The notes below the pieces were generated by a model. It saw nothing but the letters and a program-made list of their open reading frames with translations. It ran no database searches and was not told the origin of the DNA. Shown in pieces: positions 1-64,000 of a DNA stretch of 64,000 bases. This DNA comes from Flavobacterium cutihirudinis (GTDB taxonomy: Bacteria; Bacteroidota; Bacteroidia; Flavobacteriales; Flavobacteriaceae), in NCBI RefSeq assembly GCF_003385895.1, contig NZ_QRDQ01000012.1:124001-188000 (forward strand). The letters are read 5' to 3'. The position numbers and the translations under genes are program-made. Positions within the stretch are counted from its first letter, which is position 1. Every line of letters starts with the position of its first letter.

Positions 1-185
1 CTGTTTTGCGTTGCGACGATTGTGTAAAATACCATTTGGAAACAAGTTATAAAGAAGGCGTTTCTAAAGAAGAAATGATGGAAGCAATGGGAATTGCAAC
101 TCTTGTTGGAGGAACAATTGTAATTCCGCATTTAAGAAGAGCTTACGAATTCTGGGAAGCACTTGAAGAACAAGGAAATAAATAA
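1..185 (+). CDS. AhpD-like carboxymuconolactone decarboxylase family protein (C-terminal part)
   Basis: Only the C-terminal 60 or so residues are inside the window; the start lies to the left. The frame with codons starting at position 3 reads VLRCDDCVKYHLETSYKEG and ends EALEEQGNK at the TAA at 183-185. The CxxCxxxH pattern (CDDCVKYH) is the redox/peroxidase signature of the AhpD/carboxymuconolactone decarboxylase fold, and the following helix (MMEAMGIATLVGG) fits the same family. Known members are small all-helical antioxidant or decarboxylase proteins, so the exact substrate cannot be told from this fragment. It lies 86 bases upstream of lptB on the same strand and could be co-transcribed with it. 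Confidence 0.8.
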   Translation, partial: VLRCDDCVKYHLETSYKEGVSKEEMMEAMGIATLVGGTIVIPHLRRAYEFWEALEEQGNK

Positions 186-194
186 TTGTTAATA

Positions 195-264
195 CGTTTA
201 ACTGTTGAATCGTTTATTCGTTAATTTGCAACGACTAAACGATTTATCGATTAAACGATTAAAC
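195..264. repeat. Short direct and inverted repeats upstream of lptB
   Basis: The gap between the AhpD-like gene and lptB holds the 9-mer TAAACGATT at 236-244 and again at 252-260, with its inverse AATCGTTTA at 208-216. Several alternative small hairpins are possible, and the region ends about 7 bases before the lptB start. It could be a weak terminator or attenuator, or a degenerate intergenic repeat. No function can be assigned. Confidence 0.45.
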
Positions 265-271
265 TAATAAA

Positions 272-1012
272 ATGAAATTAAGAGCCGATAATTTAATCAA
301 AACATACAAAGGCCGAAGTGTTGTAAAAGGAATTTCTGTTGAAGTAAATCAAGGGGAAATCGTGGGACTTTTAGGTCCGAATGGAGCTGGAAAAACTACT
401 TCTTTTTATATGATTGTAGGATTGGTAAAACCAAATCAAGGGAATATTTATCTTGACGATTTGAATATTACCGATTATCCGATGTACAAACGTGCTCAAC
501 AAGGAATTGGTTATTTGGCACAAGAAGCTTCCGTTTTTAGAAAATTAAGCATTGAAGATAATATCTTGAGTGTTTTGCAATTAACTAAACTTTCTAAAGA
601 AGCTCAAATTGCAAAAATGGAAAGTTTGATTGAAGAATTCAGTTTAGAGCATATTCGCACCAACCGAGGAGATTTACTTTCGGGAGGTGAGCGTCGTCGT
701 ACTGAAATTGCGCGTGCATTGGCTACTGATCCAAAATTCATTTTATTGGATGAACCTTTCGCCGGAGTTGACCCGGTTGCAGTTGAAGATATTCAGCGAA
801 TTGTTGCGCAATTAAAAAACAAAAATATCGGAATTCTAATTACCGATCACAACGTTCAGGAAACGCTAGCTATTACAGATAAAACATATTTGATGTTTGA
901 AGGAGGAATCCTTAAAGCAGGAGTTCCGGAAGAATTGGTTGAAGATGAAATGGTTCGCCGCGTTTATCTTGGACAAAACTTTGAACTTCGTAAGAAGAAA
1001 CTTGAATTTTAA
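272..1012 (+). CDS. lptB: LPS export ABC transporter ATP-binding protein LptB
   Basis: This is the cytoplasmic ATPase that powers LptFG extraction of lipopolysaccharide from the inner membrane toward the outer membrane. At 246 residues it has the usual LptB length. Visible motifs are Walker A GPNGAGKT (residues 35-42), the Q-loop glutamine (about Q84 in YLAQEASVF), the signature LSGGE (136-140), Walker B FILLDEP (156-162) and the switch histidine (about H193 in TDHNV). The early sequence LGPNGAGKTTSFYMIVGL and the phrase LLSGGERRR are typical of LptB rather than of other ABC ATPases. Its partners LptF and LptG are not in the window. Finding an LPS export gene beside a large O-antigen-like locus is consistent, but lptB is also a general housekeeping gene. 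Confidence 0.95.
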   Translation: MKLRADNLIKTYKGRSVVKGISVEVNQGEIVGLLGPNGAGKTTSFYMIVGLVKPNQGNIYLDDLNITDYPMYKRAQQGIGYLAQEASVFRKLSIEDNILSVLQLTKLSKEAQIAKMESLIEEFSLEHIRTNRGDLLSGGERRRTEIARALATDPKFILLDEPFAGVDPVAVEDIQRIVAQLKNKNIGILITDHNVQETLAITDKTYLMFEGGILKAGVPEELVEDEMVRRVYLGQNFELRKKKLEF

Positions 1013-1029
1013 GAAAAAGTATTCAGTCG

Positions 1030-1073
1030 CAGTCTCAGTTTACAGTCTCAACAGAAACTGAAAACTGAGACTG
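1030..1073. terminator. Inverted repeat between convergent genes, candidate bidirectional terminator
   Basis: CAGTCTCAGTTT (1030-1041) pairs perfectly with AAACTGAGACTG (1062-1073) across a 20-base loop, and extra CAGTTT/AAACTG copies inside the loop allow other pairings. It fills the 71-base gap between lptB (+) and the GH25 gene (-), which read toward each other. There is no long T-tract, so it may be an intergenic repeat element rather than a strong intrinsic terminator. Confidence 0.5.
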
Positions 1074-1083
1074 AGACTGCAAA

Positions 1084-1938
1084 CTATTCCACGGTAATAA
1101 ACTGCAATTGCTCTAAATCACCGTTGTAAATATTAACATCAACACGATGTTTGATTCCGGGCAGAGAGGCTTTTTCTGTAAACTGCCAAAATAACCAGTC
1201 GTCTTCAATTTTTTCTCGATAGAAATTGTAATTGGCAATCCAGAATAAATATTCGCTAAATTCTTCTTTTAAGAAATCAGAATAATATCTTTCACCCGAA
1301 TAAATTATCGGACGAACTTGATAATGTTTTTCAACTTTCGTTAACCAACGTTTCAATCCTTTTTTCAAACTGTCTAAAGGCTGGTTTTTTGGCAATTTTT
1401 CGATATCTAAAACTGGAGGTAAATCACCTTTTTGCAATTTTACCGTTTTTATAAAAAGATTCGCCTGCTCTATAGAATTTTCGTTGGGGCGATAATAATG
1501 GTACGCTCCACGCATAATTTTATTTTCTTTTGCACCTTCCCAATTTCTTTTAAATTGTCTGTCAACGTAATCATTTCCGGCTGTTGCTCTTATAAAGACA
1601 AATTGAACTGGATATTTCTCATCTAAAATTTCAACCTCATCCCAAGCAACTTTTCCCTGAAATTCTGACACATCAAATCCTACCACTTTTCCTTTGTGGT
1701 TTTCGAGAACCCTAATATTTCGTACATCCGAAAGATGTTTGTCTACCTCATCTTCTTCTAAAACTTTATCCGATTTAAATCCGAGATAATAGGCCAATCC
1801 AGCGCGATAATGATATATTGTTCCAACAAAAATTACTGCCAAAAAAGTAAATACGACAAACCGGATTACCTTGCTGAAAAAAGATCTTCCAGCCGGTTTT
1901 CTTGCATATGTTTTACGATAAGTTGTTTTTCTTGCCAT
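1084..1938 (-). CDS. Membrane-anchored GH25 lysozyme-like protein
   Basis: The protein is a predicted N-acetylmuramidase of glycoside hydrolase family 25, which cleaves the MurNAc-GlcNAc bond of peptidoglycan. The N-terminus is very basic and is followed by one hydrophobic segment (about residues 24-42), so the catalytic domain (about 83-284) should sit in the periplasm on a membrane anchor. The family hallmarks are visible: GFDVSEFQG with D89 at the first strand, and PPVLDIE giving the catalytic D-x-E pair (D178, E180). The YHYYR and YSGERYY stretches also fit the GH25 barrel. It ends 3' to 3' with lptB, with an inverted repeat between them, and its start is 10 bases from the end of pssA upstream. 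A role in cell-wall turnover is the simple reading. Confidence 0.85.
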   Translation of the reverse strand: MARKTTYRKTYARKPAGRSFFSKVIRFVVFTFLAVIFVGTIYHYRAGLAYYLGFKSDKVLEEDEVDKHLSDVRNIRVLENHKGKVVGFDVSEFQGKVAWDEVEILDEKYPVQFVFIRATAGNDYVDRQFKRNWEGAKENKIMRGAYHYYRPNENSIEQANLFIKTVKLQKGDLPPVLDIEKLPKNQPLDSLKKGLKRWLTKVEKHYQVRPIIYSGERYYSDFLKEEFSEYLFWIANYNFYREKIEDDWLFWQFTEKASLPGIKHRVDVNIYNGDLEQLQFITVE

Positions 1939-1948
1939 TAGAATACAA

Positions 1949-2665
1949 CTACTTTTTCAGAAACATATTATTTATGACTGACAACAATACATAAAAAACT
2001 ATGATAACAGGAATAGCACCAAATTGAAGTAACAGAAGCAAAACAAGAGATATTAGCAAAAACACAATTTGCAGTACATTATCCTTGAAAGTAAATTTTT
2101 TAATTTTTAGCGCAAAAAGCGGAATTTCAGCATTTAGGATATAAGCACTACATAAAGTAATCACTAATAAAACCCATTGGTTAGTCAAAATTTCAAGTAG
2201 TAAAAGTGACGAATCAGCATAAATATCCAAGACCACTTTCAAGCTAATAATAAAAAGTGCATTTGCAGGCGTTGGCAATCCAATAAATGAATCCGTCTGA
2301 CGTGTGTCAATATTAAAATTAGCCAAACGATAACAAGAACCTAGAGTTACAATAAATCCTAAAAAGGGAATAAAAGCACTTGTACCTAATTGATGCCCAC
2401 TATTAGCAAACATTGTGTACATTACATAACCAGGAGCAACTCCACTTGTTACCATATCGGCCAATGAATCCAGCTGCAAACCAAGCGGACTTGAAACTTT
2501 AAATAATCTGGCGAAAAAACCATCGAAAAAATCAAAAAAGATTCCTAAACAAACCATATAAAAAGCCATTTCATAATTGGCTTGAGATATAAAAACGACG
2601 GCTACACAGCCACAGAAAAGATTTATTAAGGTAATTAAATTAGGAATGTGTTTTTTAATATTCAT
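1949..2665 (-). CDS. pssA: CDP-diacylglycerol-serine O-phosphatidyltransferase
   Basis: This integral membrane enzyme condenses CDP-diacylglycerol with L-serine to give phosphatidylserine, the precursor of phosphatidylethanolamine. The CDP-alcohol phosphotransferase motif is complete: D45-x2-D48-G49-x2-A52-R53, then G62, D66 and D70, all in the first third of the 238-residue protein. About seven hydrophobic segments follow. The N-terminal IPNLITLINLFCG is characteristic of the PssA subfamily, which separates it from PgsA. It is divergently oriented to the PorV-like gene and is followed closely by the GH25 gene, probably in one transcript. Confidence 0.92.
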   Translation of the reverse strand: MNIKKHIPNLITLINLFCGCVAVVFISQANYEMAFYMVCLGIFFDFFDGFFARLFKVSSPLGLQLDSLADMVTSGVAPGYVMYTMFANSGHQLGTSAFIPFLGFIVTLGSCYRLANFNIDTRQTDSFIGLPTPANALFIISLKVVLDIYADSSLLLLEILTNQWVLLVITLCSAYILNAEIPLFALKIKKFTFKDNVLQIVFLLISLVLLLLLQFGAIPVIIVFYVLLSVINNMFLKK

Positions 2666-2693
2666 CTTTTTAAAATTTGATAATGCTAAGGGG

Positions 2694-2701
2694 CAAATTT
2701 A
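2694..2701 (-). promoter_or_regulatory. Candidate Bacteroidota -7 promoter box for pssA
   Basis: On the minus strand this reads TAAATTTG, matching the TAnnTTTG consensus of Bacteroidota housekeeping promoters, 29 bases before the pssA start. No good -33 TTG element was seen at the expected distance, so this is only a candidate. Confidence 0.4.
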
Positions 2702-2806
2702 GCATAATAACTGCATGTAAAATAGGTTTTCACAAGAGATTTTTAGACGAATCCTTCTGTTCTGCATTATTTAGCAAAAGGAACAAATTAGATGACTAAA
2801 AAATTA

Positions 2807-2814
2807 TATTTTTG
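2807..2814 (+). promoter_or_regulatory. Candidate Bacteroidota -7 promoter box for the PorV-like gene
   Basis: TATTTTTG matches TAnnTTTG exactly. It overlaps the most distal possible TTG start (2812) of the following gene, which argues that translation really starts further downstream, at the TTG at 2857. The -33 element is not clear. Confidence 0.4.
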
Positions 2815-2856
2815 ATAAAAATTAAAAACAGGCCTCAGTCTGCAAATAAACATCAG

Positions 2857-3924
2857 TTGAAAAAACTTTTTGCGCTTTTATTATTTTGGAGTTTTACTAC
2901 ACAGTATGCACAAACCGTTCGGAAATATTCGAATGAGTTTATGAATATTGGCGTTGATGCAGCAGCATTAGGAATGTCTAGTGCAGTTGTTGCTTCTACA
3001 AACGATGTTAATTCAGTTTACTGGAATCCGGCAGGCCTTACTCATCTTGAAGACCATCAAATTTCACTAATGCACGCAAATTATTTTGCCAATATCGCGC
3101 AATACGATTACATAGGATATGCAAGTCCGATTGATGATCGAAGCGCATGGGGAATCTCAATGATTCGTTTTGGTGTCGATGATATTATGGATACTACTCA
3201 GTTAATAGACAATCAGGGAAATATCGACTATAACCGAATCAGCTTGTTCTCGACTGCTGATTATGGATTCACATTTTCATATGCCCGAAAATTGCCTGTT
3301 GAAGGTTTTCAATACGGAGTAAATGCCAAAATAATTAGGCGAATTATCGGAAAATTTGCTAATTCTTGGGGTTTTGGTTTTGATGCTGGTTTACAGTTTG
3401 AACGTAATGACTGGAAATTTGGGTTGATGCTTCGTGATATTACCACGACGTATAATGTCTGGAATATTGACGAGGAAGAATACGCAAAAATTGCGAATGC
3501 TATTCCGGGAGAAAACAACGAACTGCCTGAAAGTACTGAGATTACTTTACCAAAAGCACAATTAGGAGTTTCAAAAAAGTTTGATTTTCACAACGATTAT
3601 AGTCTTTTAGTTGCAACAAATTTAAATATGCGATTTGAACAGACAAACGATATTATTTCTTCAAAAGTTGTAAGTATCGATCCTGCTGTTGGTTTTGAAT
3701 TTGGTTACACCGATCTTGTTTTTTTAAGAGCCGGTGCTGGAAATTTTCAAAACGTAACACAATTAGATAATACAGAAAAGGTCAATTTTCAACCCAATAT
3801 CGGACTTGGATTTAAATATAAAGGCATTCAGGTAGATTACGCCTTAACTGACTTAGGAAACCAAAGCACAGCCTTATATTCTAATATTTTTTCTTTAAAA
3901 GTAGATTTAGGTATCTTTAGATAA
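2857..3924 (+). CDS. PorV/PorQ-family outer membrane protein
   Basis: This looks like an outer-membrane beta-barrel of the PorV/PorQ family, whose best-known members take part in the type IX secretion system of Bacteroidota. After the signal peptide the protein has GVDAAALGMSSAVVA and SVYWNPAGL, the FadL-like N-terminal phrase of this family. Many alternating hydrophobic strands follow, and it ends in the aromatic-rich FSLKVDLGIFR typical of barrels. The open frame extends to a TTG at 2812 (370 residues). I chose the in-frame TTG at 2857 because it gives a clean signal peptide, MKKLFALLLFWSFTTQYAQ, and because a promoter box covers 2807-2814. That makes 355 residues. Whether it is PorV itself, a paralog or an unrelated porin cannot be decided here. 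Confidence 0.75.
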   Translation: MKKLFALLLFWSFTTQYAQTVRKYSNEFMNIGVDAAALGMSSAVVASTNDVNSVYWNPAGLTHLEDHQISLMHANYFANIAQYDYIGYASPIDDRSAWGISMIRFGVDDIMDTTQLIDNQGNIDYNRISLFSTADYGFTFSYARKLPVEGFQYGVNAKIIRRIIGKFANSWGFGFDAGLQFERNDWKFGLMLRDITTTYNVWNIDEEEYAKIANAIPGENNELPESTEITLPKAQLGVSKKFDFHNDYSLLVATNLNMRFEQTNDIISSKVVSIDPAVGFEFGYTDLVFLRAGAGNFQNVTQLDNTEKVNFQPNIGLGFKYKGIQVDYALTDLGNQSTALYSNIFSLKVDLGIFR

Positions 3925-3963
3925 TATTTACAAAACCATTAAACTTCTTAAAAATTTGAAATT

Positions 3964-5100
3964 ATGAAAAATGTCATTTTCAAAAAAACACTTTTCCCTT
4001 TACTATTATTATTAAGTTTTATTGGTTTCAGCCAAAATTTACCTTTATCAAAAGACGCCAAAATTAGTGTTATCACTTGTGGTTTAGGCAATGAAACCTA
4101 TTCTTATTTTGGTCATACTGCCATTCGTGTTGCTGATCCTGCAAACAATATTGATCTGGTCTACAACTATGGAGCTTTTGATTTTAGAACGCCAAACTTT
4201 GTGGCCAAATTTGCGAAAGGAGACTTGCAATATTTTGTGGTGGTCCATCCATTTGTAGATTTCATGAATGAATACAATTATGAACAAAGAAGTGTTTTTG
4301 AACAGGAATTGATTATTCCACAAGATTTAAAACAGAAGCTTTTTGATAATTTGAATACTACTTTATTGTCTGAAGATCGTTTCTATACTTATAAATTTAT
4401 AGATAAAAACTGTACCTCGATGGTTGTGGATATTATTAACAAAACCCTAAATGGAAAAATAATTACTAAAAAAGGTAATACTGACATTACCTATCGTTCT
4501 ATTTTATTCCCTTACTTTGACGGACATTTTTATGACAAACTAGGTACCAGCATTATTTTTGGAACTAAAGTAGATCAATTAGGAACAAAAATATTTTTGC
4601 CTTTTGAATTGAAAAACAGTTTGGACAAAACTATTTTTCAGGGCCATCCTTTAGCAACAAAAAGTGAGACTCTTTTGAGTTTTGAGAAAGAAACACCAAC
4701 ATCATGGTGGAATAATGTTTACACTTATCTTTTTATACTTGGCTTTGTAGTTTTGGCACAAAATAAAATAGTCGACAAAATCTATCTTTTTATTTTGTCT
4801 TTAATGGGGTTCTTCTTTGTAGTAGTTGGATTCTATTCTTTTCATCACGAATTAGCGATGAATTATAATGTCCTTTTGTTTAGTCCGCTTTTACTGATTT
4901 TGATTGTTTTTTCGATTACGAAAAACAAAAGATGGACATATCGATTTGCAGTTTTACACCTTCTTTTTCTAGTTGTTTACACTTTATTTCTATTAAACAA
5001 AGCCCACTTATTTATTGTTTTGCCAATGATTATTACAAGCGGATTTGTTTTAGTAAGAGTCGCTCTCAGAAACAAAAAACGCATTCCGATAATTATCTAA
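3964..5100 (+). CDS. DUF4105 domain membrane protein
   Basis: A signal peptide (about residues 1-24, ending FIGFSQ) is followed by a DUF4105 domain (about 30-240) and then roughly five membrane segments in the C-terminal third. DUF4105 proteins look like members of the papain/NlpC-P60-like cysteine hydrolase fold. The candidate catalytic residues are H51 in SYFGHTAIRV and C150 in DKNCTSM. The fold assignment is family knowledge and no substrate is known to me. It starts 39 bases after the PorV-like gene on the same strand, so the two are probably an operon. It stops 4 bases from the end of the convergent glycosylphosphotransferase gene, and no obvious terminator fits in that space. Confidence 0.75.
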   Translation: MKNVIFKKTLFPLLLLLSFIGFSQNLPLSKDAKISVITCGLGNETYSYFGHTAIRVADPANNIDLVYNYGAFDFRTPNFVAKFAKGDLQYFVVVHPFVDFMNEYNYEQRSVFEQELIIPQDLKQKLFDNLNTTLLSEDRFYTYKFIDKNCTSMVVDIINKTLNGKIITKKGNTDITYRSILFPYFDGHFYDKLGTSIIFGTKVDQLGTKIFLPFELKNSLDKTIFQGHPLATKSETLLSFEKETPTSWWNNVYTYLFILGFVVLAQNKIVDKIYLFILSLMGFFFVVVGFYSFHHELAMNYNVLLFSPLLLILIVFSITKNKRWTYRFAVLHLLFLVVYTLFLLNKAHLFIVLPMIITSGFVLVRVALRNKKRIPIII

Positions 5101-5104
5101 ATTA

Positions 5105-6499
5105 TTACTGCCCGCGATAAAACAAAACGGTTGTAAAGGTTTTAAAAGTAATGCTTAAATCAAGAAAAACGCTTCGGTGTTTGATATAATATAAATCATA
5201 TTGAAGTTTAATCAAACTTTCTTCAATAGATTCACCATAAGAATAATTAACCTGAGCCCAACCAGTCAATCCAGGTTTTATTACGTGTCGGGTTTCATAA
5301 AAAGGCATAATTTCGGCAATTTCTTTAACGAAAAAAGGTCGTTCCGGTCGAGGACCAATTATAGCCATGTCTCCTTTCAGAATATTGATAAACTGAGGCA
5401 ATTCATCAAGACGCGATTTGCGCATAAATCTACCAAAAGGCGTTATTCTTTTATCATTTGAAGTTGCAAAAGCAACTCCATTTGCTTCAGAATTACTGAT
5501 CATTGTTCTGAACTTATATATCTCAAAAACTTCTCCGTGTTTACCTACACGCTCTTGTGTATAAAACAAACTTCCTTTATTACCTATAAGATTTCCTATA
5601 AAAATAAAAGGAATAAACAGCCCACAAAAAACGAGTCCAATAATCGACATAACGAATTCAAAAAAACGTATTACAAACAAATACAGTTTATTATTATTAC
5701 TGCGGCTAAATGGAAAAAAGCGGTAAAAATCACGTGTTATATAATGCACTGGAATTCGATATGTTTTGCTTTCGTATACCTGTGTATACTCTCTAATGAT
5801 ATTTCCGGATTCCAATAAATGGAGCAACTGTTGATACAATTCCGCAGTTATTCCGTCCGTTTTTTGAGATGCAATCACTATTTCCGAAACATAGTTTTTG
5901 CTTACAAACGATTCTAAATCTTCTTTTTTAATCTCTTTTACATAATGAAATTTTGAATCCGCTTCTGAAACAGAATCCGAATTTACAAAACCAATTATCT
6001 TATAGTGCGGATCTACATTTTCAAGTCCCAGTACCAATTCCTCTACCTGATCCTGATCACAAATTAAAATTACACTTTGTGAAAAACGATGAGAAGCCAG
6101 AAAAACTGCATAACAAACACGCCACAGCAATAATGAACCAAGAATAGTAAAATAAAAAATCAGAATTACAATACGTTGCTTTGGAAGCTCAGGAGAAAAA
6201 ATCGGTGTAAACAAATAAACCAAAACTGAAGTTGTCACAGTCAGAATAACACTTCTAAGAATTTGAAATTGGTTACTAGAAACCTGGAGATTGTACATCT
6301 CGAAAATTGCTCCGAAAATAAGTACATAGACAACCAACAAAAGTGGTCTCAAGAAATGAGACAGATCTAACACAAAATATTGATAGTCAAATAACAAACT
6401 CAACAAATACAAACCTGACAATAAAAAAAAGGCATCACAGATACGCAGTAGTATTTTTCTTTCTGAAATTTCGAAATGCATTTTCTTATTGGCAACCAT
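5105..6499 (-). CDS. Polyprenyl glycosylphosphotransferase (WbaP/WcaJ type)
   Basis: This is a predicted initiating enzyme that transfers a sugar-1-phosphate from a UDP-sugar to undecaprenyl phosphate at the cytoplasmic face. The N-terminal half has four or five membrane segments, then a CoA-binding-like soluble domain (about 140-250), a further hydrophobic hairpin (about 275-305) and a C-terminal bacterial sugar transferase domain. That domain carries YKFRTM, RKSRLDELPQ with the Asp-Glu catalytic pair, GDMAIIGPRPERP and the KPGLTGWAQV phrase. At 464 residues it is the long polytopic form. It is the last gene of the locus, preceded by a 59-base gap with its own candidate promoter box. The sugar transferred (Glc, Gal or other) cannot be read from sequence. 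Confidence 0.9.
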   Translation of the reverse strand: MVANKKMHFEISERKILLRICDAFFLLSGLYLLSLLFDYQYFVLDLSHFLRPLLLVVYVLIFGAIFEMYNLQVSSNQFQILRSVILTVTTSVLVYLFTPIFSPELPKQRIVILIFYFTILGSLLLWRVCYAVFLASHRFSQSVILICDQDQVEELVLGLENVDPHYKIIGFVNSDSVSEADSKFHYVKEIKKEDLESFVSKNYVSEIVIASQKTDGITAELYQQLLHLLESGNIIREYTQVYESKTYRIPVHYITRDFYRFFPFSRSNNNKLYLFVIRFFEFVMSIIGLVFCGLFIPFIFIGNLIGNKGSLFYTQERVGKHGEVFEIYKFRTMISNSEANGVAFATSNDKRITPFGRFMRKSRLDELPQFINILKGDMAIIGPRPERPFFVKEIAEIMPFYETRHVIKPGLTGWAQVNYSYGESIEESLIKLQYDLYYIKHRSVFLDLSITFKTFTTVLFYRGQ

Positions 6500-6533
6500 G
6501 TATTCAGTTTTTTTTAAACGCTATGATTTGGAG

Positions 6534-6541
6534 CAAATGTA
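6534..6541 (-). promoter_or_regulatory. Candidate -7 promoter box for the glycosylphosphotransferase gene
   Basis: The minus strand reads TACATTTG, which matches TAnnTTTG, 35 bases before the ATG at 6499. If real, the initiating transferase can be expressed separately from the upstream glycosyltransferase genes. No clear -33 element was found. Confidence 0.35.
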
Positions 6542-6558
6542 TCATAAAAAAATTGATA

Positions 6559-7929
6559 TTAATCGATAGATTTTTCATCATTTTCGGGAATTTTAACCTG
6601 TATAGAAAGAAGAGACAATGCATAAATGAAAGCCGGTGCAGCAATTCGCATAGCAGCATGATTGATGGTTAGAAACCAAAAAACGAAAAAGGATAAAAAA
6701 TACAAATGTTGTTTATTATTAAAATAAAGAACAAAGGGAGTTAATAGAAGTATAAATAATCCAAAAACCCCGGACAAACCATGCTCACTAAGCATTCTTG
6801 AAATCTCATTATGGGCAGCAGAAGCATGACCTGTTGATTCTTCTCGTAGTTGCTTTCCCATTCCTGCACCAATTCCTGTTATAGGATTTTCAAAAAATAA
6901 TTTTAAATCTGTATCTATAATTGCCTCGCGCCCTCCAAGTCTATCTTTTTTTACTCGCCCTTTAGCGTCCTGGTTAGCATATCGTTTTTCTATAAGACCT
7001 CTTGTCTGCATAGAACTATATCCCCAAATCCCAACAGCCATTAAAGCAGTGAGAGCAAAAACGAGAACAAATGCACCTTTACCTTTACTGTTTGAAAAAT
7101 AATATAGTAAAAACAGCAAAGCCAGTATCATAACCGCTCCTGTAATGATACCCCCTCTTGAAAAAGTAACAATACCTCGATAAGTAATAAAAATGAATAA
7201 TACTCCGTTTAAAAGTATTGTTAATTTTGATTTTGAAAATAAAATCAGCTGTGTAAAAAAAACAAACATTCCTAAACCTAAAATAGTCGATACCTGATTG
7301 GGGCCAAAACCTCCAGAAGTTTCAAAATTAGACGCAGTTCCTCTTACTACATCTTTTACACTTGGATTGTACAAAAATAAATACGCAACAGTCGAAACAA
7401 TTGGCAATCCAATTGCTATCAGAAGATTTTGTAACTGCGAAAAAAGCAATCTTTTTTTAAAAGTATAAATAGAAGCAATTGCTAAACAGAATGGTCCTGA
7501 TAAATTAAAAACTAAAGCTTTTTTAATATCTAAATCAAGATTTTCGACGGCAGTTGTAACCAAGATTCCAGGTATCAATAAAAGTAAAAGAATAATATAT
7601 ACAAACGAACTAATTGAAAAATTACTAAAAAACATTCCGAGTAACATAAAAAACATCACTAGAAATTTTACGTATTCATTATTAAAATTACCTCCCGTCA
7701 TCCTTAAAAAAACCTCAACACCAACAAGATAGGCTGCAACAAACAATACCTCATTATTCTTATTTTGATTTCGAACAACAATTAAAAACCCGAAAATAGG
7801 TATTAACAATGCATAAATCTTAGACAAAAATGGCACAACAAAAATTATCAAAGCAATGATTATATGAATCAGAATGAGAGAACTGTATGACAATGATTTA
7901 CTTTTCATTCTTGCAATTTCTATATTCAA
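6559..7929 (-). CDS. O-antigen ligase/polymerase-like membrane protein (Wzy_C family)
   Basis: This polytopic protein has about eleven or twelve membrane segments and belongs to the WaaL/Wzy/PglL superfamily. The large periplasmic loop (about residues 315-385) holds ENPITGIGAGMG and then SAAHNEISRMLSEHG. The conserved histidine in the HNE context is the family hallmark. Known members either ligate O-antigen from undecaprenyl diphosphate to lipid A-core or polymerise repeat units. A separate EpsG/Wzy-like protein is encoded at 52.2 kb, so a ligase role is attractive, but the two functions cannot be told apart by sequence. The ATG at 7929 overlaps the upstream glycosyltransferase by 32 bases; an ATG at 7908 is an alternative. 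Confidence 0.82.
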   Translation of the reverse strand: MNIEIARMKSKSLSYSSLILIHIIIALIIFVVPFLSKIYALLIPIFGFLIVVRNQNKNNEVLFVAAYLVGVEVFLRMTGGNFNNEYVKFLVMFFMLLGMFFSNFSISSFVYIILLLLLIPGILVTTAVENLDLDIKKALVFNLSGPFCLAIASIYTFKKRLLFSQLQNLLIAIGLPIVSTVAYLFLYNPSVKDVVRGTASNFETSGGFGPNQVSTILGLGMFVFFTQLILFSKSKLTILLNGVLFIFITYRGIVTFSRGGIITGAVMILALLFLLYYFSNSKGKGAFVLVFALTALMAVGIWGYSSMQTRGLIEKRYANQDAKGRVKKDRLGGREAIIDTDLKLFFENPITGIGAGMGKQLREESTGHASAAHNEISRMLSEHGLSGVFGLFILLLTPFVLYFNNKQHLYFLSFFVFWFLTINHAAMRIAAPAFIYALSLLSIQVKIPENDEKSID

Positions 7930-8983
7930 TCATTAATTGTTTGATCACGGTTTCCTTTGAATACTTCTTAATCACGGTTTCTTTAAAATTACTTGATAAC
8001 GTATCTCTTAGCAATTGATCATTAACAATTCTAGTTAATTTCCTTTTAAGTTCCGATTCATCTGATGGATCAAATAATAGTCCATTAACTTCTTCTTCAA
8101 TAATTTCCGAGCAATAACCTACATTTGTGGAAACAACAGCTAAATTTGCCAAAGCATACTCTAATAAAGTCACAGGAAATCCCTCAGCTGTTGAAGCCAA
8201 AACTCCGATCGAACACTGAAATAAGATATATTCTATATCATTTCTATTTCCGCACAAATGTATATGATTTTCTAATGAATTAGATTCTATAAAATCTTTT
8301 AAACATTGAGAATAATTATCATTATAATCTTTACCAATCAAATGGAGCGACCAACCTAAATCTTTTAATTTTAAATCGTAAAAAGCTTTAAGAATTATAA
8401 TATGATTTTTAGGTTTTTTTAGATTAGCCAGAAAAACTATACGCTTTCCTTTCTCTCCCTTTAAAATTGTAATTTTCTGAGGTGAGCCGTTTTGCAAGGT
8501 AAAATTAGGAACAAAAATTACTTTTTTACAAAATAAATTCTTTTCACTCCATTTTTGCAATTGTAAATTGACAGTAAAAATGGAAGTAAAAAATAGCGAA
8601 CAAAAATTTAATATCTTATTCTGGCTTCTTGACTGATTTGAACGCAATCCGTAATGATCGTGCCATATAACCTTAATTTTCGGTAAGGTCAATTTTACCA
8701 AAATCGCAGTAAAAAAAGAAGAACCATGAGCATGTATGATGGCAACCTTATTTTCTTTTAAATACCTCCTTAGTCTATAAATAGCTGTAAAGTCAATTGC
8801 TCTTTTTTTATTTAAAAATAAATAAAAAACGTTCTCATTCACCTGATCAATCAATTGACCTTCTTTTCTAGTTGCTACTAAACCTGAGAATTCTATTTTC
8901 TCAACTAAAGCATTTGCATAACTGATTGCCATTCTTTCAGCACCACCCGCTTCCAAAGAATCTATTAACTGAAGAATTCTCAT
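7898..8983 (-). CDS. GT4 family glycosyltransferase
   Basis: This is a GT-B retaining glycosyltransferase of 361 residues, the usual length. The N-terminal acceptor domain begins MRILQLIDSLEAGGAERMA, a phrase typical of GT4 enzymes. The C-terminal donor domain carries the EX7E motif E267-GFPVTLL-E275. It should act in the cytoplasm, adding one nucleotide-activated sugar to a lipid-linked glycan. The start overlaps the upstream GT4 by four bases (ATGA), and the end overlaps the ligase-like gene, so translation of the three is probably coupled. Donor and acceptor are unknown. Confidence 0.88.
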   Translation of the reverse strand: MRILQLIDSLEAGGAERMAISYANALVEKIEFSGLVATRKEGQLIDQVNENVFYLFLNKKRAIDFTAIYRLRRYLKENKVAIIHAHGSSFFTAILVKLTLPKIKVIWHDHYGLRSNQSRSQNKILNFCSLFFTSIFTVNLQLQKWSEKNLFCKKVIFVPNFTLQNGSPQKITILKGEKGKRIVFLANLKKPKNHIIILKAFYDLKLKDLGWSLHLIGKDYNDNYSQCLKDFIESNSLENHIHLCGNRNDIEYILFQCSIGVLASTAEGFPVTLLEYALANLAVVSTNVGYCSEIIEEEVNGLLFDPSDESELKRKLTRIVNDQLLRDTLSSNFKETVIKKYSKETVIKQLMIEYRNCKNEK

Positions 8984-10098
8984 TTTAGCAGCAATTTTTC
9001 AATTTCAATTTCAAATTCATCAATGGTATAATTTTGTGACCAGACGGACGCTAATTTGCTCATTTCTTCAAACTTATTCTGATCTAAAATAATCTCTTTT
9101 ACTTGAGCTAAATCTTTTTTCACATTCATCTCCAATAAAATTCCTCTTTTTCCATAATCAATCATAAAAGGTACACAAGAAACATTTGTTGCCAATGGAA
9201 CACAACGCCAAAACATTCCTTCGGCAATTGCTTTTGGCCAGCCTTCACTTTTAGAAGGTAAAATAACAAAATGGCTTTTTTTATAAAATTGTTTTAATGT
9301 TTCTTTACTTTGATTTCCGTGCAAAAAAACAAAATTCTCCAGTTGATTACTTTTTATATAATTTTCTAAATTCACACGCTCAATACCTTCTCCAAAAATA
9401 TTAAGAAGCACTTTTTTGTTATTCTTAACCAACTGCTCAACTAGTTTTACAGCGTAGATTGGATTTTTCCCAGACACGAGGCTTCCGACAAAAATAAAAA
9501 CGCTATCTGATTCTATATTATTTTTAATTACAATTTCTTTTTCGGAATCAGAATAAGTAGCTGTAAAAAAAGATTTAATATTTTTCGACTGATTTTCCCA
9601 TTCACCATACACTAAAACTTGCATGTTTCTGGTAAGGAAAGTATTACTTAAAATCCATTTTTGCAAACAGTATGTTGCAGGTTGTTTGCTTTTCTGATCC
9701 CAATTTCCCGCATACTTCGCTGTTTTTTTCTTTGAAGGAAAAAATATTTGTGCAATACATCCAAGCAAACCCATATTTCCAGGACATCTCAGATGAATAT
9801 GATCTGCTTTTTTCATCGCCCAAAAGATGTTCCAAAAAATTTTAGGGAGTTTAAGAACTGATCTAAAACTATTTTCTACATTTACAAAATCAAAATCCTG
9901 TACTTTATAAAAATCGATTTTATCATTTTTATACGGTATATCGATTTCTGTGGGATTTCCTTGCATTAAAGGAGCTACAACTATCACTTTATCAACATCT
10001 TTTAGCCAGATATTCATTTCACGAATATAAGGTGCATAACCATAATATTGATTATTACTTTTGATGTGACAAACATGCGTGATAATGGCAAACTTCAT
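8980..10098 (-). CDS. GT4-like glycosyltransferase
   Basis: A 372-residue GT-B type glycosyltransferase. The donor-binding half has VFIFVGSLVSGKNPIYAVKL, which is the usual start of a GT4 C-terminal domain, and the EX7E motif E285-GWPKAIA-E293. The N-terminal half is less typical: it opens with FAIITHVCHIKS and contains HIHLRCPGNMG. Flavobacterial polysaccharide loci contain similar proteins, but I cannot name the linkage. It sits 11 bases after the orphan gene at 10110 and overlaps the next GT4 by four bases. Confidence 0.85.
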   Translation of the reverse strand: MKFAIITHVCHIKSNNQYYGYAPYIREMNIWLKDVDKVIVVAPLMQGNPTEIDIPYKNDKIDFYKVQDFDFVNVENSFRSVLKLPKIFWNIFWAMKKADHIHLRCPGNMGLLGCIAQIFFPSKKKTAKYAGNWDQKSKQPATYCLQKWILSNTFLTRNMQVLVYGEWENQSKNIKSFFTATYSDSEKEIVIKNNIESDSVFIFVGSLVSGKNPIYAVKLVEQLVKNNKKVLLNIFGEGIERVNLENYIKSNQLENFVFLHGNQSKETLKQFYKKSHFVILPSKSEGWPKAIAEGMFWRCVPLATNVSCVPFMIDYGKRGILLEMNVKKDLAQVKEIILDQNKFEEMSKLASVWSQNYTIDEFEIEIEKLLLK

Positions 10099-10109
10099 TG
10101 GATTTAAAA

Positions 10110-11114
10110 CTAAATTATATTTTCGGTGATCGATAATATTCTATTGATGTAATTTTTGGGATGCAAATTTAGGCCGCTCCATATAAAATTATTCTGCCCC
10201 ATTTCAAGGTATTTTTTTCCCGTAAGCAGACTTTCAATTTTTTCCGGCAATTCATTAAATGAGTTACGTGTACTTACTTTTTCGTAATTGATGTGTTCTT
10301 TAAAATCCTCAATTACAACATTTACGGGAGTCGTAATTACTGCTTTTCCAAACAATAAATATTCTCCGATTTTCCATCCGGGAGTGTTTTTCAATCCATC
10401 ATCAGCTATACCGATATCGGCATTTAGCAATGATTTAAAATAATCTTTTTTTGCTGTTTGTTTTAAATCTAATAGAAGATCGGGAGCTATAATTTTTGAT
10501 AGAGAATCAGGAAATATCCCTACGGAAGAATTTTTAAAATTCTTTTTTATAATTCGACATGCCTCTATCCGAAATTCATTCTGAATCATCCTTCTTTGTT
10601 TTTCTTCGTCATCAGGATGATTCTTTGGGTCCCATAATCGGGTATGAAAAATTATTTTTCCATTATTATCACTTACCTTTTTAGGAAAACACCTCACATC
10701 CATTGCCTGATGCGATAAATTAGTTCCTAAATTAAAGTAATCTGATGCGCGCACCACTTCTGTTCTATTTCTACTATCTATAAGATTTCTGAAATCAAAT
10801 TTTAATAAAAGTTTTAATGCTTTATACGAAAGATTTACCTGGAAATTGAGCGGATGGACATTTTTACTATAATCCTTAAGCAACAAGGATCGTTTTAAAT
10901 AAAAATCATACTTTTCCGGATCACTAATAAAAAGATTATTGTCTGAATAATCAAAAAAAATTACTTTACCATCTGCATAAAGAATTGCTCCACCAGCAAC
11001 TATTTTATTATTAAAAACAATTTTGAAATCGAGATCATTCTCTTCACAATAAAATAGTACCGAATAAATCAGCATATTATGATGAGAAGTCCAATTTGGC
11101 AATTCAAGTTTCAT
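10110..11114 (-). CDS. Unrecognised glycosyltransferase-like protein
   Basis: I do not recognise a precise family for this 334-residue soluble protein. Its C-terminal region resembles the donor domain of GT-B enzymes: a LNADIGIADDG stretch is followed by GWKIGEYLLFGKAVIT, where a Lys and Glu sit where sugar-nucleotide contacts occur in GT4-like proteins. The N-terminal third (LYADGKVIFFDYSDN and following) reads like a strand-rich nucleotide-binding fold without a signal peptide or membrane segment. It lies between GT4 genes with short spacers, 8 bases after the gene upstream, so a sugar-transfer role is the best guess. No EX7E motif is seen. Confidence 0.55.
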   Translation of the reverse strand: MKLELPNWTSHHNMLIYSVLFYCEENDLDFKIVFNNKIVAGGAILYADGKVIFFDYSDNNLFISDPEKYDFYLKRSLLLKDYSKNVHPLNFQVNLSYKALKLLLKFDFRNLIDSRNRTEVVRASDYFNLGTNLSHQAMDVRCFPKKVSDNNGKIIFHTRLWDPKNHPDDEEKQRRMIQNEFRIEACRIIKKNFKNSSVGIFPDSLSKIIAPDLLLDLKQTAKKDYFKSLLNADIGIADDGLKNTPGWKIGEYLLFGKAVITTPVNVVIEDFKEHINYEKVSTRNSFNELPEKIESLLTGKKYLEMGQNNFIWSGLNLHPKNYINRILSITENII

Positions 11115-11122
11115 TCAAATAG

Positions 11123-12211
11123 TTATTTACGTAATACCTCTAAAAATAAATCATTCCACTGATTCATCACTCTATTCTTCGAAAAAGTATCCAGTTTAAT
11201 TTTCTGATTTTCAATAAAACTCTCTCTAATTACTTCATCATTGATAAGCAAATCTAACTTTTCTGCAAAAGCCATCTTATCATTCAGAGGCACAATAAAA
11301 CCATCTATATCATGAGAAATAATATTTTTTGGCCCATGAGGTGAGTCATAAGAAACAATAGGAAGTTGAGCTTGTATAGCCTCTAATAAAACCATAGGAA
11401 ATGCCTCATACTGAGAGACCAAAACAAAAATTTTAGCTTCTTGCATTTTATTCTTTATCTCTTTTGTCGCAGGATAAAGTCTAACATTTTGCTCTAATTT
11501 TTCCTTTCGGATTTTTTCCTGCAATAATTTAACATCTCCACCTCCATATATATGTAATTCCCAATTTAAGTTTTTAGCAGCTATTATGGCCCAAATATCT
11601 ATTAATTGATCAAATTGTTTTATAGGTGCAATTCTTCCCGCAGTTATTACAATATTTTTTTTTGCATTTACGTGAGTATTTTCATTTAAGTCATATATAA
11701 AATTTGGAATAACAACTACATTTTTTAAACCAAAATATGCTATTTCATCAAGACTCAGTAATACAATCTTATTGTATTGCCTTATTATATATTTCTTATA
11801 AAACCATGTTTTCATATTATAAGAAGCTCCGGAACTATGAATCTCTAATATTTTAGGAATTTTAAACTTTACAAAAGGTACGATTAAGGAATCAAAACCT
11901 ATTACCGTTGTCAACAAAATATCAATTGATTCTGTTTCTATTATTTTTTTTAAACCTGTGTAAAACTTAAACCCTTTTCGACTATTTCTTATATATGAAA
12001 TTACACCTCCATATAATTTTGACTTTACATCCAAATTATAGAATTTACATTTTTCATGAAGCTTGTAAAAAACAGAAGCATTTCCTTGGTTTTTAGTAAT
12101 AAGTATTACTTCATATCCATAATCCTCGATCCAACCATTAATTTTTTCAGTGGTGATTCTTTGGATTCCACCAATACCTGACATTCCGTTAACTAGAATT
12201 CCTATTTTCAT
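11123..12211 (-). CDS. GT4 family glycosyltransferase, tandem paralog 1
   Basis: A GT-B retaining glycosyltransferase of 362 residues. The N-terminus MKIGILVNGMSGIGGIQRIT contains the glycine-rich acceptor-domain loop, and the donor domain has VITAGRIAPIKQFDQLI and the EX7E motif E269-AFPMVLL-E277. It is closely similar along its whole length to the next gene upstream (12246-13337), for example in RVMNQWNDL near the C-terminus. The two look like a tandem duplication that has since diverged. Each paralog may add a sugar from the same donor at a different point of the glycan. Confidence 0.88.
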   Translation of the reverse strand: MKIGILVNGMSGIGGIQRITTEKINGWIEDYGYEVILITKNQGNASVFYKLHEKCKFYNLDVKSKLYGGVISYIRNSRKGFKFYTGLKKIIETESIDILLTTVIGFDSLIVPFVKFKIPKILEIHSSGASYNMKTWFYKKYIIRQYNKIVLLSLDEIAYFGLKNVVVIPNFIYDLNENTHVNAKKNIVITAGRIAPIKQFDQLIDIWAIIAAKNLNWELHIYGGGDVKLLQEKIRKEKLEQNVRLYPATKEIKNKMQEAKIFVLVSQYEAFPMVLLEAIQAQLPIVSYDSPHGPKNIISHDIDGFIVPLNDKMAFAEKLDLLINDEVIRESFIENQKIKLDTFSKNRVMNQWNDLFLEVLRK

Positions 12212-12245
12212 TCTGAGATTATTTCAAATTAGTTCTTTAATGTCA

Positions 12246-13337
12246 TTACTTTTTATTCAAAACTTCCAAAACTAAATCGTTCCACTGATTCATAACTCTT
12301 TTTTTGGAGAAAGCATCCAGTTTAATTTCCTGGTTTTCAATAAAATTCTCTCTAAGTGACACATCATTAATAAGCAATTCTAATTTTTCAGCAAAAGCTG
12401 TTTGATTATTCAATGGCACTATAAAACCATCTTTTCCATCAGTAACGATACTTTTAGGCCCGTTTGGCGAGTCATAAGAAACAATAGGCAACTTCGCATT
12501 CATAGCTTCCAACAAAACCATCGGAAAAGCTTCAGTCGCAGAAACCAAGACAAAGATACTTGCCTTTTGCATCTTATTTTTTATTTCTGTTGTCGAGGGG
12601 AATATTTTGAAACTTTTCTGTATACCTAGTTCATCAATCTTGTTCTTAAAAACATCTATTGGTCCATCTCCATAAAGATGAACTTCCCATTGATCATATT
12701 TTGAAGCTATTAAAGACCAAATATCTATCAAATGATCAAATTGTTTTTCTCTTGAAATTCTACCAGCAGAAATTATAACATTTTTTTTATCATGTTTGGA
12801 AAAATTATAATCAGAATTATCAATAAAATTTGGAATTACTGCAATATTATCTAACGGATAATAATCAACTTCACATTTATTGAGTACAACAAGTTTTTTG
12901 TATCTGTTAATAATTAGGCTTTTCCAAAACCAAGCTTTTTCATTATGAGCAAAACCAGATCCGTGAATCTCAGAAATTTTAGGGACTCTTACCTTAGCAA
13001 AAGGAACAACTAAAGAATCAATTCCTCTCATTGTTGTAAATAGAATGTCGATCTTTTCAGATTTCATTACATTTTTTAGCCCAAGAAAAAGCTTAAATGC
13101 CTGAGGAATGTTTTTTATATAATCTTTTATACCACTTCTTAATTTAGCATGAATATTAAGATTATAGCGTTTACATTTTTTATTTACCTCATAAAAAAAA
13201 GGAGCCTCCTTTTCATTTTTGGTTATTAAAACTACATCATAACCAAATATCTCTATCCATGCATTTATTTTCTCAGCTGTTATTCTCTCAACTCCTCCTA
13301 CACCCGACATCTTATAAACTAATATTCCAATTTTCAT
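12246..13337 (-). CDS. GT4 family glycosyltransferase, tandem paralog 2
   Basis: This is a paralog of the neighbouring gene at 11123, with the same layout: MKIGILVYKMSGVGGVERIT at the start, VIISAGRISREKQFDHLI at the donor domain, the EX7E stretch EAFPMVLLE, and a matching C-terminal RVMNQWNDL. The open frame extends nine codons further, to an ATG at 13364. I prefer the ATG at 13337 because the resulting N-terminus aligns exactly with that of the paralog. Length from there is 363 residues. It is separated from the downstream copy by 34 bases. Confidence 0.87.
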   Translation of the reverse strand: MKIGILVYKMSGVGGVERITAEKINAWIEIFGYDVVLITKNEKEAPFFYEVNKKCKRYNLNIHAKLRSGIKDYIKNIPQAFKLFLGLKNVMKSEKIDILFTTMRGIDSLVVPFAKVRVPKISEIHGSGFAHNEKAWFWKSLIINRYKKLVVLNKCEVDYYPLDNIAVIPNFIDNSDYNFSKHDKKNVIISAGRISREKQFDHLIDIWSLIASKYDQWEVHLYGDGPIDVFKNKIDELGIQKSFKIFPSTTEIKNKMQKASIFVLVSATEAFPMVLLEAMNAKLPIVSYDSPNGPKSIVTDGKDGFIVPLNNQTAFAEKLELLINDVSLRENFIENQEIKLDAFSKKRVMNQWNDLVLEVLNKK

Positions 13338-13397
13338 CTTAAGATTATTTCTATTTAGCATCAATTTATTCTTCCCAAAAAAAATTAATACTTATAA

Positions 13398-14549
13398 TTA
13401 TGTGACCACTATATTTTTGTAGACATTAATATTTTGAAGGACAATGTTGTCAAGTCCGTATTTTTCGCATGCAAAATCAAGAGCATTGTCAGCCATCATT
13501 TTTGCTTTTACCGGATCAGATAATACCCAAATAATTTTTTCTGCTATATCTTTTGGATTATGAGGGTCACATAAAAGTCCGGTAATAAAATCTTCAATAG
13601 CTTCCGGTCCAGGACCGTATTTAGTAAAAACTACCGTTTTCTGCATCGCCATCGCTTCTGGAGCTACCAGACCTTGGGTTTCCATGTGAGAAGGAAAAAC
13701 ACAAACTGAAGCATCAGCATATATCTGCGGAATATCATTATAAGAAACTAATCCATTAAAGTGAACATCTTTTGCAAATTCTCCTAATTGCGGTATTTCA
13801 TTCTCTTTCAACATTTTAATATAAGAACTTCCGTCTGGAAAGAACCAGTCTCTTCCATAAATTTCAAGAGTCGCATCTGGAAATTCTTTTTTTACAAATG
13901 GAAAAGATTGTATTAACTGACGTACACCTTTTTTTTCGCAAACTGTGCCGGCAAATACAATTCTGTTTTTATATTCTGATTTATTCTCTCTTGGCTTAAA
14001 AAAAAGTGTATCGACTGGATTGCTTATATAAGCAACTGGTTTACTATTATAACTTAAATACTTCTCTGTATGATTTTTCACATAGTACGAAATGGCAATA
14101 AAAGCATCACTCTTTTTAAAAGATCTTTTTTCCTGAAATCCTTTCCATCTATTAATTTTTCTTTTTTCGCTTTCAGCAAAAAAATGATGTCCACCATGAA
14201 GCCTTATAATATATTTAATCTCTTTTATTTTGGACAGAAAAGCCAAACCAAGTTCAGAAGATTCAATAATCTGAATTGGATTTTGTTGATGAATTTCTTT
14301 AATTTTTGAATTGATTGCTCTGGAATTAAAAAACCATGATAATCCCTTTAACTTACTTCTCTTTAATCGGTAAACGTTTATTCCTTCAATATTTTGAGTT
14401 TCGTTTTCTGGTGTATAATTAATTCCAACGACCGAAACTCTAACTCCATTTTTTACCAATGTCACAGCCAGTGTCTTAACAAAACTGCCAATTCCACCGT
14501 GTGGAAATCCTTTTTTAGGAAACTCATTGGTTACGAAACAAATGTGCAT
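13398..14549 (-). CDS. GT4 family glycosyltransferase
   Basis: A 383-residue GT-B glycosyltransferase. The N-terminus HICFVTNEFPKKGFPHGGIG includes the glycine-rich loop common to GT4 enzymes. The donor domain starts at NRIVFAGTVCEKKGVRQLI, and the EX7E motif is present as ETQGLVAPE. It starts by a TAATG overlap with the upstream glycosyltransferase-like gene (shared base at 14549), so translation is probably coupled. A 33-base or longer gap follows before the duplicated GT4 pair. Substrates are unknown. Confidence 0.87.
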   Translation of the reverse strand: MHICFVTNEFPKKGFPHGGIGSFVKTLAVTLVKNGVRVSVVGINYTPENETQNIEGINVYRLKRSKLKGLSWFFNSRAINSKIKEIHQQNPIQIIESSELGLAFLSKIKEIKYIIRLHGGHHFFAESEKRKINRWKGFQEKRSFKKSDAFIAISYYVKNHTEKYLSYNSKPVAYISNPVDTLFFKPRENKSEYKNRIVFAGTVCEKKGVRQLIQSFPFVKKEFPDATLEIYGRDWFFPDGSSYIKMLKENEIPQLGEFAKDVHFNGLVSYNDIPQIYADASVCVFPSHMETQGLVAPEAMAMQKTVVFTKYGPGPEAIEDFITGLLCDPHNPKDIAEKIIWVLSDPVKAKMMADNALDFACEKYGLDNIVLQNINVYKNIVVT

Positions 14550-15931
14550 TATAAATTGATTTTGATTGCATTATTTATTTTGCCAGAAGAGTTTTTATAA
14601 TTTTCCAACACAACCTCTTTCCATTTAATCATTTCGGCACTACAACTTTTCTCAGAAGTAATTTTATCAACTATCTCTTCTTTGCTATTCAACCAAATGA
14701 CTGCATTTGAATCTGACATACTTTTAAAATGCTGATAATTGTAAATCGTTTTCACAGACCAATTATTAACTGTTTTCTGTTTCTGATCATAATTAATAAA
14801 AACACAAGGTTTATTAAACATAGCAAAATCAAAAGCCATTGTAGAACCAACATTTATTACGATCTCAGAATAAAAAGCTGTACTCACCAATAACTTAACA
14901 TCATCAAGAGTGGGATAAACAGAATTCCATTCTTTAGATTTACTAAAATACCATAAAGGCGGCGCTTCTTTTATTAAATCTTTATACTGACTTACAACTT
15001 CATCAAACCTTCCTGAAAAATCAATCGGGCATCGTCTGAGCAATATCTGATACTCATCATGTAAATTTGCTTTTATGATTTCTTCTGCAATGTCTCTCAG
15101 ATATTTTGGATCATCTGGAGAGGTTTTAGTATCATCGCCAGAATAACAGATAATTTTTTTATTTGGATCTAAATTATAAGTCTGATAAAAAATTTCTTTA
15201 TTAATTATCTTTTTAGAATCTTCATAAAATTCAAACTGAGGAGTTCCCGTGACATTAATCTGACTTGAATCAATTTCAGGATAATAGAGATTTAGCTCTT
15301 GCTGCATATAATCAGACCAAACCAAATAATTGTCAGCTTTTAATGCCATACGGGCTTTGGGTAAATTATCCCAGGAATAAATGACAGTTGTTGTTCTGAT
15401 ACCTAAATCTTTAGCTGCCGCAAATATTGGAGCCGCTTTTAATGCTCTTTGATGCGAGCAGAAAACAACAGTGGGCTTCACTTGCTTTAGAATATCTTTA
15501 ATCTCTTTACAAAAAGAATTTTTACGAAGAGCTTTCTGATATCTTTTTTCCAGATTTAAAATACTCTTATAATGTTTAAAAAAAGGAGCCAAAAACTCAA
15601 TTGTTTTATAAAATATTTTTTTAGAAAATGTTTTCTGATTCCAGTTCCAATTCTTCAACAAAGTTGGATTATGTACTTTTGAATTATTGTAATGTAATCT
15701 TGAGAGACAAATTAATTCTCTTAAAAATTTTTCTTTTACTGACTCCCGATAATCAGGAATCGTCAATTCTTCATGAATATCAGTATTTTGCTGTATTGCC
15801 TTTATCGTCTCCGTATCAAAATTATGAAACAGAATTAAATCTTCTTCTAGATGATTAAATACACTAGAGTAAAGATAATTTCGAATTCCAACACCATCAG
15901 GGAATAATAACAAGATTTTACTTTTCTCCAT
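14549..15931 (-). CDS. GT-B-like surface carbohydrate transferase
   Basis: A soluble 460-residue protein of the UDP-glycosyltransferase/glycogen phosphorylase-like fold. The middle holds KPTVVFCSHQRALKAAPIFA and TVIYSWDNLPKARMA, followed by a VTGTPQFEFY segment and later NVGSTMAFDFAMFNKPCVF. That last phrase resembles the C-terminal signature of CDP-glycerol glycerophosphotransferases and related capsule enzymes. I cannot tell whether it moves a sugar or a polyol phosphate. Both ends are tied to neighbours by TAATG overlaps (14549 and 15931), placing it in one translational unit with the SGNH/MBOAT pair upstream and the GT4 downstream. Confidence 0.7.
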   Translation of the reverse strand: MEKSKILLLFPDGVGIRNYLYSSVFNHLEEDLILFHNFDTETIKAIQQNTDIHEELTIPDYRESVKEKFLRELICLSRLHYNNSKVHNPTLLKNWNWNQKTFSKKIFYKTIEFLAPFFKHYKSILNLEKRYQKALRKNSFCKEIKDILKQVKPTVVFCSHQRALKAAPIFAAAKDLGIRTTTVIYSWDNLPKARMALKADNYLVWSDYMQQELNLYYPEIDSSQINVTGTPQFEFYEDSKKIINKEIFYQTYNLDPNKKIICYSGDDTKTSPDDPKYLRDIAEEIIKANLHDEYQILLRRCPIDFSGRFDEVVSQYKDLIKEAPPLWYFSKSKEWNSVYPTLDDVKLLVSTAFYSEIVINVGSTMAFDFAMFNKPCVFINYDQKQKTVNNWSVKTIYNYQHFKSMSDSNAVIWLNSKEEIVDKITSEKSCSAEMIKWKEVVLENYKNSSGKINNAIKINL

Positions 15932-16818
15932 TATTTGTTTATATCAAAAAAATCTTTTAAAATTCGAGAAGTAAACATACGCGCACCTTCATCATTCATA
16001 TGTCCGCATGACGAAAAATATTTATCTTCAATAACTACATTTTCGTAATTATGTATTTCCGGATAAGCGTTTTTTACTTTATCAAAGTAATTCATTCCCT
16101 TGACGTTTTCGCACATAGGTGTCATTACTACAATCAAATTAATATGGTTTGTACGACAAATATTTTTAATTTCCTCGTAATATTTATTATGTGGTAACGG
16201 ATTTAAATTGACAATGTTATTTTTCATATTTCCGCTTTTATGCTTAACCAACGGATAATATCCTAAATTATCTAATGGATTTGTTTTCTCACCTTCTAAA
16301 ACATGAAAAACCTCTCTGAAACCAATTTTTCCATCATATTTTATAAATCTGTAAAATGGAAGATAATAAAGTTCCTTAAAATCTTTTTGAGAAGCAAAAT
16401 GTTGTTTTATTACAGTTGAATTATGAATATAAGGTAGAAATTTTGCTGATACTCCTTCCGATTCCTGATCATTTGAAAGATTCAAATCAGCTTCCAAAAT
16501 GACATTTTTTATTTCATATTTTCTTTCGATCATTAATTTCAACATTAATGAAGCTTCAAACAGATGTCCCCCACTCATTCCGTAATTAAATGTCTTCAGT
16601 CCTTTGTCCTCAAACATTTGTGCTACGAAATGGTTGTTTGCTCTCGATGAGCCTAAAATAATAACATCATATTTTTCTTCTTTAGAATTAAAAACCTTTT
16701 CTATTTTTCCTCTGTTTTTAGAATGCAAAAAAACATAAGTATAAAAACCATCCAATGCAATTACAATCAGGATTACTACAACCAGAATTTTGGCTATAAA
16801 AATTAAAAACTTCTTCAT
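15931..16818 (-). CDS. SGNH-hydrolase-like membrane-anchored protein, partner of the MBOAT acyltransferase
   Basis: One N-terminal membrane segment (about residues 4-26) precedes a probably periplasmic domain. DVIILGSSRANNHF has the serine of an SGNH/GDSL-type block I, YGMSGGH a glycine block, and CGHMNDEGARMF near the C-terminus supplies an Asp-x-x-His-like region. This architecture is shared by proteins such as AlgJ/AlgX or DltD that work with an MBOAT acyltransferase to put acetyl groups on exported glycans. The gene follows the MBOAT gene with a one-base TAATG overlap at 16818, which supports a shared job in O-acylation. The specific group and sugar are not known. Confidence 0.7.
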   Translation of the reverse strand: MKKFLIFIAKILVVVILIVIALDGFYTYVFLHSKNRGKIEKVFNSKEEKYDVIILGSSRANNHFVAQMFEDKGLKTFNYGMSGGHLFEASLMLKLMIERKYEIKNVILEADLNLSNDQESEGVSAKFLPYIHNSTVIKQHFASQKDFKELYYLPFYRFIKYDGKIGFREVFHVLEGEKTNPLDNLGYYPLVKHKSGNMKNNIVNLNPLPHNKYYEEIKNICRTNHINLIVVMTPMCENVKGMNYFDKVKNAYPEIHNYENVVIEDKYFSSCGHMNDEGARMFTSRILKDFFDINK

Positions 16819-18251
16819 TAAAACTGAAAATATATAAATTCTTTATAGTCGGAATAAGTTCCAAAAGCAATTATCGTTAAAATTGCCAAAGCAACTCTTA
16901 TGCTACTCATTTTGCCGGAAAGCGGTTCTATTTTGTTACGGTTATTCCATTCAACCAAAACAAATAGGCCTATCATGACTAACAATTCATAACTATAGCG
17001 TTCATTATCTAAATATTGGAAACCAAAATCTCTATTAGTAACTATTCGTTTTAAATATGAAACTGCATCCGTAATTGTTTTTGCTCTAAAGAAAACCCAG
17101 GCAACACAAGTAATCGAAAAAGTAAAAATTATACTCCATAGCACTTTCACAGAATCGAGATTAAACTTTAGCTGAATTGCATCCATATTATTTCGGTTGC
17201 TATTGGATAAAAGTAATGGAAGAAAATAAATCGCATTCAAAAATCCCCAAGCGAGATAAGTCCAATTGGCTCCATGCCAAAATCCGCTGACTACGAAAAT
17301 TATAAATGTATTTCTGATTTTCATCCAAAGTCCACCTTTGCTTCCACCTAACGGAATATACAAATAATCCCGAAACCAGGAAGAAAGTGAAATGTGCCAA
17401 CGACGCCAGAATTCAGCTATGTCTCTTGAAAAATAAGGGTAATTGAAATTTCGTAATAACTCCAAACCAAACAATTTTGAAACTCCTAAAGCAATATCTG
17501 AGTATCCCGAAAAATCGCCATAAATTTGAAACGCAAAATAAATAGCTCCCAGAATTAATGAGAAAGAGTTCATTGTCTCATAATGATCGAAAATAGCATT
17601 GGCATAAGTTGCACAGGTGTCTGCAATTACTACTTTCTTCACCAATCCCCAAATTATTTGATAAACACCTTCTTTTGCTGTTTGAAAATCAAATTCTCTT
17701 TTAACCTTTAATTCTGGCAATAAATGTGTTGCTCTTTCTATTGGTCCGGCAACCAAAAGGGGAAAATAACTCACGAAAAGTGAATAATCTATAAAGTTAT
17801 ATTCAGCTTTTATTCTCTTAAAATAAATATCAATTACGTAGGATAATCCGTGAAAAGTATAGAATGAAATTCCGACCGGCAGAATTACATTTAATAAAAT
17901 CGGACTAGCATTGATTCCGACTGAATTTAGTAATTCTGCAAAAGAAGCAGCAAAGAAATTATAGTATTTGAATACTCCTAAAAAACCTAAATTGACGGTA
18001 ATACTAAGCCAAAACCAAAATTTTCTACTTTTTTCAGATTTCCCTTTTTCAATTTGAATTCCGGTATAATAATCTAAGAAGGTAGAGAAAACGAGCAAGA
18101 ATAAAAACCTCCAGTCCCAACAAGAATAGAAATAATAACTGGCAACAATTAGTAGTGCATTTTGTGCGCTTTTAGTTTTATTAAAAACAAACCAATACAG
18201 AAAAAAGACTATCGGTAAAAAAATAGCAAAAGCTATAGAGTTAAAAAACAT
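16818..18251 (-). CDS. MBOAT family O-acyltransferase (AlgI/DltB-like)
   Basis: A 477-residue membrane-bound O-acyltransferase with about ten or more membrane segments. The diagnostic block is present: FWRRWHISLSSWFRDYLYIP, then a glycine-rich GGSKGG stretch, then VSGFWHGANWTYLAWG with the invariant catalytic histidine. AlgI-type proteins move an acetyl group across the membrane to a periplasmic partner. The partner here is probably the SGNH-like protein encoded immediately downstream. The gene begins a new block after a 190-base gap, so it may have its own promoter. It is typical length for AlgI. Confidence 0.92.
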   Translation of the reverse strand: MFFNSIAFAIFLPIVFFLYWFVFNKTKSAQNALLIVASYYFYSCWDWRFLFLLVFSTFLDYYTGIQIEKGKSEKSRKFWFWLSITVNLGFLGVFKYYNFFAASFAELLNSVGINASPILLNVILPVGISFYTFHGLSYVIDIYFKRIKAEYNFIDYSLFVSYFPLLVAGPIERATHLLPELKVKREFDFQTAKEGVYQIIWGLVKKVVIADTCATYANAIFDHYETMNSFSLILGAIYFAFQIYGDFSGYSDIALGVSKLFGLELLRNFNYPYFSRDIAEFWRRWHISLSSWFRDYLYIPLGGSKGGLWMKIRNTFIIFVVSGFWHGANWTYLAWGFLNAIYFLPLLLSNSNRNNMDAIQLKFNLDSVKVLWSIIFTFSITCVAWVFFRAKTITDAVSYLKRIVTNRDFGFQYLDNERYSYELLVMIGLFVLVEWNNRNKIEPLSGKMSSIRVALAILTIIAFGTYSDYKEFIYFQF

Positions 18252-18441
18252 ATGGTATTTTAATGGTTTGCATTTTATTATGAAGGCACAAAGAAAAGAA
18301 TATTTTTTTTTAGAAATGAAAACTTAAATTCTTTTCTAAAATTATTTATAATGACTCATTTCAGAAACCATTGTAGTTTAAAAATCTTCTACTAAATAGC
18401 TATTATCTACTTTCAAATTATTTGGAAAAATTCATAAATCA

Positions 18442-19401
18442 TCATAAAACTATCCATTTCTGTAAAAATTTTTCAACAATAAATTCTTCGGTCATTTCCA
18501 TGGACTCTTTTGTTGCACCGGCAATATGAGGTGTAATAATTATATTAAAGTTTTGTTTTGACAATTCAACTAATGGATTTGATAAAATACTTTCGGCATA
18601 AAGCTCGTTCTCTAAAACATCTGTTGCAACACCTTTAATTTGCCCACATTTAATCAATCTTGCGACCTCATCTTCATCCCAGATCCCTCCTCGTGATGTA
18701 TTAATTAATACTGCTTCTTTATTGATATAGGACAATAAATTTTTATTGACAATTTTTTTATTTTCTAATGAAAATGGAATATGCAAACTGATTATATCTG
18801 CCCAGTCGAACATTTCTTCTGGAGCATAGAATTTAACAAATTGAGAATCAATATCTTTCACATCAAAAAAGCCAACTTCCATATCAAAGGCTTTAGCAAA
18901 ATTAGCGACTTGAGTTCCCACGCGACCAAATCCTAGAATCCCTATTTTTTTTCCTTTTAAATTTGTATTAATGTATAAATTTCTATCCCATCCTCCATTT
19001 TTAACATGATCGTAGGCACTTGGAATTCTCTTTAGCAAAGCAATTAATAATCCCCATGTATGCTCTGCGGTAGATGGTATACTTTTTAAAAAACCAACTT
19101 CCCCTTTAAGAGATATAACCTCTCCTCCAACACTTTCAAAATAATTTGTATCAATATGATCCAGACCAGTTGTAGCCGTTAGTATGAACTTTAAATTTGT
19201 TGCTTTACTAATAATTTCTTTATCAATTACAAATCCCAGCCTTACAAAAATTATATCAGCATCAGCAATTTCTAGTTTTAGCTCTTCCCGATTTTCAATT
19301 CTTCCTATTTTTACCTGAAAGAATTCATTCAAAATAGTTAATGCCTTAACACTAAAATTATCTGATTCAGTAATTAGTAGTTTCTTTTTTCCAATCGTCA
19401 T
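18442..19401 (-). CDS. D-isomer-specific 2-hydroxyacid dehydrogenase family protein
   Basis: This 319-residue NAD(P)-dependent oxidoreductase belongs to the phosphoglycerate dehydrogenase-like family. The NAD site GKKIGILGFGRVGTQ (GxGxxG), the catalytic arginine in INTSRGGIWDE, the glutamate in DVLENELYAE and the histidine in TPHIAGAT are all visible. Its start overlaps the NeuA-like gene by 35 bases and it ends the nonulosonic acid block, before a 190-base gap. The neighbourhood suggests a reduction or oxidation of a sugar-acid intermediate, or a role in supplying a three-carbon precursor such as phosphoenolpyruvate. The substrate is an inference and is not shown by the sequence. Confidence 0.82.
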   Translation of the reverse strand: MTIGKKKLLITESDNFSVKALTILNEFFQVKIGRIENREELKLEIADADIIFVRLGFVIDKEIISKATNLKFILTATTGLDHIDTNYFESVGGEVISLKGEVGFLKSIPSTAEHTWGLLIALLKRIPSAYDHVKNGGWDRNLYINTNLKGKKIGILGFGRVGTQVANFAKAFDMEVGFFDVKDIDSQFVKFYAPEEMFDWADIISLHIPFSLENKKIVNKNLLSYINKEAVLINTSRGGIWDEDEVARLIKCGQIKGVATDVLENELYAESILSNPLVELSKQNFNIIITPHIAGATKESMEMTEEFIVEKFLQKWIVL

Positions 19402-20065
19402 ATAAAAGTGTTGCTAATTTAAAATCTCTAAAAGTATCAATATTGACTAACCAATCAGGATTCATTATATAAGCCATTTTTTTTTGAACCATAAATGTTT
19501 TTTGGTCTAAAAATGCATTAACTCGAACCGCATAAAAACAGCCATTTCTATAATACACCGGCTCAATATCCTGTCTTCTCAAAGCTTCCCCTGTTTGAAA
19601 TAATGGGATTAATTCAACATCATTAATCAACTTATACATTCTTGCCGGATGAATATCATTCATTGGCACGACACTTATAACACCATCTTTATCATTTTTA
19701 TCAGCTAATAATTTGATAATGTTATCAAGGTCTTTATAAGTACGCAGTGGAGAAGTTGGTTGAAGAAGTACTATAACATCAAAATTTTCAGTACTTTCCT
19801 TTATTATATGCAAAACCGTGTCTACAACATTACTTTTATCATCAGCTAAATGAGCAGGTCTTTTTAAAACTTCAACATTGTGTCCAATTGCAACGTTTGC
19901 AATATTGCTATCATCAGTAGACACAACAGTTTTAGTTACAAGCGCAGATTGCAAAGCACACTCAATTGCATGCACCAGTAAAGGTTTACCTCCCAAATCC
20001 TTGATATTCTTTCCTGGTACACCTTTAGAACCACCACGAGCTGGAATTATAGCCAATACTTTCAT
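19367..20065 (-). CDS. neuA: CMP-nonulosonic acid synthetase (NeuA-like cytidylyltransferase)
   Basis: This cytoplasmic enzyme activates a sialic-acid-like nine-carbon sugar with CTP. At 232 residues it matches the single-domain NeuA/PseF/LegF type. The nucleotide-binding start is MKVLAIIPARGGSKGVPGKN, and the expected VVSTDD and LLQPTSPLR motifs follow. It sits directly downstream of neuC (the stop-start gap is one base) and overlaps the dehydrogenase gene. Whether the substrate is Neu5Ac, legionaminic acid or pseudaminic acid cannot be fixed from this gene alone. The NeuC-type partner argues against pseudaminic acid. Confidence 0.9.
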   Translation of the reverse strand: MKVLAIIPARGGSKGVPGKNIKDLGGKPLLVHAIECALQSALVTKTVVSTDDSNIANVAIGHNVEVLKRPAHLADDKSNVVDTVLHIIKESTENFDVIVLLQPTSPLRTYKDLDNIIKLLADKNDKDGVISVVPMNDIHPARMYKLINDVELIPLFQTGEALRRQDIEPVYYRNGCFYAVRVNAFLDQKTFMVQKKMAYIMNPDWLVNIDTFRDFKLATLLYDDWKKETTNY

Positions 20066-21223
20066 CTAATAATTTATTGTTTTATGAAATTGTAAAGGCA
20101 CTTCTGCTAATAATTTAGCTATTTTTACACCTGCTTTTCCATCTCCATATATAGGAGATGAAATACTTTGCCCTTTTTGGATCATTGTTTTAATTGCGTT
20201 TCCAATTTCTTTTTCAGAATAATCCACGTCTACACTATTTCCTCCACGTTCTCTTCTATTTTGACGCGAACCAATATTAACAACCGGAACACCAAGAAAA
20301 GCACATTCTCGTATTCCAACACTTGAATTTCCGATTAGGCAATCACTATGTTTCAATAATTGTAAAAAATCCTTCCCTTCCATATTTTTAAAAAAATGGA
20401 CATTCGGTAATTGATGTTGTTCTCTAAAAGCACGAATTCCCGTAGAAGTTCCATCTGCTCCAGCATCGACATTTGGCCAAAACCAAAGTGTAGGCTTATT
20501 TAATTTATAAATCGCTTCAAGCGTAACTTCTATATGTTTTCTTGAATCCTTATATTCAGTAGTAACCGGATGTTGCATAACAACCACATAGCCATTATTT
20601 AAATCGGGTTTTGCTCCTACACCACCATATTTTTCATAGGGATCAAAAGAAAGCGTTTTGTTATTAATTATTTCTGAGGCTAAATCAATTGACGGACATC
20701 CGGTATTAAAAACCATTTTAGATTCTTCGCCCAACTTTATAACTCTCTCTTTGGCACTTTCAGAAGCTACGAAATGGTAATCTGCTAATTTCGTAATTGC
20801 ATGACGTACTTTCTCATCAATATTACCAGTCACCTCACCTCCTTGAATATGAGCCAAAGGTATGTTCATATAAGAAGCAGCAATTGCAGTAGCCATTGTT
20901 TCGAATCGATCTGCCACGGTTACAACAATGTCTGGTTTTAAATTATCAAAAACGGTAGACAATTCCAAAATACCAATTCCGGTAGTTTTTGCTGCTGCAG
21001 TTAGATTTTCACCTTCCAGTACATTAAATACTTTTGCGGCAATAGCAAAACCATCTTTTTCGATGTAATTTACAGCAGAACCGTATCGATCTAATAGTGC
21101 TGAAGCAGCAATAATTAACTGCAATTCCAGATTTGGATGTTTCTGAATTGCTGTTAGTACTGTTTTTACACGACTATAAGAAGGACGCGCTGTAATGACT
21201 ACAGCTATTTTTCGTTTTTGCAT
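20066..21223 (-). CDS. neuC: UDP-N-acetylglucosamine 2-epimerase (hydrolysing), NeuC/LegG-like
   Basis: The predicted reaction is hydrolysis with C2 inversion of UDP-GlcNAc (or UDP-2,4-diacetamido-2,4,6-trideoxyglucose in the legionaminic route) to the ManNAc-type sugar used by NeuB. The N-terminus KIAVVITARPSYSRVKTVL, with the variant RPSYSRVK loop, is the hallmark of the hydrolysing NeuC branch, in contrast to WecB. Further conserved phrases are HIQGGEVTGNIDE and LIGNSSVGIRE. The length (385 residues) is normal. It lies between neuB and neuA, completing a three-gene nonulosonic acid pathway. Confidence 0.9.
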   Translation of the reverse strand: MQKRKIAVVITARPSYSRVKTVLTAIQKHPNLELQLIIAASALLDRYGSAVNYIEKDGFAIAAKVFNVLEGENLTAAAKTTGIGILELSTVFDNLKPDIVVTVADRFETMATAIAASYMNIPLAHIQGGEVTGNIDEKVRHAITKLADYHFVASESAKERVIKLGEESKMVFNTGCPSIDLASEIINNKTLSFDPYEKYGGVGAKPDLNNGYVVVMQHPVTTEYKDSRKHIEVTLEAIYKLNKPTLWFWPNVDAGADGTSTGIRAFREQHQLPNVHFFKNMEGKDFLQLLKHSDCLIGNSSVGIRECAFLGVPVVNIGSRQNRRERGGNSVDVDYSEKEIGNAIKTMIQKGQSISSPIYGDGKAGVKIAKLLAEVPLQFHKTINY

Positions 21224-21284
21224 TTTAATTATGTAATACTTGGGCTAAATGTAGATAAAAAGAGAACAATAAAACAACCTAATT

Positions 21285-22334
21285 TTATAACAAATCGGTT
21301 TCATTTAAAAAATCCCATTTCTTTACGTCCTTATTTAAAGTTTTTCCAATTATATTCTGAAACTGAGAAGCATCTATTCCAAAGCCTTTTGGCTTTTTAG
21401 ATTCTAAATCATCAAAAGTCAGAACGTGATTTTTGGCTAAATCCTTATTTACAGCAAGTGACTTTTCGAAAATTTGCTTTAATTCAGAAAAGGCCGTATT
21501 TTCATTTTTATTTATTGGATTTATTAAAGCTTGATTTATATTTCTAACAGCTGTTACTAAATCCTTTGTTTCTGCTATAGTCAAAGAAGATTTTGAATCA
21601 GGCCCAAAAATCTGCCTATCAAAAACAACATGAAATTCTAAAATAGAAGCTCCTAAAGCTGTTGCTGCAATACAGGTTTCTGTTTTCGCCGAATGGTCTG
21701 AGAAACCAATTGGGACATTGTAACGATTCTTCAATTCCTGAATTATGTTCAGACCGTATTGATTCGGCTGAGTTGGATATGCAGTTGTACATTGTAAAAT
21801 AGAAAAATCAACATTTCTTTCCTTTAAAAATAAAACCGTTTTTTCCAATTCTTTATAAGAACTCATCCCTGAAGACAAAATTACAGGTTTACCTGTCCGC
21901 GCTATTTTCTCTAAAATTAAAAAATTGTTCACTTCACCAGAACCTATTTTATATGAATTTACACCAATTTCCTCCAGCCAATCAACAGCTAAATTGCTAA
22001 AAGGTGAACACATAAATTCTAATCCTAAATTATCGCAATGCAGTTTAATGTCTTTCCATTGTTCCAAGGAAAATCCCATTCGTTTCCAGTAATCAAACCT
22101 TAATTTATCTTCTAATGAAAATTTCACTCTAAAAGGCTCATGTTCACTACTTTCAGCTTCAGCAATATGCATTTGAAATTTTACTGCATCAACTCCTGTT
22201 TGTGCAATAGCATCTATATATGAATGTAAAATCCCCAGACTGCCTTCATGCGCCTGACCAATCTCCGCGATAACAAAGGGTGGAAAACCTTGTCCGATTT
22301 TGTGTCCAGCAATTTCTATATAAGGATATTTCAT
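21285..22334 (-). CDS. neuB: N-acetylneuraminate/nonulosonate synthase (NeuB-like)
   Basis: NeuB enzymes condense a ManNAc-type sugar with phosphoenolpyruvate to form the nine-carbon acid. The 349-residue protein has the TIM-barrel part (about 1-285) with VIAEIGQAHEG, VDAVKFQMHIAEAES, SSGMSSYKELE and IGFSDHS. It then has an SAF/antifreeze-like domain with LTFDDLESKKPKGFGID that closes over the active site. Members making Neu5Ac and legionaminic acid are close, so the product remains open. It follows the acyltransferase-3 gene by five bases and precedes neuC by 61 bases, in the order neuB-neuC-neuA. Confidence 0.9.
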   Translation of the reverse strand: MKYPYIEIAGHKIGQGFPPFVIAEIGQAHEGSLGILHSYIDAIAQTGVDAVKFQMHIAEAESSEHEPFRVKFSLEDKLRFDYWKRMGFSLEQWKDIKLHCDNLGLEFMCSPFSNLAVDWLEEIGVNSYKIGSGEVNNFLILEKIARTGKPVILSSGMSSYKELEKTVLFLKERNVDFSILQCTTAYPTQPNQYGLNIIQELKNRYNVPIGFSDHSAKTETCIAATALGASILEFHVVFDRQIFGPDSKSSLTIAETKDLVTAVRNINQALINPINKNENTAFSELKQIFEKSLAVNKDLAKNHVLTFDDLESKKPKGFGIDASQFQNIIGKTLNKDVKKWDFLNETDLL

Positions 22335-22339
22335 TTATA

Positions 22340-23434
22340 TTAAAATTTATACTTTTCTTTTTTTAATAAGAAAGGTTTTTCAAAAAATTTATATGATAAA
22401 TGGGAGACCAAAACTGTTCCCAGAAATGTAAAGATATAGAGAAGAGAATTCGAGAAGAAATTCCATTTTATAAAACAGTTTATAAAAAAAACAATAACTA
22501 TTTGATGGTACATATACAATCCATATGAAATCTCACCCATTTTAAAAAAGAATTTATGTTCTAAAAGTCTTGCAATATTTTTATTATGAACCAAGTTCAA
22601 TATAATTAATATAAAAAAGACAGCATTTATAGAACTTCTAAAATAGACTATATAAGAACTAAAAATTTGACTAATGATCAAAAGAAATATACTCAAATAA
22701 AATGTGGAGTTATTTATTACAAAATCTACTAATTTATTTTTAGTAAATAAAAGATAAGCCCCTAATGCCCCAAAAGTTAAAGAATCTAATTGAACTTTTG
22801 CAATGTATCCCCTGATCAATTTAATATACAAAATATCGTCAAAAAATGCATTATGCATAACTAGTAATATTATATTATAACTTAAAATTATCCCCAAAAA
22901 ATATTGCATTAATTGCTCCTTTTTATTAATCAGTAAGGGCCAAATAAGGTAAAATTGCTCTTCGGTACCTATTGACCATGTTTGTGTCGCAAAAGGAATA
23001 CGCTTTATTATAATTAGTATATTTGGCATAAAAAACACCAGTAAAACAAGAACTCTCACAAATTGCGCGTTACTTGTATATTCAAGTTTTGAGTTTGGGA
23101 TATTAAACATTTCAAAATGCGGCAAGACAAACAAAGAAACTACTACAATCAAGAAATAAAGTGGCCAAATTCTTAAAATTCTACGAAAATAAAAGAATTT
23201 GAAATTAATTTTTTCGCGATCTTTTTTTTCCTGCAATAATAAAAAAGTAATTAAAAATCCACTTAAAACAAAAAACAACGATACACCTTGTTCCCCTAAC
23301 CGTTTTATTGTTTGAAAACTATTGCTATAATCAAAGAAAGATTTATTTAATTCAATATGACTAATTATTACCATCAAAGCGGCAATAAACCTTACTCCAT
23401 TAAGATTTGGAAAATACCCCTTATCTTTTTCCAT
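22340..23434 (-). CDS. Acyltransferase-3 family membrane protein (OafA-like)
   Basis: A 364-residue polytopic protein with about ten membrane segments, typical of the acyltransferase-3 family that O-acetylates lipopolysaccharide, capsule or Nod factors. The N-terminal block NLNGVRFIAALMVIISHIEL supplies the R and H seen in nearly all members, and WSIGTEEQFYLIWPLL is a second conserved block. There is no C-terminal SGNH domain. Its position just upstream of neuB raises the possibility that it acetylates the nonulosonic acid residue, but it could act on any part of the glycan. A 195-base gap with a candidate promoter box precedes it. Confidence 0.88.
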   Translation of the reverse strand: MEKDKGYFPNLNGVRFIAALMVIISHIELNKSFFDYSNSFQTIKRLGEQGVSLFFVLSGFLITFLLLQEKKDREKINFKFFYFRRILRIWPLYFLIVVVSLFVLPHFEMFNIPNSKLEYTSNAQFVRVLVLLVFFMPNILIIIKRIPFATQTWSIGTEEQFYLIWPLLINKKEQLMQYFLGIILSYNIILLVMHNAFFDDILYIKLIRGYIAKVQLDSLTFGALGAYLLFTKNKLVDFVINNSTFYLSIFLLIISQIFSSYIVYFRSSINAVFFILIILNLVHNKNIARLLEHKFFFKMGEISYGLYMYHQIVIVFFINCFIKWNFFSNSLLYIFTFLGTVLVSHLSYKFFEKPFLLKKEKYKF

Positions 23435-23499
23435 TCATCTTAATTATATATAAATTCTGCATAATCTAGGTCTTCAAGAGTAACTGTGTCTATTTTGTG

Positions 23500-23507
23500 C
23501 AAAAATA
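23500..23507 (-). promoter_or_regulatory. Candidate -7 promoter box before the acyltransferase-neuBCA block
   Basis: The minus strand reads TATTTTTG (TAnnTTTG consensus) in the 195-base gap between the GT4 gene at 23630 and the acyltransferase gene. It lies 66 bases before that gene's start. No convincing -33 element was found, so it is a weak candidate. Nothing else was recognised in the gap. Confidence 0.3.
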
Positions 23508-23629
23508 TGATTTACTTCAAATAAATATCCTTTTTCTGAAATAATAACATCTTTCATTAAAGAAACTTTTGAAAAATAGTGCAACCTATTTACTCATGCA
23601 GGTTTTGCAAAAAATTATGCCTTAAAATT

Positions 23630-24748
23630 TTATTCATTCTTTGCAATAACTCTATGCTTCCATTTCTGAAAAACTTCCGAAAACCCTGAACACCAATCCT
23701 CTATATTTAAAATTTGATCTTCTGAATTCTGTACATTATACCCATTCTCTAATTTTAAAAATGATTCTTCAAAACTTCCAACCCACTCTTTAACAACATT
23801 AGGTTTATCCAAAAGAATCCCATTTGACGAATTATAGAACTCTGAAACTCCACCATTGTTCGCCGCTATAGTAAAGCAATTACAACAAATAGCTTGTGCC
23901 AGACTTAACCCAAATCCTTCTTTACACAAGGTAGAAAAAATATAAACATGAGCCAATTGATAAAATTTTATGGTTTGATCTGCGTCAACCTGTCCAAAGA
24001 AAACAACTCCTGGTATTTTCTCTTCTCTTTTTGCTCCCACAACAAGTAAAACAACCTTATCAAGAGATTTATTCCAGTCTTTCCAAGCATTTAAAATTAA
24101 ATCTAGACCCTTTTTATCTCTATCATAAGATAACCATAAGTACACCATTTTTCCAGACAATTCGAATTCTTTTAAGAGATGTTCTTTTTCTAGTTTTTCT
24201 AAGGGATAAAACTTATTTTTATCTATTGGGTTATTTAAAACCGTAACTTCCGGAATAAATTCTAAATATTTATTTTTGTTAAACAGATAAGCACTTTCTG
24301 TTAAAAAAATCATCTCATCGCATTTTTGCAAAAAAACACTATTCTCTTGATTATTAAAAAAATAAGAATAACCACAATTGTAAAAAATAATCGTAGTCTT
24401 TTCGTGTAAATTCAGTTTTTTTAAAAAATAAGTTAGCGCATTTTTTAATTTTACATTATCTACTATACAGATGATCAAATGATCATTCACATTTAATAAT
24501 TTTCTTAAGGCTTTAAAATAATAATAAAATCTATAATGCTTAAATAACTTTAAAAACACCTTGTTTCTTATTTGTCTTACTCTTAGAAATTCGGTTTTGG
24601 CTTCAATTTGCAGATCCGTCTTTTCACAAATAAAAAAATCAATACAATTTTTTTCACTTGTTAAAAAGTATTCTATTCTTTGCGTCCAGGATCCTTTCTT
24701 TCCAGAGGGAATAGGGTGTCCAGATACTATAACGTTAGCTATTTTCAT
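23630..24748 (-). CDS. GT4-like glycosyltransferase with altered EX7E motif
   Basis: A 372-residue GT-B enzyme. The donor domain begins KMVYLWLSYDRDKKGLDLIL, and the region that normally carries EX7E reads EGFGLSLAQA, with Gln in place of the second Glu. The first Glu, which contacts the donor sugar, is present, so the protein may still be active; some GT4 members tolerate this change. It starts 12 bases after the methyltransferase gene and is the last gene before a 195-base gap. Donor and acceptor are unknown. Confidence 0.78.
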   Translation of the reverse strand: MKIANVIVSGHPIPSGKKGSWTQRIEYFLTSEKNCIDFFICEKTDLQIEAKTEFLRVRQIRNKVFLKLFKHYRFYYYFKALRKLLNVNDHLIICIVDNVKLKNALTYFLKKLNLHEKTTIIFYNCGYSYFFNNQENSVFLQKCDEMIFLTESAYLFNKNKYLEFIPEVTVLNNPIDKNKFYPLEKLEKEHLLKEFELSGKMVYLWLSYDRDKKGLDLILNAWKDWNKSLDKVVLLVVGAKREEKIPGVVFFGQVDADQTIKFYQLAHVYIFSTLCKEGFGLSLAQAICCNCFTIAANNGGVSEFYNSSNGILLDKPNVVKEWVGSFEESFLKLENGYNVQNSEDQILNIEDWCSGFSEVFQKWKHRVIAKNE

Positions 24749-24760
24749 TTACTACCTTTT

Positions 24761-25480
24761 TTAATGACTCAACGGATTAGATGAAAACGCGTCTTCAGAA
24801 GTCAGTATTCCATAAACTCTACTTTTTAAAGAAATCATTTTAACTTTAAAGTTGGCGTTTTTCAAGCTATTGTACCATTCCTCTAAAATTTGACTCTCAT
24901 CAGGTCTCCTTACATCATCTAAAAAAATACTAAAATTAGAATCTATATGATTGATAATTGCATTGAGCGCAGGTTTTCTTGCAAATTTTCCCAAACCTCC
25001 ACTTGGTCCATCTACTATAACTAAATCAAATTTTTTATCCTTTATAATTTCAGAAACTTTATCATCATTATACCACAATGTAGTATAGTTAGAATTTGAT
25101 TTTAAAGGAGCGTAGCATAAATCTACAACATGTCTGCAATTATACATTTCTAATTGCTTATCAATAAAACCTAACCAAGATTCATTACTTTCAATAGAAC
25201 TAATTCTAATTGATAAATTATTTTCAGAAATATAACGAGCTAAAATGATTGTAGAAATTCCAGATCCAAACTCAATAATAGATTTTCTACTATTAATTTG
25301 AATTTCATTTATAATGTGCAATATCGTTCCGGGATTTAATGAAAATGTTGTAAAAGGTAAAATTGTTTCATGAGGAAACAATCGATGCAAAATTACATTT
25401 GCATTTACATCGTATACATTTCTCGCTACTTTATCAAAGTAGTGATTAAGACTGAATAGTTTTACAAGTTTTGAAATCAT
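24761..25480 (-). CDS. Class I SAM-dependent methyltransferase-like protein
   Basis: This 239-residue soluble protein has SIIEFGSGISTIILARYI, a methyltransferase motif I with the E-x-G-x-G loop. It later has FDLVIVDGPSGG, where an acidic loop and an IFLDDVRR strand follow in the usual order. Among known families it looks most like the small-molecule methyltransferases found in O-antigen clusters. It is placed between a GT2 and a GT4 gene with spacers of 10 and 12 bases. A sugar O-methyl decoration is the likely job. The acceptor cannot be named. Confidence 0.7.
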   Translation of the reverse strand: MISKLVKLFSLNHYFDKVARNVYDVNANVILHRLFPHETILPFTTFSLNPGTILHIINEIQINSRKSIIEFGSGISTIILARYISENNLSIRISSIESNESWLGFIDKQLEMYNCRHVVDLCYAPLKSNSNYTTLWYNDDKVSEIIKDKKFDLVIVDGPSGGLGKFARKPALNAIINHIDSNFSIFLDDVRRPDESQILEEWYNSLKNANFKVKMISLKSRVYGILTSEDAFSSNPLSH

Positions 25481-25490
25481 CTAAGTACTT

Positions 25491-26519
25491 TTAAAAATCA
25501 TCTGATTCTAATCCTAATAGGTTTAAAACCTTCAACTTTATTTTAAAATTTTTCGAAATTATTTTTTGAATACAATAACCTAATATTCTTCCGGTTCGGG
25601 AAATCGGTACACCCTTAAAATCTAAAGAATTATGACTAGTTTTTTTATTCTCTTTCTTTAGGTTTGAAAATTCCTCAAACATCCAATCTTCAATACTGTT
25701 CCCAAGATGATAGGCATAATTTTCTGGCGTCGATATTCTAAGATAACCTAGTTGTTCGTTTGGAATATCAATAAATTTATTTTCGACACCACCAACAATT
25801 TTAATAAATGCTGGCTCATTAGAGCCTTTATCAAATACTTCTCTTCTTAAAGTTGCCACAAAATGGCCAGCTCCCATAACTGCCCGTGCATTTCTTTTTT
25901 TATTATATAAGACAAGATATTTCTCCAGATGAATTTGCTTAAGCAGTGATTTTTTATTTCCCAGACTTTCGTCAAACTTTATCATAGCCCCCGGATCAGA
26001 AACTTTTTCAAATTTCAATTTTCCGTTAAAAAGCCCATAATACCAATTATTTTTAACATAATTACTTACTGCTTTACTATTAGGTACCGGACAAATCATT
26101 CCTGCAGCTGGGAAATCAATCATCATTTTTTCAACTGCATCTTGCCAATTTTCTTTAAAAAAAACATCGGCATCAGTAATTGTTATTAACGGTTCTAAGT
26201 TTCCTTTTGTAGAAGCTAAAATTGCATTTATCTTTCCTAAATTTTGTTTAGAATGAAAAACCTGATCTATAAAATTTGACTCCTTATATTTTAAGTCTAT
26301 ATAATCTGCAACATCCGGGTGGCAAGCGTTATTATAAATTGTAATTCTGGTTTTGTCATGAATTGTTAGAAGTAAAGAATCTATACAAAGTTTAAATATT
26401 TCAAAAGTTTGTTCAAAATAACCTTCAAAATGTGGTATATAAACAGGTATAATTATTCTATGATAATTCTCTACAACAATTTCTTTATCTTCTTTAACCG
26501 GGTTAAAGCCTATTCTCAT
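25491..26519 (-). CDS. GT2-like glycosyltransferase
   Basis: A GT-A fold glycosyltransferase of the GT2 type. The donor site reads LITITDADVFFKENW (a D-A-D acidic motif), preceded by ITIYNNACHPDVADYI and NLGKINAIL, as in family 2 enzymes that use a nucleotide sugar and a divalent metal. The open frame runs back to 26594, but that would overlap the upstream dehydrogenase by 71 bases. The ATG at 26519 starts RIGFNPVKEDKEIV five bases after that gene's stop and is preferred, giving 342 residues. The C-terminus is basic and slightly hydrophobic. Confidence 0.75.
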   Translation of the reverse strand: MRIGFNPVKEDKEIVVENYHRIIIPVYIPHFEGYFEQTFEIFKLCIDSLLLTIHDKTRITIYNNACHPDVADYIDLKYKESNFIDQVFHSKQNLGKINAILASTKGNLEPLITITDADVFFKENWQDAVEKMMIDFPAAGMICPVPNSKAVSNYVKNNWYYGLFNGKLKFEKVSDPGAMIKFDESLGNKKSLLKQIHLEKYLVLYNKKRNARAVMGAGHFVATLRREVFDKGSNEPAFIKIVGGVENKFIDIPNEQLGYLRISTPENYAYHLGNSIEDWMFEEFSNLKKENKKTSHNSLDFKGVPISRTGRILGYCIQKIISKNFKIKLKVLNLLGLESDDF

Positions 26520-26523
26520 AAAA

Positions 26524-27450
26524 TTAATCTCTAAAAAAATTCTTTTCTTGTAACTTCTGATATAATTTTTCTTTCGAAAATACGACATTTGCACTCGAGA
26601 ATTCTTCGAAATTCACATTTGAATCATTGTAAATTGTATGATAATGCATTAGATATAAATTTGTTTTTTTATCTAAATAAGTACGAGGAACTTCTTCTTT
26701 TGCAATCATAATTTCATGAATCTTCTCTGAGATTCTTGGCTGACCAAGAGAATATTTTAATCCAAATTCTTCTTTATAGATTTCAAATAAATCTTTGATC
26801 TTAAAACTAGGTATATTCGGTATTACATTAAATCCGGTTAGATCAAACGAATTTTCAATTACATTAACTGCTTCTTCGACATCAATCATAAATCTAGTCA
26901 TTTCAGGAGAATAAAGTTGTAACTCATATTTATTCTTAATTGAATCCAAAATCAAAGGCAATATACTGCCCGTAGAATTTAATACATTTCCATAAACTGC
27001 AGTGGTAAGGTTAACATTAGAATCCTCAGCGTTTACAATAAATGCCTCGCCCCCGATAAATTTCATAGAACCATATAATGTTGTAGCTGCCCTGCTTTTA
27101 TCTGAAGAAATAAAACATGCAGACTTAAAATTATTGTTTTCAGCAACGCGACGTGAATTAATTGCTCCCCCAACAATTGTTCTTAATGCAACTTCTACAT
27201 TTTGATCTACAGCTTCAATTTGTTTTAAAGAAGCTGCAAAAATACCATGATCATGGTCTTTGGCTGAACGATTCATCAAATCATAATCAGCAACATCACC
27301 AATTATGCATTTAATTTTCGGAAATTGTTTTTTAAGATAATAATGTTTTGCCTCGTCTCTACTATAAATAGTAAGCTCTGCATTATTATAGAATCTTTTT
27401 ACAATTTCACGACCTAAATACCCTGCACCTCCGGTTATAAATAATTTCAT
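26524..27450 (-). CDS. Polysaccharide-biosynthesis SDR (CapE/FnlA-like dehydratase/epimerase)
   Basis: An extended short-chain dehydrogenase/reductase of 308 residues. The Rossmann loop is FITGGAGYLGREIV, and the active site YGSMKFIGGEAF (Y-x-x-x-K) follows SSDKSRAAT, which occupies the position of the STDKA phrase of CapD/CapE/FnlA enzymes. Those enzymes carry out 4,6-dehydration, often with C5 epimerisation, of UDP-GlcNAc. It is adjacent (8 bases) to a second SDR that resembles CapF, so the two could make a UDP-6-deoxy-talose-type or L-FucNAc-type sugar. It is a little short for CapE. No CapG-type 2-epimerase is seen nearby. Confidence 0.75.
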   Translation of the reverse strand: MKLFITGGAGYLGREIVKRFYNNAELTIYSRDEAKHYYLKKQFPKIKCIIGDVADYDLMNRSAKDHDHGIFAASLKQIEAVDQNVEVALRTIVGGAINSRRVAENNNFKSACFISSDKSRAATTLYGSMKFIGGEAFIVNAEDSNVNLTTAVYGNVLNSTGSILPLILDSIKNKYELQLYSPEMTRFMIDVEEAVNVIENSFDLTGFNVIPNIPSFKIKDLFEIYKEEFGLKYSLGQPRISEKIHEIMIAKEEVPRTYLDKKTNLYLMHYHTIYNDSNVNFEEFSSANVVFSKEKLYQKLQEKNFFRD

Positions 27451-27458
27451 TCTAGTGT

Positions 27459-28160
27459 TTAAATTTTATAATTTTTGTAACTCAAAAAAGTCTGGTATAA
27501 ATCAAATTCAAGCTTATTTTTGCAATTTGGAAAAATAGCATCTCTTAACCAATCATTATATTTTAATAGTAACAAATATATTTCTTCGACAGTAATTGTT
27601 ACAGCATTAATTTCTTGTTCTTCAAATTTGCATATAATCTCAACAACATCGTTAACAAAAGCTAATTTTACAAGATTACTATTATATTCAATTGGAAAAT
27701 TATTAAATAAATTATAGGAAAACGTTGCTATAAATGAAGTTCTATTAGGTTTTGCATATTGACCAAAAATATTTGGGAGTCTGTAAGATATAAAAGTAGT
27801 ATTTCTTTCCAGACAAAAGTTTTTAAATTGATTCTTTGCTTCTCGTTTTGATTCACCATAAAAAGTATTTGTTTCTTCTTGAATGGAAGATAAAAGGGCT
27901 ATGTTACAATTTATATTATTCTTTTTTAAACAATCAATTGTTTTGTGGGTAATTTCATTATTGAGTCTCAAAACCATTTCCGGATCCTCATGTCTATGAA
28001 CACAAGCTCCGTGAATAAGCCATTGAATATTATCAACAGTAGATAATCCCCCTGTAAAATCTCTCCCTAATTCTATTACTTCATACTTCAATATATGTCG
28101 CAAATAATTTGTCAGATGAATTCCTAAAAAACCTTTTTCTCCTGTAATCGCAATTCTCAT
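27459..28160 (-). CDS. CapF-like NAD-dependent sugar reductase lacking the cupin domain
   Basis: A 233-residue SDR that starts RIAITGEKGFLGIHLTNYLR and has the active-site tyrosine and lysine in FYGESKREAKNQF, preceded by SSIQEE. The overall layout resembles the N-terminal reductase domain of CapF/FnlB/WbjC (4-keto sugar reductase). Known CapF proteins are about 370 residues because a C-terminal cupin epimerase domain follows; that domain is absent here and the protein ends at about the domain border. This could be a natural single-domain form. It lies just upstream of the CapE-like gene, after a 143-base gap in which nothing was recognised. Confidence 0.72.
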   Translation of the reverse strand: MRIAITGEKGFLGIHLTNYLRHILKYEVIELGRDFTGGLSTVDNIQWLIHGACVHRHEDPEMVLRLNNEITHKTIDCLKKNNINCNIALLSSIQEETNTFYGESKREAKNQFKNFCLERNTTFISYRLPNIFGQYAKPNRTSFIATFSYNLFNNFPIEYNSNLVKLAFVNDVVEIICKFEEQEINAVTITVEEIYLLLLKYNDWLRDAIFPNCKNKLEFDLYQTFLSYKNYKI

Positions 28161-28303
28161 TTATATTTTATTGATTCTAAAAAGATTAAATATTCATTAG
28201 TTTTGGTAAAAGCTCTTCATTAATAGTTCAAACTCATTGCAATTATAATAACAGTATGTCAATCGCAAATTTTCACATCTAGCCTTATTTCTTTGCCGTA
28301 AAA

Positions 28304-29194
28304 CTATCTTTTAATTATGACAAAAAGCAATAACTTCATGTTTCTTCCTCTTAAAAACCAAAAAATATCTAATTTAAAAAGGTTAATTACTGATCTGTAA
28401 GTATAGTTTTTAATCTTTTTAATCTGCATTCTGCAAAGATTTTGGATTAGAATTTTATATTTTTTTTGATCTATAACATGTTTTAATTTTAATTCTCTTA
28501 AAACATTTTTTAAGTACAAAGATAAATTCTTATATTTTTTTTTCTCTCCGGAAATATTATGATTATGAACTCTATATCTAACCAGAGATTCGTCAGCATA
28601 ATAAAATTTGGTAAAGAATGAACACCTAGTCCAATACTCCGTATCTTCACCTGCCGGTGGCATTTCTTCATTAAATAATCCAACCATTTCTATAACATCT
28701 TTGCTTAGAAGAACCGAAGAGGTCATTAATGTCCAATTTCCGATCATTCTCAGAGCAACATTTCCATGTTTTACATGAGAATTACCAGGTCTTCCAATAA
28801 TTTTATTCTTTAAATTACCATTTTCATCTATGGTTTCGCAACAACAATGAACCAATCCAAATTCAGGATTATTAACTAAAATTTCAACTTGTTTTTCTAA
28901 TTTATGAGGCATCCATAAATCATCGTCATCAACAAAAGCAATGTATTTTCCATTAGCTCCTTTAATTCCAACATTTCTGGGTTTTGCAGGCCCACCAGAA
29001 TTTTCAATTTTTATATAGCGTAATTTTTCATACTGTTTACATAAAAGAAAATTGTCATTATTGGGTGTACCATCATCTACAACAATTATCTCAAAATCTT
29101 GAAAAGTCTGCTGTATAATGCTGTCTAAAGTAAGTTTTAAATAAAAAGCTCTGTTATAAGTTGGTATAATGATTGAAACTAGCGGAAAGTTCAT
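28304..29194 (-). CDS. GT2 family glycosyltransferase
   Basis: A GT-A inverting glycosyltransferase of 296 residues. It starts FPLVSIIIPTYNRAFYLKL and includes EIIVVDDGTPN and the donor/metal motif YIAFVDDDDLWM. The PAGEDTEYWTR phrase further on is the ED region that positions the catalytic base. The C-terminal part is basic with aromatic residues and could touch the membrane. It overlaps the next upstream GT2 by four bases (ATGA), so the two are likely made together. Sugar and linkage are unknown. Confidence 0.88.
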   Translation of the reverse strand: MNFPLVSIIIPTYNRAFYLKLTLDSIIQQTFQDFEIIVVDDGTPNNDNFLLCKQYEKLRYIKIENSGGPAKPRNVGIKGANGKYIAFVDDDDLWMPHKLEKQVEILVNNPEFGLVHCCCETIDENGNLKNKIIGRPGNSHVKHGNVALRMIGNWTLMTSSVLLSKDVIEMVGLFNEEMPPAGEDTEYWTRCSFFTKFYYADESLVRYRVHNHNISGEKKKYKNLSLYLKNVLRELKLKHVIDQKKYKILIQNLCRMQIKKIKNYTYRSVINLFKLDIFWFLRGRNMKLLLFVIIKR

Positions 29195-30135
29195 TGCTTT
29201 TTTATTTTAATGACGCAATTAAAAATTTTATAAAAACTAAACTTAGTCAACGTGTAAAAATAAATTATTTTTAGATTTTTCTCTTTTTGTATTGTTTTAA
29301 TACTTGAAATGTTTAAAAAGTCTTTTTTATTATTCCAAATGTAGTGTTGAATGTAATGATCTATAAATTCTTTATACATATGTGTTTTACCAAAATAGTT
29401 CAAAAATTTTGCTTTTTCATAATAAATCATCTCTAAGTTATTTTTATGCAAAATCGAAGTTGTTGATCCTTGATGTCTTCTAAAAAAATTCAAATTTTTG
29501 TTTAAGTACGCGAAAGATTTATTTTGAATTAAATAGCTCCAAAGAAAAATATCTGATGATTGTTTATGAGTGAATATTTGGTTAGGAATTTCAGAATTGG
29601 GTTTTCTAAATAAAACAGAACTTCCATTTGTTATATACGGATTAAAAGGCATTTGATTTAAAAAGACTGCACTATCAATTATTTTTGTTTTTGTTTTCTC
29701 GACCTCTAAATCTTTTGTTCTATTAGTCGAATCATATATAATTTCTTCATTTTCAACATAATTACTTCCGCAAAATGCTAAGGAGATATTTTCGTCTTGC
29801 TCTAGAATATTTACTAATTCTTCTAAAAAAGTTGGCTCAGAATAATCATCTGTTTCAGCAATCCAGATATATTTGGTTTGTGCTAATTTAATGCCTTTTT
29901 GCCACGAAATATAACCGCTTCCTGAATTTTCCGGATTAACGATAAACTGACTTACCTTAAAATCTGAATTATTTTTTAAAAATTCCTTAATAATCGATAC
30001 ACTATCATCAGTAGAATTATCATCGATTATAACGGCTTCCCAATCTATAAAAGTTTGCTTTGCAATTGAATTTAGCCGCTCTTTCAGAAAGCCTGAATGA
30101 TTGTAACTTGGTATAATTATAGAAACTGTTGCCAC
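29191..30135 (-). CDS. GT2 family glycosyltransferase
   Basis: A 314-residue GT-A glycosyltransferase. The N-terminus is TVSIIIPSYNHSGFLKERL with the AVIIDDNSTDDS loop, and the DXD-equivalent is IWIAETDDYSEP. Its layout is similar to that of the GT2 at 32993 (IWIAESDDWSE), suggesting that the two belong to the same subfamily. It begins immediately after the stop of the GT4 gene at 30136 and overlaps the following GT2 by four bases. It is a typical member of a tightly packed glycosyltransferase block. Confidence 0.88.
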   Translation of the reverse strand: MATVSIIIPSYNHSGFLKERLNSIAKQTFIDWEAVIIDDNSTDDSVSIIKEFLKNNSDFKVSQFIVNPENSGSGYISWQKGIKLAQTKYIWIAETDDYSEPTFLEELVNILEQDENISLAFCGSNYVENEEIIYDSTNRTKDLEVEKTKTKIIDSAVFLNQMPFNPYITNGSSVLFRKPNSEIPNQIFTHKQSSDIFLWSYLIQNKSFAYLNKNLNFFRRHQGSTTSILHKNNLEMIYYEKAKFLNYFGKTHMYKEFIDHYIQHYIWNNKKDFLNISSIKTIQKEKNLKIIYFYTLTKFSFYKIFNCVIKIKKQ

Positions 30136-31212
30136 TTAATTAATTATTGAATTCCAAGAATCTAAAATAGTTTTTACTTCCATTTCCATACTATATTCAG
30201 AAAGTATAAATTCTGATGCTTTTTTACCTTTCTCTACAAAAGACTGATTATCTTCTTCATATTCAAGTGCTAAGTTCTCTATTGTTTTTGCAAAAGCAAT
30301 AATATCACGATCTTCAATTGTGTAACAAAAATCATTTTTAAAGAATTCTTTTCCACCTTTTCCTGTATATCCAACTACAATACATCCGCACGCCATTGCT
30401 TCAGCCGGTGGCATTCCAAAACCTTCTTTATGATTAAGGCTCAAAAAAAAGGCCGATTCTTTCAAAGCATCTGAAACTTGACTTTCATCCATTTTATCAA
30501 TTACTTTATATGTCCATCCTTTTAATTTATTTCTAAAATTCAGGAGATTTATAATCTGCACAATATCTTCATTTAGCTTTCTAGGCATGAATGCAATTTG
30601 TTTTTTCTTATTTTCAGAATAGGAGAAAACTTTTTCATTTATACCATATTTTACTCTATAAAGTGGCACATTTGGAAAACCAAAACTCATATAATTTATC
30701 GCATCTTCAGATGCAACAATAATTGCTTTGATATCATTATTTAAATACGGATTACTTTGGTTAGAAAACTCATACCCCCAAAAAGTATAATAACAGTTTT
30801 GATTGTAAACAACTTTTTTGTTCTCCAAAAAGAATTTGCCAATTGCCTTGCCATATACTTCAGGAAAAACGATTATATCTTCCTTATCAAAAACTACTTC
30901 TTCGTATTTTTCTTTAATTAAATCCTTTACATTAAAACAATTACGAATAGCTTTTTTCAAGTTGGAAAGTCTTTTACTAATACTGTTTTTTTTATCCTCT
31001 TTTTTTAAAAACTTTTCTATTTTATCAAGTGAATTATGATGGTATAAAACTTTAGTATTATTATCAAACCAAGTACATCTAAAACCATTTTTTTTATGCA
31101 AAATAAAAGCCTCATATCCGTTATCGTTTAAAACATCTACTTGACGATATAATTGTTTAATACCACCTGTAGGAGAGTTTATATCTGGTGTAATAAAAAA
31201 AACTCTACTCAT
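30136..31212 (-). CDS. GT4-like glycosyltransferase
   Basis: A 358-residue GT-B glycosyltransferase that opens SRVFFITPDINSPTGGIKQL, with the glycine-rich loop. The donor domain has the EX7E motif in HKEGFGMPPAEAMACG (both Glu present) and ends with a typical C-terminal helix. The segment between 190 and 240 (IAFMPRKLNEDIVQII) resembles the domain linker of bacterial GT4 enzymes that lack close characterised relatives. The ATG overlaps the upstream GT2 by four bases, close to two T-tracts at 31226-31245. Substrates are unknown. Confidence 0.85.
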   Translation of the reverse strand: MSRVFFITPDINSPTGGIKQLYRQVDVLNDNGYEAFILHKKNGFRCTWFDNNTKVLYHHNSLDKIEKFLKKEDKKNSISKRLSNLKKAIRNCFNVKDLIKEKYEEVVFDKEDIIVFPEVYGKAIGKFFLENKKVVYNQNCYYTFWGYEFSNQSNPYLNNDIKAIIVASEDAINYMSFGFPNVPLYRVKYGINEKVFSYSENKKKQIAFMPRKLNEDIVQIINLLNFRNKLKGWTYKVIDKMDESQVSDALKESAFFLSLNHKEGFGMPPAEAMACGCIVVGYTGKGGKEFFKNDFCYTIEDRDIIAFAKTIENLALEYEEDNQSFVEKGKKASEFILSEYSMEMEVKTILDSWNSIIN

Positions 31213-32210
31213 AACAACTCTTTGATTTTTTTTTTGATTTTTTTTATTGGGCTTATTATTTCAAACATTTCGTAAATTGAAATTATTTTCAAAAGTTTAA
31301 AAATAGATTGCACTAATTTATGTTCTGATTTAAAAAGAAAATTTCTCAAATAGAATTTTCTTTTATTTTTTATATAAATTTCAAATAATTCAGAATTAAA
31401 AATTTGTAGTTCATAATTTGAAATTAATAATTGCTCAAATATTTTTAAAGTTGTTTTAAGATCGATAAAAGAAATATCGGAAGAAAAATTTAATACTTTT
31501 TTTATTTCGACACGAGTAAAAAAAGTACTAATATTCAGTTTATCCAACATTATCATTTGACAATCAAAAATACCTCTCTCCTGTTCTTCTCTTCTTACGC
31601 TTGATGTTTGACAGTCATGAATTCTGTAATGAACCAAAACTTCATCTAAATTTGCTAATTCGCCAATAGTCACTATACGTGTCCATAGTTCATAATCTTC
31701 AGCAGGTTCACAATCTTTATTATAATTATTCTCAACAAGAACCTGACGTCTTGCCATTATTGTAGGATGATAGAATGATGCGTTAAAACACAATTGTATT
31801 TTTATCATATCATGATTAGATGGATATTTTGAAATATAATTTTTTCCAATTATTTCAACCGCACTACCACATAAAATTATTTTGGGATTACTTTCTAAAA
31901 AAGATACTTGTTTTTGAAATCGTTCTGGCAAACTTATATCATCTCCATCCATTCTTGCAATATATTCTCCTTTGGCTATTAAAACCCCATGAATTAGGCT
32001 ATTCGTAAGACCTGTATTTTGCTCTTTTTCTATTAATTTAATTCTTGAATCTTTATATGATTTGATGATTTTTATGGTTGAATCAGTCGAACGGTCATCG
32101 ATTATAATTAATTCAAAATCTGGAAAAGTTTGGTTTAAAATACTTTCAACCGCATCTTTTACATAAAGTTCACAATTATAAACCGGCATTAAAACTGAAA
32201 TCTTTGGCAC
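31209..32210 (-). CDS. GT2 family glycosyltransferase
   Basis: A 333-residue GT-A enzyme: PKISVLMPVYNCELYVKDAV, then LIIIDDRSTDSTI, and the donor motif YIARMDGDDISLPERF. This is the common GT2 pattern of capsular polysaccharide clusters. EDYELWTRI supplies the acidic pair near the acceptor. The C-terminal 60 residues are very basic (repeated Lys), encoded across two homopolymer runs, T10 at 31226-31235 and T8 at 31238-31245 on the plus strand. Slippage there would alter the tail and the overlap with the downstream gene. The gene is separated from the GT32 gene by two bases. Confidence 0.87.
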   Translation of the reverse strand: MPKISVLMPVYNCELYVKDAVESILNQTFPDFELIIIDDRSTDSTIKIIKSYKDSRIKLIEKEQNTGLTNSLIHGVLIAKGEYIARMDGDDISLPERFQKQVSFLESNPKIILCGSAVEIIGKNYISKYPSNHDMIKIQLCFNASFYHPTIMARRQVLVENNYNKDCEPAEDYELWTRIVTIGELANLDEVLVHYRIHDCQTSSVRREEQERGIFDCQMIMLDKLNISTFFTRVEIKKVLNFSSDISFIDLKTTLKIFEQLLISNYELQIFNSELFEIYIKNKRKFYLRNFLFKSEHKLVQSIFKLLKIISIYEMFEIISPIKKIKKKIKELL

Positions 32211-32212
32211 TG

Positions 32213-32992
32213 TTATTTTTTAGATAATGATTGCTTAAAGGAAGAAGCTATTTTTCTTATGTATTTGTAATTAACTTTTCTAGAGAATAAGTTGTTAATG
32301 ATAATTTTTATCGCCTTAAAATATTCTCTGTTTCTTATAAAATTGAATTCATTGTGTACAATCCATGAACCGGCCCACAAATGAATGGTATAACTATCCC
32401 GTTTGATATATTTTTCATAATTAAGAACATCATCACTATTAAATGGCAACGGATAAAAGAAGTTTGGTGGATAGATAGTTATATCATTATATTTTTTAAT
32501 GTCAATTGATTGCTTAAAATCAAATTTAAGTTTGAATGCCTTAGTAACGATTTTTGTAACTATAATTTCTTTCCAATCAATTTTCATTGTTGTATCAAAC
32601 ATTTTGTATTCTGCTAGTAAGTCTTTAATAAATTGATTTTCTTTATTTGTGCCTATAATTCCACAACTTATTATCTCAGTTTCTTCGGCACCAAAAAAAC
32701 AATCATCATTAAGAAATTCCTGAAGAGGTTTTAAAACTAACATATCTGTATCTAAGTAAATCCCACCGTGATCAGACAATGCTTTAAACCGGACATAATC
32801 AGCTACAAAGGCCCATTTTTTATCCTTATATGCTTTTTGAAGAAATGGTAAACTTAAATCTGTGTTTTTTTCATTCCATTCTATTATTTTAAAATCCGGA
32901 CAATGAATTTTCCAAGACTTAATACAATCATTAATAAGTTTTGACTTTCTTTTTTTTCCAAACCAACAATAATGGATAGTTTTTGGTATCAT
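32213..32992 (-). CDS. GT32-like glycosyltransferase (capsular polysaccharide synthesis protein)
   Basis: The 259-residue protein matches the DXD-containing sugar-binding group related to yeast Och1 and to bacterial capsule enzymes. It begins MIPKTIHYCWFGKKRKS, has the IIEWNEKNTD stretch, and the metal/nucleotide motif GGIYLDTDMLVLKP after the conserved FVADYVRFKAL. It is cytoplasmic by appearance, without a signal or membrane segment. In known members the donor is often Gal, Man or GlcNAc, but this cannot be set here. It is flanked by GT2 genes without usable gaps (one base upstream, two downstream). Confidence 0.9.
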   Translation of the reverse strand: MIPKTIHYCWFGKKRKSKLINDCIKSWKIHCPDFKIIEWNEKNTDLSLPFLQKAYKDKKWAFVADYVRFKALSDHGGIYLDTDMLVLKPLQEFLNDDCFFGAEETEIISCGIIGTNKENQFIKDLLAEYKMFDTTMKIDWKEIIVTKIVTKAFKLKFDFKQSIDIKKYNDITIYPPNFFYPLPFNSDDVLNYEKYIKRDSYTIHLWAGSWIVHNEFNFIRNREYFKAIKIIINNLFSRKVNYKYIRKIASSFKQSLSKK

Positions 32993-33925
32993 TTATTTTT
33001 TAATTTTTTTGAGAAACTTTCTGAATAAGAAAGAAAAAAAACGTCTATAAAAAACAATTTTAAAAGAATAAGGTAAATCAACATTATGGTGTTCCGCACT
33101 AAGATATTTACCTTTATAATTAAAAATTGATAACCAAAAATCTATTATCCATTTATATTTTTCACTATAAACCAACCTGATATTCAGCAGTTTACTCAAG
33201 TCATTTATAACTCTAATATCTTCTTCTAATTTGTTGATATTTATCGCCTTCTTATTTTGAGTAACTGAGAGATTATGAACCCGAATTATATTAAGAGGTT
33301 TTGCTACGAATGCTACTTTTCCACTCATAAAAATATTCCCCCAAAACCACCAGTCGCCACTATATCTATAACTTAGTGGATAAAATTCATCTTTTAGAAT
33401 ATCTTTTCTAATTAAAGCTGAACTAACATTTATTACAGGACATTTGAATCTTCCGTATTCTTTTAAAAGATTTACTCCCTCTTCAATATAGTTTGAATTC
33501 CATCTGTCACTCTCAAAAGAATTCCACCAATTATTCGGTTTTAATTCTCCGTGATTAAAAAACAGACTATTAGAATGCGCCATTACTGCGTTACTATTTT
33601 CTAAAACTGGAACTAATTCAGACAGAAAATTGTTTTCAGACCAATCATCACTTTCGGCTATCCAAATGTATTTTCCTTGTGCTTTTTCTATCGCATAATT
33701 CCACAAACCAAATGGCGTTCCCGAATTTGAATCATTAAAATAAATGTGGGCTATTTTTTCATGTTCTTGATATTTATTGATTACATCCTTACTGGAGTCT
33801 GTTGAACAATCATCAATTATTATTATTTCAAAATCTTGAAAACTTTGATTAAGAACACTTTCAACTCTTTTTTCAAGATAAAGTGCATGGTTATAATTTG
33901 GAATAATTACCGAAACAATTTTCAT
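32993..33925 (-). CDS. GT2 family glycosyltransferase
   Basis: A 310-residue GT-A glycosyltransferase. KIVSVIIPNYNHALYLEKRV and IIIIDDCSTDSS form the nucleotide-binding half, and YIWIAESDDWSENNF is the DXD region. A strongly basic, aromatic C-terminus (FKIVFYRRFFSFLFRK) may attach to the inner membrane where the lipid-linked acceptor sits. It is followed directly by the GT32 gene. A 101-base gap precedes it, with a T10 run at 33962-33971 but no recognisable promoter box. Confidence 0.87.
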   Translation of the reverse strand: MKIVSVIIPNYNHALYLEKRVESVLNQSFQDFEIIIIDDCSTDSSKDVINKYQEHEKIAHIYFNDSNSGTPFGLWNYAIEKAQGKYIWIAESDDWSENNFLSELVPVLENSNAVMAHSNSLFFNHGELKPNNWWNSFESDRWNSNYIEEGVNLLKEYGRFKCPVINVSSALIRKDILKDEFYPLSYRYSGDWWFWGNIFMSGKVAFVAKPLNIIRVHNLSVTQNKKAININKLEEDIRVINDLSKLLNIRLVYSEKYKWIIDFWLSIFNYKGKYLSAEHHNVDLPYSFKIVFYRRFFSFLFRKFLKKIKK

Positions 33926-34026
33926 TTTAATTTTTGAAATCTAATTTCATATTATTTTCAATTTTTTTTTTGCCCTACTTTCAAGAAACAGGCTTCTATG
34001 CAAAAATTATCACTTTATTTTTAAAG

Positions 34027-34914
34027 TTAAAATCTTTTAAATAGATTTCTCATTTTCTTTTCAATACGGTATCCAATACTATTATTTGAACTAATTAACC
34101 TCTCTCTTAATCTTTCTATTTTTGATCTTAAATTTTCAGAATCTGACATCCTTCTTCTAATGTTATATAACAAATAAGATTTATAATCTTTTTCTGAAAT
34201 TACACTTTCTAAATAGACTAGTGCTTTTATCGTATTATCAATCATATGCTCAAAATCTTTTGTCATACTTTTATCATGAAGACGATAATAAACCAATATC
34301 TCATCAACAAAAACTGGAGAAATATCTTTCTGAAAAAATGTCAACCACATAATCCAGTCTTCTTTGGCCTTTAAAATTTCTGGGAAACGAAAATTTTGAA
34401 ATAATGAAGCACTAAAAAGGCCGCAATGAATTGGAATATTAAACTTAAAATCCCATCCATATAATATCTCATTATAAGATAAATTCTTTTGACTTAATTC
34501 ACAATAAGAGCTAAGCTCATCATGTGTATTCTCTTTGAACATTTTAAAGTCTGTTATTATAATATTATGAATCAATTGATCTTTTATTTCCAAAAAAGAT
34601 TTTCTTAATTTTTCCGGATTCAAACAATCATCTGCATCCAAAAACTGAATATAATTTCCTGTAGAATTGTTAATTCCAACATTTCTTGCATTACTTAAAC
34701 CTCTATTAGCTTGAGAAATATATTTAAATCTTACGTCTTTTTCCAACCATTCCTTAGCAATTTCTTCTGTATCATCTGAACTGCCATCATTAATAATTAT
34801 ACATTCCCAATGCTTGAAGGATTGATTCAAGACAGATTCTAAGGCCCGCGAAAGATATTGGCCTTGATTATAACAGGGAACAATTATGGAGACAACAAAT
34901 TTCTTCATAAACAA
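34027..34914 (-). CDS. GT2 family glycosyltransferase
   Basis: A 295-residue GT-A enzyme: FVVSIIVPCYNQGQYLSRAL, then CIIINDGSSDDTEEIA, and YIQFLDADDCLNPEKL as the donor and metal motif. KAKEDWIMW carries the ED acid pair. The frame starts with two possible Met codons (MFMKK); the ATG at 34914 is listed, but the one at 34908 is as likely. A 79-base gap separates it from the next GT2 upstream. The family is clear, but the linkage is not. Confidence 0.87.
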   Translation of the reverse strand: MFMKKFVVSIIVPCYNQGQYLSRALESVLNQSFKHWECIIINDGSSDDTEEIAKEWLEKDVRFKYISQANRGLSNARNVGINNSTGNYIQFLDADDCLNPEKLRKSFLEIKDQLIHNIIITDFKMFKENTHDELSSYCELSQKNLSYNEILYGWDFKFNIPIHCGLFSASLFQNFRFPEILKAKEDWIMWLTFFQKDISPVFVDEILVYYRLHDKSMTKDFEHMIDNTIKALVYLESVISEKDYKSYLLYNIRRRMSDSENLRSKIERLRERLISSNNSIGYRIEKKMRNLFKRF

Positions 34915-34993
34915 TCTGACATTTAATCTATTTTATAATAAATAGGTATGTAAAAAAGCTAATTACCAAAGCTTGGCTACTGTACAAATGAGG

Positions 34994-35953
34994 CTATAAT
35001 TCCACAAGCCTTTCTATTTTTTTAGTGCTATTTTTTAAACATCTACTAAAAATCAAAACTAAATAATATTGAGTAATAATTTTAACGTATACAGAGAAGG
35101 AAATAACATTATTTTCACGAAAAACTTTTAACACAGATAAATTATTTTTATGAGAATTATACGAATGAAAATTTAATAAATAGTTACTTAAATATTTTCT
35201 TAAATATCTTGATTCGTTCTTTAATCCATTTTCATTCAATTTTTTTATAATATCAGGAATAAACAGATCTAAAGAAGTAGCGTATTTTTTTGCAAGTATA
35301 TTTTTATCAGCATTTGTATCGATCATATAAATACTATCTGGAACCATATTGCTTAAAACCAAAAAATTATCTTTCGATTCAATCATTGCTCTAATATGCA
35401 CTTCTGGGTCATTTAATCTCGGATATAACTCATTAAAACCATTTATTTTTTTAATAAAATTAATATCCCAAATTGTGCACATAGTTTGCCAAAGAATTCT
35501 ACATGACAAAAATTCAATAAGATAATTATCAATTATTGGTATTTCAACAGCAACTTTATTATCATTCCTATTCTTGACAAACATAGGAAAAACCCAAAAA
35601 TCATTGCCTTGATTTTCTTGAATTTTAAAAATTCTATTTTCTAAACAAGTGTTAAGCAAAACATCATCTGAGTCTAAAAAAATAACATATCTTCCTTTAG
35701 CTTCATACAATCCATGATTTCGACATGCACTCGCTCCTTTAGGCCTACTATTTGGTCTGTTTAAATAACTAAACCTTGAGTCCTCTTTTTTATAGGTTTC
35801 AAGTATACAAGCTGTATTATCAGTTGAGCCATCATCAACAACAATACATTCCCAATTTTGATAATTTTGAGCATATACTGAATCTAAAGTTCTTTGAATA
35901 ATACCTGATCTATTATAAGTTGGTATTATTATTGACACAAGTGGTTTACACAT
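34994..35953 (-). CDS. GT2 family glycosyltransferase
   Basis: A 319-residue GT-A glycosyltransferase starting PLVSIIIPTYNRSGIIQRTL with CIVVDDGSTDNTA and YVIFLDSDDVLLNTCLE. The RLNDPEVHIRAM segment occupies the ED acid position, with Asp-Pro-Glu in place of the usual pair, which sets it slightly apart from its neighbours. The start overlaps the upstream GT4 by eight bases. The C-terminal half carries a long helical section and ends KKIERLVEL. No membrane segments are evident. Confidence 0.86.
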   Translation of the reverse strand: MCKPLVSIIIPTYNRSGIIQRTLDSVYAQNYQNWECIVVDDGSTDNTACILETYKKEDSRFSYLNRPNSRPKGASACRNHGLYEAKGRYVIFLDSDDVLLNTCLENRIFKIQENQGNDFWVFPMFVKNRNDNKVAVEIPIIDNYLIEFLSCRILWQTMCTIWDINFIKKINGFNELYPRLNDPEVHIRAMIESKDNFLVLSNMVPDSIYMIDTNADKNILAKKYATSLDLFIPDIIKKLNENGLKNESRYLRKYLSNYLLNFHSYNSHKNNLSVLKVFRENNVISFSVYVKIITQYYLVLIFSRCLKNSTKKIERLVEL

Positions 35954-37064
35954 CTTTAATGCTACATTGAATTATTTCATCTAATTTTTGAAGATGCCTA
36001 TCCATTGAGAATTGCGACTGAATTCTTTGCTTTCCGCTTCTTCCCAATTCTTCTGCAAAGTCTTTGTTTTTTAAAAGTAATATCATTTTTTCAGCCATAG
36101 CATCAACATCATGTTCCTCTACTAATAATCCCGTTTTACCATTAATAATAACATCTGGGATACCTGCATGAAAAGTTGCAATAACTGGTAAACCACTTCC
36201 ACTAGCCTCAAGAACAGCAACAGGAGTACCTTCTTGATCACCATTAATAGCGGTTATAGAATGCTGTACAAAAGCTAGCGAATTTTCTAAATAATTTGAA
36301 AATTCTTCTTTTGATAATACTCCTGGAAGCAATACATTGTTTTCAATTTTTAGATACTTCACTAAATTTTGACAAACTTCATATAAATTACCATTTCCGC
36401 CAATAATTAATTTCGAATTGGGATATTTCTCTAAAACTTTACTAAAAGCTAAGATTGTATAATAAGGAGCCTTCTTTTCGACAAAACGTCCAAGACCAAT
36501 AAACGTATCTTCGCTAAATTTAGGACTTAAAGTACTGAAAAAATTATCAGGACCACATGGATTATATATTAACTTATCTTTTGGACATCCCAATTCAATT
36601 AAACGCTTTTTCATAGAATGAGATACCGCTATGATAAATTTACTGTAATCAAATAACTCTTTATAATTATTACAATCTTCTACAATTGAAAAAACAGAAG
36701 CATCATACCCGTGAAAATGACTAATTAATGGTATATTTAAATATTTACAAATCTTCACTAATCGATACGCTACTGGACCATATTGCGCAAAAACTAATTG
36801 TATCTTATTTTGTTTTAGTGAAGCTATGAAAGCCAATTCGGCCGTGTTAAAAGATGTAAATTTTAATTTACGTTCTAATTTATAAAGCAAAAATTTCTTA
36901 ATATTGAGTAATTCTCCGTAATATTCTAAATGTGTAGGTAAATTTCCACCGTAATAATAAAAAACTTCTGATGCTATTCCATTCTTTTGTGCTTGAATAA
37001 AAGTTTCTGAATATACATTTAATGATGGTGATACCATCGCAATTCTATTTTTTTGCAGTTCCAT
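35946..37064 (-). CDS. GT4 family glycosyltransferase (WcaL-like)
   Basis: A 372-residue GT-B enzyme similar in layout to colanic-acid WcaL-type transferases. It has LISHFHGYDASVFSI in the acceptor half, FIGLGRFVEKKAPYYTIL at the start of the donor domain, and DQEGTPVAVLEASGSG giving the EX7E motif. The ASGSGLPVIATFHAGIP phrase is a hallmark of this subfamily. It overlaps the methyltransferase upstream by 20 bases; an ATG at 37037 (MVSPSLNVYSETF) would avoid the overlap and is a reasonable alternative start. Galactosyl or glucosyl transfer is possible but unproven. Confidence 0.87.
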   Translation of the reverse strand: MELQKNRIAMVSPSLNVYSETFIQAQKNGIASEVFYYYGGNLPTHLEYYGELLNIKKFLLYKLERKLKFTSFNTAELAFIASLKQNKIQLVFAQYGPVAYRLVKICKYLNIPLISHFHGYDASVFSIVEDCNNYKELFDYSKFIIAVSHSMKKRLIELGCPKDKLIYNPCGPDNFFSTLSPKFSEDTFIGLGRFVEKKAPYYTILAFSKVLEKYPNSKLIIGGNGNLYEVCQNLVKYLKIENNVLLPGVLSKEEFSNYLENSLAFVQHSITAINGDQEGTPVAVLEASGSGLPVIATFHAGIPDVIINGKTGLLVEEHDVDAMAEKMILLLKNKDFAEELGRSGKQRIQSQFSMDRHLQKLDEIIQCSIKDV

Positions 37065-37752
37065 ATAATCCTGTTATCATTTGGCCTTCAATAAAAGAAA
37101 CTTTTGATTTTTTATCTATATTTATTAAAAAATGAATAATTGGTTTTAAAAAAAATGAAAGAAAAATCCTTTTCCTAGCACCCATTTGACTTCTTCTTAC
37201 CCATAGTCCCAACATTTGTGCCATAGCTGCATGCCATCCTCCTGTAGCATTAATCTCTATTTCATTAAATCCAGCTGCCTCTAAATGTCTACGTAATGAA
37301 AACGGTGTATATCTGTATTCATCATGAGGAACTTCATGTAAATTCCATAAAAAAGGAACTGTAAAGAAAAAAAAACCATCATGCCTTAAAACACGGTAAA
37401 CTTCTTTTAAAACTATTTCTGGATCAGGGCAATGTTCTAACACTTCAGTTCCAAATGCACTCTGAAAACTATTATTTTCAAATGGCATGGTTTTACCATC
37501 CCAAATAAAATCAGGCTTCACATTTGAATCATAAGCTAATGCTCCTTCAATGTCTAAACCAATATAGCTTGTTACACTACTATTTTCAAGAATATAATCT
37601 TTGTAAGGCATTTTACCGCAACCTATATCTAAAAGACTATCTTTTAAGTTTGGAAGTGAGTTTTTTAGCGCTTCAAATATCGAGGATCTGATATAATATT
37701 TATCTAGATTTTGAATTTCGAATGAAATATTAATAAAATCTTTACTCATCAT
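37045..37752 (-). CDS. SAM-dependent methyltransferase
   Basis: A 235-residue class I methyltransferase. SLLDIGCGKMPYKDYI is motif I, YIGLDIEGAL motif II, and GTEVLEHCPDPEIVLKEVYR followed by a VLRHDG turn is motif post-II/III as in UbiE-like enzymes. It lies with a second methyltransferase between the ABC exporter and the glycosyltransferases. In known ABC-dependent O-antigens (for example E. coli O8/O9 with WbdD) a methyl or phosphomethyl cap sets chain length. A chain-capping role is a reasonable inference; a plain sugar O-methylation is the alternative. Confidence 0.82.
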   Translation of the reverse strand: MMSKDFINISFEIQNLDKYYIRSSIFEALKNSLPNLKDSLLDIGCGKMPYKDYILENSSVTSYIGLDIEGALAYDSNVKPDFIWDGKTMPFENNSFQSAFGTEVLEHCPDPEIVLKEVYRVLRHDGFFFFTVPFLWNLHEVPHDEYRYTPFSLRRHLEAAGFNEIEINATGGWHAAMAQMLGLWVRRSQMGARKRIFLSFFLKPIIHFLINIDKKSKVSFIEGQMITGLYGTAKK

Positions 37753-38650
37753 CTAATTTGTTAAAAATAGCGAGCACGTTTCTTCCGTTAAAAAATTTAC
37801 ACAAGATTTTTTTTAAAATTATTGGAAAAAATTTATTTAAAAAAAATAAACCCTTCCTGATCACAAAACTAGGATTACTCTTAATCTGAAACCCAATAAA
37901 ATAATCATACGAATTCTCAAGAGGTTCAAATATTAAACTTTCAAGATTAATATTAAAAATTGACTCTAACGACTTTAGTGATTTTCTATTCCACAAACCT
38001 GCATGATGAGGAGGCAAATTGAGTGTATGATATCTATCATTTACAAATAAATATGGATTATTATTTGGAACTCCAATTATTAATTTACCATTCTTTCTAA
38101 GTACATCAAGTGATGCTTTAATAAAATCATTTACATTTACTACGTGTTCTAATACTTGAAATGAACAGACCACATCATATAGATTCCCATTTAAATTTGC
38201 TTCATTTTCGATTAAAACTTGTTCCACATCCAAGCCCTCTTCCTTGCATTTTATAACAGCATGGGAATTAAGTTCTAATCCCTTTATATTACTTACGTTA
38301 TTTTTTTTAAGTAAATTTAAATATGTTCCAAATCCAGAACCAATTTCGAGCAGTTTATCTTCTTTATTTATAAACCTTAAAGATTCTTTATGTTCCCATC
38401 TATTCGAATAATAGTTTTTTCTATTTAATGAAAGGTCTTTATAAAAATCTCCATCTCCTATCGATGAAAATGGATAATAAAATTTGTAACCTGAATCCAA
38501 GCATTCATATAAAGAGATTATGGATGTCTTTTCGAAAAAACGTTTAACATCAATATTAATATCTCTTTTGTATTTCATAACAATAACATTAGAATCTATT
38601 TCTAATATTTTCTTTATATTATTTCTTCTTGTTAAAGGACTGATAATCAT
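37742..38650 (-). CDS. SAM-dependent methyltransferase
   Basis: A 302-residue class I methyltransferase with KLLEIGSGFGTYLNLLKK (motif I), IKGLELNSHAVIKCKEEG, and SFQVLEHVVNVNDFIKAS followed by LRKNGKLIIGVPN. The first 80 residues form an extra basic N-terminal region. It starts three bases after the stop of the wzt gene and overlaps the next methyltransferase by 11 bases, so all three are one translational group. The tight link to Wzt is what suggests a terminal modification of the ABC-exported chain. The acceptor is unknown. Confidence 0.82.
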   Translation of the reverse strand: MIISPLTRRNNIKKILEIDSNVIVMKYKRDINIDVKRFFEKTSIISLYECLDSGYKFYYPFSSIGDGDFYKDLSLNRKNYYSNRWEHKESLRFINKEDKLLEIGSGFGTYLNLLKKNNVSNIKGLELNSHAVIKCKEEGLDVEQVLIENEANLNGNLYDVVCSFQVLEHVVNVNDFIKASLDVLRKNGKLIIGVPNNNPYLFVNDRYHTLNLPPHHAGLWNRKSLKSLESIFNINLESLIFEPLENSYDYFIGFQIKSNPSFVIRKGLFFLNKFFPIILKKILCKFFNGRNVLAIFNKLDDE

Positions 38651-38653
38651 AAA

Positions 38654-39922
38654 TTAAATCTTCTTTACTGTCCAAGCTGTCTCTTTTTCTTTATAAACTG
38701 CCGAATTCTTTTGATAATAATACTCTCTTTTTTCGCTCAATAAAACCTCAAAACTACAAGCTTCCAAAGCATTATCAAATCTCTTTTTTAGAAAATTGTC
38801 CGCGAAAAAAATATTTAACTTATAAACGCCTGGATAAAGACTTAACTTTTTAATTTGTGAAGTCAATTCGTAGCTTCCTATTTCATTACAAAATGGAATT
38901 TCTTTAAATAAATTTAGTTCATGAACTACAGGAATACCTTCAGAAGAAACAATTTGATAAGAAACTGCAGGATCAACTAAGTTAAATGGGGTGAATAACT
39001 TAATTTTAATTTTAAGATCCTTATTAAAATCATGAAAAAAACTTCCCGAATTAGTAATTACCTCAACTCTTTGTATATATGGCTGTTTTGGTTCTAAATA
39101 TGACTCATATATATTGGTTTTATTAAATTCTGTGTTTAAATAATGTTCTATTGATGAATCAATATCTCCTTCAAAAACAACTTTTCCATGCTCCAAAACT
39201 ACTCCCCGAGTACACAAGCTTTTAACAGCTGCCATATTATGACTCACAAATAAAACTGTCCTCCCGTCACCTCTTGAAATATCCTGCATTTTACCAATTG
39301 CCTTTTTTTGAAATTCAGCATCTCCAACAGCCAAAACTTCATCTATAATCAATATTTCAGGTTCTAAAAAAGCTGCTACAGCAAAAGCCAAACGAACAGT
39401 CATACCGCTGCTGTATCGTTTTACAGGAGTATCAATGTAGCGCTCACAACCTGAAAACTCTATAATTTCATCTAGTTTAGAAGCAATCTCTTTTTTAGTC
39501 ATCCCTAAGATAGCACCATTTAAAAATATGTTTTCACGTCCTGTCATTTCACCATGAAAACCAGTTCCTACTTCAAGAAGCGAAGCAATACGTCCTCGTG
39601 ACTTAATGCTTCCGGTAGTTGGGGCAGTGACTTTAGAAAGAATTTTTAATAGGGTCGATTTTCCTGCGCCATTTTTACCAATTATACCCAAAACTTCTCC
39701 ACGTTCTACTTCAAAATTAATATCCTGTAAAGCCCACACATAATCTGAAGTTCCTTTTGTCGAACGATCGTTGGTATCCCCAATTTTTAAATATGGATTT
39801 TCTTTTCCTCTGATCTCATGCCACCACCTGTTTAAATCATGGCTGAGGGTACCTGTACCTACTTGTCCTAAACGGTATTGTTTAGAAATATTTTCTGCTT
39901 TTAAAATAATATCTTTTTTCAA
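38654..39922 (-). CDS. wzt: Polysaccharide ABC transporter ATP-binding protein (Wzt-like)
   Basis: The ATPase of a polysaccharide ABC exporter. The N-terminal domain (about 1-250) has Walker A in GIIGKNGAGKSTLLKILS, the signature YSSGMTVRLAFAVA and Walker B ILIIDEVLAVGD, all with the wording typical of Wzt/KpsT/TagH proteins. A C-terminal extension (about 255-422, strand-rich) matches the Wzt carbohydrate-binding domain that in E. coli O8/O9a recognises the modified non-reducing end of the chain. At 422 residues the length fits the domain-bearing form. It follows the Wzm gene by 41 bases. Confidence 0.93.
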   Translation of the reverse strand: MKKDIILKAENISKQYRLGQVGTGTLSHDLNRWWHEIRGKENPYLKIGDTNDRSTKGTSDYVWALQDINFEVERGEVLGIIGKNGAGKSTLLKILSKVTAPTTGSIKSRGRIASLLEVGTGFHGEMTGRENIFLNGAILGMTKKEIASKLDEIIEFSGCERYIDTPVKRYSSGMTVRLAFAVAAFLEPEILIIDEVLAVGDAEFQKKAIGKMQDISRGDGRTVLFVSHNMAAVKSLCTRGVVLEHGKVVFEGDIDSSIEHYLNTEFNKTNIYESYLEPKQPYIQRVEVITNSGSFFHDFNKDLKIKIKLFTPFNLVDPAVSYQIVSSEGIPVVHELNLFKEIPFCNEIGSYELTSQIKKLSLYPGVYKLNIFFADNFLKKRFDNALEACSFEVLLSEKREYYYQKNSAVYKEKETAWTVKKI

Positions 39923-39963
39923 TTTTGAATTGTTGGTCTAATTATGTAAAATAAATTGAGGTT

Positions 39964-40830
39964 CTAGACAGTATCAATAAAGCTTTTTTCAGTTTTATTA
40001 AAAACCAAAAGGCCAACAAAAAAAACAGTTATCGTAACAGCCAGCGTATAAGTTAATCCTAGAAGTGAAATCTGGCCCACATTCAAGAGCATGTATCTTG
40101 CACTTTCAATAATGTAAGCCAATGGGTTATATTCAACAAGCCAGCCATAACCTGGCAATTTAGTTTTAATTAATTCCATCGGATACATGACTGCAGAAAG
40201 GTACATTAATAATTGTACTCCGAATCCAACCAAATAACTAAAATCACGATATTTAGTTACCATAGATGAAATAAGCATTCCTAATCCCAAACCTAGAATC
40301 CCCATCATAATTATTAGTAAGGGAAACAATAAAACCCAACTATTTAAACCTAAGTCTGCTCCCTGAAAATTATAATAAAGATAAAAGGCTACAAAAATTA
40401 AAAATTGAATTCCGAATTTTATCAAATTTGAAATTACAACTGAAAGTGGTGTAATAATTCTAGGAAAATAAACTTTCCCAAAAATACCTGCATTACTTGC
40501 AAATGTATTAGATGTTCCATTTAAGCAAGACGTAAAATAATTCCATACCGTTATACCCGCCATGTTAAATAAAAACGGAGGAACAGGTCCTGTACTAATT
40601 CCTGCAACATTATTAAATATTATTGTAAATGTAATAGCAGTAAATAATGGCTGGATCAAATACCAAAGTGGTCCTAAAACTGTTTGTTTGTATACGGTTA
40701 TAACGTCCCTTTTAACGAAAAGAAATAATAAGTCTCTATATTGCCAAACCTCTTTAAGGTTAAGCGTGAAAAATTTGTTTTTTGGTGTTATCTCAAACAA
40801 CCAATCATTTGTATTATTACTAGTATTCAT
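39964..40830 (-). CDS. wzm: Polysaccharide ABC transporter permease (Wzm-like)
   Basis: The membrane half of the ABC exporter. About six membrane segments are spread over 288 residues, with YRDLLFLFVKRDVITVYKQ at the N-terminus, then GPLWYLIQPLF, and the typical ABC-2 segment with SSMVTKYRDFSYLVGFGVQ. YNPLAYIIESARYMLL near the C-terminus is common to Wzm/KpsM. Together with Wzt it should move a complete lipid-linked chain across the inner membrane. It is the first gene after a terminator-like hairpin at 40962-40994, so it probably has its own promoter, though no consensus box was seen. Confidence 0.93.
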   Translation of the reverse strand: MNTSNNTNDWLFEITPKNKFFTLNLKEVWQYRDLLFLFVKRDVITVYKQTVLGPLWYLIQPLFTAITFTIIFNNVAGISTGPVPPFLFNMAGITVWNYFTSCLNGTSNTFASNAGIFGKVYFPRIITPLSVVISNLIKFGIQFLIFVAFYLYYNFQGADLGLNSWVLLFPLLIIMMGILGLGLGMLISSMVTKYRDFSYLVGFGVQLLMYLSAVMYPMELIKTKLPGYGWLVEYNPLAYIIESARYMLLNVGQISLLGLTYTLAVTITVFFVGLLVFNKTEKSFIDTV

Positions 40831-40961
40831 TATCTAATTTAAATTGCAATAAAAAATCCTTTTTAAGTAAAACTTTTCTACAAATTCTGAAATTCATAAG
40901 CTTCATAAAAAACACTCTGATTTAACAGGATTTTTACTCTTTTAAAAAATATCTAAAACGC

Positions 40962-40994
40962 AAAAAGGTGTTTTTATCAAAAAAACACCTTTTT
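40962..40994 (-). terminator. Rho-independent terminator-like hairpin after the capD-like gene
   Basis: AAAAAGGTGTTTTT (40962-40975) and AAAAACACCTTTTT (40981-40994) form a perfect 14-base-pair stem with a five-base loop. On the minus strand it ends in a T-run, as expected for a terminator of transcripts coming from the CapD-like gene 35 bases upstream. It is nearly symmetric. It marks a probable transcription border between the 41-48 kb precursor genes and the wzm-wzt block. Confidence 0.8.
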
Positions 40995-41028
40995 ACCAAT
41001 ATCGTGAGAATATAACTATATATTTCAA

Positions 41029-42996
41029 TTATTTATCTAAAACTTCGAATGTAGAATTCATACTTTTAAATTCAGGAACGATTTTTTTCATTTTTGCAAC
41101 GATATCATCATTGTCATAGAAATCAGCTATTCCGATTAATTCGTCAATTTCAGCATGCAGATTTTCATATTCATCCTGAATTTCCTGCGCAATCATAATT
41201 TTGTTATGATAAGTTGGCAACGTTTTAGAAGTATCATTTAATAATTCTTCATATAGTTTTTCGCCCGGCCGTAAACCTACAATTTTTATTTTAATTTCCT
41301 TATCTGGAATAAAGCCAGCAAGTTTTATCATTTTCTTTGCCAAATCTATTATTCGAACAGGTTTTCCCATATCGAAAATATAAATTTCTCCACCATTCCC
41401 CATTGCTCCTGCTTCCAATACCAATTGACATGCCTCGGGAATTGTCATAAAATATCTGATAATATCCTGATGTGTAATAGTTACGGGACCTCCCTCTGCA
41501 ATTTGTTTAGTAAATAAAGGAACAACTGATCCGTTTGAGCCTAAAACATTTCCAAAACGGGTTGTAATAAACTTTGTGATTCCCGCAACGTTCTCATTTT
41601 GATTCTTCAAATACAAAGACTGAACATATTTCTCCGCTATACGCTTACTAGCTCCCATAACATTGCTAGGATTAACAGCTTTGTCTGTAGATACCATAAC
41701 AAATTTTCGCACACCATATTTACATGATAAGTCAGCTAAATTTTTAGTCCCTTTAATATTAGTTAAAATAGCCTGCGAAGGATTATCTTCCATCAAAGGT
41801 ACATGTTTGTAAGCAGCTGCATGAAAAACAACATGAGGATTATAATTTTTAAAAACTTTTTCTAAGGCTTTTTTACTCTTCACATCTGCAATTACGGCCA
41901 CGATTTTTGTTTCGGAATTCATTGCTAATGTTTCCAAGCATAAATTATGCAATGGTGTTTCAGCATGATCTAAAATAATTACCATTCGAGGATCAAATCC
42001 GAGAACCTGTCTTACAATTTCACTTCCGATAGAACCAGCTGCTCCTGTAATTAAAATAGTTTTATCTTTTAATTGTTTAGAAATTGATTTACTGTCTAAA
42101 ACTATAGGTTTTCTTTCTAATAAATCTTCAATCTGAATATTCTTTACTTTTTGAGAAATTTCTTTTTGATTTTCCCAATCCGAAATTAGAGGAACAGTAT
42201 ATACTCTGTAATTAAACTCCAAACATTGGTCAACGATAATCAATTGCTCTTCTTTAGTCAAACTTTTGTCAGCAATGATTACACCTTCAGCTGCAACAGA
42301 GCGCATTAAAGCAGGGATTTTTTTTCGAAGAATCAAAATTGGTAAATCAAGCATACGCTTAGATGCGTTTTGATTGTTTTTGTCAACAAAACCGACAATT
42401 TTAAAACGAGAAGGAGTTTCAAATTTCAATGCATTGGCAACTGATATTGCATTGGCATCTGTACCGTAAATGACCGTTCTTATTAGTTTTGTATTAGCTT
42501 TTTCAGAAAAATACAACTCAAAAGTTTGCTTCACAACCACACGATACAAAAACAAACCACAAAATGAAAGAACCAAATTGATAAAAAGAGCAGTATTTAA
42601 AAAAGCTTTGTGTCCCGTATATAATTCAAAAATTAAATTGAAAAACAAAAAGAACACCAAGACCGACATTTGAGAAAACAACAGCTTTATAGCATCTATA
42701 TAAGAGGAATGCCTAATAATCCCAGAATATGTTCTAAATAACCAAAAGAAAAATACATTTACAATGATTAAACTTGAAACAATATAAAAATCATGGGTAG
42801 TAACTATGTAACCTAATGCCGTTCCCTCAAATAACATATAGGTAAAAGTAAATGAAAAAATCAGCACCATTACATCTATAGCAATAATAATCCACCTAGG
42901 CAAATAGCTAAGGTTATTAATATTAGCCCTTAGATTTCTTGGGGAAAAAGAATTATGCAACAAATCGGCTATTTTGGTTTGTTTGTCTGTATTCAA
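41029..42996 (-). CDS. UDP-GlcNAc 4,6-dehydratase-like membrane protein (CapD/WbpM/PglF type)
   Basis: A 655-residue protein with four N-terminal membrane segments (about 35-150), a CoA-binding-like domain (about 165-290) and a C-terminal SDR domain. TILITGAAGSIGSEIVRQ is the NAD loop, STDKAVNPSNVMGASKR contains the active site, and VRIIDLAKKMI and GLRPGEKLYEELL complete the family pattern. The catalytic Tyr is replaced by Met in VMGASKR, the S-M-K triad known from WbpM. The predicted product, UDP-4-keto-6-deoxy-GlcNAc, would feed both the WbpV-like reductase (QuiNAc) and the aminotransferase at 45.4 kb. A hairpin follows its stop. Confidence 0.92.
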   Translation of the reverse strand: MNTDKQTKIADLLHNSFSPRNLRANINNLSYLPRWIIIAIDVMVLIFSFTFTYMLFEGTALGYIVTTHDFYIVSSLIIVNVFFFWLFRTYSGIIRHSSYIDAIKLLFSQMSVLVFFLFFNLIFELYTGHKAFLNTALFINLVLSFCGLFLYRVVVKQTFELYFSEKANTKLIRTVIYGTDANAISVANALKFETPSRFKIVGFVDKNNQNASKRMLDLPILILRKKIPALMRSVAAEGVIIADKSLTKEEQLIIVDQCLEFNYRVYTVPLISDWENQKEISQKVKNIQIEDLLERKPIVLDSKSISKQLKDKTILITGAAGSIGSEIVRQVLGFDPRMVIILDHAETPLHNLCLETLAMNSETKIVAVIADVKSKKALEKVFKNYNPHVVFHAAAYKHVPLMEDNPSQAILTNIKGTKNLADLSCKYGVRKFVMVSTDKAVNPSNVMGASKRIAEKYVQSLYLKNQNENVAGITKFITTRFGNVLGSNGSVVPLFTKQIAEGGPVTITHQDIIRYFMTIPEACQLVLEAGAMGNGGEIYIFDMGKPVRIIDLAKKMIKLAGFIPDKEIKIKIVGLRPGEKLYEELLNDTSKTLPTYHNKIMIAQEIQDEYENLHAEIDELIGIADFYDNDDIVAKMKKIVPEFKSMNSTFEVLDK

Positions 42997-43032
42997 TTGT
43001 GCTAATTTAGATTCTCATTTCTGTATGTCTTA

Positions 43033-43040
43033 CAAAAATA
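43033..43040 (-). promoter_or_regulatory. Candidate -7 promoter box for the capD-like gene
   Basis: Minus-strand TATTTTTG, equal to the TAnnTTTG consensus, 36 bases before the ATG at 42996 in the 82-base gap after rfbA. The -33 element is not evident. If active it would let the dehydratase be made independently of the rfb genes. Confidence 0.35.
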
Positions 43041-43078
43041 CAAATTAAAGGTTTTAAATAGTGATTTCTTTTAGTAAA

Positions 43079-43963
43079 TTAAATTTTAACACCTTTTCTC
43101 TTCTGTTTTAAAAATTCGATCAAGTAAGAACCATAACCAGATTTCACTAATGGCAACGCTAATTTTTCCAACTGAGTATCATCTATAAAACCTTGTCTCC
43201 AAGCTATCTCTTCTATACAACCAACTTTCAATCCTTGTCTTTCTTCCAAAACCTGAACAAACTGTCCGGCCTGCATTAAACTATTAAATGTTCCTGTATC
43301 CAACCATGCGGTACCTCTGCTTAATATTCCAACTTTCAGTTGTCCTTTTTCAAGATAAACTTTATTAACATCTGTAATTTCATATTCACCTCGTGCGCTT
43401 GGTTTTATATTTTTTGCAATTTCTACAACAGAATTATCATAAAAATATAGTCCAGGAACAGCATAATTAGATTTTGGCTCTAAAGGCTTTTCTTCGATCG
43501 AAATTGCGTTTTTGTTTTTATCAAATTCAACAACTCCATATCTTTCTGGATCTGCAACGTGATATGCAAAAACAATACCTCCTTCTGGATTCGCATTATC
43601 TTTTAAAAGTTGTTGCATATTTGTACCAAAAAAGATATTGTCTCCTAAGACTAGTGCTACTTTATCATTACCTATAAATTTCTCACCAATAACAAAAGCT
43701 TGAGCCAAACCATTTGGATCCGGTTGCTCTGCATAACTAAATTTGCAGCCAATTGCACTTCCATCTCCTAAAAGTTTCTTGAAATGTGGAAGATCATGTG
43801 GGGTTGAAATGATTAAAATTTCATTAATCCCTGCCATCATCAAAGTTGATAGCGGGTAGTATATCATAGGCTTATCATATACTGGCATTAATTGTTTACT
43901 CACTGCTAATGTTAACGGATGTAGCCTTGTTCCTGAACCTCCAGCTAATATAATACCTTTCAT
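43079..43963 (-). CDS. rfbA: Glucose-1-phosphate thymidylyltransferase
   Basis: The first enzyme of dTDP-sugar synthesis, converting Glc-1-P and dTTP to dTDP-glucose. The 294-residue protein is close to the canonical form: [20 protein letters not shown] with the nucleotide loop, then [49 protein letters not shown] and [10 protein letters not shown]. It serves both the rhamnose route (rfbC and rfbD next to it) and the 3-amino-3,6-dideoxyhexose route at the right end of the window. The dehydratase rfbB, which acts on its product, is not present in these 64 kb. Confidence 0.96.
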
Positions 43964-44027
43964 AGATTTTAATTTTTAGTTTTTAAAACTCGGAGTCTAA
44001 ACAAAAATGCAAAACTCAATGTTTATC

Positions 44028-44873
44028 TTATATAAATATTTTCTTTAAACTTTCTTTATAATTTGGAATCCCAAGATTATAGATTGATTTTATTTTATTT
44101 TTATCTAGTAAGGAATAATTTGGCCTTTTTGCTGGAGTTGGATACGATGATGATGGAATACCATTTACCCTACAATTATAATTACCTAACTCTTTAATGT
44201 TTAGTGCAAATTCATACCAGCTAATTTCTCCTTCATTGGAATAATTATATATTCCTGGAGCCCAATTAGGCGCATTAATAATGTCAATCATTGCTTGCGC
44301 AAGATCAGCAGCATAAGTTGGAGAACCTATTTGATCATTCACAACACTTATCTCTTTCCTCTCTTTCATTAATCGCTGCATAGTCTTGACAAAGTTATTT
44401 CCAAATTTACTATATACCCAAGATGTTCTAATAATAATTGAATCTGGATTCTGCTTCAAGCATTCAATCTCTCCTGCCAATTTACTCTCTCCATATACAT
44501 TTATAGGATTTGTTAATGTTCTCTCATCTAAAGCAGTAGAAGATGTACCATCAAAAACATAATCGGTCGAAACATGAATTAACTTTGCGCTATTTTCTAA
44601 AGCATATTTTGCAATTATTTCTACTGCCGAAGAATTAACTATAAAAGCTAAATCTTTTTCGGTTTCAGCTTTATCTACAGCAGTATATGCTCCACAATTT
44701 AAAATAATATCAGCTTTAAATTCATTTAATTGAGTAGGCAAAATATCTAGCTTATCTAAACTAATTTTTGTCCTATCAGCAAAGGTCCATTCATATTGCG
44801 AATATTTTGATGATAGAACTTGAAGTTCAGATCCTAATTGACCATTTGCTCCTGTTACAAGAATTCTTTTCAT
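44028..44873 (-). CDS. rfbD: dTDP-4-dehydrorhamnose reductase
   Basis: The last step to dTDP-L-rhamnose: NADPH reduction of dTDP-4-keto-L-rhamnose. The 281-residue SDR starts KRILVTGANGQLGSELQVL and has HVSTDYVFDGTS and INVYGESKLAGEIE with the Tyr-x-x-x-Lys pair. WSWYEF-like positions near the C-terminus read ISWYEFA. The start shares one base with the stop of rfbC (TAATG at 44873), so translation is coupled. Confidence 0.94.
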   Translation of the reverse strand: MKRILVTGANGQLGSELQVLSSKYSQYEWTFADRTKISLDKLDILPTQLNEFKADIILNCGAYTAVDKAETEKDLAFIVNSSAVEIIAKYALENSAKLIHVSTDYVFDGTSSTALDERTLTNPINVYGESKLAGEIECLKQNPDSIIIRTSWVYSKFGNNFVKTMQRLMKERKEISVVNDQIGSPTYAADLAQAMIDIINAPNWAPGIYNYSNEGEISWYEFALNIKELGNYNCRVNGIPSSSYPTPAKRPNYSLLDKNKIKSIYNLGIPNYKESLKKIFI

Positions 44874-45421
44874 TAGAATAAACTATTACAATTTTCTATA
44901 AAAGGAAGAATTTGATCTTTTTCAGAAACAATAGCATCATTCAAATTCATTCCCCAATCAATATTTAAGGAAGGATCATCATATTTAACACCACCTTCTG
45001 AAGCTTTATTGTAAAATTGGTCACATTTATACATTACTGAAGCCGTTTCGCTTATTACCGAAAATCCATGCGCAAATCCATGAGGAACTAATAGTTGTTT
45101 TTTATTTTCTCCTGAAAGCAAAATACTAAATGCTTTTCCATAGGTAGGAGAATCTTTTCTTAAATCTACTGCTACATCGATAATTTCACCTTCTAAAACG
45201 CGTACCAATTTAGTTTGAGCAAAAGGAGGATTCTGATAATGCAATCCTCGTAAGCTTCCATACTTGGAGAATGATTGATTGTCCTGAACAAAATCAATAT
45301 TAATTCCTAACTCCTCAAATTTAGCTTTGCTATAAGATTCAAAAAAATAACCTCTTTCATCTCCAAAGATAGTTGGTTCTACTATTACTAAATCTTTTAT
45401 AAATGTTTCTTCAATTTTCAT
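44873..45421 (-). CDS. rfbC: dTDP-4-dehydrorhamnose 3,5-epimerase
   Basis: A cupin-fold epimerase of 182 residues, normal length. GDERGYFFESYSKAKFEELG, then DNQSFSKYGSLRGLHYQ with the catalytic His, and the later VPHGFAHGFSVIS are all hallmark stretches. It converts dTDP-4-keto-6-deoxyglucose to the L-rhamno form. It follows the aminotransferase gene by 31 bases and is coupled with rfbD. It is the true RfbC; the cupin at 46567 is a distant relative that lacks these motifs. Confidence 0.95.
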   Translation of the reverse strand: MKIEETFIKDLVIVEPTIFGDERGYFFESYSKAKFEELGINIDFVQDNQSFSKYGSLRGLHYQNPPFAQTKLVRVLEGEIIDVAVDLRKDSPTYGKAFSILLSGENKKQLLVPHGFAHGFSVISETASVMYKCDQFYNKASEGGVKYDDPSLNIDWGMNLNDAIVSEKDQILPFIENCNSLF

Positions 45422-45452
45422 TTTTACAAAATAAATCTTATTCTTTCTATTT

Positions 45453-46574
45453 TTAATTAAAAAAAGTTCTTACTACGTTTACAATTCTTATTTTATCAGC
45501 TTCAGTAAGATTTGACCCTGAAGGTAAGCAAAGTCCATTTTCAAATATTTTTTCAGCCACTTTATCACCATAATAAGGATATCTTTCAAAAATGGGCTGC
45601 ATATGCATTGGTTTCCAAATTGGACGTGTTTCAATGTTTTCTCTTTCAAAAGCTTGTAGTAAATCATTTTTAGCTTTACTTGATTTTAACAAAATCGTAT
45701 TCAACCAATAATTTGAAAAATAATCTTCATTTTTTGTTTCAAAAAGTTCTGCCTCTTCAACAGTAGAAAAAAGTTCTCGATAAAACAAATGATTGTTTCT
45801 TCTAGATTCTATTTTTTCTTTAAGAATTTTTATTTGCCCCAATCCAATGCCGGCACAAATATTACTCATTCTATAATTATAACCAATTTTGCTATGCTGA
45901 TAATGAATTGCATCATCTTTTGACTGAGTTGCATAGAAGATTGCTTTTTGTTTTAGAGCTTTTGAATTAGATACCAAAACTCCACCACTAGATGTTGTGA
46001 TTATTTTATTCCCGTTAAATGATAAGACCCCAAACTCCCCAAAAGCACCACATTTCTTTCCTTTATAAGAACTCCCTAATGCTTCGGCACTATCTTCAAT
46101 AATTGGAATTTCATAGCGGTCAGCAATAGCATGAATCTTATCTACGTTATATGGCATCCCATACAAGTGAACTGCTATTATTGCCTTTGGCTTTTTACCT
46201 TTTTTAATCCTATCTATTATCGCTATTTCAAGATTATTAGGACATATATTCCATGTTTCAGATTCACTATCAATAAAAACAGGAGTAGCGCCTTCATATA
46301 ATATCGGATTTGCAGATGCTGAAAATGTTAAACTCTGACAAATAATCTCATCACCTTGTTGAACTCCTAATAAAATTAACGACAAATGAATAGCAGATGT
46401 CCCTGAATTTAATGCTGTTACAAAGGAATATTCACCTAAATAACTCTCAAGTTCTAACTCAAAATCATCTACATTTGGTCCTCCCGACGTAATCCAATTA
46501 GACTGTAATGCTTTTTCGACAAATTCAATTTCGAAACCACTTTGTTGCGATAAGGATAAATAAATTCTATTCAT
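45453..46574 (-). CDS. DegT/DnrJ/EryC1/StrS-family sugar aminotransferase
   Basis: A PLP-dependent nucleotide-sugar aminotransferase of 373 residues. The PLP lysine is K190 in GVLSFNGNKI, the PLP-stacking acidic residue D161 is in IIEDSAEALGS, and LNSGTSAIHLSL binds the phosphate. The wording is that of C4 aminotransferases such as PglE/LegC, which act on UDP-4-keto-6-deoxy-GlcNAc. With the CapD-like dehydratase it could yield a UDP-4-amino-4,6-dideoxy sugar. No acetyltransferase of the PglD type lies next to it. It overlaps the cupin gene upstream by eight bases. Confidence 0.87.
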   Translation of the reverse strand: MNRIYLSLSQQSGFEIEFVEKALQSNWITSGGPNVDDFELELESYLGEYSFVTALNSGTSAIHLSLILLGVQQGDEIICQSLTFSASANPILYEGATPVFIDSESETWNICPNNLEIAIIDRIKKGKKPKAIIAVHLYGMPYNVDKIHAIADRYEIPIIEDSAEALGSSYKGKKCGAFGEFGVLSFNGNKIITTSSGGVLVSNSKALKQKAIFYATQSKDDAIHYQHSKIGYNYRMSNICAGIGLGQIKILKEKIESRRNNHLFYRELFSTVEEAELFETKNEDYFSNYWLNTILLKSSKAKNDLLQAFERENIETRPIWKPMHMQPIFERYPYYGDKVAEKIFENGLCLPSGSNLTEADKIRIVNVVRTFFN

Positions 46575-46992
46575 TTAATTCCCAATAATCAACAGGATAT
46601 CTAGTATCATCTTCTTTTACATTTGACAATGGTAAAGTAGAAAATGATATTAACTTCGAGTTTTTTTCTAATGATTCAACTGCATTTGCATATCCTGCAG
46701 GAATATAAACAATCTTGCTATCAAATTCAGATACTTCTACAGTTTCAATAGTTAAATCTTTGGAAGGATTTTCCCAACTATCAATTTTCACAAAATGGAT
46801 TTTAAAAGATCCACTTACACAATAAAAATTCTTTGAATCTAATTTATGCCCTTGCCAAGCCCGGATAGGGTTTTCATCTGAATTAGTTATAATATAAAAT
46901 CTTTCAATATTATTAAAACTAAAATCATTAACATATGAAATAGTCCCCCGTTGATCTGAAAAATTTCCTCCCTGAATTACTTCTGGACTCAT
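46567..46992 (-). CDS. WxcM-like cupin protein (possible sugar isomerase/epimerase)
   Basis: A single-domain 141-residue cupin related to the sugar 3,4-ketoisomerase/RmlC superfamily. SPEVIQGGNFSDQRGTISYV resembles the start of RmlC-like proteins, and the barrel continues through FYIITNSDENPIRAWQGHKL and YIPAGYANAVES. The GH pair in WQGHKL may be the active-site histidine. The protein is short of the standard RmlC motifs. It sits directly between the WecA-like and aminotransferase genes, overlapping both by a few bases, so a step on a keto-sugar is likely. The reaction is not known to me. Confidence 0.7.
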   Translation of the reverse strand: MSPEVIQGGNFSDQRGTISYVNDFSFNNIERFYIITNSDENPIRAWQGHKLDSKNFYCVSGSFKIHFVKIDSWENPSKDLTIETVEVSEFDSKIVYIPAGYANAVESLEKNSKLISFSTLPLSNVKEDDTRYPVDYWELNE

Positions 46993-47954
46993 ACTTGTAA
47001 TTTTAAGTTTCTTTTATTTATTAAATAAAATTTTAATGAATACACTAAAAGCAATGGGATAATTACAATTATGAATAGTATATATTCACTTACTTTTTGA
47101 TAAAGCGAGATTACTAAAATAGAAACTCCAATTTGTGCCAGTGCATAATATAATGAAACTAATCTATGCTGTATTTTGTATTCATTACTAAGAATTTGAT
47201 ATAAATGTAAGCGGTGCGCTTCAAATATATTTTGCTTTAAATAAAGTCTATGTAAAATGGTGCAAACTGCATCAATACCATAAACAGCTAAAAACAGAAA
47301 CCAAATAATCGAGTTTGTGCTTAAAACTAATTTTAAAAGCAAATAAATAATCCAAAATGCAATAGCAATACTTCCAACATCTCCTGCAAAGCATTTAGCC
47401 TTTTTTCTATAATTAAAAAAAAGAAAAACTAGACTTGCAATCATTCCATATTTTATGAAGTTACTATCAATAAACAATTGAATTTTTGTATTAACATATA
47501 ATAATGAACCAAGAACAACTAAAGTATAAAGACCTGTGATACCGTTAATCCCATCCATGAAATTATAAGCATTAATTAATCCAATGGCAAGTACGTAAGA
47601 GATTACAACTCCCCAAATAGGCATAAGCGTAAACAAGTTGAGATCTAAGAAAATTAATGTAATTGCTAAAAAATGGATAGAAATTCTAATTTTATTAGAA
47701 AGACTTTGAATATCATCCCAAAAGCTTACTAAACTTACCAATGTAATTCCTGCAAAGAAAAAATAATTGTTTTCAATATGCTGAAAAAAATAAAGAAGAG
47801 CCGAAAACCAAAAAATCACACCTCCTCCTCGAAGTGTTATTTCTGTGTGAGAACTTCTTTGGTTTGGTTTATCGATAATATTAAAACGATCAGCAACCTT
47901 AAAATAAAGGAGCATTAATATCATTAAAATTAATACCAGTATTGTATATTGCAT
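46989..47954 (-). CDS. Undecaprenyl-phosphate N-acetylhexosamine-1-phosphate transferase (WecA/WbpL-like)
   Basis: A 321-residue polytopic enzyme (about ten membrane segments) of the MraY/WecA family. DKPNQRSSHTEITLRGGGVI, INAYNFMDGINGITG with the Asp of the catalytic pair, and KCFAGDVGSIAIAFWI are conserved. These phrases, together with a WbpV-like reductase immediately upstream, are as in the Pseudomonas WbpL/WbpV pair that starts an O-antigen with QuiNAc or FucNAc. It is the second possible initiating transferase in the window, the other being the WbaP-type at 5.1 kb. It overlaps the cupin gene by four bases. Confidence 0.92.
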   Translation of the reverse strand: MQYTILVLILMILMLLYFKVADRFNIIDKPNQRSSHTEITLRGGGVIFWFSALLYFFQHIENNYFFFAGITLVSLVSFWDDIQSLSNKIRISIHFLAITLIFLDLNLFTLMPIWGVVISYVLAIGLINAYNFMDGINGITGLYTLVVLGSLLYVNTKIQLFIDSNFIKYGMIASLVFLFFNYRKKAKCFAGDVGSIAIAFWIIYLLLKLVLSTNSIIWFLFLAVYGIDAVCTILHRLYLKQNIFEAHRLHLYQILSNEYKIQHRLVSLYYALAQIGVSILVISLYQKVSEYILFIIVIIPLLLVYSLKFYLINKRNLKLQV

Positions 47955-48054
47955 TTTTAGTAATTTATTTTAAATAATACTCTTCTCAATATCAACATTA
48001 TTTTGGCAAGCATTATTCTTATTATAGCTATTTTAAAAGTTAATGTAAATATAT

Positions 48055-48945
48055 TTATATAAAAGATTTGATTGTTTTATTTAATCCCTCCTTTGATGAA
48101 ACTGGAAAATCTTTTTTTAGAGCCTTTTTAATTTTCAAATTACTTACCTCATAATTTTCAGTCAATTTATTCAGTCTTTCTGAATTTAATGGCAATGATA
48201 AATAATCTCCAAGCTTTGCAACCGCTTTTATCACCCAAGGCGACACTTCCAAAATAGTACTTTTTTTCCCAAGATTCATTCCAATTATCTGAATCAATTC
48301 ATTTGTTGACAATACCTTATCATCTGAAATATGGTAAATTCCAGTTGGAATTTCCTCATTTTCTAACAATTCGTTTATCGCAAAACAAAGGTTTTCTACA
48401 CTTAAAAAAGAACGTCGATTATTAAAAGCACCTAATGGCCAAGGTCTATTTTTCAAAACAAAATTGTATAACAAATTTAAGTTTCCTTTATTTCCTGGTC
48501 CATGAATCATACACGGTCTAAGAATATACAATCTCTTATTGGAAGGTAGTTGTTTACTTAAAAGATATTCTTCAGCTTTTCTTTTTGAAATTCCATAATG
48601 CGTTCTTGGCGTTGCCACGGTATCTTCCGTAAGGATATCATTAACTTGATCTGCCACAGCTTTAACTGAACTCAAAAAAACAAAAACAGTTGCTTTTGAC
48701 TTTAAAAAAGAATCAAAAACTTGTTTTGTTAGTTCAAAATTAGCTTCATAATAATCTGTTGGTCTCGACACGTTTTTAAGATCATGAGCTTTTCCTGCTA
48801 AATGAATTATCGCATCTACATTTAAATCCATTTTTTGATTAACCGAATATCGAATACTTAGATTCTTTACTAAATGATTTTTCTTTAAATATTCGAAAAG
48901 ATTGATTCCTACAAAACCTGTGCCTCCCGTGATAATTATTTCCAT
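48055..48945 (-). CDS. NAD-dependent sugar epimerase/reductase (WbpV-like SDR)
   Basis: A 296-residue extended SDR. MEIIITGGTGFVGINLFEYL is the NAD loop, FLSSVKAVADQ contains the catalytic Ser, and RTHYGISKRKAEEYL the Tyr-x-x-x-Lys pair. The RPCMIHGPGNKGNLNLLY and NRRSFLSVENL stretches are typical of the WbpV/WbpK/WcaG-like reductases found beside WecA/WbpL-type transferases. The inferred job is C4 reduction of UDP-4-keto-6-deoxy-GlcNAc to UDP-QuiNAc (or FucNAc). A 100-base gap separates it from the transferase gene, with no promoter box seen. Confidence 0.83.
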   Translation of the reverse strand: MEIIITGGTGFVGINLFEYLKKNHLVKNLSIRYSVNQKMDLNVDAIIHLAGKAHDLKNVSRPTDYYEANFELTKQVFDSFLKSKATVFVFLSSVKAVADQVNDILTEDTVATPRTHYGISKRKAEEYLLSKQLPSNKRLYILRPCMIHGPGNKGNLNLLYNFVLKNRPWPLGAFNNRRSFLSVENLCFAINELLENEEIPTGIYHISDDKVLSTNELIQIIGMNLGKKSTILEVSPWVIKAVAKLGDYLSLPLNSERLNKLTENYEVSNLKIKKALKKDFPVSSKEGLNKTIKSFI

Positions 48946-48987
48946 TATTTAGTATCTAAGGTTACTTTTTCAAGATTTTTTTTGCAA

Positions 48988-50145
48988 TTATTCATTACTT
49001 TTAAAGTCATTAAATAGTTTTATTTGTTCGCTAATAAAAAAATCTCGCGAATACAGACTTCGGTTTTTCAAAGAATTCTCTGAAAACAATTTGCTTACAT
49101 CTGAATTTTGACTTAAGTATTTTATCCTTTCCACAATTTTTACAATATCTTCCGACTTTGACATAGATTTAACTAAATATCCATTAAAATCATTTTTTAC
49201 AACATCTGAATTTCCTCTTTCATCCAAAGTGATCACTGGCAATCCCATTGCTAATGCTTCCACAATACAAACTGGAAGTCCTTCTTTTTTACTAGGAAAC
49301 AAAAATACATCAGAGATAGCGAGATACTTTTCTACCTGAGAGGTATATCCAACTTGAACTATATTTTCATTTTCTGAAAGATTAAGTTCTTCTTGTTCTG
49401 TAAGTCCTGTGATATGAATAGGATCTTTGCCTCCAATTAATAATAAAATATATTTATTTGGAAATTCATTAGTTAATTTCATGAAACTCTTATATACTAA
49501 ATCGAATCCTTTGAACTCAACAAATCTCCCTGTATACGTAATTACAAATCTATCATCTATTTTCAATTCTTCTTTAACAACTTTTTTTTCTAATTCTCTA
49601 AATTTGCTCGAATCAAATTTATCAATATCACATCCCACTCCACAAGAAGTATATTTTGTAGCTTTCTGCTTAAAAATAGATTTAACTAAAGAAAAATCTT
49701 TATTATTTATTGTAAATATCTTATCTAATCTCCAAAAGCAAAACAATTCAACTATTGAAAACATAATTTTTCTAACTCCACTGCTAGCATTCATTCCTAA
49801 ACCATGAAATGCTCCCCAATAAACAATGTCATTTTTTTTAAAAAAAACTGTTGGAAAAATCCCCGTGGTAAAATGAGCGTAAACTAAATTAGGTTTTATA
49901 CTTTTAATCATCTGATTAATTTTAGAAGCACTCTTTATTAATTTAATTATAGATGTTGATCTAGGAATATCGATTTTGTGAAAAGTCAAATTATACTTTG
50001 CATAATCAAATTTATCGACAATGTTGATAATATTTGATTCAGAACAAATAACATGAACTTGATTTTCATGACTTAAATTTACCGCTAACTCAGCTAAAAA
50101 GTTATTAAAACTGCCATAATCGGTAATTACTAAAAGAATTTTCAT
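48988..50145 (-). CDS. GT4 family glycosyltransferase
   Basis: A 385-residue GT-B retaining glycosyltransferase: KILLVITDYGSFNNFLAEL at the start, FVITYTGRFVEFKGFDLVY at the donor domain, and PSKKEGLPVCIVEALAMG with both EX7E Glu residues. Its position next to the WbpV/WecA pair suggests that it acts early, perhaps adding the second sugar onto the QuiNAc-type primer. A T8A8 run near 49832-49847 falls in its coding region. The length is normal. The sugar is unknown. Confidence 0.87.
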   Translation of the reverse strand: MKILLVITDYGSFNNFLAELAVNLSHENQVHVICSESNIINIVDKFDYAKYNLTFHKIDIPRSTSIIKLIKSASKINQMIKSIKPNLVYAHFTTGIFPTVFFKKNDIVYWGAFHGLGMNASSGVRKIMFSIVELFCFWRLDKIFTINNKDFSLVKSIFKQKATKYTSCGVGCDIDKFDSSKFRELEKKVVKEELKIDDRFVITYTGRFVEFKGFDLVYKSFMKLTNEFPNKYILLLIGGKDPIHITGLTEQEELNLSENENIVQVGYTSQVEKYLAISDVFLFPSKKEGLPVCIVEALAMGLPVITLDERGNSDVVKNDFNGYLVKSMSKSEDIVKIVERIKYLSQNSDVSKLFSENSLKNRSLYSRDFFISEQIKLFNDFKSNE

Positions 50146-50209
50146 TTAATATGATTCTATTTTCTGCATTTGTACAATTTAAAGTATTATCACTCCTTTG
50201 CAGAATTTT

Positions 50210-51262
50210 TTATTTTTTATTTTTTTGTTCAAGAAAATCAGAATAACGATCTCCCCAAACTTGGTATGAGTATTTATTTTCAATTTTTTGTCTACCTGAT
50301 TTTCCGAATTGCTCTCTCAAAGAGACATTTAATATTAATTTTTCAAAAGCATCATACCAATCATCTTGATTATTTATTATAAATCCATTTATACCTTCAT
50401 CAATTATTTCTTTATTCGCTGGTGCCGCAGAAGCGATAACCGGTAGGCCACAAGCCATATACTGAACTAATTTAAAACCACATTTTCCATTTTCCCACAT
50501 AGTATCCTCTAATGGCATAATTCCAATATCAGAAGAAAGCAGTTCTTCGACCTCAGTTGCTTCTTTCCAATTAACCAACTCTACATCAATTCCTTCGATC
50601 GCAATATCTACACCAATAACTTTCAATTTTATAGGGTACTTCTGAGATAATTTTTGCAATGTTGGAGCAACAATTTGAAGATATTTACCTGTTGAAAGCG
50701 ATCCAATCCAGACTATTGTAATTATATCGGTTTTATATTCTAGCTTCTTTTTTGGATACTTTTCTAGATTAATAACTGTTGGTAAATATACAAGATTATC
50801 ACTTTTAATCTCACTAAAGTACCAGTGATTTCCAACGGTAACAAACTTAGCACCATTCGCTAGTTTATCAATCTTATTTCTAAAAAAAAAACGTTTAACA
50901 GGATTTAACTTATAGCCAGTAGCAATATAATCATCAAAATCTAAAGCATATGATTTACCTCTTAACAAGAATTTTTCAACAATAAAAGGCACATTGGGAA
51001 ATAGTTCTTTTTCTATTACTATTAGATCACATTTAGAATATTGAAACATTAAAAAATAAAATCTCTTTAAAACTGAAAGAAATCTTTGAACAATAACCGA
51101 TTTTTTATTATTGCTATATAAATTAAGGACGTACTTATCGTCAAGTAATGGTTTGAAATTGTATTCAATATGATTTTTATCAAAATAAGGCTTGTAATTA
51201 TAAAATCTATATCGTGATGAAGCGCCATCTCGATTGTACTTAGACAAAAATAAAACTTTCAT
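50210..51262 (-). CDS. GT4-like glycosyltransferase
   Basis: A 350-residue GT-B enzyme. It starts KVLFLSKYNRDGASSRYRFY, a phrase shared by short GT4-like proteins of O-antigen loci, and the donor domain begins ITIVWIGSLSTGKYLQIV. In place of a strict EX7E motif it has MWENGKCGFKLVQYMACG, the usual form in this subgroup. An A10 run at 50882-50891 (plus strand) encodes the FFFR of KRFFFRNKI and is a possible slippage site. It follows the GT2 at 51315 by 52 bases. Linkage is unknown. Confidence 0.82.
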   Translation of the reverse strand: MKVLFLSKYNRDGASSRYRFYNYKPYFDKNHIEYNFKPLLDDKYVLNLYSNNKKSVIVQRFLSVLKRFYFLMFQYSKCDLIVIEKELFPNVPFIVEKFLLRGKSYALDFDDYIATGYKLNPVKRFFFRNKIDKLANGAKFVTVGNHWYFSEIKSDNLVYLPTVINLEKYPKKKLEYKTDIITIVWIGSLSTGKYLQIVAPTLQKLSQKYPIKLKVIGVDIAIEGIDVELVNWKEATEVEELLSSDIGIMPLEDTMWENGKCGFKLVQYMACGLPVIASAAPANKEIIDEGINGFIINNQDDWYDAFEKLILNVSLREQFGKSGRQKIENKYSYQVWGDRYSDFLEQKNKK

Positions 51263-51314
51263 TTATAAATATTAAAAATTTAAAATAAGCATTACGCAAA
51301 AAAATAGTTTTTGA

Positions 51315-52160
51315 TTAATTAGAAAGCTTACCATATTTTTTGCTTCGGAAATCAACATAACCTTTAAAAATACTTTTAATTTTTAAAAATTTATTTGATT
51401 CAAAAAAGAGAATTTTCATTAATTCATTCACAAAAACTTTCATTTCTGAGTTAAAAAATATCTTTGATTTTTTTCTATATCTACTCATCACATAAAATCG
51501 ATTACGCGTAATGTAATACCTTCTAACATGAGAGTGATTTGTTATAAGTGCTTTTTTATTAAAAAAATTAATATAGCGTGAATTTCCTAACTCATGCTGC
51601 AATTTAAAATTTGATAAGTGGAAAATCTTAAAACCAGATGTTTTTAATTTTAAACAATAATCAGTATCCACATAATCAATAAATAATTTTTCATCAAAAC
51701 CATTTACTAAAGTATAAATGTTCAAGTCAATTATATTACCAGAGGTCATCACAACAATTGGTTCATTGTCTTCAACTAAAAATTTATCGTACTCGGTTTC
51801 ACCTATTAAATAAGTTGGATAGTATAATGCTATTTTAGAATTTTCATTTGCCTCGATAAATGATATTACATCTTTCTTATTAAAATGTAAAAAATTGCTG
51901 TCTTGGTCCATCGTTAAAACCCATCTAAAACCATCATTTAATGCCATTTCACAACCAATATTTAACGCTTTGGCAATACCTAAATTATCGCCATTTGCTA
52001 AGTACCTAAATTTTGACTTATTTAATTCTTTAGCTAAATTTTGATTAACATCAACAGAATTATCTATCAAATATACCATATCGACATTTTCAATATAACT
52101 ACCGACAATTTCACTGATACTATTAATTGGATTATAAAGTATTACAACTGCTGCAAGCAT
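51315..52160 (-). CDS. GT2 family glycosyltransferase (rhamnosyltransferase-like)
   Basis: A 281-residue GT-A enzyme that begins LAAVVILYNPINSISEIVGS and has MVYLIDNSVDVNQN, NGDNLGIAKALNIGCE and the metal motif WVLTMDQDSNF. This wording is close to that of rhamnosyltransferases such as those annotated in Gram-negative O-antigen loci, and fits the presence of rfbA, rfbC and rfbD a few kilobases away. FIDYVDTDYCLKLK gives the downstream acidic pair. The basic C-terminus might reach the membrane. Use of dTDP-L-rhamnose is an inference. Confidence 0.85.
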   Translation of the reverse strand: MLAAVVILYNPINSISEIVGSYIENVDMVYLIDNSVDVNQNLAKELNKSKFRYLANGDNLGIAKALNIGCEMALNDGFRWVLTMDQDSNFLHFNKKDVISFIEANENSKIALYYPTYLIGETEYDKFLVEDNEPIVVMTSGNIIDLNIYTLVNGFDEKLFIDYVDTDYCLKLKTSGFKIFHLSNFKLQHELGNSRYINFFNKKALITNHSHVRRYYITRNRFYVMSRYRKKSKIFFNSEMKVFVNELMKILFFESNKFLKIKSIFKGYVDFRSKKYGKLSN

Positions 52161-52229
52161 ATGATTTTTTTGAAGAATTTTAAATTTAGAAGAATATTTT
52201 ATTTATTATTTCACAACCTTGATTTTGAC

Positions 52230-53258
52230 TTAAAAAGCAATTAATTTATTATAAAACAATACAATAAAAAAGAAGCATAGTCCTATAAATTCAATGATAA
52301 ATTTAGAAAAAATTCGCGGAGTAAATCCGTAAAACAATAATGGTATTAAAATAATTTCGGTCACACTGAATAATTCATTAATTCTAAATGCTACAACGGG
52401 CATCGTAGAAAAAATTAAAAAAACGACCAATCCTAAACAATAAATTTTAATTAGTAACGTAAAATACTTGTTATTTGAAGCAATAAGATCGTACTTCCAC
52501 AATAGAAAATAGAAGATTACAATCCTTGCTAGAAAAAGCAAATTAAAAACATTTATTGCTGTTGCTTTTTCGTCGCCCAATTCTTGGAGCTGCTTGTACA
52601 TTTCCAATTTTTCTTGAACTCCTGGTATAGGTATTACACCTACTAAATTTATTCCTGAAAAATAAACTAAATATCCCAAAGGAATAGAGAGTAACAACCA
52701 TTGCTTACGAGGTTTACTTCCCAAAAACCATAGAGGTAAAATAACTAATGCCGAATAATGGAAAAAAACTGCAATACTTACAAATAACAGAAATTTTTTC
52801 CAATCGCGATCATGTATAGGTTTTAGACATAACATAAGAAAACCAGAAGCAACACCAGCTCTTATTGTTGTTAGCTCTTGTATAATATAAAAATTGGACA
52901 AATAAATTAGTAAGGATAGAAACCATAATTTTGTCAACTGTTTAATTGCCAATAATTTTGTCAGAACGCCAAAAAAAGCATAAAGAAAAAACAAATAAGT
53001 AATATTAGAATCCAAATGCGCTTGAATAAATTCTGACAGCAATTGAAAAGAAGGTTCAACCATAGAGGTATCGTAATTGAAAAACATTTCTTCATACAAT
53101 ACAGAATCTCTATCAACTCCTATCTCACGTAAAGCGGCTGTAAATATTAGTAGTACCCCAAACCCAAAAAAAATAATATTTTTTTGATAAATATCTTTAG
53201 GAGGAATAAAAGCAATTAAAGAAAATATTATAAAAAATATAATCAAAAAATAAATCAT
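52230..53258 (-). CDS. EpsG/Wzy-like polysaccharide polymerase
   Basis: A polytopic membrane protein (342 residues, about nine or ten segments) of the EpsG family. The early AALREIGVDRDSVLYEEMF resembles the G-x-D-x-x-x-Y pattern of EpsG proteins, followed by EPSFQLLSEFI and the TTIRAGVASGFLMLCL and HYSALVILPLWFL segments. Such proteins are taken to be Wzy polymerases that join lipid-linked repeat units in the periplasm. A Wzx-like flippase is encoded 3.3 kb upstream, completing a Wzx/Wzy route. Polymerase families are poorly conserved, so this rests on topology plus the EpsG-like motifs. Confidence 0.8.
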   Translation of the reverse strand: MIYFLIIFFIIFSLIAFIPPKDIYQKNIIFFGFGVLLIFTAALREIGVDRDSVLYEEMFFNYDTSMVEPSFQLLSEFIQAHLDSNITYLFFLYAFFGVLTKLLAIKQLTKLWFLSLLIYLSNFYIIQELTTIRAGVASGFLMLCLKPIHDRDWKKFLLFVSIAVFFHYSALVILPLWFLGSKPRKQWLLLSIPLGYLVYFSGINLVGVIPIPGVQEKLEMYKQLQELGDEKATAINVFNLLFLARIVIFYFLLWKYDLIASNNKYFTLLIKIYCLGLVVFLIFSTMPVVAFRINELFSVTEIILIPLLFYGFTPRIFSKFIIEFIGLCFFFIVLFYNKLIAF

Positions 53259-53305
53259 ATTTTGTCCTTTATAGAATTTCTAAATACTTAAGTATTTTAA
53301 AGATA

Positions 53306-54379
53306 TCAATCAAATTTATTTTCGTTTAAAATAGCTTTCCAGCTATATGAATCTTTAATGTTTTTTACAGATTCTTTCATTATTAGTATTTCCGAAGTAT
53401 TTAAGTTTTTTATTGTTGTACTCCAATTGGTAAACGAAACAAAAAGCAAGGCCTTTTTATCTTTAAAAACCTGCTGTAATTCTTTTAAAGGAGTTGTTAA
53501 AATTGGGAGTCCGGCGGTTAAATAAAAAGACACTTTGGTTGGAAAACACAAATTATAATAAAAACGTTCTTCATTATAAGGAATAATTCCCACATCGCAT
53601 TTCGACACCAAATAATGAGCTTCTCTCTCTTCAAAATTACCTAAGTAGATAATATTTGCAGGAAGATCTAATGTTTTCAACCATTCCCCATTATTCCCTA
53701 AAATGATTAGTAAATTATTTTTATTCTCTCTAAAAATAGTTAAAAGATCTTCAATCTGTCTTCCTTTATTTAAACTTCCAGCATAAACAAACTTAATATC
53801 AGTACTTGTTATCCATTTTTCATCGTTAAAAATAGCAGGGCAATCAAATAGTTCTGGCGCGCCATTAATAATAACCTTAAAATATTTATCTTGAATTGAA
53901 TATTTTAAAGCTGCATAGGATGCCATTTCATTTGAAGCAAAAATATAGTAACATCCTTTTATAGTATAAAGTCTATCTTGAAGTAATTTGTAAATATCGT
54001 CAATATGTAATTCAAGATCGATTGATTGCTCATAAGGTAAATCGTTTACCTCTAGCATGAACTTGTTTCTTCTAGCAAGACGATTCAATAAATAAAATAT
54101 CCATTTTTTGAAAAAAGAAATTCTCATAAGAAAAACAGGAAACAACACAAATAAACTACCTTGATGGATAAAAATATTTTTGTTTTTAAGAAAAATCAAC
54201 ACCCAAAGTGCCTTTATAGACATCCATAAACGCTTAATAATACTCTTACTATATACATTTAACGAAACTGCATTTAAATCCAAAAACCTTTGATAAAATG
54301 CATTATTTCTCGCCATTCCTCCTTCATGAACCGAATTGGTTAAATGATAAATATAATATGTTCTCTGAAGTTGTGACAT
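53306..54379 (-). CDS. GT4-like glycosyltransferase
   Basis: A 357-residue GT-B type protein. The donor half starts IKFVYAGSLNKGRQIEDLL, followed by KCDVGIIPYNEERFYYNL and FPTKVSFYLTAGLPILTTP. This replaces the usual EX7E by an acidic loop and a PTK segment, as in several GTs of the fucosyl/GT4-like group. The N-terminal half includes a hydrophobic stretch near residues 75-95 (FVLFPVFLMRISFFKKWIF) that may associate with the membrane. It lies between the polymerase gene and a GT2. The substrate is unknown. Confidence 0.75.
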   Translation of the reverse strand: MSQLQRTYYIYHLTNSVHEGGMARNNAFYQRFLDLNAVSLNVYSKSIIKRLWMSIKALWVLIFLKNKNIFIHQGSLFVLFPVFLMRISFFKKWIFYLLNRLARRNKFMLEVNDLPYEQSIDLELHIDDIYKLLQDRLYTIKGCYYIFASNEMASYAALKYSIQDKYFKVIINGAPELFDCPAIFNDEKWITSTDIKFVYAGSLNKGRQIEDLLTIFRENKNNLLIILGNNGEWLKTLDLPANIIYLGNFEEREAHYLVSKCDVGIIPYNEERFYYNLCFPTKVSFYLTAGLPILTTPLKELQQVFKDKKALLFVSFTNWSTTIKNLNTSEILIMKESVKNIKDSYSWKAILNENKFD

Positions 54380-54431
54380 AAGAAAATGGATATTGTTGCT
54401 CCCTTAATTTTTTTAGATAATAGTTTGATCT

Positions 54432-55391
54432 CTATAAGTTAACTGACATTTGTAGTTTTTTCCTTATTTTGAAAATATAAAACTGTATAAATCCAGGCAT
54501 TTTTAATATAGAGTATTTTAAAACCGTAGCTTTTTTTTGTCCAATCATTGATAAATCAATGAGATTAAAATCAATTTCAAGATACTCCTTCAAGGTCATT
54601 TTTGCATCTTTCACAGCTAAATATTTAAAATCATAAGATTTACATACAAGAAAGCAAACAACAGAATTTAGATTATAATACTTGTTCTTTTTTATATCTT
54701 CTTGAATGATTCTAAAACTAATAAAGATGTTATCAACATTACGTTTTGTAAAATTTGTATTCAAACTTCCTGATCGAACAAAATAAATATAAGTTGGCTC
54801 TTTAATAATAATCATGGAACTAGTTGCCATTGCAACTTGATAACTCCACAAAAAATCTTCATGTATCAACTTAGGCTTAAAAAACAATTGATTATTTATT
54901 AAAAAATCTTTTTTTACAAGTTTGTTACAAGCCATATCATAAATGTCTCCATTAAAATATGCATCAAATACTTCATTTCCTTTATAACCTCCTATATTTT
55001 GATTTTCCCAATAAAGTGTTTTATCATCTTTCAGGACAGAAGCAATTATTACTTCTTCGCCGTTACTATTGTTTACCAGAGTCTGGATACAATCCAAGGT
55101 AATAGCATCATCGCTATCTAAGAAATAAATGTATTCTCCTTGCGCATTAATAATACCAGTATTTCTAGCATCAGACAGTCCTTTATTCTCATCATGATTA
55201 ATAACCTTTACCCTTGTTTCAATTGGGTTTTCTTTTAAAATACGCTCAACTATTTCCATAGAACTATCTGGCGAACAGTCATTAACTAATATAATTTCAA
55301 TTTCCTTATATGTCTGATTGAAAACAGAAAACAAACATCTTTCAATATATTTTTCGACATTATATATTGGAATTATTATTGAAATCAGCAT
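54432..55391 (-). CDS. GT2 family glycosyltransferase
   Basis: A 319-residue GT-A enzyme: LISIIIPIYNVEKYIERCL, EIILVNDCSPDSSMEIV, GLSDARNTGIINAQGEYI and YFLDSDDAITLDCIQ. This is the classic GT2 wording of capsule and O-antigen transferases, and LIHEDFLWSY supplies the ED pair. There is a short basic C-terminus. It is spaced 52 bases from the GT upstream of it in the genome order and 75 bases from the next GT2. Sugar and acceptor are unknown. Confidence 0.88.
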   Translation of the reverse strand: MLISIIIPIYNVEKYIERCLFSVFNQTYKEIEIILVNDCSPDSSMEIVERILKENPIETRVKVINHDENKGLSDARNTGIINAQGEYIYFLDSDDAITLDCIQTLVNNSNGEEVIIASVLKDDKTLYWENQNIGGYKGNEVFDAYFNGDIYDMACNKLVKKDFLINNQLFFKPKLIHEDFLWSYQVAMATSSMIIIKEPTYIYFVRSGSLNTNFTKRNVDNIFISFRIIQEDIKKNKYYNLNSVVCFLVCKSYDFKYLAVKDAKMTLKEYLEIDFNLIDLSMIGQKKATVLKYSILKMPGFIQFYIFKIRKKLQMSVNL

Positions 55392-55466
55392 TCTTTATTT
55401 TTTATATTTTAAATTTAATATTCTAGAAAAAATAGTTTTTATTAATGTAGTGCTATAAATTAATAT

Positions 55467-56447
55467 TTAAGCACATTTTATATATTTCAAATATTTAGAA
55501 AACAGTAAAATTGCCGGTGAAAAGCATATCCATTTAAACATTAAATCTTTAACAGAGTTAACTGGGAGTTTGTTAGCATAAAATCTAGCCTCTTTAAAGT
55601 GTTTACGAACTGTCCCCCGTAGAACCAAAGTCTTATAAAGTTTTCTATCTAAATAGTTATCATCAATACCCTTAAGAGGATATTTTGATATATAATGTTT
55701 TCGTATTAAATTACAATTTAACTCAAATTCTTCTATCTTTCCGAATTGATTATTATTACTTAATGATCCGTCACCTATTGAATATGTTGAAGTTGATACT
55801 GGTAGATATTTAAACTTAGTCTGTTTAGATAATTCTAACCACATAGGATAATCCTCCATTATAAAACCTAAAGATTTAAATTCAAGTAAATCTATATTTT
55901 CTAAAAAAAGTTGCTTTTTAAAAAGTGCCGTGCATGCTGAAATTTTGTTTTCGAACAAAAGTTCTTTATAAATTTCTCCACTTGGCATATCTTTTTGGTT
56001 TGAGCTATTAAAATCTTCTAAAAGTTCTCCTGTATCAACATTTATAACTGACAAATCTGTATAAATCACTCCATAATTATCGTTATTTTCTAAAAAACTA
56101 ACTTGTAATTCTAGTTTATCCGGATTACTCCACCAATCGTCTCCAGCGCAAGTAGCTATATATTTCCCATTACTTTTTGCAATACAATCTGAATAATTTT
56201 GTAAAAGCCCTTTGTTAGGATGTTCTGGCATTAAATAGATTAAATCAGGATACTTTTTAGCATACTGTTCACATACAGCACGAGTATTATCTCCTGGCGA
56301 AGCATCTTCTCCAATAATTATTTCATAAGAATAATTTGTTTTTTGATTTAGAATACTGTCCAATGTTCTACCAATTGTATTTTCTTGATTATAACATAAA
56401 ACAATAACTGAAATTAACGGTTTCTTTTCCATTAAATTTATTTTCAA
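55467..56447 (-). CDS. GT2 family glycosyltransferase
   Basis: A 326-residue GT-A glycosyltransferase. PLISVIVLCYNQENTIGRTL and EIIIGEDASPGDNTRAVCEQ are typical of the GT2 subgroup that carries GEDAS in place of the more common VDDGS. YIATCAGDDWWSNPDKLE is the donor motif, with MEDYPMWLEL later. It begins 62 bases after the stop of the Wzx gene, so it is likely to belong with the flippase-linked repeat-unit assembly genes. Linkage is not predictable. Confidence 0.87.
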   Translation of the reverse strand: MKINLMEKKPLISVIVLCYNQENTIGRTLDSILNQKTNYSYEIIIGEDASPGDNTRAVCEQYAKKYPDLIYLMPEHPNKGLLQNYSDCIAKSNGKYIATCAGDDWWSNPDKLELQVSFLENNDNYGVIYTDLSVINVDTGELLEDFNSSNQKDMPSGEIYKELLFENKISACTALFKKQLFLENIDLLEFKSLGFIMEDYPMWLELSKQTKFKYLPVSTSTYSIGDGSLSNNNQFGKIEEFELNCNLIRKHYISKYPLKGIDDNYLDRKLYKTLVLRGTVRKHFKEARFYANKLPVNSVKDLMFKWICFSPAILLFSKYLKYIKCA

Positions 56448-56509
56448 TATTTAATAGTCTATTAAACTTACTAGTGAAGTTTTTTGTTAAAAAAAGATTT
56501 TTTCCAGAA

Positions 56510-57952
56510 TTACTTCTTTAACAATCCTAAACATATTTTTTTTACTTCTAAAAGCTCTTCCAATTTTAATAACCAACAAAAAAATAAATAGCTTAATATA
56601 GCTAAAATACTACCTATAATTAATTGTAAAATTAAACTATCCAGAAAAAGGGTTAGAAAAAAAACTATCAGGGACATTCCAGCTGTAGCTACTAAAACAG
56701 GAAACATATCTTTTAATTGACTTAATGCTCCATAGCCATAAAATTTTCCAGGAAGATAAGCATTTAAAAAAAAAGATACTCCTGAAGTTACTACCTGTCC
56801 TATTACCATGGCAGTTACTCCTAATGGAATTGTTATAATCATGGCAATAACAGTTATAGGCAATTTAGATAAATCCATTTTCAAAAATAAATCTGAACGT
56901 CCTATTGCATTTAGTAAATTCATGTTAATGGCACTCATTGGGAAAAAAATCCTTGCAAATACCATCCATTGCAAAAGTGGAATCACGAATATCCATTTTT
57001 CTGTCAGCAACAAAATCACAATTGGTTTTGCCAATAGAGCTATTAATGTCATAACAGGAATAATACAAAATGAAGACATACGGATCATTCTACTATATAC
57101 AGAAACTAATTTTTCTTTATCACTCTGTACAGATGTTAGAATTGGGAAAGTTGCTTGTTGCAAGATACTTGTAATGGTCCCTGCCGAAATATCCGCAAAG
57201 CCTTTCGCTCTTGTATAATATCCTAAAGAAGATATTGAAAAATATTTTCCAATAAAAATATTATATACATTATTCATTAATTGGGCATAGAGTCCCGAAA
57301 GCAATAACTTTGACCCAAAACCAAACAAATTTTTAAATGAAGTCCTTGAAAAGGCAACAGAAGGCTTCCAATGACTGAAAAACCATAATGATAAAGTAGA
57401 AGCAAAAGAGCCCAATAAAGTTTGTATAACTAGAGACCATACACCAAAACCATTCATTGCTGCAGTAACTCCAGCTATCCCACCTAATATTACTGCAATT
57501 ACATTGGTTTTTGCAATTGCCTTAAAATCTATGGCAATTGTCAACTTTGTTCGTTGAACTATCGCAAGAGAATTTATAAAGAGATTAAGCCCCAATACGC
57601 GCGTTAAGTCGATAAGCAGAGGCTGATTAAAATACGAAGCTATTAAAGGAGCTGAAAAAAATAATAGCAGATAAAATAAACTACTAACTGCAAGATTAAA
57701 AACAAAAACAGTCGAAAAATCTATATCTGTTCGATTCTGCCGCTGTATCAACCCTAACCCCATTCCACTTTCAATAAATGTTTGAGAAAGAGCAATAAAA
57801 ATGGACAACATTCCTAAAAGGCCAAAGTCTTCGGGCATTAAAATTCGTGCGAGAACTATGCTAACGGTAAATTGACCGAGCTGGACTGCAAATTTATCAA
57901 TCGCAGACCAAATTATCCCTTTGGCTGCAGTTGATCTAAGTGAATTTGACAA
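56510..57952 (-). CDS. wzx: Wzx-like flippase (MOP superfamily oligosaccharide transporter)
   Basis: A 480-residue polytopic protein with about twelve to fourteen membrane segments and the WzxC-type start STAAKGIIWSAIDKFAVQLG. VSIVLARILMPEDFGLLGML and QTFIESGMGLGLIQRQN are highly conserved in lipopolysaccharide-type flippases. It would flip undecaprenyl-diphosphate-linked repeat units to the periplasmic face for the EpsG/Wzy-like polymerase encoded at 52.2 kb. A flippase in the same run as an ABC exporter (wzm-wzt, 16 kb away) is the main reason to suspect two glycans. Confidence 0.92.
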   Translation of the reverse strand: MSNSLRSTAAKGIIWSAIDKFAVQLGQFTVSIVLARILMPEDFGLLGMLSIFIALSQTFIESGMGLGLIQRQNRTDIDFSTVFVFNLAVSSLFYLLLFFSAPLIASYFNQPLLIDLTRVLGLNLFINSLAIVQRTKLTIAIDFKAIAKTNVIAVILGGIAGVTAAMNGFGVWSLVIQTLLGSFASTLSLWFFSHWKPSVAFSRTSFKNLFGFGSKLLLSGLYAQLMNNVYNIFIGKYFSISSLGYYTRAKGFADISAGTITSILQQATFPILTSVQSDKEKLVSVYSRMIRMSSFCIIPVMTLIALLAKPIVILLLTEKWIFVIPLLQWMVFARIFFPMSAINMNLLNAIGRSDLFLKMDLSKLPITVIAMIITIPLGVTAMVIGQVVTSGVSFFLNAYLPGKFYGYGALSQLKDMFPVLVATAGMSLIVFFLTLFLDSLILQLIIGSILAILSYLFFCWLLKLEELLEVKKICLGLLKK

Positions 57953-58038
57953 AATTATATAAATTAAAAATAAAATAAATCAAACCTTTTTTGTTTTATA
58001 ATAAATCCTAAAAAGTTTTTTTTATTTTAAGGATGACA

Positions 58039-58488
58039 TTATTTAGATCTAATGAAATTTAAAGTTTCATTAATTTTAGTTGAAGAAATACCTTTTGTAT
58101 AAGGAAAATAAACAATTTTAACACCTACAGACTCAAATTTATCTTCTAATTCTTTCCATTTTGGCGTTTCAAACCAATCGTCTCCAACAAACATAACATC
58201 AAATTTTAAACGTTCCCACATTTTAAATTTATCCATATCTTCTTGAGGAACTACTACATCAACAAATTTAATTGACCTAACAATTTCCATTCTTTCCAAA
58301 TGAGGGATTACAGCTTCTTTATTCTTGTAACTTACAAGCTCATCTGTTGATACACCAACTATAAGCTTATCACATAACCCTTTAGCATTCTTTAACAAAT
58401 TTAAATGTCCTATATGAAACAAATCATAAACACCTGAAGTGTATCCTATTATTTTTTTTTTCATTATATATTTTTCATTATTATTCAT
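58039..58488 (-). CDS. Glycerol-3-phosphate cytidylyltransferase-like protein (TagD type)
   Basis: A small nucleotidyltransferase, predicted to make CDP-glycerol from CTP and glycerol 3-phosphate. YTSGVYDLFHIGHLNLLKNA holds the HxGH motif, KFVDVVVPQED and FVGDDWFETPKWKEL match the middle, and YTKGISSTKINETL is the RTEGISTTKI-type end. These match TagD more closely than RfaE/HldE or CoaD. Starts are possible at 58503 (overlapping the asnB-like gene), 58488 and 58464. I list 58488, which starts two bases after that gene's stop; 58464 is immediately followed by an A10 run. A partner TagF-like transferase lies at 60308. Confidence 0.83.
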   Translation of the reverse strand: MNNNEKYIMKKKIIGYTSGVYDLFHIGHLNLLKNAKGLCDKLIVGVSTDELVSYKNKEAVIPHLERMEIVRSIKFVDVVVPQEDMDKFKMWERLKFDVMFVGDDWFETPKWKELEDKFESVGVKIVYFPYTKGISSTKINETLNFIRSK

Positions 58489-58490
58489 TC

Positions 58491-60305
58491 TTAATATCTC
58501 CACTCTTTTCTAAAATAAATTTTTCTAAAAAGCTCGATATTTATAAACATCCATAAAATTTGACCTGCTCTTACTTCAACCTTACTTTGTGCTAATAATT
58601 CCTCTAGAATACCTTTTTTTAGCCATTCTGCTTCCGGAAGTACTTCTCTGGCTAGCATTTCTAAATTTTCAAACCACGAAGAAAGTGGCACAGGAAATCC
58701 AACCTTTTTTCTATCAACAATCTCCCTAGGTAAGTACTTGTAAGACAATTTTCTTAAAAGATACTTTGGAACATCAAGTTTTTCACTATAATCTTTAGAC
58801 TTTAAGTTAGTTGCTTTACTTTTTTCTTCTTCACCTTTCCATCTTAATTTTAATTCATATGGAACATGATTATATACAAACTCAATTAAATTATGATCTA
58901 AAAAAGGCACCCTAGCTTCGACAGCTGCTTGCATAGATGCGGTATCAACCCTTTGCAAAAGTCCTTTTACATGATACTTATGAAAAAATTTAAATACATT
59001 CTCCTCATTTGATCTCCCTTCAAATTCTGATTGAATTTTAGCATCAAATTCGTTACGATAATTTTTTGGTGTAGATATAAAATTATCTCTCATTTCTCTA
59101 CTAACATATTCATATTCTGAAATAAAATAGTCATAAAAACTCGAGTTTAGATTTAAATTTGAATAATCAAAAGGAGATCTAAATATCATGCCATACCCCC
59201 CCATTAATTCATCTGCTCCTTCTCCAGATAATACAACCGTAATCTTCTCTTTAAGTTTAGTAGACATTAAAGCCAATGGAATTTCGTTTGGAACACCTAA
59301 TGGAGAATCCTTCATTTTTATTAATTCCTCCCAATTATTAATGTAATCTTCTTTTTTTAAGAGAATTTCGTGATGGTCTAAGTTATATTTTTTAACTATT
59401 TTATCTGCATATTCAAATTCATTAAAATCCGAAAAACCGATTGTATACGTATTTACTTTCTCGCTTTTTAGATTTGATGTAATAGCAGTTATTAAACTAG
59501 AGTCAACTCCTCCACTTAAATAAGTTCCTAACGGAACATCAGCTATCAATCTATAATTAATAGCTTTAATTAACTGTTTTTCAAATAAATTTAATATTTC
59601 ATCTTCATTATATGTCGAAGACACATTAAATTTATTTGGTAAATCCCAATATCTAACAATATCGAAATGTAGATCACTATCGAACTTCAAATATGTACCA
59701 GCTTCTAATTGAAAAATGCTGTTAAAAAAAGTGTAAGGAGCTCTAACATACCTATTGGCTAAATACTCATCTACTGCTAATTCATTAAATTCTGCTTTAA
59801 CCAAACCGCTTTCTAAAATAGCTTTAATTTCAGAAGCAAAAACTACATGTTTGTTATCATAATAGTAGTATAATGGCTTAATTCCAAGTCTATCCCTGAT
59901 AATAAAAAGTTCTTCTTTAATACTATCATATAATGCAATTGCAAACATACCATTTGCTTCATTTATGAACCAATCTACTCCTTTTTCCTCCACAGCAGCA
60001 ACAATGACTTCAGTATCCGAACTAGTTACAAATGAATAATTTAATTTTTCTTTTATTTCTTTAAAATTATAAATTTCTCCATTAAAAACAATATGCCATC
60101 TTTTAGAATTTGAATGCATAGGTTGATTTGCCCCAGTACTCGTATCTATTATTGATAGTCTTCTATGTCCTAGGGCAATTTTATTATCAATAAAACAATT
60201 ACCTGCATCTGGCCCCCTGTGTTCAATAGAGTTATTCATTCTATTAATCCTTTCTTCTAGATTATCAATTAATACACTAGAAAATATTCCTGCTATTCCA
60301 CACAT
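58491..60305 (-). CDS. asnB: Asparagine synthase-like glutamine amidotransferase
   Basis: A 604-residue class II glutamine-dependent amidotransferase. MCGIAGIF places the catalytic Cys2 at the start, followed by EHRGPDAG and NGEIYNFKE of the glutaminase half. The second half has the ATP-binding SGGVDSSLI loop and VLSGEGADELMGGY, as in AsnB. The general function is asparagine synthesis. In polysaccharide loci, homologs are proposed to amidate uronic or other sugar acids, and its position between TagF-like and TagD-like genes favours a glycan role. The protein alone does not decide between the two. Confidence 0.88.
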   Translation of the reverse strand: MCGIAGIFSSVLIDNLEERINRMNNSIEHRGPDAGNCFIDNKIALGHRRLSIIDTSTGANQPMHSNSKRWHIVFNGEIYNFKEIKEKLNYSFVTSSDTEVIVAAVEEKGVDWFINEANGMFAIALYDSIKEELFIIRDRLGIKPLYYYYDNKHVVFASEIKAILESGLVKAEFNELAVDEYLANRYVRAPYTFFNSIFQLEAGTYLKFDSDLHFDIVRYWDLPNKFNVSSTYNEDEILNLFEKQLIKAINYRLIADVPLGTYLSGGVDSSLITAITSNLKSEKVNTYTIGFSDFNEFEYADKIVKKYNLDHHEILLKKEDYINNWEELIKMKDSPLGVPNEIPLALMSTKLKEKITVVLSGEGADELMGGYGMIFRSPFDYSNLNLNSSFYDYFISEYEYVSREMRDNFISTPKNYRNEFDAKIQSEFEGRSNEENVFKFFHKYHVKGLLQRVDTASMQAAVEARVPFLDHNLIEFVYNHVPYELKLRWKGEEEKSKATNLKSKDYSEKLDVPKYLLRKLSYKYLPREIVDRKKVGFPVPLSSWFENLEMLAREVLPEAEWLKKGILEELLAQSKVEVRAGQILWMFINIELFRKIYFRKEWRY

Positions 60306-60307
60306 TT

Positions 60308-61609
60308 TTATTTATTTACAATTTCCTTATTTATATAATCTAAAATATTTTGAGAAGCAGTTTTATTATTAGGTGGAAGACAGTTTTGATTTACAAACTC
60401 TTCTCTTTCACTTTTCATAAAATCTTTTTCTCCTATAACTACATTATCAATGAATTTTTTTATTTCAATATCATTAAAACCTAAATAATGCATTTTTAAA
60501 CATTCCTTACCAAAATCATTAAAATTGCAAAGAACATCAATACTCTTAACCGTAAACATTACTGGTTTATTTAACAATAGATATTCCGCAGTAAAAGAAC
60601 CACTATCATGAATTAGCGCATCCGAATATTGGAACAGTTCCGAATATCCTGAATCCACTATAAAAGTATTTTGCAATGTTCCCCAGACTTTAAAATAATC
60701 ATCCGTTTTAGATTTACCCCAACTTTCATTTTTATAGAGCTTAGATTTTAAAATAGGGTGGGGTTTAAATGCTATTTGGATCTTGTCGCTATAAGTTTTA
60801 GCAATATTAATCATAATAGATGCTAACTCAAAAAAAGATGAATAACCTAAGCCGGAATCATCTCCCGGAATGGTGTGATGAGGAGCCCAAATAATTTTTT
60901 TCAATTTCTTATCTCCAGAACTTGGCCATGGGCTAGCTTTAATTGCATTTTCTAAATAACTGTCTATTCCTGGATACCCCGTTACAACAATATTTGCTCC
61001 TTTAATAAATGAATACTTTTTTCCAATTTGTTTATGCTTTTCTGTTTCATAAAATTGTTTCCAAATTTTTGAATGAAACGGCTGATCAAATTGATCTTTA
61101 TACAAATTCGAAACTTGAAACGAATATGGGACATAACATGTCAAAGTATCTAAAAAATTATCAATATAATATATCTCCTTAGTAAGTTTATGTGGATTTG
61201 TAAAAAAAACGAGATCAGGTTTTATTTCATTCTTAACATCCATCCATTCTCCAGTTTTTTCATCAAAAGATTTAATAACTACATATCCTTTCTCTTTAAA
61301 ATTTTCGAAATTCTTATTCATTTCAAAAATCATATTTTTATCTCCATAAATCATATATGGGCATACAACCACAAGAGGATCATAACGATTATCATTTAGC
61401 ATTAAATTATATAAATAATCATATTTCCATACAGAGTCGTGAATCAAAAAGAAAACCACTTTTAATTTGTCCTTTCTGCGAACAATTTCAAGGGCCTTTC
61501 GATGCTTTCTAGGGGCATCTTTGATCAGATACAATTCACGCAACCTTATTAGCCCATTCAATATTTTAGGTGGAATATTTTTTTTAATGAATGATTTTAA
61601 TGCACTCAT
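60308..61609 (-). CDS. CDP-glycerol:glycerophosphotransferase family protein (TagF/TagB-like)
   Basis: A 433-residue GT-B type polyol-phosphate transferase. The C-terminal half carries [29 protein letters not shown] and [20 protein letters not shown], the histidine and serine-rich stretches that mark the Glyphos_transf family. Known members move glycerol phosphate from CDP-glycerol to teichoic acid or capsule. The TagD-like gene 1.8 kb downstream would provide CDP-glycerol, so a glycerol-phosphate side group on this Gram-negative glycan is inferred. It starts with a four-base overlap on the aminotransferase gene and lacks membrane segments. Confidence 0.87.
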
Positions 61610-62709
61610 ATTCTATTTAACAACTGAACAATTGTGTTTATATCTTGTTTTGTCATACCTGGCCATAATGGTAAACTAAGACAAGTCTCGGCCATATTTT
61701 CGGTAATTGGAAAATCTCCAACCCTATAGACTAGTGAAGAATAGGCCTCTTGCAAATGTGGAGGTATTGGATAATGAATTAAAGACTGTACTCTATTATC
61801 TGATAAATAAGATTGAACGTTGGCCCGATCTTGTACACTAATAACAAAAAGATGCCAAACATGTTCTTCATTTTGACCAAATTGAGGTAAAACTATTTTA
61901 TCATTTTTAATGTTGGCTAAATAATAGTTGGCTATTTCTTGACGACGATGATTTTCTTCATCAATATATTTTAGTTTTACACTTAAAAAAGCAGCCTGAA
62001 TCTCATCCATACGACTATTAAGTCCCTGGTATTGATTAACATATTTTTGTGCAGATCCATAATTAGCCAATGCTCGTATAATTTTGGCTAGATTTTCATC
62101 TTTTGTTGTTATAGCACCTGAATCACCAAGAGCTCCTAAATTTTTCCCTGGATAAAAACTGAATCCCGCCGCATCGCCAAGATTACCAGATCGAATTCCG
62201 TTCCATCTTGCACCAATGGCTTGCGCATTATCTTCGATAATCTTCAAATTATGTTTTTCAGCTAATCGCTTCAAATCATCGCTCCAGCATACTTTCCCGT
62301 ATAAATGCACGACCATTATAGCTTTTGTTTTTGAAGTAATTCTACTTTCTATACGGCTAATATCTAAATTATATGTTTCTGGATCAGGCTCAACTAAAAC
62401 TGGTTTTAACCTATTGTCTGTTATTGCTAAAAGTGAAGCAATATAAGTATTAGCAGGAACAATAATTTCGTCACCTTCCTTCATGTAGCCCAACTCAATG
62501 TAACCTTTCAAAATTAGTCGTAATGCGTCTAAACCATTCGCAACTGCAATAGCAAAACCGCCTTCCTGATAAGCAACTAAATCTTTTTCAAAATCATTAA
62601 CTCTGTCCCCAAGTAGGTACCAACCACTATCTATAACTTCTGAAGCAACTTGTTTCAACTCAGCTTCATACTTATTGTTTATTTTTTGTAAATCAAGAAA
62701 TTTAATCAT
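61606..62709 (-). CDS. dTDP-3-amino-3,6-dideoxyhexose aminotransferase (FdtB/QdtB-like)
   Basis: A PLP-dependent sugar aminotransferase of 367 residues. [20 protein letters not shown] is the typical start, K189 in [18 protein letters not shown] is the PLP lysine, and [11 protein letters not shown] holds the acidic residue (D160). This wording is that of the C3 aminotransferases (FdtB, QdtB, DesV group), which act on dTDP-3-keto-6-deoxy sugars. The neighbours fit: two FdtA-like cupins and a hexapeptide acetyltransferase upstream. The product would be dTDP-Fuc3N or dTDP-Qui3N, later acetylated. Confidence 0.9.
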
Positions 62710-62750
62710 GTTTTCTAATTTATTTTCTACTTTATTTGAATATTAAAAGA

Positions 62751-63299
62751 TTACACTTTCACTAAGTGACCTTCAACTTCTATCCAACTTTCTCCAAAAT
62801 TATCTAAATAATAATCTTCGGATTTGCTCATTTTCGTACCATCTTCATTTACCCATCCAACAATTTTTCCTGGCGAACCAGTTACTAAAGCTCTAGCTGG
62901 AACATTTTTAGTAATTAATGTGCCTGCCCCAATTAAAGCATATTTACCTATTTCAATCCCACATAAAATTGTTGCTCCTGCGCCTATTGAAGCACCGTTT
63001 TTAACGGTGGTATATTCCATTTTATAATTTTGATTTTTAGATCTTGGCAATTTATCATTTGTAAAAGTAACATTTGGGCCAATCATTACGTCATTCTCAA
63101 TCGTGATACCATCCCAAACATATACTCCCGGTTTGATTGTTACGTTATTACCAATTATAACATTGTTTTCAATAAAGACATGACAATTTATGTTACAACC
63201 GCTTCCTATTTTAGCATTTTTCAAGATGATACTAAATTGCCAAACATATGTGTTTTCTCCAATATCGGCAGTTTGCACATCAGAAAGTGGATGTATCAT
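62751..63299 (-). CDS. Hexapeptide-repeat sugar acetyltransferase (FdtC/QdtC/WlbB-like)
   Basis: A left-handed beta-helix acyltransferase of 182 residues. Hexapeptide turns run from about residue 13 to 150 (for example IGENTYVWQFSIILKNAKIG and IGAGATILCGIEIGKYALIG). VTFTNDKLPRSK is the loop that carries the active-site Asn-Asp in N-acetyltransferases of the FdtC/WlbB group. The expected role is transfer of acetyl from acetyl-CoA to the 3-amino group made by the neighbouring aminotransferase. Its start overlaps the cupin gene upstream by 20 bases. The amino position (3 versus 4) is inferred from context. Confidence 0.87.
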   Translation of the reverse strand: MIHPLSDVQTADIGENTYVWQFSIILKNAKIGSGCNINCHVFIENNVIIGNNVTIKPGVYVWDGITIENDVMIGPNVTFTNDKLPRSKNQNYKMEYTTVKNGASIGAGATILCGIEIGKYALIGAGTLITKNVPARALVTGSPGKIVGWVNEDGTKMSKSEDYYLDNFGESWIEVEGHLVKV

Positions 63300-63705
63300 C
63301 TTTTCTATAATTTAAAAATTCGTTATAATCTCTCAAATAATCTTCTTCGGAATACATTGCCGAAGCCAAAACCAAACAAATACTTCCGCTTGAAAAATTT
63401 TTAATTTCCCTCCAAATACCAGGCCGTATATGCAATGCCTTTGATGGATCGTTTAAAAAAACTTCTTTTTTACAAATTCCATCATCCAATACAAAAGTAA
63501 ATGAACCGCTCAGCGCTACAATATATTGCTGTAATTCATAATGTCCATGTCCTCCTCTTTCTGATCCCATTGGAACATCATACAAATAATATACTCTCTT
63601 AACATCAAATGGTATTGTAATATTATTTTCAATGACAGTAATGTTACCTGCATTATTATGAATTTTAGGTAAGCTTACTATTTCACAATCATCTACCTTA
63701 TACAT
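63280..63705 (-). CDS. FdtA-like dTDP-4-keto sugar 3,4-ketoisomerase, copy 1
   Basis: A complete 141-residue cupin. YYLYDVPMGSERGGHGHYEL contains the conserved His pair (about H53 and H55) that in FdtA/QdtA ketoisomerases acts on dTDP-4-keto-6-deoxyglucose, and LQQYIVALSGSFTFVLDDG and YLRDYNEFLNYRK are typical FdtA stretches. It should convert the 4-keto to the 3-keto sugar for the aminotransferase. It overlaps the upstream copy by eight bases and the acetyltransferase by 20. Fuc versus Qui stereochemistry cannot be read with confidence. Confidence 0.86.
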   Translation of the reverse strand: MYKVDDCEIVSLPKIHNNAGNITVIENNITIPFDVKRVYYLYDVPMGSERGGHGHYELQQYIVALSGSFTFVLDDGICKKEVFLNDPSKALHIRPGIWREIKNFSSGSICLVLASAMYSEEDYLRDYNEFLNYRKDDTSTF

Positions 63706-64000
63706 TTTTAAGCTTTTTAAATTCTTCGAAGTCTCTCAAATAATCACTTTCATCATAGCCTTTATTCGAGATAATCAACGCAAGTGAATTTGTTGAAAAA
63801 TTTTCAAGCCTCCTCCAATACATTTTTGGTATATATAAACCATAGTAAGACCTATTTAGAGAAAACTTTGTTTCCTTTTCTCCATCATGAAGTATAACAT
63901 CAAAACTACCAGATATTGCTATAACAATTTCTTGTTGTTCTTTAAAAGCATGACTTCCTCTTATTTCGCCTCCCGGAACATCGTAAATCCAATAAGTTCT
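63698..64000 (-). CDS. FdtA-like cupin, copy 2 (C-terminal part, start outside the window)
   Basis: Reading the minus strand from 64000 gives RTYWIYDVPGGEIRGSHAFK and then an intact frame of 100 residues ending YLRDFEEFKKLKNV at the TAA at 63698-63700. The phrase order (YDVPGG, ISGSFDVILHDG, YLRDFEEF) is that of the neighbouring FdtA-like gene, so it is a tandem paralog. The second histidine of the HxH pair is Phe here (SHAF, compared with GHGH in copy 1), so its catalysis may differ. The N-terminus, about 40 residues, lies beyond 64000. Confidence 0.82.
   Translation of the reverse strand, partial: RTYWIYDVPGGEIRGSHAFKEQQEIVIAISGSFDVILHDGEKETKFSLNRSYYGLYIPKMYWRRLENFSTNSLALIISNKGYDESDYLRDFEEFKKLKNV

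Follow-up and report, generated by a model that had tools for sequence, protein, structure and literature searches.

FdtA from Aneurinibacillus thermoaerophilus (PDB 2PA7), a dTDP-4-keto-6-deoxyglucose 3,4-ketoisomerase, is the product of a single gene that carries Arg15, His49 and His51 together, and the same combination is present in the other characterised enzymes that we read, namely WlaRB, HCAN_0198 and FdtD. FdtA numbering is used throughout; the PDB entries titled H49N (2PAE) and H51N (2PAK), taken with the FdtA sequence, mark both histidines. In the excerpted text of PMC2943079, strands two and three are swapped in the FdtA dimer, His49 is the base, His51 is a possible proton shuttle and position 95 lies near the sugar C4′. 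For RmlC-type enzymes the excerpt of PMC9095892 has the TDP held by residues from both protomers, some of them on the swapped strand of the partner, and these would be F21, R25, F28 and E30 as we read its lost star signs. The excerpt of PMC7949155 describes the same strand addition, with the nucleotide at the dimer interface.

Several further members of the family are relevant here. QdtA from Thermoanaerobacterium thermosaccharolyticum (4O9E), also encoded by a single gene, has Tyr17 at position 15 (by the name of a mutant) and Arg at position 95 (R97), where FdtA has His. Campylobacter jejuni has two FdtA-family proteins in one organism, WlaRA (5TPV) and WlaRB (5TPU), which are titled as two separate ketoisomerases. 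FdtD from Shewanella denitrificans (4MZU) is a fused FdtA-family protein from the same kind of pathway, but its partner domain is an N-acetyltransferase and not a second FdtA domain. No tandem or heteromeric FdtA was found in the literature searched, which did not take in the main biochemical papers on the family.

Here we describe a locus in Flavobacterium cutihirudinis where Arg15 and His51, together in FdtA, are split over two adjacent genes, termed A and B. They lie at the end of the window, the whole 64,000-nucleotide stretch of contig NZ_QRDQ01000012.1 that was analysed. From comparison of sequences, A and B appear to be a two-gene ketoisomerase with split determinants, a variant of a known enzyme family and not a local oddity. 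In Pfam the two genes share a single ketoisomerase family, and either protein expressed alone may be dead, such that a wrong function would be assigned.

The overlapping genes and their cassette

The features are as follows, in window coordinates, all on the minus strand:

63698..64000, running on to window-equivalent 64096: gene A, an FdtA-family cupin of 132 amino acids (ORF read past the window end; PF05523)
63280..63705: gene B, an FdtA-family cupin of 141 amino acids (ORF; PF05523)
63698..63705: the 8-base overlap of the A end and the B start (ORF coordinates)
63950..63952 and 63944..63946: H49 and F51 of A, in the numbering of FdtA; Asp13 and Arg15 lie beyond the window end
63547..63549 and 63541..63543: B equivalents of H49 and H51, its own residues 53 and 55 (alignment)
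63649..63651: Ala of B, its own residue 19, at the position of A's Arg15 (alignment)
62751..63299: hexapeptide-repeat acyltransferase in an FdtC/QdtC-like place in the cassette, overlapping the B end by 20 bases (domain match)
61606..62709: DegT/DnrJ/EryC1 aminotransferase, FdtB-like (domain match)

The original prediction had described two tandem, overlapping FdtA-like paralogs, with GHGH in copy 1 (B) and SHAF at the same place in copy 2 (A), and this description holds. Both ORFs match PF05523 (A at 168.8 bits and B at 173.2 bits, with a cut-off of 23), they are 40% identical over the aligned part, and RGGHGH in B aligns with RGSHAF in A, the upstream gene of the two. The histidine missing from A is His51 of FdtA, with Phe in its place, while His49 is present in both proteins. 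At position 15 this genome has Arg in A and Ala in B. The prediction was thus right about the loss in copy 2, but did not notice the reciprocal loss, Arg15 to Ala, in copy 1. It had also called for copy 2 to be read beyond position 64000, and had named a pseudogene there as an outcome that would refute it; the full ORF of A proves to be uninterrupted from ATG to stop, which rules out pseudogene status. By descent A belongs to the family; the name ketoisomerase should not be applied to A by itself.

The likeness to FdtA extends from the residues themselves (His49 in A and B, His51 in B) to the cassette, with its FdtB-like and FdtC-like genes. Some 4.5 kb upstream of A, beyond the window, is an RmlB gene (dTDP-glucose 4,6-dehydratase), which scores 481 bits with TIGR01181 (cut-off 365). 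Window and flank thereby carry RmlB, a 3-aminotransferase and an N-acyltransferase beside A and B, which is the set for a dTDP-3-amino-3,6-dideoxyhexose pathway. Judged by its genes, the cassette is one for making a dTDP-3-acylamino-3,6-dideoxyhexose, in which two genes stand in for a single ketoisomerase gene. Between sugars of the Fuc3N and Qui3N type, Arg95, present in A and in the window's B, weakly suggests the C4′-retaining kind, by the rule given in the excerpted PMC2943079.

Related pairs have similar surroundings. By blastp within the fetched DNA, 72 of the 76 pair loci contain an FdtB relative, 39 a hexapeptide acyltransferase of the window's type and 37 an RmlB-like protein, this last count perhaps taking in other SDR enzymes. 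The remaining loci have other genes beside B, and in ten such loci several of these look acetyltransferase-like by eye. On this gene content the A/B pair belongs to 3-amino-sugar synthesis, and acyl groups probably vary among the pair cassettes.

Two observations concern other genes of this kind. A third, distant FdtA-like cupin lies in the window at 46567-46992 on the minus strand (21.7 bits against the PF05523 cut-off of 23) and adjoins another DegT-type aminotransferase. Three pair loci encode DegT-like proteins of ∼310 amino acids (L078:8801-9730, L112:9744-10688 and L120:9762-10691) without the PLP-lysine stretch of FdtB, whose SFYPGKN is replaced by SIPKFFPVQF, SFPKTFPLQV or SFPKFFPVQV; L078 and L112 additionally carry a normal-looking FdtB. 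Judged from sequence, such proteins may be a second pseudoenzyme subunit of this pathway.

Pairs across genomes and their reciprocal losses

With A as the query, 67 of 296 genomes from the phylum gave relatives; the adjacent pairs among them number 21, counting the window's own, and each is an A-B pair. One more pair came from a search of 299 genomes of the family, for 22 pairs read. When a B profile was run over the same 296 genomes, the B members of these pairs took the highest or nearly the highest ranks. Species genomes were scanned with an A alignment, which gave 551 confirmed loci, of which the best 80 were fetched; the scan patterns derive from A, so that A's own motif is partly selected, while B and its residues are not. 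Among these best 80 of 551 loci, B lies directly 3′ of A in 78, the other two being L069, at a contig end, and L123, a metagenome-assembled genome (MAG) with other genes after A. The order is A then B in all pairs. Three loci among the same 80 have natural A-B fusion ORFs, again with A first; L116 and L122 are from MAGs and L146 is from a Dysgonomonas isolate.

Several records were left out before counting: three pairs whose A domain exactly repeats that of another pair, the re-fetched copies L001, L002 and L036-L039, the loci L003 and L005, domain matches below 100 bits and, from the solitary set, L069 and L123. This leaves 97 distinct pairs, 75 with named records and 22 from the phylum and family searches. 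Of the 75, 72 are from Bacteroidota of several classes, and the other three are MAGs that carry the labels, as recorded, of Planctomycetota, Spirochaetota and Fibrobacterota, one for each phylum.

At position 51, B has His in all 97 pairs, while A has Phe in 67, Tyr in 29 and Lys in one. The conserved His that the prediction found gone from copy 2 is therefore gone from every A. Since the same His51 loss recurs in 97/97 distinct pairs, and in the upstream copy only, chance is excluded; a local oddity or a sequencing error is likewise ruled out by the 97 distinct pairs. Position 15 behaves in the opposite way, with Arg in all 96 readable A (one is truncated) and a residue other than Arg in 96 of the 97 B (Ala 49, Glu 19, Ser 12, Lys 7, Asn 4 and others). 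Asp13 is present in every readable A but one, which has Glu. The catalytic base His49 is kept in 97/97 A and 97/97 B. Position 103 is Asn in all 97 A, and in B is Gly in 96 and Ala in one. At position 95, A has lost Arg once, to Lys, and B has Arg in 50, Ala in 45 and Cys in two, a loss in 47 of 97. All 19 B proteins with Glu15 carry Ala95. The sole B that keeps Arg15 (L110:8407-8796) has Ser in place of Asp13.

The losses were also compared by region. A column was scored as lost when at least 94% conserved in the solitary rows, below 60% in one copy and at least 90% in the other. By this criterion A has lost seven columns, all in the barrel, and B has lost three in the arm and two in the barrel (V40 and R95). 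Column entropy, paired by genome, is higher in B than in A by a mean of 0.68 bit in the arm and 0.08 bit in the barrel. The comparison has a Mann-Whitney p of 0.022 for 96 pairs (leaving out L111, where A is cut off) and of 0.017 for 66 thinned pairs. In A itself the arm columns have an entropy of 0.87 bit, against 0.85 bit in solitary relatives.

A phylogenetic tree was built from 125 columns, without the trait columns, for 82 pairs and 34 solitary rows. All A fall on one side of a branch with SH-aLRT 95, and all B but one fall together; support is weak at 94 of the 195 inner branches. To give this pattern a single duplication would suffice, after which A and B were inherited jointly. The pair at L050 (G347) has Lys51 in A and Lys15 in B; its A branches early and its B groups with solitary rows, so that judged by its sequences it is perhaps an intermediate.

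These data bear on what A might be. A decaying duplicate would account for the loss of one catalytic His, but A has an intact ORF, forms one clade kept across the phylum and has an arm whose entropy equals that of solitary relatives; we regard this explanation as refuted by conservation and give it practically no weight. The pocket of A is near fixed (W36 in 96/97, S83 in 97/97, N103 in 97/97, and F/Y51), and its conservation in this form is more in keeping with a pocket that has been plugged or re-used than with simple decay. It could be that A acts as a homodimer and catalyses a different step on the same sugar, such as an epimerisation, using His49 and a re-made pocket of W36, F/Y51 and N103. 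Fixed and not drifting pocket residues would suit such an enzyme, as would the fold, which structural superposition finds to be common to the A model and RmlC-like epimerases. It would however give no reason for the strict adjacency with B, for the fusions or for the loss of Arg15 in B, and we consider it quite improbable.

The prediction had offered two readings of the pair, a division of labour with one copy as heteromer partner, or two isomeric products. The second would make A and B separate homodimeric ketoisomerases with two stereoisomeric 3-keto products. C. jejuni offers a precedent, in that the PDB titles of WlaRA and WlaRB name TDP-fucose and TDP-quinovose ketoisomerases, and A and B differ at positions 15 and 95, which are jointly changed in a QdtA mutant. 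Against this, His51 is absent from A in 97/97 pairs, and A occurs without B, among the best 80 of 551 loci, only at the contig end and at one further locus, while three loci have the two fused. A pair of FdtB-like aminotransferases within four genes downstream, moreover, occurs at one locus only, L087. Two enzymes with two products are thus the less likely of the prediction's readings and, in our view, a rather remote one; the heteromer partner is favoured by adjacency, order, the three fusions, a fusion model and the complementary losses.

Structure models and a putative A:B heterodimer

AlphaFold2 models A alone with pLDDT 94.5 and pTM 0.87. Against the 13 ketoisomerase entries listed, the model superposes over its full length with Z 20.6-21.6 and rmsd 1.3-1.7 Å. 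It lies in register on FdtA (2PA7), with model residues 2-132 on chain residues 2-132 and 131 residues aligned (Z 20.9, 1.7 Å). WlaRA and WlaRB superpose with Z 21.4 and 20.8, and QdtA, of the same fold and like A with Arg at position 95, with Z 21.2.

When A was aligned by profile with the RmlC encoded in the window, no useful match emerged, so the comparison of arms rests on structural superposition, of which we have first and last residues only, and on the papers. Superposed on the RmlC-type enzyme of Coxiella, the A model has its first residue at position 11 of that protein. Position 15 would then be R25 of that enzyme, if there is no early gap and if the excerpted PMC9095892 uses that numbering. 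In QdtA, position 15 is Tyr17, from the mutant name and an ungapped superposition with an offset of two, and the Y17R mutant of QdtA scores 27.9 bits versus 24.7 against the first 62 residues of A. In PDB 4ZU7, Tyr17 is mutated together with R97, which suggests an active-site position for residue 15.

The B-type domain was modelled as part of the L146 fusion, and comes from a relative of the window's B. AlphaFold2 gives this fusion a pTM of 0.86 over 291 residues, with residues 135-151 disordered and with three alignment rows over the B half. Arm strands run over residues 18-24 and 173-179 in the fusion, versus 18-19 in the window's A alone, an uncontrolled comparison of different proteins, and in the fusion model they look as if paired with the other domain. 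Among the 50 matches listed by Foldseek for the fusion, those with ketoisomerases are to single domains (TM 0.41-0.44 of the query) and are uninformative on the interface.

That A and B form a heteromer is likely, a view well supported, at the level of sequences and models, by near-obligate adjacency, fixed order, three fusions, confident packing of the fusion and complementary losses. The arrangement we favour is more specific. A and B, each as a subunit, would together make up one sugar 3,4-ketoisomerase, with dTDP-4-keto-6-deoxyglucose, the product of RmlB, as its substrate, in the step that precedes the FdtB-like aminotransferase and the acyltransferase. They would form a strand-swapped heterodimer like the homodimer of FdtA. 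The complete site would take His49 and His51 from the B barrel and Arg15, with Asp13 and Glu22, from the swapped N-terminal arm of A. The other site, made of the A barrel with F/Y51 and N103 and the B arm without Arg15, would not perform the ketoisomerase reaction. For the separate proteins we infer that they too heterodimerise, with the A arm reaching the B site and turnover at that site only. The residues lost, Arg15 in B and His51 in A, are those expected of unused half-sites.

We put the composite site at an even chance. The loss of Arg95 in 47/97 B counts against it, and needs explaining if B is the catalytic barrel. The full proposal, an A:B heterodimer with one working site, formed by the B barrel and the A arm, which makes the 3-keto intermediate of a 3-amino sugar, stands evenly poised for and against. 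The site on A may itself have a job, since its pocket is near fixed and not decaying, and the re-made pocket could also bind a second ligand. It is possible, if somewhat doubtful, that an obligate A:B dimer is the first heteromeric sugar 3,4-ketoisomerase, having arisen by one duplication and reciprocal loss (of the arm in B and of the pocket in A) and become common in aminosugar cassettes of Bacteroidota.

The trypanosome AdoMetDC prozyme and deoxyhypusine synthase are known cases of a duplicate without catalytic residues that partners an active copy, with folds and reactions unrelated to those of A and B. If the composite site is true, A and B would be a clear case of a homodimer becoming a heterodimer by loss of opposite half-sites, and the natural pairs, fusions and one-gene relatives make it directly testable. 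It would also help tell which Bacteroidota make 3-acylamino sugars for surface glycans.

Solitary relatives and the possible sufficiency of B

The solitary reference rows number 38, a set that leaves out L149-L219. Arg15 is present in 38/38; 37 have Arg15, His49 and His51 together, and the other is without His51. We considered these loci as one-gene versions of the cassette, which is mostly ruled out: 36 of the 38 have no FdtB relative in their flanks of 1.9-3.4 kb, the exceptions being L057 and L060. Such short flanks do miss some genes, since flanks of equal length at 22 pair loci have FdtB in 10 and the acyltransferase in 14. By eye, many solitary loci share glycosyltransferase-like neighbours. 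Close solitary matches in the phylum search list (n = 23) have Arg15 in 22 and His51 in all 23.

Further solitary relatives were read as a re-check. In two sets of 13 and 28 (41 in all, two of the 13 being also in the reference set), Arg15 is missing in 12 and His51 is kept in 39. Set by set, Arg15 is kept in 5/13, in 24/28 and, in a third set, in 1/2, so that with 8/13, 4/28 and 1/2 lacking it, a role for Arg15 that is essential family-wide is ruled out. The 12 without Arg15 look by eye like distant subfamilies. Distant solitary matches without His51 are L214, with Tyr and a broken frame, and L218, with Gly. The relative without Arg15 in the third set (L175, G544) is a close one, a solitary FdtA-type protein from the window's genus that has Leu15 and His51 and so resembles a B without A. 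The notion that no B-like protein occurs without A is accordingly not upheld.

The finding of L175 lowered our estimate for the composite site and raised that for B as a whole enzyme, either as a homodimer or within a heteromer, with A as a non-catalytic partner that stabilises it, regulates it or hands on its product and lends no residues to the B site. Because solitary relatives without Arg15 exist, the distant ones and the close one, B alone might be competent. His49 and His51 are in every B of the 97 pairs, and A is everywhere without His51, as such a division would have it. Left unexplained would be the invariant Arg15 of A, along with its Asp13, set beside a relaxation in B that touches the arm and scarcely the barrel. 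We judge a self-sufficient B to be unlikely, though deserving of some weight.

Three observations on solitary genes may be added. Of 299 genomes in the family to which the window belongs, 148 carry a match above the cut-off, and 29 of the 30 loci fetched are single copies, mostly amid glycosyltransferase-like genes and with no FdtB relative in the flanks. An ftsE-like gene lies near the solitary FdtA in L038 (8747-9142). Finally, L182:3542-4477 on the minus strand encodes a protein like FdtD, in which a hexapeptide acyltransferase is fused to a single FdtA domain with R15, H49 and H51; the gene adjoins an FdtB relative.
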